44,027 nt of DNA from a virus. The notes beneath the pieces are model-generated. The model did not search any database, had not been told where the DNA came from, and saw nothing but the letters and a program-made list of their open reading frames with translations. Shown piece after piece: positions 1 through 44,027 of this stretch (position 1 is its first letter; each line of letters starts with the position of its first letter). The stretch lies in IMG/VR virus record IMGVR_UViG_3300032462_001665, positions 1-44,027 of that record. One strand, given 5' to 3'. Made by a program: the position numbers and the translations under genes.

Positions 1-1034
1 ATGTTGGCGTTGGACCAAAACTGATCGGCCCTAATGTTGGCGTTGGACCAAAACTGATCGGCCCTAATGTTGGCGTTGGACCAAAACTGATCGGACCTAA
101 TGTTGGCGTTGGACCAAAACTGATCGGCCCTAATGTTGGCGTTGGACCAAAACTGATCGGACCTAATGTTGGCGTTGGACCAAAACTGATCGGACCTAAT
201 GTTGGCGTTGGACCAAAACTGATCGGACCTAATGTTGGCGTTGGACCAAAACTGATCGGCCCTAATGTTGGCGTTGGACCAAAACTGATCGGCCCTAATG
301 TTGGCGTTGGACCAAAACTGATCGTCGATGGCAAGCTCACCGGACCAAAGCTAATCGTCGATGGCAAGCTCACCGGGCCAAAGTTGATCGTCGATGGAAT
401 GGATACAGGACCAAAGTTGATCGTCGATGGAATGGATACAGGACCAAAGTTAATCAAAGTCGGCACAGATATTGGTCCGAAGTTAATTAGGGTCGGCACA
501 GATACTGGTCCGAAGTTAATTAGGGTCGGCACAGATACTGGTCCGAAGCTAATCAGGGTCGGGACAGATACAGGTCCGAAGTTAATTAGGGTCGGGATGC
601 TTACAGGTCCGAAGTTAATTAGGGTCGGGATGCTTACTGGTCCGAAGTTAATCAAAGTCGGCACAGATATTGGTCCGAAGTTAATTAGGGTCGGCACAGA
701 TACTGGTCCGAAGTTAATTAGGGTCGGCACAGATACTGGTCCGAAGCTAATCAGGGTCGGGACAGATACAGGTCCGAAGTTAATTAGGGTCGGGATGCTT
801 ACAGGTCCGAAGTTAATTAGGGTCGGGATGCTTACTGGTCCGAAGTTAATCAAAGTCGGCACAGATACAGGACCGAAGTTAATTAGGGTCGGGATGCTTA
901 CTGGTCCGAAGTTAATTAGGGTCGGGATGCTTACTGGTCCGAAACTAATCAAAGTCGGAATGCTTACTGGCCCGAAGCTAATCAAAGTCGGGATATTCAC
1001 TGGCCCGAAGCTAATCAAAGTCGGGATATTCACT
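1..1034 (-). repeat. 33-bp tandem repeat array, about 31 copies, truncated at left edge
   Basis: The period is 33 bp throughout. Copies 1 to about 320 are almost identical and differ mainly by a silent GGG/GGT glycine codon. Copies from about 330 to 1034 are more diverse. A block of six units (463-660) is repeated exactly at 661-858, a 198-bp higher-order duplication. The unit is a multiple of three, so copy-number change keeps the minus-strand frame. Confidence 0.95.
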
Positions 1035-2056
1035 GACGTAATTGTGATAAGCGTAGGCAAATCAATAGGCGTAATCTCAATCAGCGACGGCAAGCTAAAT
1101 GGCGTCACAATTTCAATAATTGACGGTAAATTGATTGGCGGCTCAATAACAATAACTGATGGTATGTTGATTGATCCAATAGGCCCAATGTCCAAGCATG
1201 GAAATACAATGGGCGGTGGCGTCACAATGTTGGATGGCGTTGGTGGAATCGGTGGGTTGAAAGGCGGTATATTCGGGATCGTTGGAATTTTGATCTCAAA
1301 TGTTGTTGGGTTGTTCTGAGGAGGAGGCTCAGTAGCAACCGTTCTTTCAACTGGCGATTGTACTATGGTACATTTTGAATTGGCAATTGTGATAATTGGA
1401 TCAATTGCTGCATTTGGAGCATAACGGTGTGTGCCTCTTGTTGAGGTCGTCGTGAATTCTCCATCTCCAAAGTCTAATCTATAGCTGGTAAATACACCAT
1501 CAATAACGATGGTGTATCGAGCCACAATACCCGTAGCTGGGTCGTCGCTAACGATGTAAAAGTCAAATGACACGTCTGGACAACTAAAATCATCAAATAT
1601 CACCGGAAGCTGTTGCAGGTGGCGAATGCGCCAATCCAATGTTGCTTGTTCTTCTGTGAAGTTGGCTCCGACAAAATCTTCAATTTTTACGATGGCATCA
1701 ACAATTTGATTGTGATGTTCTGCGATAACAAAGCCTCGAACTTCTGATCCTGTTCGATTATGCTTTGTATGAGTTCCTCCAATGTTGCGAGCGCATCGCT
1801 TTAATTTGTTTATTTTTCCATAAATGTTATACCCAACGTCGTCATAGTAAAACAATTCTCCTTCAATATTGGCAAACCCATTGGTTGCCCACAACTCATC
1901 TTTGTCCGGGGCTATGGGCTTAATGGCAATTTCAGCCGCCCAAGGCGCATTGTCCTCGGTCGTGATGGTTTCGCTGGTGTTGTAGACCAAAAACAGCGTA
2001 TAATCACTATCATAGTTTTTCGGATAAACGGGTGTAGGAGGAAAGTAGTTTGCCAC
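1..2056 (-). CDS. Repeat-rich tail appendage protein with PKD-like domain, C-terminus cut off by the window edge
   Basis: An open minus-strand frame of 685 codons runs from a GTG at 2056 to the left edge without a stop. The start is supported by an AAGGA ribosome site five bases upstream; no ATG fits. The N-terminal region has an AEHHN...DAIVKIE helix shared with the two upstream tail genes, then a PKD-like strand pattern (LDFGDGEF, later GTHRY). A proline-rich linker follows, then about 31 tandem copies of an 11-residue unit of the type GPVSIPTLINF, ending in near-identical GPTPTLGPISF copies. Context (last of a run of baseplate/appendage genes) implies an elongated virion fibre or spacer; that is inference. 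A plus-strand frame is also open across the repeat but stops at 1319, whereas the minus frame continues 737 bases into protein-like sequence matching its neighbours. The two frames share third codon positions, which explains the shadow. Confidence 0.85.
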   Translation of the reverse strand, partial: MANYFPPTPVYPKNYDSDYTLFLVYNTSETITTEDNAPWAAEIAIKPIAPDKDELWATNGFANIEGELFYYDDVGYNIYGKINKLKRCARNIGGTHTKHNRTGSEVRGFVIAEHHNQIVDAIVKIEDFVGANFTEEQATLDWRIRHLQQLPVIFDDFSCPDVSFDFYIVSDDPATGIVARYTIVIDGVFTSYRLDFGDGEFTTTSTRGTHRYAPNAAIDPIITIANSKCTIVQSPVERTVATEPPPQNNPTTFEIKIPTIPNIPPFNPPIPPTPSNIVTPPPIVFPCLDIGPIGSINIPSVIVIEPPINLPSIIEIVTPFSLPSLIEITPIDLPTLITITSVNIPTLISFGPVNIPTLISFGPVSIPTLISFGPVSIPTLINFGPVSIPTLINFGPVSVPTLINFGPVSIPTLINFGPVSIPTLINFGPVSVPTLISFGPVSVPTLINFGPVSVPTLINFGPISVPTLINFGPVSIPTLINFGPVSIPTLINFGPVSVPTLISFGPVSVPTLINFGPVSVPTLINFGPISVPTLINFGPVSIPSTINFGPVSIPSTINFGPVSLPSTISFGPVSLPSTISFGPTPTLGPISFGPTPTLGPISFGPTPTLGPISFGPTPTLGPISFGPTPTLGPISFGPTPTLGPISFGPTPTLGPISFGPTPTLGPISFGPTPTLGPISFGPTPT

Positions 2057-2105
2057 GATGGTCCTTATTCCTTGCGGTATTGCTTCATGTATTTAGCCTT
2101 GATTT

Positions 2106-4373
2106 TCAAAAGATCGACATTTGCCACTGTGTCCCCGCTGGACGTGACGTAACCCCACTAAATGTGGTGTCTGATTCATTGAATTTAATGAATGCCTTGG
2201 GGCTGTAATCAAAACTCAAATATGCCGTTCGATCTCCATCTGAAGCCGCTAGAAATGTTTGATTTGGATTGTCAAAACCAACAACATCTGTATCTTGTAG
2301 CAATCGGAAAGACGCCGAGTTAGAACCTGGACCGCCAGTTGCCCAAATGCCACTTGTTGGGTTATAAGCCGCCACAGCACCAGAATTGCTAAAGAAATAC
2401 ACGCCTTGGCTTAAAGACAATAATTGTCCCTCTACTTTGGCAGAGCCGATCATATCGGGTAATTTTCTGATGTCTTGAAATGGTTCCGCTGAATTTCCAC
2501 TGGTTTTGTAAAAGCTCTTGATTCTGAAGAAGTCTCCGACACCTTCGTTTCGTAGGAAAAATCCTGTTTCTCCATGCCAAGTTGAACGATAAACGCTCAT
2601 GTGTCCTTCATTTGGATTGCCAGAAATGTCATATGTCACTTCATTATTTGCCAATTCATCAGCACCGTTTTTATAATTGGCATTTGCTAGTGTTGAAGAA
2701 GAAACAGAAAGATCATTTAACAACATTCTGTTTTTGACTTGATTGGTCGGAGAAGAATTTGGAGCAATAGCTCCGGTCACTCCACCTAAAAAGAAATAAA
2801 GGCTGTCAGATGATGCAAAACTAACCCAATTCCAAGGACGTGAAATTGATGGTCGAGATGTGTATGTTCCAACAAATCCACTGTATTCAGACATTAGAAT
2901 TTCTTCAGTTGTTGGACTGTCAACATTACTTCTGCCGCTGGCCCAATACAACAATCCAACACCACCTGCTCCTGATCCTGCTGAACCTCTTTGTGCAAAT
3001 CCGTTGTTCCTGTGAAACTCACGTTTTTGTTGCATTTCGTTTGGTTGTCCGTCTAAGAATGAATCATCAACTCCAAGCGTTAGGCTTCCAGCATCCTTTG
3101 TTTTGAATGTTTCGCTTATCAAACCAAATTCAGAAGACGAAACTGAATTTGTATTGTTGTATGTCCACAACCACAAATTAACTTTTTCAACAATGTCGAA
3201 AGTGTCTTGATAACTTGTAATGCGATAGGCACCAAATTTTGTATCGACACGAAGGTTTAAGTCGTAAACCCCGCCAACACTGAATACTGCTCTGGCACTC
3301 GGAGAATTACTGTGTGCCAAGTCGTCTGATAAAGACCATGTGTAATCTTGAATGGGGTCAATTGGGGTATTGGTTCCATCTACAGCTTCGCCACCATAGG
3401 TTCTTCCTGTGTAGGAATTTATTCCAGAAGAGATGGACATATCTACGATGTTGTTTGTTGCTGTTCTAATTTTTGGCGGTGTGATGTATGGGCCACCGGC
3501 TGGCAATCCAGCAGTCACAATTTGACCCGCTCTTTGAGTGAAATTGATTACTGCATAGTCCGATGCTGGAAAACGAGCAGTGATAATATCGTCAAAAGTA
3601 ACGCTGTCTGAGCCGAAACCATTCGTAACTGTGAGGGTGACAGTATAAATGCCCGGTCTTGTATATGTCTTTTTGATTGTGCCGCCGTCAGAATCCTTTA
3701 CCAACACATCACTTATGTTAGATGGAACTTCTGTATCTTCATTTATGGTGATAATAGATGGTCCACTATTGTCTCCAAAATCCCACAAGTGTTCAATTGG
3801 ATGTGATGTCCCATCGCCTCCCAATCGAAAACTTTGATCTTCAAACTCCACAGTCAGTGGGGCAAGTCCAATTGTTTTGTCAACTCTAAACCACGCCTTC
3901 GGTGCCAAAGCTAATTTGCGAAGATAGTTGATTCTTTGTTCCATTGTTCCTTCCAATGGGCGCAGAGCCACTTCTCCTTTTCTGCCTGCGAACTGCTCGA
4001 TAGCAATCAAAGCATCTTTAAGGGAATTGTGATGAACCGACATGACGTTTTGTGTCACGTCGGTCAAGTTTTTTGGTTTTGCTACATCTACAAACCCTGG
4101 CAATAATTCCAGTTGACTAAAAGTCGTTAATGATCGAGAACCATAGTAAAAAGAAATTGCCCTATACTCAGGTTCGCTGCACTGCTCAGTGAGGGTGATA
4201 ATGCCAGTAGCATTAAATGCTCGCATTGTAGATTCGTCACCAAGCACAGTGATTGAAGTATCACCAGGGTTGTAATCTTCGATCAAACGGACTCTCAGCG
4301 AGTCATGAACTTGATATAAGTTCTGATTCGTATCAATCGTTATCGGATATGTAGAGGCTACTGGTATTGTCAT
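2106..4373 (-). CDS. PKD-domain tail/appendage protein (755 aa)
   Basis: Virion appendage protein, inferred from domains and position. An N-terminal segment of about 160 residues carries the HHN...DAL..IE helix (residues 114-126) shared with both neighbours. A PKD domain follows, with WDFGD at 197-201 and the PGIYTVTLTVTNGFG closing strands. A second PKD-like unit (about 300-390, ending GGVYDLNLRVDTKFG) leads to a C-terminal beta-rich, possibly propeller-like region of about 350 residues with no recognised family. PKD domains are immunoglobulin-like beta sandwiches, often used in surface binding or as spacers. The ATG overlaps the upstream stop as TAATG, so translation is probably coupled. 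The C-terminal region is the best candidate for a receptor- or glycan-binding head. Confidence 0.8.
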   Translation of the reverse strand: MTIPVASTYPITIDTNQNLYQVHDSLRVRLIEDYNPGDTSITVLGDESTMRAFNATGIITLTEQCSEPEYRAISFYYGSRSLTTFSQLELLPGFVDVAKPKNLTDVTQNVMSVHHNSLKDALIAIEQFAGRKGEVALRPLEGTMEQRINYLRKLALAPKAWFRVDKTIGLAPLTVEFEDQSFRLGGDGTSHPIEHLWDFGDNSGPSIITINEDTEVPSNISDVLVKDSDGGTIKKTYTRPGIYTVTLTVTNGFGSDSVTFDDIITARFPASDYAVINFTQRAGQIVTAGLPAGGPYITPPKIRTATNNIVDMSISSGINSYTGRTYGGEAVDGTNTPIDPIQDYTWSLSDDLAHSNSPSARAVFSVGGVYDLNLRVDTKFGAYRITSYQDTFDIVEKVNLWLWTYNNTNSVSSSEFGLISETFKTKDAGSLTLGVDDSFLDGQPNEMQQKREFHRNNGFAQRGSAGSGAGGVGLLYWASGRSNVDSPTTEEILMSEYSGFVGTYTSRPSISRPWNWVSFASSDSLYFFLGGVTGAIAPNSSPTNQVKNRMLLNDLSVSSSTLANANYKNGADELANNEVTYDISGNPNEGHMSVYRSTWHGETGFFLRNEGVGDFFRIKSFYKTSGNSAEPFQDIRKLPDMIGSAKVEGQLLSLSQGVYFFSNSGAVAAYNPTSGIWATGGPGSNSASFRLLQDTDVVGFDNPNQTFLAASDGDRTAYLSFDYSPKAFIKFNESDTTFSGVTSRPAGTQWQMSIF

Positions 4374-5425
4374 TATGTCACCGTAATTTTGTCTTTTAAG
4401 AATGCTCTTTGCAGTCTTTGACTCTCAAACAAGATTAACAAAGAAGGCTCGTAGTCTCCAGGATTGTCATATGTAAAGGTAGTTGTGTGGATATTGGGAT
4501 CGTATTCTGGAATGCTCTGGGTTGGCACGTCTTCGTTATTGTGTTTGCCCGGCCCATCGAAAATCCAATATCTTTGAACAATATCTCCATCTGTTTGATC
4601 CACATATGTAAATACAGTCGGATCAACATTCAGCGCCGTCGCAGTCTGAACTGAATATCCCTGGTTTGGCGTCACATAGAAAAATGGCTGTTTTTCTTCT
4701 TGTGACACCGTGATATAGTTAGTCTTTGTAATGACGCCCTGCGCACCCAAGGATGTAATAACATTCAATTTGACTGTGTATGTGCCGTCCTTCTGGAAAG
4801 TATGAGTCGGCGACTTCTCAATTGATGTTGTTCCATCTCCGAAATCCCACAAATATCGAATCAGTGGTCCCGTGCTGAAATTCTGAAATCTGACCTTTAA
4901 TGGCGGTGCGCCCCTAAAGGGATATGCACGAAACAAAGGACGGGGAGCCAAGAACCTGTTTTCTTGAGATTTCAGAATTCCGTTCAATGATAAAGGGTCC
5001 GGCAAATCTACCGTCCCTAAGTCACGTTCAATTTGAATAATTGCATCTTTTGTCGCATTGTGATGCTCTGCGAACACGGCATTGGTTACATAACTGCTTA
5101 CAGGCCAAGGGTTTTGACGTGACCCGGCAAAACCTCGAATGAGGTTCCGAAATACTCCAGCCGTTTTTGTTTCATAATATATCATCTCCGCCGCTCCCGG
5201 TTTTCCCGGTGGCGGGCCGACTCTCAATATTCCACTATCTGGAAACAAACTATTGTCTTCCACGATGATGTATTTGCCAGCATAAGTGAGACTTTGCTTT
5301 AATTTCGTCTCACAATTGTTGCTTGCCTGATATAACTGGAATTTCGAGTCTTTTGCTTGCGGGAATAACGACAGTGATCCAGTCGTATATCCTGTATCGG
5401 TAGACGCAACTCTTGTGACGGCCAT
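4373..5425 (-). CDS. PKD-domain tail/appendage protein (350 aa)
   Basis: The smallest of three consecutive paralogues. The N-terminal part (1-165) contains the AEHHNATKDAIIQIERDLG helix at 120-137. A PKD domain follows, with YLWDFGDGTT at 191-200, HTFQKDGTYTVKLNV strands and a terminal ITVS strand. The last 100 residues look like a second, more degenerate PKD unit. It ends where the 755-residue gene starts (TAATG overlap) and itself starts on the TAATG of the coiled-coil gene upstream, so the three are one translational unit. Likely role: shaft or adaptor component attached to the baseplate (inference). Confidence 0.8.
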   Translation of the reverse strand: MAVTRVASTDTGYTTGSLSLFPQAKDSKFQLYQASNNCETKLKQSLTYAGKYIIVEDNSLFPDSGILRVGPPPGKPGAAEMIYYETKTAGVFRNLIRGFAGSRQNPWPVSSYVTNAVFAEHHNATKDAIIQIERDLGTVDLPDPLSLNGILKSQENRFLAPRPLFRAYPFRGAPPLKVRFQNFSTGPLIRYLWDFGDGTTSIEKSPTHTFQKDGTYTVKLNVITSLGAQGVITKTNYITVSQEEKQPFFYVTPNQGYSVQTATALNVDPTVFTYVDQTDGDIVQRYWIFDGPGKHNNEDVPTQSIPEYDPNIHTTTFTYDNPGDYEPSLLILFESQRLQRAFLKDKITVT

Positions 5426-6129
5426 TAGCTCTCCTTATTTTTTTCCTCTTGTTTGCTCTCGATTGCTTCGATATGCTGCATCGTTGATTTCAATTGATGA
5501 ACCATATTGGCATGTCGTAATTCGAGCGTCCCAAGAGCTTGTTTTTTGATGGGCATGTCATCTGGCAAAGCAACAATGGTTTCTACCAGTTCGGTATCTA
5601 GTTGGTTTTGGGTTAACATCTTGAGGTTAAGTTTCTGTGCCAGTCGTTCTCCCCAATATTGTTTTTGGGAATCAACGTCATCAAAGTGTTTCAGAGGCTC
5701 AATCCTCAGAAGGGATTTGAATGTTTCTAGGAAGAATCGGGATTCCTCCTCCAGCCATTTTTTACGGTCGGCAAGTTGTAGTAGGTTCGCCTGAGCAGCC
5801 TTCTTCTGTCTCTCGATCTGTCTAACTCTAATGTCGCTCTCCCGCTGGGTGAGATTGTCGGCTTGTGGACGTGCAGCATCAATCTTTTCGATAGAAATAT
5901 CTAGTAGCTCCAGTTTGTCTTTTGAGTCTTCTAGTTCGAGTTCAATAGCCTCTAAAGACTCTCTGCGAGACTTCAACTCCCTGAGACATTGCCACATTTT
6001 TGACTGTACAGTAGGTTCTTTGCCTATTACAAAGTATTTGAGTTGGAAATAACTGTGCCTTTGTGCTACTTCGTACTTTAAGGCTTCGTCTATTTCTGAG
6101 ATCAATTTGTTGTTGTTTTCGATTGACAT
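5425..6129 (-). CDS. Coiled-coil protein of the tail region, function unknown
   Basis: 234 residues, mostly charged and helical, with heptad-like stretches around residues 50-100 and 115-160; no enzyme motif seen. The start ATG has an AAGGAG site five bases upstream. The stop overlaps the next gene as TAATG, tying it to the PKD appendage genes. It could be a chaperone for fibre assembly or a structural rod; neither is shown. It is the first gene of this sub-block after the opposite-strand insertion at 6191-6706. A sigma70-like TTGAGA, 17 bp, TATCAG lies about 25-50 bases upstream, but the -10 match is weak. Confidence 0.7.
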   Translation of the reverse strand: MSIENNNKLISEIDEALKYEVAQRHSYFQLKYFVIGKEPTVQSKMWQCLRELKSRRESLEAIELELEDSKDKLELLDISIEKIDAARPQADNLTQRESDIRVRQIERQKKAAQANLLQLADRKKWLEEESRFFLETFKSLLRIEPLKHFDDVDSQKQYWGERLAQKLNLKMLTQNQLDTELVETIVALPDDMPIKKQALGTLELRHANMVHQLKSTMQHIEAIESKQEEKNKES

Positions 6130-6190
6130 ATCGGCTCCTTTTTTGTAAGCTGATATAGTAGAGTTAATTCTTTCTCAAAGGTGGTTACAA

Positions 6191-6706
6191 ATGGGCTTTC
6201 TTAAAAATCAAAAGCTGTATCTGTCTGGTCCTATTGAATATGATGTCAGTGTAAACTGGCGAGATAATCCAAAAAAAATATTAGTCGAAGAATTCGACAT
6301 CAATGTTTTTGATCCCTTTGCGGACCCTAAACAGCAATGGGTTGCAACGCTGAAGGAGGCTCAAAAAAACAAAGACCATGACACTATAGTTCGGATTTGC
6401 AAATCATTCGTTCGCAAAGACTTGTGCATGGTGGATAGAGCTGATTTTACAATCGCTTATGTGCCACATAAGGTTCCAACAACTGGAACTACACACGAGA
6501 TTATAAATAGCAATAATGCTAAAAAACCAACATTATTAGTCACAGACTCTCCAGATATTACTTATATACCTTTGTGGTATTTTGGTTTCATCCCAACAGA
6601 ATTCATGTTCGCTGGGTGGGACAGTTTATTCGTCTATCTTAGAGAAGTAAATGAAGGCAGGCATCGCCACAATGATCGTTGGAGTTACATATACGGAGAA
6701 GTTTAA
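6191..6706 (+). CDS. Nucleoside 2-deoxyribosyltransferase-like protein
   Basis: 171 residues starting with a KLYLSGPIE strand-loop (8-16), the signature opening of the nucleoside 2-deoxyribosyltransferase fold. Next come NVFDP at about 39-43 and an LCMVDRADFTIAYVP segment (about 79-93), the usual place of the family's acidic and nucleotide-contacting residues, then a THEIINS helix. Family members cleave or swap the base of deoxynucleosides. In a phage this could serve nucleotide salvage or remove a signalling nucleotide; the substrate cannot be read from sequence. It sits on the plus strand inside the minus-strand tail block, as an inserted accessory gene would. An AAGGTGG ribosome site precedes the ATG. 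Confidence 0.7.
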   Translation: MGFLKNQKLYLSGPIEYDVSVNWRDNPKKILVEEFDINVFDPFADPKQQWVATLKEAQKNKDHDTIVRICKSFVRKDLCMVDRADFTIAYVPHKVPTTGTTHEIINSNNAKKPTLLVTDSPDITYIPLWYFGFIPTEFMFAGWDSLFVYLREVNEGRHRHNDRWSYIYGEV

Positions 6707-6800
6707 TGGCTTACCAAAAACGCTCACTGCCAATTGAACTCTTTCTTTGAAGAATTTCCTGCGTTGAAGATGTCTTCGATTGCAGACCTGTTGGCTTAAT

Positions 6801-7337
6801 TTAGCAAATTTTGCTGCCTGCGATGGCTTTGAACTTAACGCCTTTATCAATGGCTCTCAAGGCCCAGAGGATTTTTATCTCTTCAAATGTGCCTTCGTTG
6901 CTCATTTCGCCGACTTCGTTCCAGGTCTTTTTGTTAATGAAAAGACCATTTAGAGTGGCGTCTACAAAATTGCATTTGTTGTCTGATATTGGGAATAAGA
7001 TGTCTTTTTCACTTTCTGTGAAATAAGAAAATCTCTCATCCATCTTCCACCTAACAGTAGCACCAGCACAAACAATGAAGTTCCAATCTGCTGGCGCATG
7101 TTTCATTCCAACATTGATGAGAGATGAAAATGTCGATTTACCCTTGTAGGTCGGGCAAATGGATTTCATTTCTTTCATGTCGGCTGCGGTTGCGGAATCA
7201 TCGGTGGCACATATTGTAGGCAGGTCAGGATGACGACATTGAATAGATTTCATTGTGGATTTCAACAATCCAACAGTGTGTTCCGGGCAGAGTATCACAA
7301 AACCACATTTAAGATCTTTGTGGCTATACATTTTCAA
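6801..7337 (-). CDS. Glycosyltransferase-like (GT-A fold) protein
   Basis: 178 residues. The N-terminal strand CGFVILCPEH, an early helix with TICATDDS, an NVGMKHAPADWNFIVCAG block and a late GLFINKKTWNEVG segment resemble family 2 glycosyltransferases. The usual DxD is not clear (AGATVRWKMDERF is at the expected place), so activity is uncertain. The start is the TTG at 7337, seven bases from an AGGAG site, rather than the ATG two codons later, which is 13 bases away. The ribosome site lies in a small TCTCC-loop-GGAGA hairpin. The frame stays open for 29 codons after the stop. It lies between appendage genes, so it may modify a virion or host surface molecule. Confidence 0.5.
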   Translation of the reverse strand: MKMYSHKDLKCGFVILCPEHTVGLLKSTMKSIQCRHPDLPTICATDDSATAADMKEMKSICPTYKGKSTFSSLINVGMKHAPADWNFIVCAGATVRWKMDERFSYFTESEKDILFPISDNKCNFVDATLNGLFINKKTWNEVGEMSNEGTFEEIKILWALRAIDKGVKFKAIAGSKIC

Positions 7338-7357
7338 ATTGATTCTCCTAATGGAGA

Positions 7358-8212
7358 TTAGGTCAAGGCTTGATCGAAGTCGATTTGGATGATATCTAAA
7401 TCTGTAATTGGATTACTGAGAGTGAATCGACCAGTGGAAACGTCAGGAGTAAAGGAGTTCAAACTCCATCCCAAAACATCACTGTTTGGGTAGTAGACGC
7501 TTTGGTTGCGATTCAATCTAACTCCATTGACATACACACGAAGACTGCCTTCAATGAATGTGTTGCTCGGAGAAGCTGTTGACGTAATCTTGAAGAGTTT
7601 GTAGTCGATTAGATCGTCTGTCGGTATCATTACCGGCTCCAGATCATAATAGTGTCGATGAGCAAAATCAGTCGAGATTGTAAGTACAGCCTTGACTTTG
7701 TTTGGTGCTTCAATTTCCCAATTAACACTTTCTGAAGCCAAAAACTCTATTGTGCCTTCTTCAAAAAGAACAATATTTGAGATCGTCTCAAATGACATTG
7801 CCAAATTTGTTGCTTCGTTAGCAATTAACGCTAATTTGTCTCGCTCTGACGAAAGCATTCTGACGAATGGCACAGGGTTCGTTAAGGTGGGGAACCCAAG
7901 AGCGACATAATCTGCTAATTCTGGACCCGATACGGTCTTAGAGCCATCTGTATGCTCTGCAATATTGTGAGCAGCTTGATCGACAGCATCAGGAATCAAA
8001 TTTCCATCTTCATCAATGGATTGAGCCAAGCGATTGGACAATGTTCCTTGTGTACCTGCGGTGTCACGCAAGATCGCCGCATGGACATCGACTTCGCCGT
8101 TGATGATTAAATCTCTGTCTGCCAGAGTCTTCAACGGCAAATTGTCATATTCCCAATGATATGGTTGATCTGCTGTATATTGCGGTACTGGTAATTGGCT
8201 TAAATCTGGCAT
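7358..8212 (-). CDS. Baseplate/tail fibre protein, unrecognised family
   Basis: 284 residues. A polar N-terminus (MPDLSQLPVPQYTADQPYHW) leads into a helical middle with DKLALIANEATNLAMS and a beta-rich C-terminus ending in strands such as GRFTLSNPITDLDIIQIDF, a pattern seen in phage fibre and baseplate-attached proteins. An AAGGAG site lies five bases before the ATG. It follows the tail-protein-I gene group in the same direction. The role is inferred from composition and position only. Confidence 0.6.
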   Translation of the reverse strand: MPDLSQLPVPQYTADQPYHWEYDNLPLKTLADRDLIINGEVDVHAAILRDTAGTQGTLSNRLAQSIDEDGNLIPDAVDQAAHNIAEHTDGSKTVSGPELADYVALGFPTLTNPVPFVRMLSSERDKLALIANEATNLAMSFETISNIVLFEEGTIEFLASESVNWEIEAPNKVKAVLTISTDFAHRHYYDLEPVMIPTDDLIDYKLFKITSTASPSNTFIEGSLRVYVNGVRLNRNQSVYYPNSDVLGWSLNSFTPDVSTGRFTLSNPITDLDIIQIDFDQALT

Positions 8213-8240
8213 GGCTCTCCTTGATTATCGTATCTATTGC

Positions 8241-8546
8241 TTAAACGTCCAAAATCCAGCCTTCAGCCTCAATGCGTTCCACTTCTTTTTGGAATGTTGC
8301 ATCATCGTAAATGTATCGTGGAAAGCCGTCATCAATCGAAGCAATCACTGTTCCAACCACTGGAGCATAGTTTGTTGAAAACTGTGAAATTCCCGTATCA
8401 ACAACAATCGTATAACTGCTACTTGTTTCGCAAGTGTCCATAGTTACCGTATAGTTCATTGTGTAGAGAACATAGTTGTTGAAAATATTCTCAATGGTTT
8501 TGTCTACCGTTTTCTTCTCTGCTCTTTCTAGCCAAAAATTCTTCAT
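8241..8546 (-). CDS. Small tail-module protein of unknown function
   Basis: 101 residues, beta-rich in the middle, with an acidic C-terminus (KEVERIEAEGWILDV). The frame is open to a TTG at 8558, but the ATG at 8546 has a TGAGG ribosome site six bases upstream, so that start is preferred. It lies between two tail proteins in the same direction. No family recognised. Confidence 0.6.
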   Translation of the reverse strand: MKNFWLERAEKKTVDKTIENIFNNYVLYTMNYTVTMDTCETSSSYTIVVDTGISQFSTNYAPVVGTVIASIDDGFPRYIYDDATFQKEVERIEAEGWILDV

Positions 8547-8618
8547 TTGAAACCTCAATTCTTTTTCTATTTATGATATTATACATGCTGTATGCAAAAA
8601 ACATGAAATTTGCAAATA

Positions 8619-9098
8619 TTAAACGAAACTTAAACGCCAATTGAAGGTGATCTGCATTTGAGCAGTCTTGGTCAAGTCAGGGAACGTCACCATGCTGTAT
8701 AAATTTCCTGTGGCCAATTTGAGTGCCATTTCATTAAGAACAGCACCATTGGCTTCCGAGAAAGCAATGACAGATGTGAAAATTACTTGTGAGGGTATGT
8801 TTGGGTCAACTGAAGCAATAACTGGTTTGCTGGCTTGAGTAATGCCAAACAATCCATTTCGACTGGTCGCCACAAATTTAGTGGAACCATCTGCCGTGCC
8901 TCCGTCTCCGAACAACATTCGATTGACGTAGAAGTTGAATCCATCTCCAACGTCACGGGCTAGACAAGAAGCCAATGCTTCTCGCCCTCTCGTTAAGATG
9001 GTGTTTTGAAATTCAACGATCTTTCGTTCGCCGGACTCATAATCAATTATAACTTGGACGAACCCGCAAGGTTTCAGCCCCTCAGTAATTTCTATCAT
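8619..9098 (-). CDS. Tail/baseplate-associated structural protein
   Basis: 159 residues with a central FNFYVNRMLFGDGGTADGS loop, an LNEMALKLATGNLYSMVTFP segment and a closing QITFNWRLSF strand. I associate this pattern with small phage tail proteins encoded beside baseplate and fibre genes, without a firm family name. The ATG overlaps the preceding stop as ATGA, and its AAGGAG site lies inside the end of the upstream gene, so the two are translationally coupled. Confidence 0.6.
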   Translation of the reverse strand: MIEITEGLKPCGFVQVIIDYESGERKIVEFQNTILTRGREALASCLARDVGDGFNFYVNRMLFGDGGTADGSTKFVATSRNGLFGITQASKPVIASVDPNIPSQVIFTSVIAFSEANGAVLNEMALKLATGNLYSMVTFPDLTKTAQMQITFNWRLSFV

Positions 9099-12000
9099 AT
9101 TGCTCCTTGTTCGGTCGTACCGTCATCATATTCAATGCTAAAGGTGATCCCTTCAGTTTGTTGAACGAATTCGTTAATTTGATTCCCGTCAGGCAGACTC
9201 AGTCCAGTTACCGTCCCGTCTTGATCCACTCGATCAATCACAGAGCGTCCAGCCCGATCTAATGTACGGAAAGTATGTGGAGGTAAATCGAACTGCTGTC
9301 CATCCACAGTTGCACCGTTTTTTGTGTATTTGTAAATAGTCACATTCACAGAAGTTCCACCCATGCTTAATGTCTCCCACCAGTAAGGATCGCCAGCCAA
9401 TGTAATGGTTGTATTGCCCGGTGGGTTGTTGCCATCAATCTGTTCCATGAAGTAGCTATCAGACCCAATTGTGACAATGAAATTTTCTCTAAAGTCATTG
9501 TTTTCAATACCTTCGTCCACAACAACAAGAGAGTTAACCCCATTTTGGATTCCTAGACTTGACTCTAAATTGCCAGTCATTTCGAGCTTCAATCCTCGAT
9601 AATGTATGTATCCAACTTGTTTTTCAGCCACCTTCTGATTTACACGCAAGTTGGTGTTGTTGATGTCGCCCCGATTATTTCCCATATTATCTTGGTATTT
9701 TTCAACATAGTATTGATCTGTCGTGCCATCCACAAATCCAATAATTGGAAATTCCTCCAGGTTGATTTTCTGGAATGTATTGTCTAAACGAATTGCGTTG
9801 CTGATTGGCAATACCGTGCCGCTTAAAGCAGTCACTCGACCACGTTTGGTTACGTCAAATTGCCCTACAACACTCGTGACGACTGTTGTTACATTGCGAA
9901 TCAAGCTATACCCTACATTAGAGGCGTTGTTGCTTGGCAACGTACCATCATTCGTCAAAACCAAACTTCCATCTGGTCGTATGTCGTTTATAACATATGG
10001 AATGGCACTGTAAGTGGGAATCAATACCTTCCAAGCACTCAAGGCCGTTCCTTGAGTGACATCAAAGGTAGACTCGGCACCCAACAATCCAAAATTTTGA
10101 GTTGCATCTGAAAGAACAAAGATGTTATCTTGAGCAATGTTGCACAAAGTTCCATCTAAGACCAAATTGTCAATATCGAATGTAAATGCTTGATTGATGA
10201 AAGTAGAATTGACAATTCCTGATATTGATGTTGCATTCCCTCTTGGATTGTCTACCACATAGCTTCCAGCCACCACAGATGGCGCAAAGGCAGTCAATGT
10301 CGCACTTCCATCCAAAGCCATTCCAATTCGATCAAGTTGCAAATCAGGACAGAATAATACAACTTCATCGTTGTAGGCTGTTCCTGTAGTTGAAGCTACG
10401 ACAGTTGTTCTGTTTGCCAATTCATCTCGGCGAATACCTCTAGTTTCTACCAGTCGCATAATTCGATTGAAATACTGTTGTCCTTCGCCCGCCAAAACAA
10501 ATTCGCCACCTTCCATAGAAATAAGAGCCTCAACTTCTTCAAGCGGCGATTCAACGAATTCGTTTATGCCGCCTATGAAATTGAAAGTGTGTAACACGGC
10601 ATGAAACGGCGTGAATTCTCTAAGCACTTCTTTAGCTTCAAGAATTCGGTCATCTGACAGGTTCTCTATTTCTAAATCAATGTTATAGCTGCTGCTTATG
10701 CAGGCCGTACAAGGATCAACAAATGTTCGATCAATATCGCAAGGATTTTTTGAGTTGCGAATACTGCCGTTGTACTCTTCCATGTTGTAGATATTTTCAC
10801 TGTACGGGAATTCAGTTCGTACTTTTCCATACACCAAAAACTCATGGTAAGGGTGACGAGTTGGAATTACCAAATCAAACATTGAATCGTTTTCTGGAAT
10901 GACTCGAACATTCCAATTCTTCAATGGATAAACCTGATCTCTTTCGTCTCTTTGATCCATCAAGGGCAATGATCTAACATAGTTTTCTATTGCCTGTGTG
11001 GTGGGGTCTGGAATCTCAGCGTATTTGTACAATACTCTAATCTCATCGCCTTCTACAAGGTCGATAGGTTCGATTGACAACCCACTGCCAGCCCAGGTAA
11101 AATATGTAATTCCATCACTTGTTAGGAATTCAACATAATCTGAACTCAAAGGAAGCCAAGTTAAATTGCCTGCTGGTCTTAACCACAATTCAAAATTGTC
11201 ATAGTCAATAGGCAAAGCCGCTTTTTCAAGTTCAAAACTATCGCTCAGTCCATCAAACTTGATAACTTGTTGCCATGTGTAAGATGAAGTGACTTCCCAA
11301 AGCTGTGTCAGGCCCATCATGGTAATGGCCGCATGTTCCAACGCTTCAGTCAATCCTTTCTTGGTTCCTTTCATCTTGTACAAAGGAATAGCACGCTTAA
11401 TTTGACCACGCCAACGAGTAGGGTCATCGGTCTTCAGTTTTAGATCAAATAAATTAGACAGATATGGAATCAATGCCTCGTGGATTGAGTTGGCGTCTTG
11501 AAGATCAACAATCTGATTGCCTAAATCTTCCAGGGCGTTGAACCCCAGGGCAACAGATTTGTTGAATTTATCCAATACATCTGGTGTGCGATCATTTTCT
11601 GAAATGACCATTTTGAACATATCTGGCGTGTATCGCTCAAGCAGTGTCGTGTACTTGTCTGGGTTGGTAAAGTGCGATGGAATGCTGGTTGTAGTTTGCG
11701 TGTCACCTTTCAATGTGAATCGCATATGAGCCGACAAGCTATCTCCGGCAATTAGCGGCGTCCATGTCCAACAAATAAAGTAATCACCTTCACGCATACC
11801 TTGTGGTTGCCATGTGTAGGTGTATTGTGCAAAAGTCCCATCAACTAAATCTACAAAAGTATTAGCCAAATCAGTTGAAAGCCACGCTGGAAAACGGTCG
11901 TTGCCTACGATATGAACTGGAGATGCCTCATTAAAGAAGAAAGGAGAAACAGTCACATTGCTTTCCGCAATTGCTCTTAGTCTTTTTGCTTCCGCAATGT

Positions 12001-12250
12001 TTGCATCATTTGGCGTAGCGCAAGCTGTGGCTTCTGCAACTTCAGCGGCTTTAAGTTTTGTTAAATCATACGTCTTGTTTTGATATTCATTCAAATTGCC
12101 GCTTGTGAAGTCACGTTCTACATAATAGATGACAAGACGATTGACTTTGTAAGGATTAGACGTGAAACAGCCTTGGGCATCCGGTGTATTCAAAGTGAAT
12201 ACAATGGTATCCGAAATCGACGGGTTGTCGTTTATTGTGAGTATCGCCAC
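9095..12250 (-). CDS. Large baseplate wedge protein containing a tail protein I (gp7-like) domain
   Basis: About 1051 residues. The recognised part (around residues 235-330) has LIPYLSNLFDLKL, TRWRGQIKRAIPLYKMKGT and KGLTEALEHA, the pattern of P2 tail protein I/T4 gp7-type wedge proteins, which join the gp6/J ring to the fibres. The region before it is beta-rich. The C-terminal 500 residues are a series of beta domains without a family. The frame is open to an ATG at 12310, but that start overlaps the gp6-like gene; the GTG at 12250 has an AAGGAG site six bases upstream, just after the upstream stop, and is preferred. The gene order gp25, gp6/J, then this protein matches P2- and T4-type baseplates. 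Confidence 0.8.
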   Translation of the reverse strand: MAILTINDNPSISDTIVFTLNTPDAQGCFTSNPYKVNRLVIYYVERDFTSGNLNEYQNKTYDLTKLKAAEVAEATACATPNDANIAEAKRLRAIAESNVTVSPFFFNEASPVHIVGNDRFPAWLSTDLANTFVDLVDGTFAQYTYTWQPQGMREGDYFICWTWTPLIAGDSLSAHMRFTLKGDTQTTTSIPSHFTNPDKYTTLLERYTPDMFKMVISENDRTPDVLDKFNKSVALGFNALEDLGNQIVDLQDANSIHEALIPYLSNLFDLKLKTDDPTRWRGQIKRAIPLYKMKGTKKGLTEALEHAAITMMGLTQLWEVTSSYTWQQVIKFDGLSDSFELEKAALPIDYDNFELWLRPAGNLTWLPLSSDYVEFLTSDGITYFTWAGSGLSIEPIDLVEGDEIRVLYKYAEIPDPTTQAIENYVRSLPLMDQRDERDQVYPLKNWNVRVIPENDSMFDLVIPTRHPYHEFLVYGKVRTEFPYSENIYNMEEYNGSIRNSKNPCDIDRTFVDPCTACISSSYNIDLEIENLSDDRILEAKEVLREFTPFHAVLHTFNFIGGINEFVESPLEEVEALISMEGGEFVLAGEGQQYFNRIMRLVETRGIRRDELANRTTVVASTTGTAYNDEVVLFCPDLQLDRIGMALDGSATLTAFAPSVVAGSYVVDNPRGNATSISGIVNSTFINQAFTFDIDNLVLDGTLCNIAQDNIFVLSDATQNFGLLGAESTFDVTQGTALSAWKVLIPTYSAIPYVINDIRPDGSLVLTNDGTLPSNNASNVGYSLIRNVTTVVTSVVGQFDVTKRGRVTALSGTVLPISNAIRLDNTFQKINLEEFPIIGFVDGTTDQYYVEKYQDNMGNNRGDINNTNLRVNQKVAEKQVGYIHYRGLKLEMTGNLESSLGIQNGVNSLVVVDEGIENNDFRENFIVTIGSDSYFMEQIDGNNPPGNTTITLAGDPYWWETLSMGGTSVNVTIYKYTKNGATVDGQQFDLPPHTFRTLDRAGRSVIDRVDQDGTVTGLSLPDGNQINEFVQQTEGITFSIEYDDGTTEQGAI

Positions 12251-12260
12251 AACCTTCTCC

Positions 12261-13817
12261 TTATTCGTATGTGAATGTAATATCCGTGGTGTCAGGCCGG
12301 ATGATTTCATAGAACTTAGTTGTTACGTTGTCACCACCGTTTTCGGCATCGTTCGTAACGAAGTTCACTTCAAATCTCTGAATCTCTCTAAGGTCAGAAA
12401 GAGACTTAACCATATCTGAGTCACGCAGGGTTTGGCCATATTCCCAATTATTTAACGCAAAGAAAGCATCAAGCCTTCTTTGAATTTTGATTCTCAATTC
12501 GTCTTCAAACTTTCGATAAAAACGATCAAGCACAACATCAAGACCTGTATCTACTACCACTACTTGTCCGTCACGAATACAGACGTGATCTGTGAACATT
12601 TTCAAAGAGTCTATGTAGTTCTCTAATTCTACCTTCAGTTCATTACTTGCTTCTTGTAACTTGTCGTTTCCGTTCAATGCTAAAACGTACAAGTCGATGA
12701 TGTTTCCAGAACAACCATAGTTTCTTAATACTGCTGTAGATTTACCAATTTGACCTTGATAAGCAGTAGCAAATTGGTCTGTCAGCGTTTTGTAATCTAA
12801 TCCGGTTACTGCTCGATTTTGCACTCTCACCCAAGCTGGCAACTTGTTTCGTATATCTTCAATTGTGTCTCCATCATAACCAAATTCGCCCTTGGTGTAA
12901 TTTCTTAAACCAACAGGCACACTGAAGGAGAGTCCTGGAACATTGATGATCGTCTGTTTTTCGATGGTTCCACTAACTACGTTTCCAATCGAACCGCCGC
13001 CTTTGCGACAAGTAATCGAAATCTTGCTTCCCTGAGAAGGAATCAAACCGGCTCGATTGTTTCCGAAAATAACAAATGCCCGATAAGTGGAATCAAACTC
13101 CAAGCGGTATTCTCGTCTTGGTTGAGAATCTGTAAAATAATCAACTTCTGTCCACAGAACCCCATCAACCTCAACTCTGACTGAATCGTAGATTACGGGA
13201 GATTCTTCCAACGTAATGGTTTGAGCTACAGTTCCATTGCCATTTGTTTGCAATAATCTGGTAATACCTTCCAGACCAACAATACTGGCGTTTACGACAC
13301 CACCGGCAGGAATCAATATATCTTGATTGAAGATGGGGTTATTGTCGGCATCGGCTGGAAACAATTCAATTGACAACTGTTTGTTACCAGTGCTGACTTT
13401 CAAATCAAATGGAGCAGGAATAACCACATCTGTCAAAACCGGATTATTCAAAGTTGCGGTCCACAATGTTCTGGCCGCAATGGGTGGTTGAGGCTTAAAT
13501 CCAACTAATTTTGCCAACCGAAATGCGTTCTCTGCCTCCGTAACGGTGTCGATGAAAACTTCATTCGCAATCTGGTCCATTTTGAACGACAAGGTGTCGG
13601 CTAAAAATGCCCAATTTTCAATAAGCATTAAAGCAAGCGACGACTCTACAAAGTCTGAAAATTCCTTATCAAACTTTTGTCTTGTGAACTCAATCAGGCG
13701 GGTTTTCATCGACCAAAAATCTTGATTTGTATAATTCAAATTGAAGATATTCGGAGTCGTGATAATCTGCGACTGAGTGTATGGTGTAATATCAAACGGA
13801 CAGTTGTTGGTCGCCAT
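12261..13817 (-). CDS. Baseplate wedge protein, gp6 / baseplate J-like
   Basis: 518 residues with family features in order. The helical N-terminal segment has DFVESSLALMLIENWAFLAD. Central beta domains include the GGGSIGNVVSG turn, typical of J-like proteins between the core and C-terminal domains. The next segment is LPAWVRVQNRAVTGLDYK, and GSGNIIDLYV-type strands follow. In T4 and P2, gp6/J dimers form the ring that holds the baseplate together and changes shape on contraction. It starts right after the gp25-like stop (ATG at 13817, one-base overlap), in the conserved order gp25 then gp6. Length is between P2 J (about 300) and T4 gp6 (about 660). Confidence 0.92.
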   Translation of the reverse strand: MATNNCPFDITPYTQSQIITTPNIFNLNYTNQDFWSMKTRLIEFTRQKFDKEFSDFVESSLALMLIENWAFLADTLSFKMDQIANEVFIDTVTEAENAFRLAKLVGFKPQPPIAARTLWTATLNNPVLTDVVIPAPFDLKVSTGNKQLSIELFPADADNNPIFNQDILIPAGGVVNASIVGLEGITRLLQTNGNGTVAQTITLEESPVIYDSVRVEVDGVLWTEVDYFTDSQPRREYRLEFDSTYRAFVIFGNNRAGLIPSQGSKISITCRKGGGSIGNVVSGTIEKQTIINVPGLSFSVPVGLRNYTKGEFGYDGDTIEDIRNKLPAWVRVQNRAVTGLDYKTLTDQFATAYQGQIGKSTAVLRNYGCSGNIIDLYVLALNGNDKLQEASNELKVELENYIDSLKMFTDHVCIRDGQVVVVDTGLDVVLDRFYRKFEDELRIKIQRRLDAFFALNNWEYGQTLRDSDMVKSLSDLREIQRFEVNFVTNDAENGGDNVTTKFYEIIRPDTTDITFTYE

Positions 13818-14239
13818 TATGTTCCCCCTAGTGGTACTTCTAGCAGTAATTCTTGCACTTCTTTGATGTTTTGTGGGTCAACGAAGATGATTCGGATGAA
13901 CAAAATGTGTTCAAGGTCTTGTTTGCCCTCTGCCTTATTCAAGGACTTGTCATCAACCTTCGAGCTAACTTCAATGTTTCTGACTGAAATCCTTGGCTCC
14001 CACTTCTTAATTGAGTTGATTATCATGTTTTTTGCTTGAAGTCTTAATGCAGAATCATTAGGTTCAAAAATCAACTTGCGCAATGGAGTGCCAAAAGTCG
14101 GGTTCATCACCCGCTCGCCAGGGTTGGTCAACAAAAGAACCAACATATCTGATTTAATTTGGTCGATCCCATCCTGAGAATACAGAAATCCCCTTGCATT
14201 CTTGATGATTGGATATGGCACACCAAGGAATATTCTCAT
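13817..14239 (-). CDS. Baseplate wedge protein, gp25/W-like
   Basis: 140 residues with the gp25/GPW layout: an N-terminal SQDGIDQIKSDMLVLLLTNPGERVMNP segment (shortened here to key residues G, I, L, TNPGER), then TPLRKLIFEPND, a helix and RISVRNIEV, ending in beta strands. The TNPGER motif corresponds to the very conserved EPR-type core bundle region of gp25. In T4 this protein forms the core of each wedge with gp6 and gp53. It overlaps the gp6-like gene by one base. Confidence 0.92.
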   Translation of the reverse strand: MRIFLGVPYPIIKNARGFLYSQDGIDQIKSDMLVLLLTNPGERVMNPTFGTPLRKLIFEPNDSALRLQAKNMIINSIKKWEPRISVRNIEVSSKVDDKSLNKAEGKQDLEHILFIRIIFVDPQNIKEVQELLLEVPLGGT

Positions 14240-14249
14240 TTATTCTCCA

Positions 14250-16433
14250 TTAGCACGCTGGACATTTCATGAACGGTGCCAACTGGAAGATTGACAATTG
14301 CTGCGCTTTTCCAGATGTACTGGCAAACACACGATCACTAATCCTCACACAGCCAGTACAGAAGTCGTAAACAATAACGGCTCCAAAGCACGGGTCTTCA
14401 CCACCACAACCGCCACCACAATCTACTCCACTGCCGCAATCCTGTCCTGCCAATAACAATATGACTTCTTTGGCATAAAACAGATGTAGTTTATCGGTGA
14501 TGTTGAGGTATACGTCTTTTGTATATACGAGGTTGGTCCTGGTTACTATTTCCATCAAATCTGATGGATTTTTCTCTTCATCTCCGACAATAGTAATGTG
14601 ATTGTCATAAGTTGAAACGATGTAGTTTCCACCTACTCGCAAAAACACAAGTCCAGGTCCAGATGGGGCTTCTTGATACCTGTGAATATGCGGGCCACGT
14701 TCTTCATTGTCTTTCTGAGGACAGAATATCTGAATGTATTGTTGTTCAGTATTTTCTTGATTATGGTCGTCGTTGTATGACATTTCCAGACCATATCCTG
14801 TGCGAATTCTAACAAAGGCTTTCTTTGCCTTTGGAATCGGCACACCACCTTCCATTCGACATGGAGCGCATTGTTCGTTTGTTTCATCCACCATGTCGAT
14901 GGTGTGATTGCTGGTGCTTCGTAAATGAATACCACGCTCAGAACCGGCGATATTTGGCGGGCAACCTGGGCAATCCTTCTGGGACTCTGTGTGATCGTTC
15001 AACTCGATTTTGTTGCCAGTAGCAGTCAAAATTTTGATATAGTTGTCTTTGCCACGCAATTTAGCGCCATCGTCACCTGGAGGGCTTTCTACATCGCTCA
15101 TCTCAATGAGATGGCCAGTAGCAGATTTCCAGTATGTTCGACCCACATAATGGTCGTTGCAACCGAAATCGAACTCACGATCCCACGTTGGTTCTCCCGA
15201 TGGCTCCTCTACAGAATCATCCATGACAAATGTGTGTCCACTAATCGACATGATTTGAATGCCGGTTTGTGGCAAGTCACAAGTATTGTTCTGTGGCGTT
15301 GGCGATCCCTTGTAGGGACGACACTCTTGACGATGCTTGAAAAACGGATTAGCACCAACTTGAGATTTGTAGTATTTAGTGTTGGGCGCACCAGTAGAAG
15401 GGTGTCCTCCAATGATCTTCTTGTTGCTCTTTTTGCCTTCGCAGGGAACTTCTTCTTTTTTCTTTCCTGTTTTTGGTGTTATGTCTGTGGTGTTGGCTTC
15501 GTCTTCTGCTTCTTGTGCAGTTTTAATCGTTATTTGACCTACTTCTTCTGTGAGGGTTCGTTGAAAACCACCCCTCAGTGCATCTTCTTGTGAACTATTG
15601 TCAACATCCTCTACGCAACTTGTCTCTCCGTCAGGAACTCCGCACTGTGGATGCGACCATTGACCTGCGTAATGTAGATGATCGTCTTTAAGCATAATCC
15701 AATTTCCACAACTGGACATGATCTCAAATCTTTTCCATTTTCGATTACACTTAGGATCGCCATCCACCATTTTGATGTAATGTTTTTCGGGTGTTTTGAA
15801 TCCGAAAATATTTGGATATGTGATTAACTTTTGTGCTTCTGGATTGTCAGCAAAGTCAACAATAGATGATAAATCAAAACCATTATAATTTTCTGTATTC
15901 CACGGTGGAAATACTTGAGAACCATCATCTGGACCAACCATGTATCCTTTTCTTTTTCCCTCCCAGATTTTGTAATATTCTTCAATATTGTATCCCCAAT
16001 TGTGTCCTCCATCGGGTCCACGGTTTCTGTGCCATGTCGTTCCAATGTAATATGGAGATGCTCGGTTTCCGTTCTCGAACATAATGCAAACAGTCGATCC
16101 AGCAGGAGGAACCCAGGTCGCTCCGCAATCATCAAAGCCTCCCAAATTAGAAACAGGGTTTGCCCACGGCATTTTCTTGATGGTCATGTTTGGATTGTGA
16201 AACAATGGAGAAAAGAAACGAACTCGATTTTGTTTCCAAATGTCAATTGTTTCAATACACAAAGCTGTATACATGCCAAATTGCATTTCAGCTTGTTGTA
16301 CGACTGATGCGTTAGCAACAAGTTCTTGTCTTGCCACTGCTTTCATATCATAAGATACACCGCCTATTTGATTCTCAAGAGAAGCAATGCGACGTTCGAG
16401 TAACTCTACATAATTTTGACTTGCTAGTGACAT
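14250..16433 (-). CDS. Baseplate spike protein, gp5-like OB fold, cysteine-rich
   Basis: 727 residues. After a short coiled coil (8-24), an OB-fold region (about 50-130) carries VRFFSPLFHNPN, a WVPPAGSTVCIMFENG core and SPYYIGTTWH, matching the gp5/VgrG-type OB domain that sits on the gp27-like hub. The rest holds repeated blocks around IEMSD, IELNDH, HTIDMVDE and GLEMSYND, which fit a long beta-helical spike. There is no lysozyme domain of the T4 gp5 kind. The protein is unusually rich in cysteine; the last 70 residues hold a cluster (DCGSGVDCGGGCGG, CTGC, CPAC) that could bind metal at the tip, replacing a PAAR protein (inference). AAGG precedes the ATG. Confidence 0.85.
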   Translation of the reverse strand: MSLASQNYVELLERRIASLENQIGGVSYDMKAVARQELVANASVVQQAEMQFGMYTALCIETIDIWKQNRVRFFSPLFHNPNMTIKKMPWANPVSNLGGFDDCGATWVPPAGSTVCIMFENGNRASPYYIGTTWHRNRGPDGGHNWGYNIEEYYKIWEGKRKGYMVGPDDGSQVFPPWNTENYNGFDLSSIVDFADNPEAQKLITYPNIFGFKTPEKHYIKMVDGDPKCNRKWKRFEIMSSCGNWIMLKDDHLHYAGQWSHPQCGVPDGETSCVEDVDNSSQEDALRGGFQRTLTEEVGQITIKTAQEAEDEANTTDITPKTGKKKEEVPCEGKKSNKKIIGGHPSTGAPNTKYYKSQVGANPFFKHRQECRPYKGSPTPQNNTCDLPQTGIQIMSISGHTFVMDDSVEEPSGEPTWDREFDFGCNDHYVGRTYWKSATGHLIEMSDVESPPGDDGAKLRGKDNYIKILTATGNKIELNDHTESQKDCPGCPPNIAGSERGIHLRSTSNHTIDMVDETNEQCAPCRMEGGVPIPKAKKAFVRIRTGYGLEMSYNDDHNQENTEQQYIQIFCPQKDNEERGPHIHRYQEAPSGPGLVFLRVGGNYIVSTYDNHITIVGDEEKNPSDLMEIVTRTNLVYTKDVYLNITDKLHLFYAKEVILLLAGQDCGSGVDCGGGCGGEDPCFGAVIVYDFCTGCVRISDRVFASTSGKAQQLSIFQLAPFMKCPAC

Positions 16434-16442
16434 TTATTTACC

Positions 16443-17909
16443 TTATGAATTGTTTGCATTGTCGGCTACTGATGCGCCATATTCACCAACAAATATTTCG
16501 TTACCACAATCTCCAAGAGTAGAAGTTGCATCAATGTGTGAATTTGGTTGAGTGAGCATTACTTCTATAGTGGTTACAAAACTACCACCAGATATTTGAT
16601 GGCTGACGCCTCGAATCAGATAATTTTTATTGCTTAATATAGGATTACAATTAGGCTTAGTAATCCAAGTGCATTGATCGTTTATGTGAAACGGATTTAT
16701 TACAACTATTGACAAAGTTTTACCTATTAGTTCAGGTCCGACACTATAAGTTGGATCGCCATGTATTTTTAGTTGCGCAGTAAACCCTGGAAGGGGTCGT
16801 TCAAATTTACCGTTTGCATCTAAATGAGCAGAATTTCCTGCTGATGCACCAGATGCAACTGCATCTGGATGTCGCCACATCAATTCATGTTGTTGAATTG
16901 CGGGTGCAGTTTGACCTCCAGCTTTTTGAATATCAACAAGTGGTTCTACTTTTGCAGTCATGTCGGCAGATGAACCGCCTCCTGATGTAGCACCATGTCC
17001 TGATGTTGCTACAACCCATTTTACAGTTGGGTTGAATTCAAGAACTGGAGAGCAATTGCCGCCATTGACGATGTATGTTCTAAAATGTGTAGAACAGCAT
17101 TTTTTTTCACTAGGGTCTTCTTGGAAAATCAAGTCCGCTGTCATTGGATTATAAACGATTAAAATTCCACGATCATTTTTGGTCACAACAGAACTTAACC
17201 ACGTTCTAGCAGCCGCCAATGGATTTTGTTGATTCATTGGCCATGCCCCTTTAGGTCCATCTTCTCCAGCATCAGAAGATTTGAATTCTAAGGGTTCTCC
17301 GTCCTTATTTAGAAATTTAACACTATTGTATCGAGGATGATGATTCGTAAAGAGGTCTGTTAATGCGACTTTCAATGGAATCTTTTGACTTTCATCGCCA
17401 AGTGTGTCATCTTGTGGAACATCTTGCATATCACTGGTTGGCGCACGCACCTTGAATTTTAACTTAATGATTCCACCTTCAAATGTTTGATCTACATCGG
17501 TAATCATTCCCCTCAATTCACCACCTTTAAGTCTATTGGCCGTATGAAAATCAACAGTCCCGTCACAATGTTTGATGATCCAGCCAAAATCAAATATTGT
17601 ACCTAAAACTTCTTTTAGAGCGTGAGTTACGGTTTTGTGCATGGCTTGAATAATATCTCTGTACATAGTGCCACCTTGATCTATGACTTCAAAATCAGCA
17701 CCCCATCCAGGCGTTCCGTTGCCAAAACCATATTGAAAAGAACTAATTGCTGCATGGTTGTTGGGGTGCGATGATGAATTGCCTACCTGAATGACTTTAC
17801 CGCCAGCAAACTTCAACATGACATACGGCGAGAAAACAGCACCAGAAAGTGACTCTTGGGGCGAATTGTCGCAACTATAGGTAGAAAGACAGTCTACTGT
17901 ACAAGGCAT
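16443..17909 (-). CDS. Baseplate hub protein, gp27/late control D-like
   Basis: 488 residues. The C-terminal part has NKNYLIRGVSHQISGGSF followed by TTIEVMLTQ, the typical end of gpD/gp27-type hub domains. The N-terminal part (DFEVIDQGG, ELRGMITDVDQTFEGG) is consistent with the tube-like barrels that fold into a pseudo-hexameric hub. It sits directly upstream of the gp5-like spike gene, the partner expected from T4, P2 and type VI systems. Its leader contains three copies of a 7-bp repeat, the first of which also supplies the stop of the preceding gene; a GGAG lies about 12 bases from the ATG. Confidence 0.85.
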   Translation of the reverse strand: MPCTVDCLSTYSCDNSPQESLSGAVFSPYVMLKFAGGKVIQVGNSSSHPNNHAAISSFQYGFGNGTPGWGADFEVIDQGGTMYRDIIQAMHKTVTHALKEVLGTIFDFGWIIKHCDGTVDFHTANRLKGGELRGMITDVDQTFEGGIIKLKFKVRAPTSDMQDVPQDDTLGDESQKIPLKVALTDLFTNHHPRYNSVKFLNKDGEPLEFKSSDAGEDGPKGAWPMNQQNPLAAARTWLSSVVTKNDRGILIVYNPMTADLIFQEDPSEKKCCSTHFRTYIVNGGNCSPVLEFNPTVKWVVATSGHGATSGGGSSADMTAKVEPLVDIQKAGGQTAPAIQQHELMWRHPDAVASGASAGNSAHLDANGKFERPLPGFTAQLKIHGDPTYSVGPELIGKTLSIVVINPFHINDQCTWITKPNCNPILSNKNYLIRGVSHQISGGSFVTTIEVMLTQPNSHIDATSTLGDCGNEIFVGEYGASVADNANNS

Positions 17910-17923
17910 AATTTATATTCTCC

Positions 17924-17944
17924 ATTATCCATTATCCATTATCC
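17924..17944. repeat. 7-bp tandem repeat (three copies) between baseplate genes
   Basis: Three perfect copies of ATTATCC on the plus strand (GGATAAT on the coding strand). They include the TAA stop of the gp53-like gene and form most of the leader of the hub gene. Copy number would alter the leader length, not either protein. Confidence 0.9.
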
Positions 17945-18265
17945 AAACACAGCGTCAGGAATTCTAATATTAAGTCCGGCTTTGAAATCAAATATATCTT
18001 TGATTTCATTAGCCTCCATAATCTTCCACCAAAAATCAACTGTTCCGTAAGCTGTCTGGGATACTAAATCTGGCCGGTACTCTGTGCCAGCCGTAATAAC
18101 ATAATATTTGTCTCTTCGATCAAGTTTGGTTTTGTTCTTTTTGTAAATCGTAAAAGTCAAAAGTTTGTTTTCTGTATAGTAAACAACAGTTGCATCCGAA
18201 TATCGACTTGTCACAGGTACAAATCGCTTGGGATCAATGTTGGTTGCTTGTGAGTAATTTGCCAT
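17939..18265 (-). CDS. Baseplate wedge protein, gp53-like
   Basis: 108 residues. The motif series YRPDLVSQTAYGTVDFWWKIMEANEI then GLNIRIP (key residues R-D, AYG, WW, N, D, IRIP) is the signature of T4 gp53 and the related LysM-type tail proteins. gp53 bridges the wedge core around the hub. It sits beside the gp27-like hub gene. Start ATG with AAGG nine bases upstream. Confidence 0.85.
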   Translation of the reverse strand: MANYSQATNIDPKRFVPVTSRYSDATVVYYTENKLLTFTIYKKNKTKLDRRDKYYVITAGTEYRPDLVSQTAYGTVDFWWKIMEANEIKDIFDFKAGLNIRIPDAVFG

Positions 18266-18283
18266 AAATTTAACCTTGTTGGT

Positions 18284-18835
18284 TTAACTACCAATTCCAT
18301 CTACCATAATCTGTTCGGCCCCAGGCAAATCAGATTGGTTGTAAACAACTTCAAATTGCAAATCAACGTCTAGTTTATAAGGAATATATCCTATTTCATC
18401 CCAAGGCACACTTGTGTCAAACTTAACAGAATAACTTTTCAACACTGCACACAAGGGCGATGATTTAAGGTCTGACAATAGACTTCCACATCGCAACTGA
18501 CAAATTGGCGGTGGAGCATAAGGTGCGCCCCCAGTGGTTTGAGTCATTGGATAAGTGCAAGCCTCGAAAGCTCTGAGCGATTCGATTATTGTCTTCTGAT
18601 CTCCAGCTTTACAAACAACAAAGTGGACAGTCCAAGATATTGCCCTGTTTTCAGAGTTTTGAAAACTCTTAAATGGCATTGATCTACCAATGGCATTTTC
18701 ATCTGGATAACTCGCACTCTTAGAGTCTGATATATCCGGCAAAATATTCATTGTGATCTTGATGTTCAATTCAGGAATGTTAATCCAACAATCATAAAGT
18801 GGAGTCAATGTGCCATCTGGCAATGTTGCGTACAT
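18284..18835 (-). CDS. Tail-tube terminator/initiator-type baseplate protein (gp48/gp54-like position)
   Basis: 183 residues. It has an APPPICQLRCGSLLSD motif and a late AVLKSYSVKFD...WDEIGYIPYKLDVDLQFEV beta region resembling the tube-like domain shared by tail tube, tube-initiator and hub proteins. It lies between the tape measure and gp53-like genes, where tube-proximal baseplate proteins are found in contractile-tail phages. The assignment rests on position and the beta pattern rather than a clear family signature. AAGGA precedes the ATG. Confidence 0.55.
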   Translation of the reverse strand: MYATLPDGTLTPLYDCWINIPELNIKITMNILPDISDSKSASYPDENAIGRSMPFKSFQNSENRAISWTVHFVVCKAGDQKTIIESLRAFEACTYPMTQTTGGAPYAPPPICQLRCGSLLSDLKSSPLCAVLKSYSVKFDTSVPWDEIGYIPYKLDVDLQFEVVYNQSDLPGAEQIMVDGIGS

Positions 18836-18847
18836 TTTTATTCCTTA

Positions 18848-21800
18848 TTAAGCATTTGGTGCGCCCATGTTCAATGCGGCCTTACCAGCAGTTTGCGTTA
18901 CCAACCCGACCGTGTTTCTGAAGAAATTAGCCGGTTTGTGAACCACATCCCTGGTTTTAGTATCTCCAGGACTTCCTCCACTACTTGTAATAGGAGTGCT
19001 TGATGGCTTCAAAGCAGTCAAAACTTGTTGGAATAATGTTATCAATGTATCCAATTTCGCATTATGGTCCCCAGCTTCACTTGCAATAGTTCCCAATTCA
19101 GGAGATGTGATCTCCGTTTTGGATGGCGACGATGACGCCTTATCTTGAGCAACGGCACTGTGCATATCCGAAATTCCAGTTGCTCTGGCTACGGGTTGCA
19201 TTGTGGCGTTTCCACTTTCATTGCCGCCCGGATTTGAAGAAATCAATCTTCCTGGTTCGCTCGAACCCCTGATTTTTTCTTCATTCTTGAAGAAGTTACC
19301 AAATTCTGCTCTTGGTGGACTCATGGCTTCACCGCCAGTCTGGAATCCAGCCTGTTCTCTTCTGATGCGAGTTGCTTCTTGGCTTTCTTTGAGTCTATCC
19401 GTGTAAGGGTTTTTATTCGCTCGCTCACGAATATTATCACCCAAAGCCCTTTGCATAGGCGTGTCTTTCATGCTCTCAGCAGCACTTCGCATATCGAGAT
19501 TGCCAATGGCAGAAGAGGGATTGATTGATTTGATGGCTGGCTTTAGAGGATCATTCTTTGCTTGAGCTTCCTTTATTTTCTTCTTAGATTCTTCTGTTAG
19601 CTCAAATCCACCACTCTTAGAAGCAGAAGCAGAAGCAGTTTGAGCGGCACTTGGCATCAACGCAGACTTGGCTTTGTCCCGCTGAATCTTACGCATATCA
19701 AGACGGTGAAATAGATTGCCAGCAGCAGCAGGCTTTGCTTGAGCTTCCTTTATTTTCTTCTTAGATTCTTCTGTTAGCTCAAATCCACCACTCTTAGAAG
19801 CAGAAGCAGTTTGAGCGGCACTTGGCATCAACGCAGACTTGGCTTCGTCCCGCTGAATCTTAATCATGTCGTTTTGAGCCTTGAAATTCAATCTGTCTCG
19901 AACGAACAAACCATCACCAGTCATCGCTTCATTGACCATTTGAGTCAAAGCAGTTGACATGCTTTGTTGAGTAATAGATTGATCTCTTAGCAATTGTGTT
20001 TCAATTGCTTTTTCGCTTGGAGTTCCTGCTCCACCGCCTGTGCCAGCACTTCCACCACTGCCCATGCTTGTTGCGGCAGTCATGTCTTTCAAGGCAGTGG
20101 CGAACATTGCCATCTTCTGAACCGGAATCTTATCCAATGCAGAGAAGTCTATTCCAGAATTGGAAATTGACTTCATGGCAATATCCATAGCCCCCAAGAC
20201 TTCTTCAACCTTGTTGAGTGCCATGACCATTCCATCAAGCTGATTTACAACTTCGTCAATCTCAGAAGATGGTGGCAACAACTTCATTGGTTGCAGAATA
20301 CCATTGTTGATTGCATTTGCCACGCCCATAAAGGCATATCCAAACATAGATGCTTTCCAACTTGCCATTATCGTCCAGAATGGATTTATTGAAAATTCAC
20401 TCATTCTCCCTGAGACATATGTGAAAACTTTATTTGCAATGTCAAAAGTCTTGGCCATAAATTTCATTTGAGATATAGCTTCAATCATCTCGTCGCTTGT
20501 CGGCAACAACTTCATAGGCTGGAAAATGCCATTGTTTATGGTGTTTGCCAATTCTGTGAAAGCGTTGCTGAATATTGAAGCCTTCCAGCTTGCAACCATA
20601 GTCCAGAATGGATTGATTGAAAGCTGATTCATTCTTTCTGAAACATAAGTGACCATCTGTTCGGCTGCTGCTATGCCCTTTGACATATTGCCCAACTGTG
20701 ACATGCCTGCTGTGATTTCATCGGCAGTCGGCAGATTAGTCATGATTGGCCTCAAAATTCCGTCTCGCACGAATAGCGTGATAGAATTGAACCAAGCTGC
20801 AAATATATCTGCATTAGCCGCCAACGCACTAATCGGCGAATCCTTCAAACACTTGCCAGCGTCCAAAGGAATAAACATAGCCGATAAGTTAGAAATTATG
20901 GTTGGCAACATAGTTATAACACGACTCATAGCAGACAAAATTTGGGCTGCCATCTGAATGGTTTGAGGTTCTGGTAATACAGTCAAAATAGGAAGAATGA
21001 TTCCATCAACCATGAATTGTGCTACACTGGTAAACCAATTTCTAAATGTATCTGTTTTTCCTTCTAGTTTTTGTTTAGCTGTTTCATCTATCGACACGCC
21101 AGAATCAATCAAAGGAATTAAACCATTTGCCATTTTGTTGATAACAGCAGGAACCAAAGTTATAACTTGACTCATAGCAGATAAAATTTGTGCCGCCATC
21201 TGAATGGTTTGAGGTTCTGGTAATACAGTCAAAATAGGAATGATAATGCCGTCTCGCATAAAGATGGCGATGCTCTTGAACCACTTTGCGAAATCGTTCT
21301 TGTAGACCATGATTTTATCAATTGGAAAATCTCTGTCCCAGAATTTTTCAGCCGGGTCACTCACAAGACCCATAGCACCAGACAAATTGGTAATCATTGG
21401 AACAATGCTGCCAGCAATTTTTGCCATCGCCGTTATCGTTTGAGATGCACTGCCAATGTCTATGCCTTTCATTTCCTTGTTGACTGGATTCACAATTCCA
21501 TCTCTCATGAACTCAGCAATGGACTGGAACCATATCTTGAATTGACCTTTGTTTTCTATGATCTTTGGAATTGGGGCCACGTCGAAGAAGCTGGAAGAAT
21601 CCGTTCCCAATGAAATCGCTTCAGCCAAATTTTTAATCATTGGCACAATATTCTTTGCAACTACAGCCATATTGCTGATAGTATTGGCAGCAGTTAGGAT
21701 TTGCTTAGGGTCTTTGAATTTATCATTGACTGGAATTACAATTCCTTCTTTTACGAATTCAGCAATAGCAATAAACCAAGATTTGAATTGATCTTTGTTG

Positions 21801-24800
21801 TCTATGATCTTCTGGAGCGGCGCTTTGTCGAAGAAGGTTTTTGGCTCCATCAATCCAATAACCGAGGCTAGACTTTCCAGTGTCACCTTTGTGCCACACA
21901 ACAACCTTGCTAAATCTAACACGATCACCGAAGCAGTTTGGAGACTCTTGCCATCGGGAAATTTATTGTTGATTGGTTCCACAATTCCTATGTTCACGAA
22001 CTCAGCAATTTGTGTAAAGTAATCAGCGAACTTGGTTTTGTTTTCTATGATCTTGGTGATTGGCGACTTCGTAAATAATCCGTCATCCATCAATCCAACC
22101 ATGCTGGCAAGAGAGCCGATAGCTTTACTGGTCGATTCCAAAACAGTGGCCAGCATAGTCATTTTTTTGGCTGCATCACTCAAACCAGTAGTGTCTTTGA
22201 TCGTTGCCATCGCAACGACAATTTTGTTTACAAATTCACCGACAGCATTGAAGAATCCATCAAATTGAGGAATTGCTGATTTTATTTTGTCTATAGGAGA
22301 ATCAGTGAAGAATCCACCCTGAGTTAACGGGGCAATCTTTTCACCCATGATCGTGATGGACGGTAAAGCAGCATTCAAAATCATAGCCATTGCTTGCAAT
22401 CCCTTGGCTGCACTCTTTAGTTCTTTGGTGTCGCCCAGGCTTCCACTAACTTTGTCGATGATTGTTCTAATAAGATCAACCATAGCCGGGAAGAACACTT
22501 CCATTTGGCCCTTGGCTTTTGTCATCTGCTTAATCGGAGAGCCGGTAAACCAACCACCCTGAGTCAAAGGCACAATCTTCTCGGATAAGGTGTTTAGAAC
22601 ATTGGAGACGAGTTCGACAATGGTTGAAACGGCTGTCAGGCTCTTGACCATCGACTTAGCAGAACCAACATTTACTTTGCCACCAATATCTTGTGCGAAA
22701 CCAACAATGGTTCCCACATAATCCATGATTGGCTGCTTCATCTTCTTTAATGCTTCAACACCAACACTCATAGCATCTTCTATTGGTACTGATTTCCAAA
22801 AACCTACACTGCCCTTCATTGACAACAGTTTGTCTTTAGCTTTCATCATTTCTTCTGTGACCGCACCACATGCAGCTAGAATTTCAGCAACACCTTTACC
22901 CATTTCTGCGGCTTGTTTAGGATTGAGTGATCCACCTATTGCTCTGGAAAACTCAACAATGGCATTAACGTATGCTTGAATTGGCAAACTGATGTATCTG
23001 AGGAAACTCTGACCAGCAAATAAATCTTTTTGTAATGTGGTCCTCATGAACTGGAACCATTTGGTTGCTGCTGGCATTGACAACAGTTTGTCTTTAGCTT
23101 TCATCATTTCTTCTGTGACCGCACCACATGCAGCTAGAATTTCAGCAACACCTTTACCCATTTCTGCGGCTTGCTTAGGATTAAGTGATTCACCTATTGC
23201 TCTGGAAAACTCAACAATAGCATTAACGTATGCTTGAATTGGCAAACTGATGTATCTGAGGAAACTCTGACCAGCAAATAAATCTTTTTGTAATGTGGTC
23301 CTCATGAACTGGAACCATTTGGTTGCTGCTGGCATTGACAACAGTTTGTCTTTAGCTTTCATCATTTCTTCTGTGACCGCACCACATGCAGCTAGAATTT
23401 CAGCAACACCTTTACCCATTTCTGCGGCTTGCTTAGGATTAAGCGATCCACCTATTGCTCTGGAAAACTCAACAATGGCATTGACATATGCCTGAATTGG
23501 CAAACTGATATATCTGAGGAAACTCTGACCAGCAAATAAATCTTTTTGTAATGTGGTCCTCATGAACTGGAACCATTTGGTTGCTGCTGGCATAGACAAC
23601 AGTTTGTCTTTAGCTTTCATCATTTCTTCTGTGACCGCACCACATGCAGCTAGAATTTCAGCAACACCTTTACCCATTTCTGCGGCTTGCTTAGGATTAA
23701 GCGATCCACCTATTGCTCTGGAAAACTCAACAATGGCATTGACATATGCCTGAATTGGCAAACTGATATATCTGAGGAAACTCTGACCAGCAAATAAATC
23801 TTTTTGTAATGTGGTCCTCATGAACTGGAACCATTTGGTTGCTGCTGGCATAGACAACAACTTGTCTTTGGCTTTCATTATTTCTTCTGTGACCGCACCA
23901 CATGAAGCTAGAATTTCAGCAACGCCTTTTGCCATTTCTACAGCCTGCTTAGGATTAAGCGATGACTTCATTGATTGGGCAATATCAACAACTGCACCAA
24001 TATAACCCTTTACTGGTCCCGCAAGAGTGTCAAGCGCACCAACTCCCATCCACATTAACTTGGAAATTATTCCAGCAAATAAACTCAATGCTCCCAACTT
24101 GCTCAAGCTGCCAACCGCACCAAGAACTTCATTGGCAATATTGCCTGCGGAACTCAAAATTGAAGATAATGCCTCGGCTATTTCTTTTCCATGAGCCGGG
24201 CTAACTCCTGTGATACTTTGGGACATGCTGATAATTGCAGCATTCAAAGCAACTACTGCTGGTGTTAAAACCAACAGACCGGCAGCACCCAACAGTGCTA
24301 GGGGTGCCATTACCAAGAACACACCTGTTGTCATGGCTAATCCCAACGCCGCCAATGCAGCGCCCATGCCTAGAACTGAGATAGAAATCGCAGCAGCGGC
24401 ACCAATTACGTCTCCCAATGCTTCGGCTACTTTACCGGCTTCTGCTGGATCGATGATGTTTTTCATCACAGACTTCGCCATGTAGACAACACTTGCTGCC
24501 AATGCTGTAATCGCTGGCGTCAAAGCCATCAATCCTATTGCTCCCAACCCGGCCATGAGTACGGTAGGCCAAATCAAGCCGCTCGCAACCAAGGCACCAA
24601 GTTGCCCTAATGCCCAGCCTGTTCCCATAACTGCAAGAGCAATAAATCCAGCAGCCATAAGTACGCCTGCTAAGTCTTTAGCTACTTTAGCTGCGGTTCC
24701 TAAATCTAATCCAAAGGAACCCATAACCTTTTGAGCCATGTATACTACGCCAGCAGCCAATGCCGTAATCGCTGGCGTCAAAAGCAACAATGCCCCGGCA

Positions 24801-27800
24801 CCTGCTGCCATTAGTCCAGCGAGTGCTAGAGCTTGCGGTCCACTGAAACTTAAAGCAAATGCTCCCAGGAGAGCTAATCCTGCTGATGCTCCCATAATTG
24901 CAAGAGCAATGAATCCTGTGGCTAATATCAATTCACCAATATTCATGGCTGCTTTAGCAGCGACTCCAGAGTCCATTCCGAATGCACCCATGATCGACGT
25001 AGAAGCCCAAATAACAGCAGAAGCCAAAAGGACTATGGCTGGGGTCATAATCAAAAGTGCTACAGCACCAACCGCCATGTCTTTAACAAGACCTGTTGAC
25101 TTCTTGGCGAATTCACCCAAAGCCTTTAGTCCGAAAGAAGCCCCAATGATTGCACCGGCGATGGCACCAGCAGCAACAATTAGTCCTGCAACTTGCGTTG
25201 CAACCTTAACTGCCGTAGATGGGTCCAGTCCGGCTACGCTCATGACGACCTGACCCATCTTGACCAGAGCCACGCCCAACAACATGATGACGCCGCCAAC
25301 CAACAATAATGCAGCAGCAGCCTTGCCTATTTCTTTTGCAATAGCACCTGGATTATCAATGATTTTTTTCCAAGTGCTGCCCTCTTGGAGTCCTTCTAAA
25401 CATTCAACAAATTCTTTTGCACCTGCTGCCATAGCTCCGGTGACACCGGCTACTGCTACAATTACTGCGGCTGTTTCAGCTACCGAACCGATGTTTAATC
25501 CCAACTTCGATAGAATGAGTCCAGTCATTGCTACAACTGCCGCACCAAGCAGAACAATAGCAGGGCCAATCAGCATTAAAGCTGCTGCGGCTGTGAGAAC
25601 TTTAGGATAAGATGTCTTAGCTTTTTCCGTGAAACTCTTCATCTTATCAGAACTTAGAGCTTCAAGAGCAACAAATCCAGCGGCGGCAATGGCACCACCA
25701 GCCAGAGCGACGGCACCTACTACTGCGGCTGTCTCAAGCACAGTTTTAATATCAAGTTTGAAAGCACTCATGATCTTACTAGACAAGAATACAATCGCAG
25801 CACCAAGGGCAATAATGCCTAAACCTAATATTGCGACTGCGACTGCGGCCTTAGCCATTTCTTTGCCACTAGCCAACATTCCAGCAAGATCGAATCCTTC
25901 TGTTTTCGGAGTGGTAGGAATTGATCCTGACTCTGCCGAAGCCATCTTCGTTTGACGGACAACTAACGATTGTTGTGCATCTTGGACTTTATCGCCAACC
26001 TTCTGAGACTTGATGTCATTCTTTTGCATTTTGACATCTTTCTTCTGCATCAAAGCATCTTTATCTTGTAACTTTCTGTCAATTCGTGCCTGCGTCTTCT
26101 CTGTCGGCGACATAGACGCTGCCTTGGCTTGTCCTGCTGCTTTGTCTGCTGCCCACTTTGACTTATCTGGAGATGATGCGGCTTTTGCTTCGACTGCCGA
26201 TTTGTCAGAAATAAGTTTTGACTTATCCATACAGACGCACTTGCGAATCGCTTTAAGCTCGTCATACATTTTTGGAAAAATGTCTTCGTCATCTATTTTG
26301 ATAGAATTAAGAGCTTCAGCTATTGGGTCTTTAGTCTTAGCCCTTACAAGAGGCTCGTCACCTTTAGGAAGACCGGCTTCAGGTCCGTCTTTCTTTGGAT
26401 GTCCAAATCCTAAAGTTCCCTTAATTAGTCCATATAGACTCTTTTCAAAAGTTTCCACATACCCTTCTTCGCCGGGTCTATTTCCATGTTTGTCCTCTAC
26501 TTTTTCTTGACCGAAAGTGCCTTTGAGGACTTTGAAAAGTCCTTGACGTTTATCTATTGTGGACAAAACACGCTTGAAGCTATCTAATTTTACAATTATT
26601 CCCATCGCCAATAAACCAATGCCAGTAATTGCTGCTGTAATGGCGGCTCCAATCACTAAGATTTTACCAATCAAGCTATTGAAGAACATTGAGAAACTCT
26701 TGTTTGTATAGTTTCTAATGTTGTCGTTGATTTCGCTCAAAGAGTGCTGCATATCAGTCAGTGGGTCAAGTTGTGACTTTTGAGCAGTGGCAAGCTCTTG
26801 TTCACCTTTACTGATTTGCGAAGTCAACTCACGCATTGCCGCTGGGTCTTTCAACGCCCGCTCAATTGCTGAAGAATCAATTGTTAGTTCTTGTTTGCCA
26901 GCCTCTTTCAGTCCGTCGTTTACACTGTTCATAGCATTTTGGATTGCTCCTCTTGCTACATCAGCTTCGCTTGTCCAGGATTGACCCAGTGCATTCAAAT
27001 CTGATTCAAAATCGCCACGACGTTTGCCGAAAGTAGCAAGTGCTTGATTCATGTCTTTTGCGCCCTTGGCAGCTTCATCCAAGGCGGTCAATACTTCCAA
27101 GTTCTTGCTCGTCTTCATTCTTCGCTCCTCTTCCATGAGCGAAGCTCTTTCTTCAAGTGTTAAATTTTGTTGACGCTTCTTGTTGATGTCAGAAAGACGG
27201 TCTGCCATGCCTTTGCCAGCTTCGTCCAAAGTCTCTTTAGCAGCTCGAAGTTCTCCAAGCTCCATTCCAATTGTTGACTTCATGGCCACGTTGATTTGAG
27301 CCTTGATAGGTTCACTTAACTGGTCAATTGCCTCAAAACTTTCTACTCCAAATCGCTTTAATACGTTTTCAAAACCTTTGCCCATAGCTTGTATGCCAGC
27401 TTTGGTTTTAGTAATCGTGCCAGTAGTCAATTCGGACATTCTGCCAACACTTGATGCTGCCATTAACAATAAGGCCCGGTTTGCGTCTGTTGCCTCAAGA
27501 AACAAGTTAGAAGAACTCGTCATCGCCTTCATCAAAGGCTGCATTTGACTTTCAATGCCTAACTTTTTGGCATTGGCACCAATTTCAATTACGTTTTTAG
27601 CTGCTGTTGCGGTTAAAGTGGCTGCGTTCCTCAAGGTGTCAATGAATTCTTTACTGCCCTTAATGACACCAGCTAGTTCATCGCCGGTCATGCCAGTATT
27701 ACGAGCAATTTCTCTCATGCCTCGGCCCATATCGGCAAGTTGCCCTATCGACATGCGACCTGCTTTGTTCCAACTTACAAATTCCTCACCGAGACTTCCT

Positions 27801-28792
27801 GCTTCCATTCCCAATTGTTTCTCGGTATTCAACTGAGTTTTGACAAGATTAGAAGCAACCTTTAGGTCTTTGATTCCATGCTTTAGTGCCTTGACGTATG
27901 ACTTTTGAAACACATCACGGTCAACACCAGTTTGTTTGGTTGTTGATCCAATGTCCTCAAAAGACCTCATCAATCCCATTGATTCTTTTGTCGCACCGGC
28001 TATTTCATAGCTAATGGATCGCATTTCTTGAACGATCTTTCGTTCTTTGTCAATAACTCCATTAAAGATTTCACCTAGAACATTAAATCCTAACAGATGT
28101 TTTTCTATTGCGTACATTTCATTGCTAATTTCAGACATGAAATTGCTCATGATGGTCAAGTCTTTTGAGACTGCCAATCCATCAATCATTCTGGTTGGAT
28201 CAGCCCCAGAATTTGACCGTCCACCTGCCCCGTTACTAGAACCACCTGTCTTGCCGCCAGCCGACTCTCCATCATCTGGAGCAGGAGTTGGTGTAGAAGG
28301 AGGACTAATTCCTTTTAGACAACTGCATAATTCACGGATGGCTTTTTCAACATAAATGTCATGTGTGTAGCCAGAACCCTTTTTGGAGAAGGTCTTGTAA
28401 AGACCATCACTGCTCTTAGACATCAGCTTTTCTTCTTTGCTGATGAATGGCTTGTCCTTCTTGTCCTTCTTTTCCTTTTTTGGTTGACCCTTAGATTCAG
28501 CCTTTTTTTCAATTCTTTTCTGAACAAGCTCTCTAAGGTTATCAACAACATCAGACAAGAAGCCTTTTTGCTCCTGCATTTCTCTAGCAAAGTCCTTGGT
28601 GTATTGCTCAAGAAGCTCTCGAACTTTTCCTAGACCTTCAGACTGATCACCATTTCCTTCTTTTTTGGCATCAATAGGACGTGGCGCTCCTACCTTGGAT
28701 TTCATCATCGTCCCAATAAGGGCTTTGATCTCGCCAAGTGACATATTGCTGGAGTCTATTTTTCGTCCGAGATTGTCTATTGCTGTGGCCAT
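18848..28792 (-). CDS. Tail tape measure protein (3314 aa)
   Basis: A very long, mostly helical protein placed just before the tube/baseplate genes. Charged N-terminus with Lys/Glu-rich coiled coils (about 1-160); helical region to about 680; an array of hydrophobic, Ala/Gly-rich hairpins (about 690-730 and 1020-1600); then modular repeats of about 75-110 residues with WF...IAEF/IAIFMRDGI...P motifs (about 1600-2890); polar, low-complexity C-terminus. Four consecutive 86-residue units at about 1655-2000 are nearly identical in DNA, and a 59-residue duplication lies near residues 2975-3080. Tape measure length sets tail length; at about 0.15 nm per residue this predicts roughly 0.45-0.5 micrometre. 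No lysozyme or peptidase domain was seen. Confidence 0.93.
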   Translation of the reverse strand: MATAIDNLGRKIDSSNMSLGEIKALIGTMMKSKVGAPRPIDAKKEGNGDQSEGLGKVRELLEQYTKDFAREMQEQKGFLSDVVDNLRELVQKRIEKKAESKGQPKKEKKDKKDKPFISKEEKLMSKSSDGLYKTFSKKGSGYTHDIYVEKAIRELCSCLKGISPPSTPTPAPDDGESAGGKTGGSSNGAGGRSNSGADPTRMIDGLAVSKDLTIMSNFMSEISNEMYAIEKHLLGFNVLGEIFNGVIDKERKIVQEMRSISYEIAGATKESMGLMRSFEDIGSTTKQTGVDRDVFQKSYVKALKHGIKDLKVASNLVKTQLNTEKQLGMEAGSLGEEFVSWNKAGRMSIGQLADMGRGMREIARNTGMTGDELAGVIKGSKEFIDTLRNAATLTATAAKNVIEIGANAKKLGIESQMQPLMKAMTSSSNLFLEATDANRALLLMAASSVGRMSELTTGTITKTKAGIQAMGKGFENVLKRFGVESFEAIDQLSEPIKAQINVAMKSTIGMELGELRAAKETLDEAGKGMADRLSDINKKRQQNLTLEERASLMEEERRMKTSKNLEVLTALDEAAKGAKDMNQALATFGKRRGDFESDLNALGQSWTSEADVARGAIQNAMNSVNDGLKEAGKQELTIDSSAIERALKDPAAMRELTSQISKGEQELATAQKSQLDPLTDMQHSLSEINDNIRNYTNKSFSMFFNSLIGKILVIGAAITAAITGIGLLAMGIIVKLDSFKRVLSTIDKRQGLFKVLKGTFGQEKVEDKHGNRPGEEGYVETFEKSLYGLIKGTLGFGHPKKDGPEAGLPKGDEPLVRAKTKDPIAEALNSIKIDDEDIFPKMYDELKAIRKCVCMDKSKLISDKSAVEAKAASSPDKSKWAADKAAGQAKAASMSPTEKTQARIDRKLQDKDALMQKKDVKMQKNDIKSQKVGDKVQDAQQSLVVRQTKMASAESGSIPTTPKTEGFDLAGMLASGKEMAKAAVAVAILGLGIIALGAAIVFLSSKIMSAFKLDIKTVLETAAVVGAVALAGGAIAAAGFVALEALSSDKMKSFTEKAKTSYPKVLTAAAALMLIGPAIVLLGAAVVAMTGLILSKLGLNIGSVAETAAVIVAVAGVTGAMAAGAKEFVECLEGLQEGSTWKKIIDNPGAIAKEIGKAAAALLLVGGVIMLLGVALVKMGQVVMSVAGLDPSTAVKVATQVAGLIVAAGAIAGAIIGASFGLKALGEFAKKSTGLVKDMAVGAVALLIMTPAIVLLASAVIWASTSIMGAFGMDSGVAAKAAMNIGELILATGFIALAIMGASAGLALLGAFALSFSGPQALALAGLMAAGAGALLLLTPAITALAAGVVYMAQKVMGSFGLDLGTAAKVAKDLAGVLMAAGFIALAVMGTGWALGQLGALVASGLIWPTVLMAGLGAIGLMALTPAITALAASVVYMAKSVMKNIIDPAEAGKVAEALGDVIGAAAAISISVLGMGAALAALGLAMTTGVFLVMAPLALLGAAGLLVLTPAVVALNAAIISMSQSITGVSPAHGKEIAEALSSILSSAGNIANEVLGAVGSLSKLGALSLFAGIISKLMWMGVGALDTLAGPVKGYIGAVVDIAQSMKSSLNPKQAVEMAKGVAEILASCGAVTEEIMKAKDKLLSMPAATKWFQFMRTTLQKDLFAGQSFLRYISLPIQAYVNAIVEFSRAIGGSLNPKQAAEMGKGVAEILAACGAVTEEMMKAKDKLLSMPAATKWFQFMRTTLQKDLFAGQSFLRYISLPIQAYVNAIVEFSRAIGGSLNPKQAAEMGKGVAEILAACGAVTEEMMKAKDKLLSMPAATKWFQFMRTTLQKDLFAGQSFLRYISLPIQAYVNAIVEFSRAIGESLNPKQAAEMGKGVAEILAACGAVTEEMMKAKDKLLSMPAATKWFQFMRTTLQKDLFAGQSFLRYISLPIQAYVNAIVEFSRAIGGSLNPKQAAEMGKGVAEILAACGAVTEEMMKAKDKLLSMKGSVGFWKSVPIEDAMSVGVEALKKMKQPIMDYVGTIVGFAQDIGGKVNVGSAKSMVKSLTAVSTIVELVSNVLNTLSEKIVPLTQGGWFTGSPIKQMTKAKGQMEVFFPAMVDLIRTIIDKVSGSLGDTKELKSAAKGLQAMAMILNAALPSITIMGEKIAPLTQGGFFTDSPIDKIKSAIPQFDGFFNAVGEFVNKIVVAMATIKDTTGLSDAAKKMTMLATVLESTSKAIGSLASMVGLMDDGLFTKSPITKIIENKTKFADYFTQIAEFVNIGIVEPINNKFPDGKSLQTASVIVLDLARLLCGTKVTLESLASVIGLMEPKTFFDKAPLQKIIDNKDQFKSWFIAIAEFVKEGIVIPVNDKFKDPKQILTAANTISNMAVVAKNIVPMIKNLAEAISLGTDSSSFFDVAPIPKIIENKGQFKIWFQSIAEFMRDGIVNPVNKEMKGIDIGSASQTITAMAKIAGSIVPMITNLSGAMGLVSDPAEKFWDRDFPIDKIMVYKNDFAKWFKSIAIFMRDGIIIPILTVLPEPQTIQMAAQILSAMSQVITLVPAVINKMANGLIPLIDSGVSIDETAKQKLEGKTDTFRNWFTSVAQFMVDGIILPILTVLPEPQTIQMAAQILSAMSRVITMLPTIISNLSAMFIPLDAGKCLKDSPISALAANADIFAAWFNSITLFVRDGILRPIMTNLPTADEITAGMSQLGNMSKGIAAAEQMVTYVSERMNQLSINPFWTMVASWKASIFSNAFTELANTINNGIFQPMKLLPTSDEMIEAISQMKFMAKTFDIANKVFTYVSGRMSEFSINPFWTIMASWKASMFGYAFMGVANAINNGILQPMKLLPPSSEIDEVVNQLDGMVMALNKVEEVLGAMDIAMKSISNSGIDFSALDKIPVQKMAMFATALKDMTAATSMGSGGSAGTGGGAGTPSEKAIETQLLRDQSITQQSMSTALTQMVNEAMTGDGLFVRDRLNFKAQNDMIKIQRDEAKSALMPSAAQTASASKSGGFELTEESKKKIKEAQAKPAAAGNLFHRLDMRKIQRDKAKSALMPSAAQTASASASKSGGFELTEESKKKIKEAQAKNDPLKPAIKSINPSSAIGNLDMRSAAESMKDTPMQRALGDNIRERANKNPYTDRLKESQEATRIRREQAGFQTGGEAMSPPRAEFGNFFKNEEKIRGSSEPGRLISSNPGGNESGNATMQPVARATGISDMHSAVAQDKASSSPSKTEITSPELGTIASEAGDHNAKLDTLITLFQQVLTALKPSSTPITSSGGSPGDTKTRDVVHKPANFFRNTVGLVTQTAGKAALNMGAPNA
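19558..19862 (-). repeat. Direct duplication of about 130 bp near the 3' end of the tape measure gene
   Basis: The block beginning near 19558 recurs 177 bp later near 19735. Both copies encode SALMPSAAQTASAS and SGGFELTEESKKKIKEAQAK; one copy has an extra six bases (SA). Confidence 0.9.
22820..23965 (-). repeat. 258-bp tandem repeats inside the tape measure gene
   Basis: The same sequence starts at 22981, 23239, 23497 and 23755, exactly 258 bp (86 codons) apart, with partial units on both sides. Middle copies differ by only a few bases; the outermost right copy is more diverged. The unit keeps the frame. Confidence 0.95.
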
Positions 28793-28884
28793 TTATACCT
28801 ACATTGCTATTCTGCTTCCCTAATAGAGAAGTTGATCGTTCAAGTTATTTAGTTAGTAGGGGGAAACTTATAAATTCGGTTGTT

Positions 28885-29382
28885 TTAACCCATCGGCAAT
28901 TCGCCTGTGGGAGCGGCTTGCGGATTGGCCATGCGTCGAATTTGCTCTCGCACAGATTTGCGTATAGCTTCTATCTCGTTGGGGTCGAATGACCGAGATA
29001 TTGCAAGAGCGTTCACAATGAACTCGCAGTTGAGCTTCTTCAAAGACTCAATGCCGTTCCTTTTGTATTGTCGGAATGCTGAAACTATGTAGTCGTTTCC
29101 CTTGATATATTGATAGGTGAATTGTGGGCTGTCACAAATCGACTGTCCGGGTCCAGGAAACAACAACTTCTTAATAGTCGGGAAAGTCAAATAGTGCATG
29201 TTAATGCCTCGGATGTATTGACCCCAAACGTCTGTTATCAAAACCAATGGAGCCGCATCATGTCCCGGTTTGTGAAACAGGTAACTGAAAGTCACGAGAC
29301 TGCCTCGCCCAACCGTAGGATTGACCGTAGAAGGTGCTGAAAGCCCGTTCGGAAGCACTGCATCTTGAAAAGGTATTGCCAT
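28885..29382 (-). CDS. Unrecognised conserved-looking protein upstream of the tape measure gene
   Basis: 165 residues. It begins MAIPFQDAVLPNGLSAPS and has a beta region (VTFSYLFHKPGHDAAPLVLI), a GINMHYL segment, a middle helix with FRQYKRNGIESLKKL and a basic, helical C-terminus. No family is named with confidence. It is first in the run leading into the tape measure, so a virion or tail-assembly role is likely. No good ribosome site is seen before the ATG. Its upstream region is shared with the divergent promoter of the zinc-ribbon gene. Confidence 0.6.
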   Translation of the reverse strand: MAIPFQDAVLPNGLSAPSTVNPTVGRGSLVTFSYLFHKPGHDAAPLVLITDVWGQYIRGINMHYLTFPTIKKLLFPGPGQSICDSPQFTYQYIKGNDYIVSAFRQYKRNGIESLKKLNCEFIVNALAISRSFDPNEIEAIRKSVREQIRRMANPQAAPTGELPMG

Positions 29383-29396
29383 GCGGATATTTAGGC

Positions 29397-29425
29397 TTTA
29401 CAACCGGGTATTTCCGTGGTACAAT
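29397..29425 (+). promoter_or_regulatory. Sigma70-type promoter with extended -10
   Basis: TTTACA at 29397-29402, 17-bp spacer, TACAAT at 29420-29425 preceded by TGG (extended -10). The predicted start is just before the GGAGG ribosome site of the gene at 29446. The same element recurs at 35270, 38148 and 40783. Confidence 0.8.
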
Positions 29426-29445
29426 CTCAAGCGGAGGTTAAAACC

Positions 29446-30426
29446 ATGAAACTCAAATGTCCATCCTGCAAAAAAAACGTGAATATCGGCGATGCAAGTC
29501 GCTACAAGATATTCACTTGTACTTGTGGACGGCAATTTCGTGGAATTTGGGCTGATCTTAACGCTCTTGACTTCGTATTCAAGAAAAACTTCACATTCGC
29601 CGTTAAAGGTTACGATTCGGCAAGTGATACGCCGTGTCCGTATTGTTGGGCGAGAATTGGACTCGCTGACAGGACAGACAACACAATGGGTGTTGTAGCT
29701 CCAGAGAACTGTCATAAGTGTGGTAGAAATCTACCTACAACCTGGATCGGACCAAAATCAGAATCAGAATCAGAATCAGAATCAGAATCAGAATCAGAAG
29801 TCTTAGAAAAACCTGCTCCTGAATCACCGTACCCCTTTGCTAATTACCCAAAAAATCAACGGGAGCATTTTCTTCGTAGTGTCGAATACGTTCGTGGTTT
29901 TCTTGGTGAATACCACCTGAAGCAATTCATTGTGGATAGGGGTTGGAGTGTAGCCCAGCTTAATGAAGCACAAGTTTTGTTGGAGCTTCCTCAATTCTTG
30001 GTGGATCAAGTTAAAAACGACACCATGTTCAAGATTTACAACAAAATCGAGGATGAACCTGAGCCAACAATTAAGGCTTCGAGTTGCGCAGTGGACAATC
30101 CGGCGAGGTCGATACCACTTGCCACTGACGAAGAACCTGACTCTGACGAAGAACCTGACTCTGAGCCTTCTGAAGAATGGATTCAGAGACTACTCAATAT
30201 TGCTCATAAATATGTTTTCATTGATGGCGACTTAAAACAACTGATGGAATCCAAAGATTGGCTTAACGTAGCTCATCATAGAGACTATTTGAAAACACAT
30301 GGAGCAATGCTGACAAAACAAAAACGTAAAATGGTTGATTTTCTGAAAAAGAATGAGGGAAATTACCCGAAGCACAAATTCGATTCTGCTATTTCCAATC
30401 TTGAAAAATCAATTGCATTTCAATGA
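29446..30426 (+). CDS. Zinc-ribbon protein with Ser-Glu repeat linker, function unknown
   Basis: 326 residues. Two pairs of CxxC-type knuckles lie at the N-terminus (CPSC, CTCG) and two more near residues 63-95 (CPYC, CHKCG), indicating one or two zinc ribbons. A linker of six Ser-Glu pairs encoded by a hexanucleotide repeat follows, then helical segments (about 120-190 and 230-320) separated by a second acidic repeat (DEEPDS twice). The frame is open to a GTG at 29416, but the ATG at 29446 has GGAGG eight bases upstream and lies just after the promoter. It runs against the structural block and ends at a strong terminator, so it is a separately expressed accessory gene. DNA or RNA binding is possible but not shown. 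Confidence 0.75.
   Translation: MKLKCPSCKKNVNIGDASRYKIFTCTCGRQFRGIWADLNALDFVFKKNFTFAVKGYDSASDTPCPYCWARIGLADRTDNTMGVVAPENCHKCGRNLPTTWIGPKSESESESESESESEVLEKPAPESPYPFANYPKNQREHFLRSVEYVRGFLGEYHLKQFIVDRGWSVAQLNEAQVLLELPQFLVDQVKNDTMFKIYNKIEDEPEPTIKASSCAVDNPARSIPLATDEEPDSDEEPDSEPSEEWIQRLLNIAHKYVFIDGDLKQLMESKDWLNVAHHRDYLKTHGAMLTKQKRKMVDFLKKNEGNYPKHKFDSAISNLEKSIAFQ
29755..29796 (+). repeat. Hexanucleotide repeat (GAATCA) encoding Ser-Glu pairs
   Basis: Six perfect GAATCA units (29761-29796) preceded by one imperfect unit (AAATCA). In frame within the zinc-ribbon gene. Confidence 0.95.
30127..30162 (+). repeat. 18-bp direct repeat, two perfect copies
   Basis: Copies at 30127-30144 and 30145-30162, encoding DEEPDS twice in the zinc-ribbon protein. 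Confidence 0.9.
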
Positions 30427-30456
30427 AAAAGGCCCCGAAGAAATTCGGGGCCTTTT
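30427..30456. terminator. Bidirectional intrinsic terminator
   Basis: 13-bp perfect stem (30427-30439 with 30444-30456) rich in GGCCCC, closed by a GAAA loop and followed by T runs on both strands. It lies between the convergent zinc-ribbon and YqaE-like genes. Confidence 0.92.
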
Positions 30457-30459
30457 CGT

Positions 30460-30663
30460 TTACTTTCTCAAGATCACAAACAGAGCGTGAATGACGCCTG
30501 GGACGAACCCTAATAGGGTCAGCAGGCAGTTGATGATAAAGCTGACTCCTAGTCCATCTTTGATTGCAACGCCTAAAGGCGGCAGAAAGAAAGCTAGGAT
30601 GATGGCAATGAGACTTGTTTCATCAATTTGCACGTCTTGTTTCTGTACTTCGTTGTCGTCCAT
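30460..30663 (-). CDS. YqaE/PMP3 family (UPF0057) small membrane protein
   Basis: 67 residues from the ATG at 30663, which has GGAGG four bases upstream (an upstream in-frame start at 30702 lacks this). A polar N-terminus is followed by two membrane segments with the family motif LAFFLPPLGVAIKDGLG and then INCLLTLLGFVPGVIHALFVI. In bacteria and plants these peptides are linked to membrane potential and salt or cold stress. A phage copy might alter host membrane state or act with lysis/entry, which is inference. It lies at the 3' end of a minus-strand group and is followed by a terminator. Confidence 0.85.
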   Translation of the reverse strand: MDDNEVQKQDVQIDETSLIAIILAFFLPPLGVAIKDGLGVSFIINCLLTLLGFVPGVIHALFVILRK

Positions 30664-30702
30664 AAAACCTCCATGTGGTAAAGAGACAATGTATGTATGC
30701 AA

Positions 30703-31185
30703 TTACGCTCGATTTAAGACTGTGCTGGCATAATCATTGCCGCCCGTCTTGATAATCAATCCACTGCCGTCTGCGCCGCTATCTCGCATCTCTTGCTCGG
30801 CCTTGCTACTCTTACTAAAGAATTTCTTCAGTTCTTCTACCACGCTCTCGATGACCTTGTGTCCAGCCTCTTCTTCTTCCATGTTTTCAGACATGAAATC
30901 GTTGAACATATCTTCAATGTCCAACATATAAGCCTTGCCAAAGGGGTGAGTCTTTTCTTCTTTCTGAATACGATAGGCAATCATTTCGCCGATTTCGTAA
31001 ATACGAATTCCATCAAAACTCAACTTTTCATTAGGAGCCTTAACAAAAATATAAGGCTGTTCTTCGTCTTCTAAATGAGCGTAAACTTGCATCCCGCCTT
31101 TCCGAAGAAGACGTTCAATCAACTTGAGATGCTTTTTGCCCTCACGCTGTTTACGATCTACAAATTCAAGAAATTGTATTGCCAT
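30703..31185 (-). CDS. Unknown protein of the structural block (160 aa)
   Basis: A compact alpha/beta start (MAIQFLEFVDRKQREGKKHLK) is followed by an acidic helical middle (DMFNDFMSENMEEEEAG) and a C-terminus ending in a Gly-rich tail. The ATG at 31185 overlaps the preceding stop as TAATG and is preferred to the ATG two codons upstream. It is coupled to the 430-residue gene. No family recognised. Confidence 0.65.
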   Translation of the reverse strand: MAIQFLEFVDRKQREGKKHLKLIERLLRKGGMQVYAHLEDEEQPYIFVKAPNEKLSFDGIRIYEIGEMIAYRIQKEEKTHPFGKAYMLDIEDMFNDFMSENMEEEEAGHKVIESVVEELKKFFSKSSKAEQEMRDSGADGSGLIIKTGGNDYASTVLNRA

Positions 31186-32477
31186 TAGCATTGCCTCATT
31201 AAAATTTCTGGAGCATTAGGCACGCACCGCTGAAGCACTCTTAGATCACTAGGATTGCCAGTATACGGCGTCTCCTTCAAGACGATGCCAGGGAAGGATG
31301 TGGATGCCTCACGGATGATGTTGAACTGAGCCGTTAAAAACAGCATACCATCAATGCGTTCCATGAAATCATGTTCTTCTTTGGCTGGTTTACCCTGTTC
31401 GTCAACACCACCAGCTTCTTTCACATACTTGATCTTGATGTCAACATAAGGAATGATTGCACCCTGGTCGTCAATCATGGCCTCACTATTGTCACTTTGA
31501 ATCGTGCGGACAACCAGTTTGCCGTCTGTGTAGGCTCCCTTTAAGCTGCCTGCCAAGTCCCAACCTAAAGTGTAAATGGTTCCATCTTGTCCAACGACAT
31601 TGACCAAGAACCCACGCTTTTTGAATGTTTCGGCAATGCTTTCCAAGACCACTCGACGACGAAGCACATCTTTTTCTTCAGGACTGCCTTCTTCTAATCG
31701 ACGCTGTTCAGGCTCAGTTAAATATCGTTCTGGATCGTCTTCTCTCAGACTCCACTTGCCAATATCGACCTTTCCCCATTTGTCGTTATATCGAGTGGAC
31801 AAACGAATGGAGTAGTCCTTTTCGTTATAAACGACATCTTCATTATTGCCACCCGTGCCAACTTGAACGCCTCCAATAATGCCGGTGATGAACTTGCGGT
31901 GAAGATCGCCTTTCATACCAAGTAATCCCTTCAACTTAATGAAGACATTGTTTAGCTCAGGCATTGTTCCCATTGTATTGATGATGTGATTGACTAAAGA
32001 TACAGATGGATTGTTCTGATCGAGATCGTCTTTCACTAGCCTTCTGATTTCTTTGGATGCCTTATCAACATTCGCATGTTGACGAAGGAAACACACTTGA
32101 AGGTTGTCTTCTACGAATTTGCGGGGATAGGCATCTAAGTCTAAGTCTCGAACCTGACTTATCATGTCAACTAATTTATTGACATCGCCTTTTACTGTTT
32201 CTTTGAAGAATGCGTCTTTCCATTGTTCAAAGTCTTGCTCGTCCATTTGCTCCGGCATATCCGGGGTAGCAGGATCATGAGTAATGTCTGGCATTGAGTT
32301 TTGTTGCTGCTTTGGCTCTGGGTCGCTTTCAGGAGGAGCAGGATTGGATGCACTAGGATCATTGGGTGCATCCGCACCAGGAGCGGCACCAAGGTTTCCG
32401 CCGCCCATCATTGGAGGACCACCAGCAACATCTCCGGCATCTTCGATCAGCCATTCTTCTAGTGCGTGATTTGACAT
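31185..32477 (-). CDS. Unknown structural-block protein (430 aa)
   Basis: The N-terminus (LEEWLIEDAG) and a low-complexity Gly/Pro/Asp/Ala segment (residues 14-75) look like a flexible leader. A mixed alpha/beta body follows (helices 80-200, beta-rich 205-400). No enzyme motif is recognised. It sits in a three-gene, tightly packed minus-strand run (gaps of 3 bases or overlap), likely a virion or assembly set. The leader resembles prohead-associated proteins with removable N-termini, but no cleavage site can be assigned. Confidence 0.65.
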   Translation of the reverse strand: MSNHALEEWLIEDAGDVAGGPPMMGGGNLGAAPGADAPNDPSASNPAPPESDPEPKQQQNSMPDITHDPATPDMPEQMDEQDFEQWKDAFFKETVKGDVNKLVDMISQVRDLDLDAYPRKFVEDNLQVCFLRQHANVDKASKEIRRLVKDDLDQNNPSVSLVNHIINTMGTMPELNNVFIKLKGLLGMKGDLHRKFITGIIGGVQVGTGGNNEDVVYNEKDYSIRLSTRYNDKWGKVDIGKWSLREDDPERYLTEPEQRRLEEGSPEEKDVLRRRVVLESIAETFKKRGFLVNVVGQDGTIYTLGWDLAGSLKGAYTDGKLVVRTIQSDNSEAMIDDQGAIIPYVDIKIKYVKEAGGVDEQGKPAKEEHDFMERIDGMLFLTAQFNIIREASTSFPGIVLKETPYTGNPSDLRVLQRCVPNAPEILMRQC

Positions 32478-32480
32478 TGT

Positions 32481-33029
32481 TTAATCCTTTTTCTTCTTTG
32501 CATGATTGATAGCTCGGATCAATTCCTTACGGCTAAAGTCCGTGGAATCCGCACCACCAATATTGAAATTGTTCTGCTGCATAGCATTCAAATGGGGACC
32601 AGAGTATGCGTATGTATTCTTCAGCTTCAACCTTGTCATCAAATCTGCCGCTTTTAACATCTTGTCTTGAAGATCGGTTTTGATCTTCACAAAGTTAACT
32701 AGAGCTTCTTTGCTGGATGTGGTCGCATCACCGTCGTTGATGACCATATCAGCTATATTGTCAATGTAATCACTAACTTGTTTCCGGTCTTCCCGGATAT
32801 TGTTCATGATTTCATCTAATACACCTAGATACTGTGAGTCGGTGATTAAGGCTGAAGCGTCGGACACCTGTTGAGCAGGCATGGTAACATTCATTTGTGG
32901 TAAATCGAGGTCATCTTCAGAGAAGTCGTCAATCGGTTCACACAAAGAAGTGTCGTCAGCGACCTCTGGTATTTCTTCCAGAGTTACTGTTTGTTCCTGT
33001 TTTTCTTCGACTTTAAGTTTATTCGTCAT
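32481..33029 (-). CDS. Helical acidic protein, first gene of the minus-strand block
   Basis: 182 residues from the ATG at 33029. The frame continues upstream to 33188, but that part overlaps the divergent coding gene and looks non-coding. The acidic N-terminus (30-60) precedes helices containing DEIMNNIREDRKQVSDYID and KTDLQDKMLKAADLMTRLKLK; the C-terminus is basic. The helix layout is vaguely like T4 gp16-type small terminases, but this is weak. No good ribosome site is seen; TATATT lies six bases from the ATG. Confidence 0.6.
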   Translation of the reverse strand: MTNKLKVEEKQEQTVTLEEIPEVADDTSLCEPIDDFSEDDLDLPQMNVTMPAQQVSDASALITDSQYLGVLDEIMNNIREDRKQVSDYIDNIADMVINDGDATTSSKEALVNFVKIKTDLQDKMLKAADLMTRLKLKNTYAYSGPHLNAMQQNNFNIGGADSTDFSRKELIRAINHAKKKKD

Positions 33030-33060
33030 AACGCAAATATATAGGGCTGGTATTGGAGAA

Positions 33061-33549
33061 ATGGAAAATATGGCAACAACTAAGGCTACTGTCAAAGATG
33101 CTGCTTTAACCGAACAATTCTTCGGACAGGTTTCTGAATCAATCCAATTGATCTTCGATTTGACCTCTAGGATTGATGAACGTGTCAAGATGCTTATTGA
33201 ACGACAAAAGGAAATTGACGAGCAGATTGAAAAACTTTTGAGCTTACAACATGGTGCATTAAATAGATTGTCCGCTTTGGAAGCAAAAGACTTCCATAGC
33301 GTTCAGGAAAATCTACACTCCCTTAGCGAGAAGGTTGCCATTATTGCTAGTGACAATCCTCAAAAAGAGTTGATTGAACTAAGAAGCAAAGTTCATAGCC
33401 TAGAAGTTAAAGCTGAAAACATCCAAATGAGGATCGGGTATCACGACCACAGATGGGCGCAAATATTCGATTTTATATGGAAATTAGCCCTAATGTGTAT
33501 TGCAGGCTATATTTTGTACAAGTTGGGATTACAAGCACCACCAGACTAA
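33061..33549 (+). CDS. Coiled-coil protein with C-terminal membrane anchor
   Basis: 162 residues. Long heptad-like helices (about 20-125) end in a basic/aromatic segment, then one membrane span (WKLALMCIAGYILYKLGL) and a short polar tail, so a tail-anchored topology is likely. The frame is open upstream to 32881, but that part is antisense to the divergent gene. ATG at 33061 (GGAG very close) or 33070 could start it. It diverges from the structural block across 31 bases. Possible roles in lysis control or superinfection exclusion are speculation. Confidence 0.65.
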   Translation: MENMATTKATVKDAALTEQFFGQVSESIQLIFDLTSRIDERVKMLIERQKEIDEQIEKLLSLQHGALNRLSALEAKDFHSVQENLHSLSEKVAIIASDNPQKELIELRSKVHSLEVKAENIQMRIGYHDHRWAQIFDFIWKLALMCIAGYILYKLGLQAPPD

Positions 33550-33624
33550 CTCTGATAAAACGCAAAAATCTTACTCCACAAGAGTAAATAAACCAGTCGT
33601 CTCATTATCAATCGGGAAGGATAT

Positions 33625-35241
33625 ATGAAAAAGTTGTTCGCAAATTACTTTCAGTTAAGAGAAGAAACCGGAGCCAAGCCAAGTGAAGGCGAAGCCAGCG
33701 GTGGAGGTGGTAATACCGGCTCTGGTCTTCCAGGGTCAGGAAACATCACTTCTCGCATTAAATTGCAGAAGAAAGAGGGTTCCAAGGAATTCGCTCCTTT
33801 CACAATCAATAAAACCACACACCCTAACCTTAGAGTGCTCATTAAGGCTTTTGCCGACTCCCAGAACGTCGGAGTAGGGTATACAACCATTGATAAATCT
33901 AAAGGTGAAGTTGAGCCAAATCTTAAAAAGAAGGTGTTGTATCTCACTGGCGGTGCCGTTCGTGACCACCTAAAAGGCAAAACTCCAAGAAATTACGATC
34001 TGGTTACAGATGCTACGCCAAGTGAAATGCGTATGATTCTGACCCAGCCAGAGACGCAATTTACGGAAACTAAGCCCCGTGAAGGCGATTACGCCAGTGA
34101 CGAACGCTATGCTAAACTCCCAGCCCCAGGCACTAAAAACAAGATTTTCCATGCCTCTCGTTGGGACAAGCAAGGTAAAGAATTGGAAGTGACCGCTGAA
34201 ATCAACGGCGAACAATTCTCTATTGCCACTCTTTCCAAGTCTTCTAAGAGTCGTCGAGTTCAGCCTGATAAGGGCGAATCAGCCGCCTCAGTTGAAGAAG
34301 ATTCGGCCAATCGTGACTTTACGATTAACTCTCTATACATCCCGCTGACGACTGCGGACGGTGACAATAGTGATCTAATCGACCCTCATGGTGGCGCTCA
34401 CCACCTGAAGAATGGCGAAGTTAAATCTGTCGGTGATAATCTTGAAGCTCGTATGTCCGAAGACCCATCTACGGCTTTGAGATACATGAAGATGGTCACT
34501 CGATACGGCAACTCAGACAAAATTACCGATAAAGATCAACAGTCCATTTCTCGTCATAAAGACATGGCTGGGGTTGACAAGGACACAGTTCGTAAGGAAT
34601 TCCTTAGCGGTCTGGAACACCCAGATAGTGATCCTCGTAAATACATGAAGGCATTCCAGAATACCGGCTTGTTAAACAGCGTGTTCCCAGGTGTTGAATT
34701 CGATCCAGAAGAAATGCCAGAAGATTTCCGTGGCGACCGTTGGTTGGCCCCCGCTTGGGTTCTTCGTAAGAACGATCCTGAAGAAATCAAACAAATGCTG
34801 TCAGGGGGCGGCTGGTCCAAACAAGAGTCTGGGGATATTGCTTATTTGGTTAAACTATATCAGTGGGGAGCCAAGAATAAGTTTGACCCTAAAGACTTCT
34901 ACGACATGAAGTCCGCTCACACAGGTTTAACCAAGAGCAAAATTCGAGAATGGATGCAAATGGCCAAGGCCAGCGGGCCAGAAGTCGATAACTTCCTGAA
35001 TCATGATGATAAAGACCTAACGCCATATTCGCAGGGTGCCAATGGTAAAAAAACTGTAAACCCAGAATACATTAAGTTCTTAGGACGTGCGCCTCAAGGC
35101 AGTGAATTTGATTCTGTCAAACGGAACCTTTCAACTCAGCGTTGGAAAGACAGTCTAAATAAACTCAAGTCTGGCGGTGGTAAGCCCGTCGCCCAAGGAC
35201 CAGCAGGTCCAGCAGGTCCAACTGAAGGTGACGATGAATAA
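33625..35241 (+). CDS. CCA-adding enzyme/poly(A) polymerase-type nucleotidyltransferase
   Basis: 538 residues. A Gly/Ser-rich N-terminus (20-40) leads to a class II polymerase-beta-fold head. GGAVRD is at 109-114, PRNYDLVTDATP at 121-132, NRDFTINSLY at 229-238, and LIDPHGGAHHLKNGEVKSVGD then EDPSTALRYMKM follow. These match CCA-adding and poly(A) polymerases, which add nucleotides to RNA 3' ends. Two departures: the first catalytic Asp of the usual DxD is Asn (N123; D125 kept), and the EDPxRxLR motif has Thr for the first Arg. Activity or base choice may therefore be altered. The C-terminus ends in a Gly-Pro-Ala repeat. A GGAAGG site precedes the ATG. Confidence 0.8.
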   Translation: MKKLFANYFQLREETGAKPSEGEASGGGGNTGSGLPGSGNITSRIKLQKKEGSKEFAPFTINKTTHPNLRVLIKAFADSQNVGVGYTTIDKSKGEVEPNLKKKVLYLTGGAVRDHLKGKTPRNYDLVTDATPSEMRMILTQPETQFTETKPREGDYASDERYAKLPAPGTKNKIFHASRWDKQGKELEVTAEINGEQFSIATLSKSSKSRRVQPDKGESAASVEEDSANRDFTINSLYIPLTTADGDNSDLIDPHGGAHHLKNGEVKSVGDNLEARMSEDPSTALRYMKMVTRYGNSDKITDKDQQSISRHKDMAGVDKDTVRKEFLSGLEHPDSDPRKYMKAFQNTGLLNSVFPGVEFDPEEMPEDFRGDRWLAPAWVLRKNDPEEIKQMLSGGGWSKQESGDIAYLVKLYQWGAKNKFDPKDFYDMKSAHTGLTKSKIREWMQMAKASGPEVDNFLNHDDKDLTPYSQGANGKKTVNPEYIKFLGRAPQGSEFDSVKRNLSTQRWKDSLNKLKSGGGKPVAQGPAGPAGPTEGDDE

Positions 35242-35311
35242 TTTTAGTGAATGGCTCAAAGTACATCGCTTTACAAACCGACTGCTCTACGGTAGAATAT
35301 CCGAATCATGA
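35234..35311 (+). CDS. Possible 25-residue micro-ORF coupled to both neighbours
   Basis: It starts inside the stop region of the nucleotidyltransferase gene (ATG at 35234, AAGGTG four bases upstream) and ends in an ATGA overlap with the HAD gene. It begins MNNFSEWLKVHRF. It also spans the promoter at 35270, so its open frame could be chance. Confidence 0.3.
   Translation: MNNFSEWLKVHRFTNRLLYGRISES
35270..35298 (+). promoter_or_regulatory. Sigma70-type promoter for the HAD gene
   Basis: TTTACA at 35270-35275, 17-bp spacer, TAGAAT at 35293-35298. The HAD start codon is only nine bases beyond the -10, so the mRNA would be nearly leaderless. Confidence 0.75.
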
Positions 35312-35907
35312 GCAAACAAACCCTCGAAAAATGGCTCCCGAAGCCCCGCAACCGTAAAAAGCGGTTGGTGATATACGACTTCGATGGAACCCTATTCAAC
35401 TCTCCCGACCGGGAAGCTGGAGAACTTGCGTACCTGGAAGCAACCGGGAATACGCTCCCGTTCCTTGGCTGGTGGGGTCGGTTGGAATCACTATCGCCAC
35501 CTATTGTCCCGGAAAAGCCAGGAGAAGAGTGGCTGATTGCTGATACCATCGCCGCATATCGAGAAGATGCCAAAGACGAAGACGCCGAACTCGTCTTGAT
35601 GACGGGTCGTCCGTTCAAGAATCGCAAACGGGTTATTGCAATCTGTGAACATTTCGACCTGATTTTCCATAGTCACTATTTCAGGGGTCAGCCCGGACAA
35701 AAAGGTCGGGATACGCTGGAGATTAAGTCGAACTTTATCTCCGAAGACCTTATGCACCAAGGACTTACGGTGTTGGAGATTTGGGAAGACCGTCCAGAAC
35801 ATACCAGTGCATTTTTCACTTTGGCGAAGCAGTGGAAGGCTAAATTCACTCATTTGGAGAGAATCGTTATTCACGATGTCCTAACGGGTGAGAAACACGA
35901 CATTTAA
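35308..35907 (+). CDS. HAD-superfamily protein, Swiss-army-knife RNA repair-like (HAD_SAK) type
   Basis: 199 residues. HAD motif I DFDGTLF at 24-30 gives nucleophile D24 and acid D26. The following SPDREA...GWWGRL region matches the SAK-type cap, where a GWW motif is characteristic. Motif II is LMTGR (97-101), and a late WEDR stretch fits motif IV. HAD_SAK domains occur in, or alone beside, RNA repair ligases and are predicted 3'/5' phosphatases. Placed immediately after the CCA-type nucleotidyltransferase, with a 2H phosphoesterase 6 kb on, it supports RNA end repair (inference). A terminator follows the gene. Confidence 0.75.
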   Translation: MSKQTLEKWLPKPRNRKKRLVIYDFDGTLFNSPDREAGELAYLEATGNTLPFLGWWGRLESLSPPIVPEKPGEEWLIADTIAAYREDAKDEDAELVLMTGRPFKNRKRVIAICEHFDLIFHSHYFRGQPGQKGRDTLEIKSNFISEDLMHQGLTVLEIWEDRPEHTSAFFTLAKQWKAKFTHLERIVIHDVLTGEKHDI

Positions 35908-35927
35908 TTAGCCCTCCCTGCCAGTAT

Positions 35928-35971
35928 ATACCCATGAGCGAGCCGCCCGGTTTACTCATGGGTATTTTTTT
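35928..35971 (+). terminator. Intrinsic terminator
   Basis: 11-bp perfect stem (35928-35938 with 35955-35965), 16-base loop, then a run of seven T. It ends the HAD transcript. Confidence 0.92.
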
Positions 35972-35991
35972 ATTGGCAATGGGGGACGAAA

Positions 35992-36366
35992 ATGGATTAT
36001 CGAGCCTATAAGACGCTAGTGTCTATATTGAAACAAAAATGCCCTGCGGCATTTCCAGTAAGTGTTCGCCGGGTAAAGTTATCTGGTTTAGACGGTGATT
36101 GTAGTTTGGGGAAGAAAAAATTCTTCATTCGCATCAATCGTGATATTTTTGAATCTTCGGCCATAGACACATTGTTGCACGAATGGGCGCATGCACGAGC
36201 ATGGAATCATTTGCATGACTCTCTTGACTGGATTGAATTTGAGAAAATATCTCATGATGCTTCTTGGGGCGTTGCCTACAGCGAAGTCTATCGAGTTTAT
36301 GAACAATGTTATTTGCCAGCAGTAAGTCAAATTGCTTTTAAGTGCAACAAAATCGGCGGTAAATAA
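35992..36366 (+). CDS. Zincin-type metalloprotease-like protein (HEWAH motif)
   Basis: 124 residues. LLHEWAHARAW gives HExxH at residues 63-67, with the conserved hydrophobics of a zincin active-site helix. The size and compact fold resemble stand-alone SprT/WLM-like or phage minigluzincin-type domains. The third metal ligand is not certain; E97 or H79 are candidates. The substrate is unknown: it might clip a host protein or a DNA-protein crosslink. A GGGGGAC site precedes the ATG, right after a terminator. Confidence 0.65.
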   Translation: MDYRAYKTLVSILKQKCPAAFPVSVRRVKLSGLDGDCSLGKKKFFIRINRDIFESSAIDTLLHEWAHARAWNHLHDSLDWIEFEKISHDASWGVAYSEVYRVYEQCYLPAVSQIAFKCNKIGGK

Positions 36367-36378
36367 CTCTTTCAAATC

Positions 36379-37236
36379 ATGGAATACTTAGTAAGCGCCG
36401 AAAATACGCCATATCAACAGTGGCAACTTGAACTCCTGATTGAGAGTTTCAAATATCACAACTGCGAAAAAGACCTGCTGGTTTGCCTAGCCGAGTCCGA
36501 TACGCCAATACATTCTTTGTTTTGGCGTAATATCGCAAGCCATGAAAGAATCCAAGCTCACGAAAACATCGGAAAAGTAAGAGGCTATAAAGAACTGAAC
36601 GCTCTTTATGATCTTTCCTGGGCGGTGCAAAACAAGTGGATCACTCAACCTTTCACTTATATCCCAACAGATGTTGTTTTGAAAAACAAACTAAATATTC
36701 CACTTCAATCTGAATTCTCCGAAATAGTCTTTTCCCCGTCTCCATTCTTCACGCTTGAATCAGCAGAAGAAGCAGTTGGTCCGTTCTGGGAAGTGACGAA
36801 TAAAAAGAAAGCCGATTATGAAACATCTTGGGTTCCACTCGGACCTATCATGATCTTTAACAAAATACCAGAAGAATTATTTGAACGGGCCATTGTGCTT
36901 GCTGAAAAATTGGCCCTCAATCAATTATTGAGAAAACAACCTATTTGGGAACACACAACCACTCTTGCCTGGGCAATGAATCTATCGGATTTTGTGGGAC
37001 AAATAATGTTGCGAGGAGATTACACCCTGACTATGACCATGCTGGATAGCAGCAATTCTCCATTCGTTCATTATAAACACGGGTTGCCGCCAGTCTTCAA
37101 TAAGACAATGTTTCAATATACAGCACCAGATTTTGTTTCCTTCGGCGATCCATTTGAAATATTGGCTGAGAACTCTCCGACTGAAAGCGCCCATTTCATT
37201 TCTGAATTGGCGAAGAGAAGTTTAGCTGCCCGGTAA
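36379..37236 (+). CDS. Glycosyltransferase-like protein (possible HPAT-related)
   Basis: 285 residues. The start EYLVSAENTPYQQWQLELL, an FTYIPTDVVL segment at the position of a GT-A nucleotide-sugar motif, and late PFVHYKHGLPPVFNK recall hydroxyproline arabinosyltransferase-like or phage GT-A proteins. This is a fold-level guess. The 3' end overlaps the convergent gene by 15 bases. No strong ribosome site is visible; it follows the metalloprotease gene by 12 bases, so co-transcription is likely. Confidence 0.5.
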   Translation: MEYLVSAENTPYQQWQLELLIESFKYHNCEKDLLVCLAESDTPIHSLFWRNIASHERIQAHENIGKVRGYKELNALYDLSWAVQNKWITQPFTYIPTDVVLKNKLNIPLQSEFSEIVFSPSPFFTLESAEEAVGPFWEVTNKKKADYETSWVPLGPIMIFNKIPEELFERAIVLAEKLALNQLLRKQPIWEHTTTLAWAMNLSDFVGQIMLRGDYTLTMTMLDSSNSPFVHYKHGLPPVFNKTMFQYTAPDFVSFGDPFEILAENSPTESAHFISELAKRSLAAR

Positions 37237-37878
37237 TTCCGGCTCTCGCCAACCGTGATATGAAGGTCGGCCTTGGTCTAATAAATGATGTCCCATAACT
37301 CGTGGCTGACGATTCAGTGGGACCGCCAACTTGTCTTTGACAGCCGGATGCTTCTCCAGCCATTTGTCCAATAAGCTGTCGCTGGCGTGATAATTTGGGT
37401 TTCGGAAAAAATGCCCCTCGTCATGTTCTTCGATCCGTGGATTCCAATGAGAATATACGCCCCAGACATATTGAACCGATTGTCCGTGTTCGCCAAACAT
37501 ATTTGCAAAGACTTCTTTGACGTTCTTGCCACGTCCCAATTTCTTCTCCCATCGCTTTGGGAAACAAACAATCAATAAAGTATCTTTTTCTGGCGTCAAT
37601 TTTTTGATCGCTTTGCCAATGTCAGATTCATCAGCAGATGTACAATTCATGAAGCTGGCTTTCATCAGGTGTCCCTTCATGAAATATTCAGCAAGTTTGT
37701 GGTCTGTTGGCAGAATGAAGAAGTAATGCCCTCGCTCCAGACGTGATAGTTCAGCATGGACTGCATCCCGACTCACCGGGGCAAGTTCACTTTCAACGAA
37801 GAACTGCTTAAAGCCTTGTAACTCATCACACATGCTGGTATATATGGCCTTCTCATTCGGATTGATAGGGCATCTCAT
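37222..37878 (-). CDS. Unknown protein (about 218 aa) on the opposite strand
   Basis: Soluble alpha/beta protein with a YFFILPTDHKLAEYF strand-helix, LLIVCFPKRWEKKLGRGKNV, and a His/Trp-rich C-terminal half (SHWNPRIEEHDEGHFF, then NYHASDSLLDKWLEKHP). The C-terminal HxxH-like residues could bind metal; no family is named. The start is uncertain: ATG at 37878 (chosen, shares a CATG with the divergent gene), GTG at 37917, or ATG at 37833. Confidence 0.55.
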   Translation of the reverse strand: MRCPINPNEKAIYTSMCDELQGFKQFFVESELAPVSRDAVHAELSRLERGHYFFILPTDHKLAEYFMKGHLMKASFMNCTSADESDIGKAIKKLTPEKDTLLIVCFPKRWEKKLGRGKNVKEVFANMFGEHGQSVQYVWGVYSHWNPRIEEHDEGHFFRNPNYHASDSLLDKWLEKHPAVKDKLAVPLNRQPRVMGHHLLDQGRPSYHGWREPELPGS

Positions 37879-38140
37879 GAATGTCGAATACAAAACTGGC
37901 TGTATCGAAATTGCCACCAGAACGGGAATTTATCGAATCAGCGAAATTGTCGAGATGTATCTTATTTGCGATTACGTCAAAGAATTCATTCACAACAACT
38001 GTGTAGATGAAACCAGCTTTCGAGCATATGTGATGGTTTTTGATGTGCTTGTCGCCGCCAAAAACAAACTGATTGAATATCACGAGACAAAAACCTGCCC
38101 GTATCCGCATTACACAACAAACGCTCCCCAGCAGGATTGA
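37877..38140 (+). CDS. Small helical protein, function unknown
   Basis: 87 residues starting MNVEYKTGCIEIATRTGIYR, helical, with a run of aromatic and hydrophobic residues (EMYLICDYVKEFI). The ATG at 37877 has AGGG six bases upstream; the longer open frame to 37832 is antisense to the divergent gene. No family recognised. Confidence 0.6.
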   Translation: MNVEYKTGCIEIATRTGIYRISEIVEMYLICDYVKEFIHNNCVDETSFRAYVMVFDVLVAAKNKLIEYHETKTCPYPHYTTNAPQQD

Positions 38141-38147
38141 AATCGAC

Positions 38148-38177
38148 TTTACAAAACCAAGGGTGATGTGGTATGTT
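38148..38177 (+). promoter_or_regulatory. Sigma70-type promoter with extended -10
   Basis: TTTACA at 38148-38153, 18-bp spacer, TGG then TATGTT at 38172-38177. The lipoprotein gene starts 27 bases downstream, leaving room for its GGAG site. Confidence 0.65.
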
Positions 38178-38203
38178 AGCTCTCCTTCATTTGGAGAAAA
38201 CGT

Positions 38204-38596
38204 ATGTGGAAATTGCTTTTTGTCGTCGCATTCCTTGCTTCTGTCTCAGGCTGCGCACCTGAAAAGCCCACCGTGAGGAACATCTCTTCCATCACGGATA
38301 TTCAAGGCAAATGGAAAATAGTTGAAATTACCGACCCGGATGGGAATGGATTCGAGCCAGATGGTAGTCTGGAAATGTTGATCGAAGGCGACAAAGCGAT
38401 TTCTGACGGTAAATCACTCAGACTTGAACTTGCTGCTGACAATTCCTACATGCGGTTGTTTGCAACCGTCAATGGAATTGAAACCAATGTCGGCGAAGTT
38501 TTAGTGGTGCTTTCAATTGAAGTGAATCCCATCCAGATGTTCTGGATGGATCGAGTCAAGACTAAGCAAGTCTCTCTATTCCAAAAGGAACCCTAG
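38204..38596 (+). CDS. Lipoprotein
   Basis: 130 residues. A basic start and hydrophobic core are followed by the lipobox ASVSGC with Cys17. Residue +2 is Ala, so in a Gram-negative host it would be sorted to the outer membrane. The mature part is a small beta-rich domain (QGKWKIVEITDPDGNGFEP, FATVNG, LSIEVN) reminiscent of lipocalin-like or DUF-type beta barrels. Phage lipoproteins often act in superinfection exclusion, which is a reasonable but untested guess. GGAG lies seven bases before the ATG; it has its own promoter. Confidence 0.8.
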   Translation: MWKLLFVVAFLASVSGCAPEKPTVRNISSITDIQGKWKIVEITDPDGNGFEPDGSLEMLIEGDKAISDGKSLRLELAADNSYMRLFATVNGIETNVGEVLVVLSIEVNPIQMFWMDRVKTKQVSLFQKEP

Positions 38597-38600
38597 TCCA

Positions 38601-39167
38601 ATGGCGAAAACAAAACCTGTGACAAGCGGCATCAACCTCGCCGAATTGTCCGCTGTGCAACTCGAAGCCTTAATTATTGAGGCCAGAGTTAAGTCTCTCG
38701 AACAAAAAGAAAAGGAAGCCAAGGCTACACTGAAAGCCTTCAAAGCATCCGGGGAACTTGATGCTTTGAAGAAGGAATTTGCTGCTCTTGGCAAAGAAGG
38801 CAAAAGGCTGAGTCGAAAAGCCACCTTTGATCTGGTGTTGCCAATTCGATTCACCATTACATCAGAGGGGCCAAGCCTCGGCGTTAATGAATTCACAAAT
38901 CTGTTTTCTCATGGTAATGAGATTACTGAAGATGATCTCTTTAGTCATTCGTTCACCGCCAAGCTGACGAAAGACCACAACCTGAACAAGAATCAGGTTG
39001 CGTCACTCAACAATGCCATCAGGGATTACGCAGAGCACGCTTGCGATGAAATTTTCGACGTGATCCCTGAAGAACTTAGTGCGACATACGATGCTTATGC
39101 CGAAAAGGTTTCGACCTTTGTTGGGAAAGCAAGAGCGGCTGGCTTGTCCCTGGAAGATTTGGCGTGA
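38601..39167 (+). CDS. Unknown coiled-coil protein (188 aa)
   Basis: An N-terminal Lys/Glu/Ala-rich coiled coil (about 15-75) is followed by a mixed domain with FDLVLPIRFTITSEGPSLGV and a helical C-terminus. No family recognised. It begins four bases after the lipoprotein gene and precedes tyrS by nine bases, so it belongs to the same transcript. Confidence 0.65.
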   Translation: MAKTKPVTSGINLAELSAVQLEALIIEARVKSLEQKEKEAKATLKAFKASGELDALKKEFAALGKEGKRLSRKATFDLVLPIRFTITSEGPSLGVNEFTNLFSHGNEITEDDLFSHSFTAKLTKDHNLNKNQVASLNNAIRDYAEHACDEIFDVIPEELSATYDAYAEKVSTFVGKARAAGLSLEDLA

Positions 39168-39176
39168 GCAACAATC

Positions 39177-40301
39177 ATGGCGTTTCAAGTGTTTCAAGTA
39201 TTTCCTGAAAATGCCGATTTGACCCCATGCAAACGGGTGAAGTTTGGGATCGACCCGACCTTCCCTCGTTTGCATTTAGGGCATCTTGTTCCGCTACGCC
39301 TTGCTAAAAAGATGATGCTGGAAGGGCATAAACTCACAATTGTATTGGGAACTTTCACAGCCCAACTTGGCGACCCTTCTGGTCGTGATGCAACCCGGCC
39401 AATATTGGCTGAATCCGATGTTGAAGCCAATGCCGATTCAATATTTTCACAAATCAAGAAAATACTTGGCAAAGAAAACTTCGGCACTGACCATTTCGAT
39501 GAAATAGTGCCTCACAAATGGGTGATATGCAGAAACGGTTGGCTGCACAATAAAATGACACTTCCTACCTTCATGAAACAGGTAGCCAAGTTCACTCTTT
39601 CCCACATGACCAGCCGCAACGCCTTTCAAGATCGCATTGCGAATAACCAATCTATTGGAATGCACGAACTCCTAGTGCCTATTTGCCAAGGCTGGGATAG
39701 TGTCGCTCTACAATCAGAAATTGAAATCGGCGGTCAGGACCAACTCTTCAACTTTCAAGTTGCTCGACATCTGCAAGAAGCCAATGGACAAAAGCCTCAA
39801 GCCTGCATCATGCTGCCCATCATCAATGGCACAGATGGCAGGAAAATGAGCAAAAGCCTGGGCAACTGCGTCTTCTTTGATGAAGACCCCAATGATATAT
39901 TCGGGAAGGTTATGTCCATCCCAGATGCCGTCATGGAAGAATGGTTCCCTTTATTCGTCGATTTTATGGTCGATGATATTCATCCAATGAACAAGAAAAA
40001 AATTCTTGCCTTGGAAATTGTGAACCAATTGCATGGCCTGCAACTTGCTCAATCGGCTCAGGAAAACTTCCTCAAGACCGTGCAGAATAAGGAACTCCCA
40101 TCGGACATTCCTACAATCCCTGCCACGCCACTGTTAAATGCCGTTGTTGCTTGCTGTACAATTTCAAAAACTGCTGCCCGGCAAAGACTTAAAGACGGTG
40201 CTGTTAAAGTCGATGGCGTAAAGGTCTTTGATGAACAATTGATGTTGAAGCCCGGACAAGTTGTTCAGTGCGGACGACGTGACTTTGTTAGGATTAACTG
40301 A
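39177..40301 (+). CDS. tyrS: Tyrosyl-tRNA synthetase
   Basis: 374 residues. Class I signatures are clear: the GIDPT...HLGH nucleotide-binding motif (24-36), the GGQDQLFNF tyrosine/tRNA-binding segment, and GRKMSKSLGN with KMSKS at 223-227. A C-terminal S4-type RNA-binding domain (ISKTAARQRLKDGAVKVDGVKV, shortened to key residues ISK-AR--L-DGAV) ends the protein. The enzyme charges tRNA-Tyr. It is shorter than typical bacterial enzymes (about 400-430), mainly at the N-terminus and linker. The tyrosine-contacting residues cannot be checked fully here. The stop overlaps the nuclease start (TGATG). Phage synthetases are known in very large genomes. Confidence 0.93.
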   Translation: MAFQVFQVFPENADLTPCKRVKFGIDPTFPRLHLGHLVPLRLAKKMMLEGHKLTIVLGTFTAQLGDPSGRDATRPILAESDVEANADSIFSQIKKILGKENFGTDHFDEIVPHKWVICRNGWLHNKMTLPTFMKQVAKFTLSHMTSRNAFQDRIANNQSIGMHELLVPICQGWDSVALQSEIEIGGQDQLFNFQVARHLQEANGQKPQACIMLPIINGTDGRKMSKSLGNCVFFDEDPNDIFGKVMSIPDAVMEEWFPLFVDFMVDDIHPMNKKKILALEIVNQLHGLQLAQSAQENFLKTVQNKELPSDIPTIPATPLLNAVVACCTISKTAARQRLKDGAVKVDGVKVFDEQLMLKPGQVVQCGRRDFVRIN

Positions 40302-40774
40302 TGCTGAAATTATTCAAAATAGTCTTCATTCTTGCCATCATTAGTACAGTGCTGGCATTTACCGTTAGCACTGCGACCATAAGCAATGTGGTGGGAATAT
40401 CGGATGGCGACACCATTACTATATTGACTCCAGATAAAACGCAATTAAAAGTGCGTCTGGCCGAAATCGACTGTCCTGAAAAAAAGCAACCCTTCGGGAC
40501 CAAAGCCAAAGAAGCACTCAGCGACAAGATATTCGGCAAACACGTTAATGTGGAATGGTCCAAAAAAGATCGCTATGGACGAGTTATTGGTAAAGTCTAT
40601 TTGCATGGCCGGTACATCAATAAGGAAATGATCGAAGAAGGCTGGGCTTGGCACTACACAGAATACTCCCATTCTTCGGAAATGGCTGCGGCCCAAGATT
40701 ACTCCAAGAGTCATAAGTTGGGCTTATGGAACGACAAGCATCCAATTCCACCGTGGGAATTCCGTAAGAAGTAA
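40301..40774 (+). CDS. Secreted or membrane-anchored thermonuclease (SNase family)
   Basis: 157 residues. A hydrophobic N-terminal signal or anchor (about 4-25) precedes an SNase domain: ISDGDTITI (calcium-site Asp), VRLAEIDCPE with catalytic Arg and Glu, and KDRYGRVIGKVY with the second catalytic Arg; the ending GLWNDKHPIPPWEFR is typical. The enzyme cleaves DNA and RNA, probably outside the cytoplasm. It is translationally coupled to tyrS (TGATG). Confidence 0.88.
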   Translation: MLKLFKIVFILAIISTVLAFTVSTATISNVVGISDGDTITILTPDKTQLKVRLAEIDCPEKKQPFGTKAKEALSDKIFGKHVNVEWSKKDRYGRVIGKVYLHGRYINKEMIEEGWAWHYTEYSHSSEMAAAQDYSKSHKLGLWNDKHPIPPWEFRKK

Positions 40775-40782
40775 TGGTCTGC

Positions 40783-40812
40783 TTTACAACATGGCTTTTT
40801 TCGTGGTAGAAT
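40783..40812 (+). promoter_or_regulatory. Sigma70-type promoter with extended -10, near-leaderless
   Basis: TTTACA at 40783-40788, 18-bp spacer, TGG then TAGAAT at 40807-40812. The next start codon is eight bases beyond the -10. Confidence 0.75.
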
Positions 40813-40820
40813 GAGTCAAG

Positions 40821-41018
40821 ATGAAAAAACGTAGGGCAAACAAACCTCGCTCTATAGATGAACCTTGGAGCGTATCCATGTGGGAACCGCCCGAACCAGT
40901 TCCCAAGCAAGTATTTATTGAACGTGAGACAGATGGTGATGGCAACGAAACTCTTCAGTTTAAGAATATGAAGGTCTATGAGAAGCGAAAGCGACGAACA
41001 CGAAAACCTCCACACTGA
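40821..41018 (+). CDS. Small basic protein, function unknown
   Basis: 65 residues with an N-terminal basic patch, an RSIDEPWSVSMWEPPEP segment and a very basic C-terminus (KRKRRTRKPPH). The RSID-acidic-W-PP motif also appears in the small ORF ending at 42988. Its mRNA would be near-leaderless given the promoter eight bases upstream. Confidence 0.55.
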   Translation: MKKRRANKPRSIDEPWSVSMWEPPEPVPKQVFIERETDGDGNETLQFKNMKVYEKRKRRTRKPPH

Positions 41019-41115
41019 TAATGATGCAGCTAGAGGCTGCGTATTGATGATCCTGGCGTCGATTCCCTTTTGGCTTATGGTTGCGGCAGCAATCTACTAC
41101 TTCTTTCGTGGATAA
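40978..41115 (+). CDS. Hidden 45-residue single-span membrane protein
   Basis: ATG at 40978 with AAGG three bases upstream, overlapping the end of the previous gene in another frame. The acidic N-terminus (MRSESDEHENLHTDND) precedes a membrane span (about 24-43: LMILASIPFWLMVAAAIYYF) and ends FRG. The stop is one base before the ATG of the next gene (TAAAATG), which suggests a true coupled gene. Confidence 0.6.
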   Translation: MRSESDEHENLHTDNDAARGCVLMILASIPFWLMVAAAIYYFFRG

Positions 41116-41116
41116 A

Positions 41117-41434
41117 ATGACAAAAGAACCAGAAAACCAAATATACATCGGCTGTATGACCGTTCAAATGGGGTTGTGGAACCCCACTGCGGTTGCAGAT
41201 GGAAGTATTGTCAAACAATGCGGGACTTGTGGCAGCGACATTCACTTGTCGCTATCTAGTCAAAAATTCATCGAGGAAAAACCCCAGGCTCATTTGATTT
41301 GCATTCCCTGCATTCAGAAGAATACCATCGAAGAAAAAGCTAAAGCTCATGGGGAAAAAGTCGTGTTTGAAGGCGCAGTTCCCGGTGCCATCGAAGAAGC
41401 ATTGAAACATATCTTTAAGAAAAAGGATGAATAA
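41117..41434 (+). CDS. Small zinc-knuckle protein, function unknown
   Basis: 105 residues from the ATG at 41117, one base after the preceding stop; an upstream in-frame start at 41081 overlaps the membrane peptide. Two CxxC pairs (CGTC near residue 35, CIPC near 65) form a likely zinc ribbon; the C-terminus is helical and basic. It overlaps the 2H phosphoesterase gene as TAATG, so a joint role with that enzyme is possible. Confidence 0.65.
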   Translation: MTKEPENQIYIGCMTVQMGLWNPTAVADGSIVKQCGTCGSDIHLSLSSQKFIEEKPQAHLICIPCIQKNTIEEKAKAHGEKVVFEGAVPGAIEEALKHIFKKKDE

Positions 41435-41820
41435 TGGCGTTTGTATACACCGCCTTAGTTCTCGATGAAGATTCTCACGCACAACTATTGAAGTTGTTTC
41501 TGTTTCATCCAGTCGTTCCTTTGGATTGGAAGATAATTTGTCATCACATGACCATTAACCTCGGACCCGCCGAGAGTGGACCTGCCGCTGACCTTGTGGG
41601 TCAGCAATTTGAAGTTGTAGCGAAAAACTTCGCCGAAGACAATCGTGTGATTGCTGTAGCGGTTGAATCTTCAGTCCCTAGCAACAATAAGATCAAACAT
41701 ATCACCGTGGCCGTCAATGTGAACGGCGGGGGTAAATCGCAGCATAGTAATGAATTGACCAACTGGACGCCATTGGTTCAACCGTTAGTGCTTCGTGGAG
41801 TTGTCCAAGTCGTCAAGTAA
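41434..41820 (+). CDS. 2H phosphoesterase (cyclic phosphodiesterase/RNA ligase-like)
   Basis: 128 residues. Two HxT motifs, HMT at 38-40 and HIT at 89-91, each in a beta strand (CHHMTINLG, KHITVAVN), define the 2H superfamily. The opening VYTALVLDEDSHAQLL and the ending LRGVVQVV are like the phosphodiesterase part of fungal tRNA ligase and related small proteins. Such enzymes open 2',3'-cyclic phosphates or act on 2'-5' linkages; some phage members degrade cyclic oligonucleotide defence signals. Which applies cannot be read from sequence. It is coupled to the zinc-knuckle gene upstream. Confidence 0.8.
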   Translation: MAFVYTALVLDEDSHAQLLKLFLFHPVVPLDWKIICHHMTINLGPAESGPAADLVGQQFEVVAKNFAEDNRVIAVAVESSVPSNNKIKHITVAVNVNGGGKSQHSNELTNWTPLVQPLVLRGVVQVVK

Positions 41821-41832
41821 GGAAGAAGAAGA

Positions 41833-42579
41833 ATGCTCTTTGAACTGTTTGTGGTGGGTACGTTTTGGTTTTGGGTGCTGATCGCAGCCGAATTCATATT
41901 CCTGATTTATCTTCTGGAAGGTGAAAAGTATATGGCGGCACCCTTCACCATATTGCTCGTGTTGGGCCTGTTGATTTTAGGCGGCTCCGGCATGGGTGAT
42001 ATTGTCCGGTGGGTTTATCATAACCCTACTTACACTGTAATTGGTGCATTAGGGTACTTCCTCTTTGGTACACTCTACGTCATTTCGCCGTATGTCGGCA
42101 AATGGTGGTGGTTCGTTCGTGATGTTCGAGATCATAACCGTGACACTAAACAAACTTGGCTTGGTGATTGGAAACTGACAATTGATTCTCTCAAAATAAC
42201 GATCCAAAGATATTCAGAACGTATTCAGCGTGACTCCCAACTTCCTCAATCGCTCATTGACAAGGCAAGAGTGGATTTGGCTGTTTGGACTGAATCTAAT
42301 GGCACCATGACCGAAGCCCTCCTTCCGTATTGGAAGGACTTCCAGAAGGAAGCCTATTTTTCTGATTGGTTTGGTCGCCAGATTAGCATTGAAAAGCCGA
42401 CCCCGGATAAGTTCAAAGCCAGAATCACCGCCTGGATTGTGTATTGGCCCCCGTCCTTGTTTTGGACTCTGCTCAACGACCCGCTTCGTCGCATCGGTCG
42501 TATGATCTACGAAGGGGTGGCCAATATTCTCAAGAAAACTTCCGACTCCGCTTGGAAGGACGAAAACAAGCTGGGATAA
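41833..42579 (+). CDS. Integral membrane protein with cytoplasmic tail
   Basis: 248 residues. Three membrane spans lie at about 5-30, 36-50 and 66-90, followed by an amphipathic soluble part with W/R-rich segments (KWWWFVRDVRDHN, DWKLTIDSLKITI) and a second aromatic, possibly membrane-associated stretch (TAWIVYWPPSLFWTLL). I recall similar anonymous membrane proteins in cyanophage-type myoviruses, without a known role. It starts 12 bases after the 2H gene with an AAGGAAG site. Confidence 0.65.
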   Translation: MLFELFVVGTFWFWVLIAAEFIFLIYLLEGEKYMAAPFTILLVLGLLILGGSGMGDIVRWVYHNPTYTVIGALGYFLFGTLYVISPYVGKWWWFVRDVRDHNRDTKQTWLGDWKLTIDSLKITIQRYSERIQRDSQLPQSLIDKARVDLAVWTESNGTMTEALLPYWKDFQKEAYFSDWFGRQISIEKPTPDKFKARITAWIVYWPPSLFWTLLNDPLRRIGRMIYEGVANILKKTSDSAWKDENKLG

Positions 42580-42593
42580 GACTACAATAAGGC

Positions 42594-42845
42594 ATGGACG
42601 ACAAGCGTTTCTACAGAGATTTGAAGAAAGACATCAAAAAGACTGGCAATCGCAAACGCCGCCGCTTTTTGAAGGATTTGTCCGCTGACCCTGGCGAATT
42701 TGATTATGGGTCAGCGGAATCTTCTGCTTTTAATGGAATGGGAGAGATGGAAAAAGGAAAAAGGAAAAAGGAAAAAGCATCATGTCCAAGAAGAAAAAGA
42801 CCCCAACGAGATGGATGCTCTTGCCAATTCCGACGATTCCAATAA
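42594..42845 (+). CDS. Small basic protein whose 3' end is set by a 7-bp repeat
   Basis: 83 residues as read. The first 60 (MDDKRFYRDLKKDIKKTGNR...) look natural. After the four-copy GAAAAAG repeat at 42750-42777 the frame turns Cys/Arg-rich and unlikely (CPRRKRPQRDGCSCQF). In the next frame the same DNA encodes HHVQEEKDPNEMDALANSDD... to a stop at 42879, and in the third MSKKKKTPTRWM... to 42988. One repeat fewer would join the natural N-terminus to the acidic frame. The 4-copy form may be an off or variant state, or a sequencing error. Confidence 0.5.
   Translation: MDDKRFYRDLKKDIKKTGNRKRRRFLKDLSADPGEFDYGSAESSAFNGMGEMEKGKRKKEKASCPRRKRPQRDGCSCQFRRFQ
42750..42777 (+). repeat. 7-bp tandem repeat GAAAAAG, four copies
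   Basis: Four perfect copies in the coding region of the small basic protein. Seven is not a multiple of three, so each gain or loss changes the downstream frame; all three frames stay open for at least 22 codons after it. Confidence 0.95.
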
Positions 42846-42988
42846 AATTGACGGCTCAGATGGTCTTCAACAATCTTGAAGACCAGATAAAAAAACTCAA
42901 CAACAAACCAAACACTAACAACAAACCAAACACTAAGAAAAAACCAAAGTATCGTTCTATTGACGATGACTGGATGCCGCCTTGGTGA
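42782..42988 (+). CDS. Possible small Lys/Asn/Pro-rich protein in an overlapping frame
   Basis: 68 residues. Starts just after the 7-bp repeat, whose GGAAAAAG could act as ribosome site. It holds a twice-repeated NNKPNT (18-bp repeat) and ends KYRSIDDDWMPPW, which resembles RSIDEPW...WEPP in the protein at 40821. The first 30 residues look less natural than the last 35; a later start (ATG near 42859) or fusion to the upstream frame is possible. Confidence 0.4.
   Translation: MSKKKKTPTRWMLLPIPTIPIKLTAQMVFNNLEDQIKKLNNKPNTNNKPNTKKKPKYRSIDDDWMPPW
42899..42934 (+). repeat. 18-bp direct repeat, two perfect copies
   Basis: AACAACAAACCAAACACT at 42899-42916 and 42917-42934, encoding NNKPNT twice in the frame that ends at 42988. 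Confidence 0.9.
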
Positions 42989-43002
42989 TTTATGAGAGAA
43001 TT

Positions 43003-43311
43003 ATGCTGAAGAAATCTGTGAACGAAACTGCCACCACTCTGAACAGGAAGTGGCTGAACGAAACTGCCACCACTCGCAATGACATTTCAGGCTTTGGTGA
43101 CAACGTGGTCAAATTGACCGACCCTCAAACGGGACAAGTGTTAGCTTATATCGGCAAATTGGAGGGTGAAGATAAAGTTCACTTCACCTTGCCTGTTTCG
43201 CTCGATCAATTGGAGGCTGTTTATGAACTGATGCAGAAGAAAAAGTTCACTAAACACATCTTCAAAGAACGATTCGTCGAAGCACAAGAATTCGCCAACC
43301 GGAAGTTCTAA
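43003..43311 (+). CDS. Small protein with internal NETATT repeat, function unknown
   Basis: 102 residues from the ATG at 43003 (GAGAG four bases upstream). Two copies of an (L/V)NETATT(L/R)N unit occur near the N-terminus, followed by a beta/alpha domain with KLTDPQTGQVLAYIGKLEG and a helical Lys-rich end. No family recognised. A terminator follows the gene. Confidence 0.6.
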   Translation: MLKKSVNETATTLNRKWLNETATTRNDISGFGDNVVKLTDPQTGQVLAYIGKLEGEDKVHFTLPVSLDQLEAVYELMQKKKFTKHIFKERFVEAQEFANRKF

Positions 43312-43341
43312 ACAGTCGTCTGGCAACATTCCAAAAAGAAC

Positions 43342-43381
43342 AAAGGCTCTATGAGGCTTAAATACCTCATAGAGCCTTTTT
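43342..43381 (+). terminator. Intrinsic terminator
   Basis: 15-bp perfect stem (43342-43356 with 43365-43379), 8-base loop, followed by T-rich sequence. It ends the transcript of the gene at 43003. Confidence 0.93.
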
Positions 43382-43395
43382 CTTTTTGGAGTAAT

Positions 43396-43659
43396 ATGCC
43401 AGCAATCAATTATTGGACAAATCGTAGAGGCAAGAGGCTTGCTACCCGTACAATCAATGGAATGTTAAAGAAATTCGTCGGTCACAAATTAAATCCTATT
43501 GATGATTTGTTCACTGCGATGCGCAAAGTTGTTGTCAAATACTTCAAAGCACAACCAGATCAGTTGAAGTTTTTCACAGATGGCAATGACCCATTCGACT
43601 ATAACTTTGAAGTAGAAGAACAAGGCGGATATGTAAAATCAGTTGATTTTCAGGCTTGA
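43396..43659 (+). CDS. Small protein, function unknown (87 aa)
   Basis: Starts at the ATG 43396 with GGAG four bases upstream, just after a terminator; the upstream open frame to 43351 lies in the hairpin and is not used. Basic N-terminal half (NYWTNRRGKRLATRTINGML) and acidic C-terminus. No family recognised; no promoter of the TTTACA type is seen before it. Confidence 0.55.
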   Translation: MPAINYWTNRRGKRLATRTINGMLKKFVGHKLNPIDDLFTAMRKVVVKYFKAQPDQLKFFTDGNDPFDYNFEVEEQGGYVKSVDFQA

Positions 43660-43940
43660 TATAACCATTAAGGGGTGCCCTATTAAATCAAGGGTGTCCC
43701 ATCGGGGTGGACGTATTAACTATTTTTACCCATTGTATACAAACTAATGCCAGATTACGTCCCCATCGGTTGTATGATCGTTCACAATAGATTTCACCAT
43801 CGCCGTGTAACGCCCCGCTGATACCCCTTCTATAACCCTGGACCCGTTCACCAAAAAGGTCTTCAAGCTGGCAAATTCATCGACTTCGGATTCTTCCCCG
43901 ATTCGATCACCAACTTAATGCTGTCCTTTACATGAAGGAA
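43660..43940. other. Stretch without an intact gene
   Basis: The only coding signal is the frameshifted minus-strand frame. Between 43672 and 43715 three similar GGGGTG-type blocks occur (near 43672, 43692 and 43704), with no recognised function. No tRNA or terminator seen. Confidence 0.6.
43744..43919 (-). pseudogene. Frameshifted small gene on the minus strand
   Basis: An open frame ending at 43744 encodes ESEVDEFASLKTFLVNG, GRYTAMVKSIVND and DGDVIWH at its C-terminus, natural protein sequence without a start codon. Upstream, the frame one base off encodes IKLVIESG after an AAGGA site, from an ATT (43919) or TTG (43913) start. One extra G in the four-G run at 43896-43899 would join them into a protein of about 55-60 residues. 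Either a real frameshift or a homopolymer sequencing error. Confidence 0.45.
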
Positions 43941-44027
43941 CTCTCATTCGCTCTCTCATTCGCTCTCTCATTCGCTCTCTCATTCGCTCTCTCATTCGCT
44001 CTCTCATTCGCTCTCTCATTCGCTCTC
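43941..44027 (+). repeat. 12-bp tandem repeat array cut by the right edge
   Basis: Seven full copies of CTCTCATTCGCT plus a partial one. On the plus strand, following an ATG at 43932, it would encode MKE then repeated LSFA, open to the edge. No ribosome site supports that ORF, so it is left as a repeat. Confidence 0.95.

Follow-up and report, generated by a model that had tools for sequence, protein, structure and literature searches.

SSR-controlled phase-variable genes are known in Neisseria meningitidis (PMC5084427) and, as far as that account of them goes, the locus described here resembles such contingency loci in having a perfect short repeat inside an open reading frame, with a unit that is not a multiple of 3. 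Measured against the loci of the same account, it is unlike them in that the repeat is not conserved and the array precedes a variable tail instead of turning a whole protein on or off. A literature search of limited reach returned papers on bacterial phase variation and none on a repeat switch of this kind in a phage, which is weak evidence of absence. The other close comparison is with the overlapping gene pairs of phage operons. As in these, the downstream gene of our locus (gene b) begins within the upstream one (gene a), in another frame and after a purine-rich Shine-Dalgarno-like site, and the same arrangement is found in two close relatives (L005 and L006, see below). Distant homologues (L010 and L017) are followed by another gene, which likewise starts inside the end of gene a. 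What sets the present locus apart from the usual overlapping pairs is that its purine-rich site is a perfect four-copy array that shifts the tail of the upstream gene.

The heptamer array and the tails of gene a

The window, that is the whole stretch of DNA analysed here, is a 44,027-base virus record that belongs to a large tailed phage, with recognisable baseplate proteins, a tRNA nucleotidyltransferase and a tyrosyl-tRNA synthetase. Gene a (42594..42845, plus strand), as assembled with four repeat copies, codes for 83 aa, comprising a conserved basic N-terminal core and a lineage-specific Cys/Arg tail (C-terminal end ...ASCPRRKRPQRDGCSCQFRRFQ). The first-pass annotation had described four heptamer copies within this small gene, and we found the array inside this open reading frame at 42749..42777 of the plus strand (GGAAAAA x 4.1, equivalent to GAAAAAG x 4), its copies being 100% perfect according to TRF. 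The unit of 7 nt, not divisible by 3 and placed in a coding region, is a feature expected of a contingency locus. Period-7 arrays of at least about 3 copies number two in the window versus none in five first-order shuffles, so the array is not a product of chance.

Protein searches of the viral collection recovered this locus from three further contigs. One of them, 3300027976_002058, represents the same phage as the window (100% identity over 14,272 nt). The other two, 3300031952_000040 (L005) and 3300020172_001601 (L006, a 340-kb contig), have a gene a core that is 85% identical. In the alignment the window is longer than both by a net 19 nt at the array, and the heptamer array is absent at the corresponding site of both, so that the retention of the repeat in related genomes that would support a contingency locus was not observed in L005 and L006. 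Their gene a products, 88 aa each, run directly into an acidic tail (L005 ends in ...QEEKNINEVDGLANSEESDKTDCSESPQES), which corresponds to the frame that three copies would give in the window. This tail, located at 42779..42879 of the plus strand, is out of frame in the window because the net insertion of 19 nt makes the four copies leave it so. With the acidic tail in frame in both relatives, it would most simply be the ancestral state of gene a.

A profile search extended the family of gene a to further large phage contigs, whose more distant homologues have only the first ~55 aa in common (roughly DKRxYRxLK and KKxGNxK); the DYG/SSxLNG motif of the family is present in the closer homologues. 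Beyond ~55 aa the distant homologues either stop or have unrelated tails. Scanning bacterial and archaeal genomes gave no relative of gene a, and a search of a phage database gave one weak match of interest, a 595-kb uncultured phage sharing the family core. Neither Pfam nor PHROGs contained a family for gene a or for gene b. The predicted structure of gene a has helices at residues 3-17 and 20-30 and nothing regular afterwards, with modest confidence (mean pLDDT 61). The product is a small basic protein whose conserved core is probably helical and whose variable tail is probably disordered. Since the tails of distant homologues are variable or absent and no regular structure is predicted past residue 30, a change of tail is likely to be tolerated.

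The pattern of substitutions also differs along the gene. Over codons 1-47 of gene a, 18 of 26 changes versus L005 and 20 of 27 versus L006 fall at third positions (8 and 7, respectively, at positions 1 and 2 together), and this third-position bias is gone in the overlap with gene b. The overlap measures 90 nt, a short stretch in which substitution tests are weak: the acidic frame, window versus relatives, showed amino-acid conservation not beyond that of simulated random substitutions (P about 0.55), and frame b slightly exceeded the simulations with P 0.03 for the window versus L006 and P 0.12 versus L005. When L005 was compared with L006, all three frames were more conserved than random, the frames not being told apart.

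Gene b and the open frames around the array

Gene b (42782..42988, plus strand) codes for 68 aa ending in RSIDDDWMPPW. Its ATG at 42782 is conserved in the alignment of the three phages, the proteins are 57-66% identical, and the C terminus IDDDWxPPW is preserved. Downstream of its start the lengths differ by multiples of 3 (the compared block has 198, 189 and 177 nt), and the +19 nt that breaks the frame is positioned upstream of the ATG. An AAGGA motif precedes this ATG in all three phages, as a single copy in the relatives (GGAAGAAGGAAACGTCATG) and as several copies in the window, where these Shine-Dalgarno-like motifs (42754..42773, plus strand) are located inside the array. Gene b is thus presumably translated from its own ATG. 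Homologues of gene b were found by the search only in these phages. Both frames are kept in the relatives and the downstream one has its own start, as in an overlapping gene pair; on these comparative grounds the 42782-42988 frame is a separate overlapping gene and not an alternative tail of gene a, the role that the first-pass annotation had given to RSIDDDWMPPW as the tail reached with five copies.

All three frames around the array are indeed open for at least 22 codons, as had been pointed out, but this carries little weight when synonymous recodings of gene b are considered. Of 20,000 synonymous recodings of the protein encoded at 42782-42988, none introduced a stop into the 18 codons examined of the Cys/Arg frame, so that protein b in the overlapping frame imposes the openness of this frame in the window. 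The acidic frame remained open over 30 codons in 9-15% of the recodings. In both relatives the Cys/Arg frame is interrupted by stops, including two adjacent ones just before the aligned block, which counts against its proposed status as an alternative product.

Tandem repeats along the phage genome

The window strain, represented by the window and contig 3300027976_002058, has 43 tandem arrays per 100 kb versus 9 in the syntenic part of the L006 contig; the remainder of the L006 contig has 22 and the L005 contig 24. These densities are rough, overlapping rows having been counted separately. The difference suggests that slippage or tandem duplication is frequent in this lineage and, given this general richness in tandem arrays, the heptamer of gene a needs no special function.

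Several of the arrays deserve a description of their own. A second heptamer array (TGGATAA on the minus strand, ~3.6 perfect copies) lies at 17917-17945, in the junction of gene 17939-18265(-) with the start codon ATG of 16443-17909(-), two genes of the tail region; a short plain junction is all that the 340-kb relative has at this site. We considered a rule by which heptamer arrays mark ribosome-binding sites. Both window heptamers fit it; with n = 2, and a single heptamer array in the 340-kb relative, the rule was not retained. At 29756-29799, AATCAG x 7.3 produces a Ser-Glu run in the gene at 29416-30426, with none seen in the corresponding L006 stretch, and the sister contig 3300027976_002058 ends exactly at this array. 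The window itself ends inside a 12-bp array (CTCTCATTCGCT x 7.2, 43941-44027), so that this contig end is probably an assembly break caused by the repeat. A 258-bp unit, x 4.4 with 97% identity, is found at 22817-23963 inside a gene of 3,314 aa (18848-28792, minus strand), probably the tape measure gene, judging from its size and position.

Origin of the repeat and competing explanations

We consider it probable (about 0.82) that the locus is an ordinary overlapping phage gene pair with a lineage-specific expansion of a tandem repeat at the junction. Gene b would begin in the 3' part of gene a, in another frame, with an ATG of its own behind a purine-rich Shine-Dalgarno-like site. In the window lineage this purine-rich stretch would have grown by replication slippage to four heptamers, with a net gain of 19 nt, pushing gene a from its old acidic frame into a chance Cys/Arg frame and leaving gene b unaffected, its start being downstream of the array. 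We infer slippage as the origin of the array, and expansion in the window, not loss in the relatives, as the direction of change. One observation counts against this interpretation: in the window the acidic frame has remained open, though only about 9% of the synonymous recodings of b keep it. The open frame is compatible with a recent frame loss, and also with a subpopulation still using the acidic tail; slippage may change the copy number of the array from time to time. Two overlapping genes with an indel had been offered by the first-pass annotation as the simpler reading, and this part fits all the evidence. Its principal proposal, slippage choosing among three C-termini, is unsupported, given that the close relatives have one tail only and no repeat, that gene b is independent, and that the Cys/Arg frame holds stops. 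The comparison of homologues that it had suggested for deciding on the ancestral tail gave the same picture, both close relatives showing only the acidic tail, and homologues with a single tail are one half of what it had said would refute the switch.

An unlikely alternative is that the four copies reflect a faulty assembly or consensus, or belong to a minority allele, the true or predominant sequence having three copies with the acidic tail intact. With three copies the frame would match that of the relatives' tail exactly, and contigs of this phage break at longer repeats. However, ordinary short reads can bridge an array of 29 nt, and contig 3300027976_002058 has four copies too, although with such an extent of perfect identity it is perhaps not an independent sample.

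The case for phase variation, in which slippage would toggle gene a among the acidic tail (three copies), the Cys/Arg tail (four) and a fusion with gene b (five), starts from a perfect array not expected by chance and from a 7-nt unit that cycles through all frames, all three of them open. The underlying arithmetic of the first-pass annotation is right, as three, four and five copies bring the end of the protein to 42879, 42845 and 42988, respectively, and a three-copy allele would bring back the ancestral tail. Nonetheless, we regard this explanation as quite improbable: the relatives lack the array and show a single tail type, their Cys/Arg frame is closed, and frame b comes with a start codon and a Shine-Dalgarno-like site of its own. 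Moreover, a scan of the viral collection, where this phage is known from two contigs only, found no other copy number at the array, and the tail of gene a is so poorly conserved that the payoff of switching is doubtful. That the array acts as an active contingency locus in this lineage, with a reversible switch of the gene a tail and five copies fusing a to b, seems to us very improbable.

Programmed ribosomal frameshifting on the A-rich repeat, with a -1 shift joining a to b or a +1 shift leading into the acidic tail, can practically be dismissed. The third copy does present G AAA AAG, correctly phased for slipping by -1 into frame b, but G AAA AAG is not the efficient A AAA AAG slippery heptamer, it is not conserved in the relatives (which lack the array and in which b is already provided with its own start), and folding revealed no unusually stable downstream structure (z = 0.19).

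Regarded as an overlapping gene pair with an expanded repeat at its junction, the locus advises caution, in that open frames around a repeat should not be taken as alternative products. It would also illustrate neatly how slippage, when it strikes a purine-rich ribosome-binding site located in an upstream gene, can rewrite the tail of that gene and leave the downstream one intact. If variation in copy number proved to be true, it would amount to a repeat-based switch in a huge phage.
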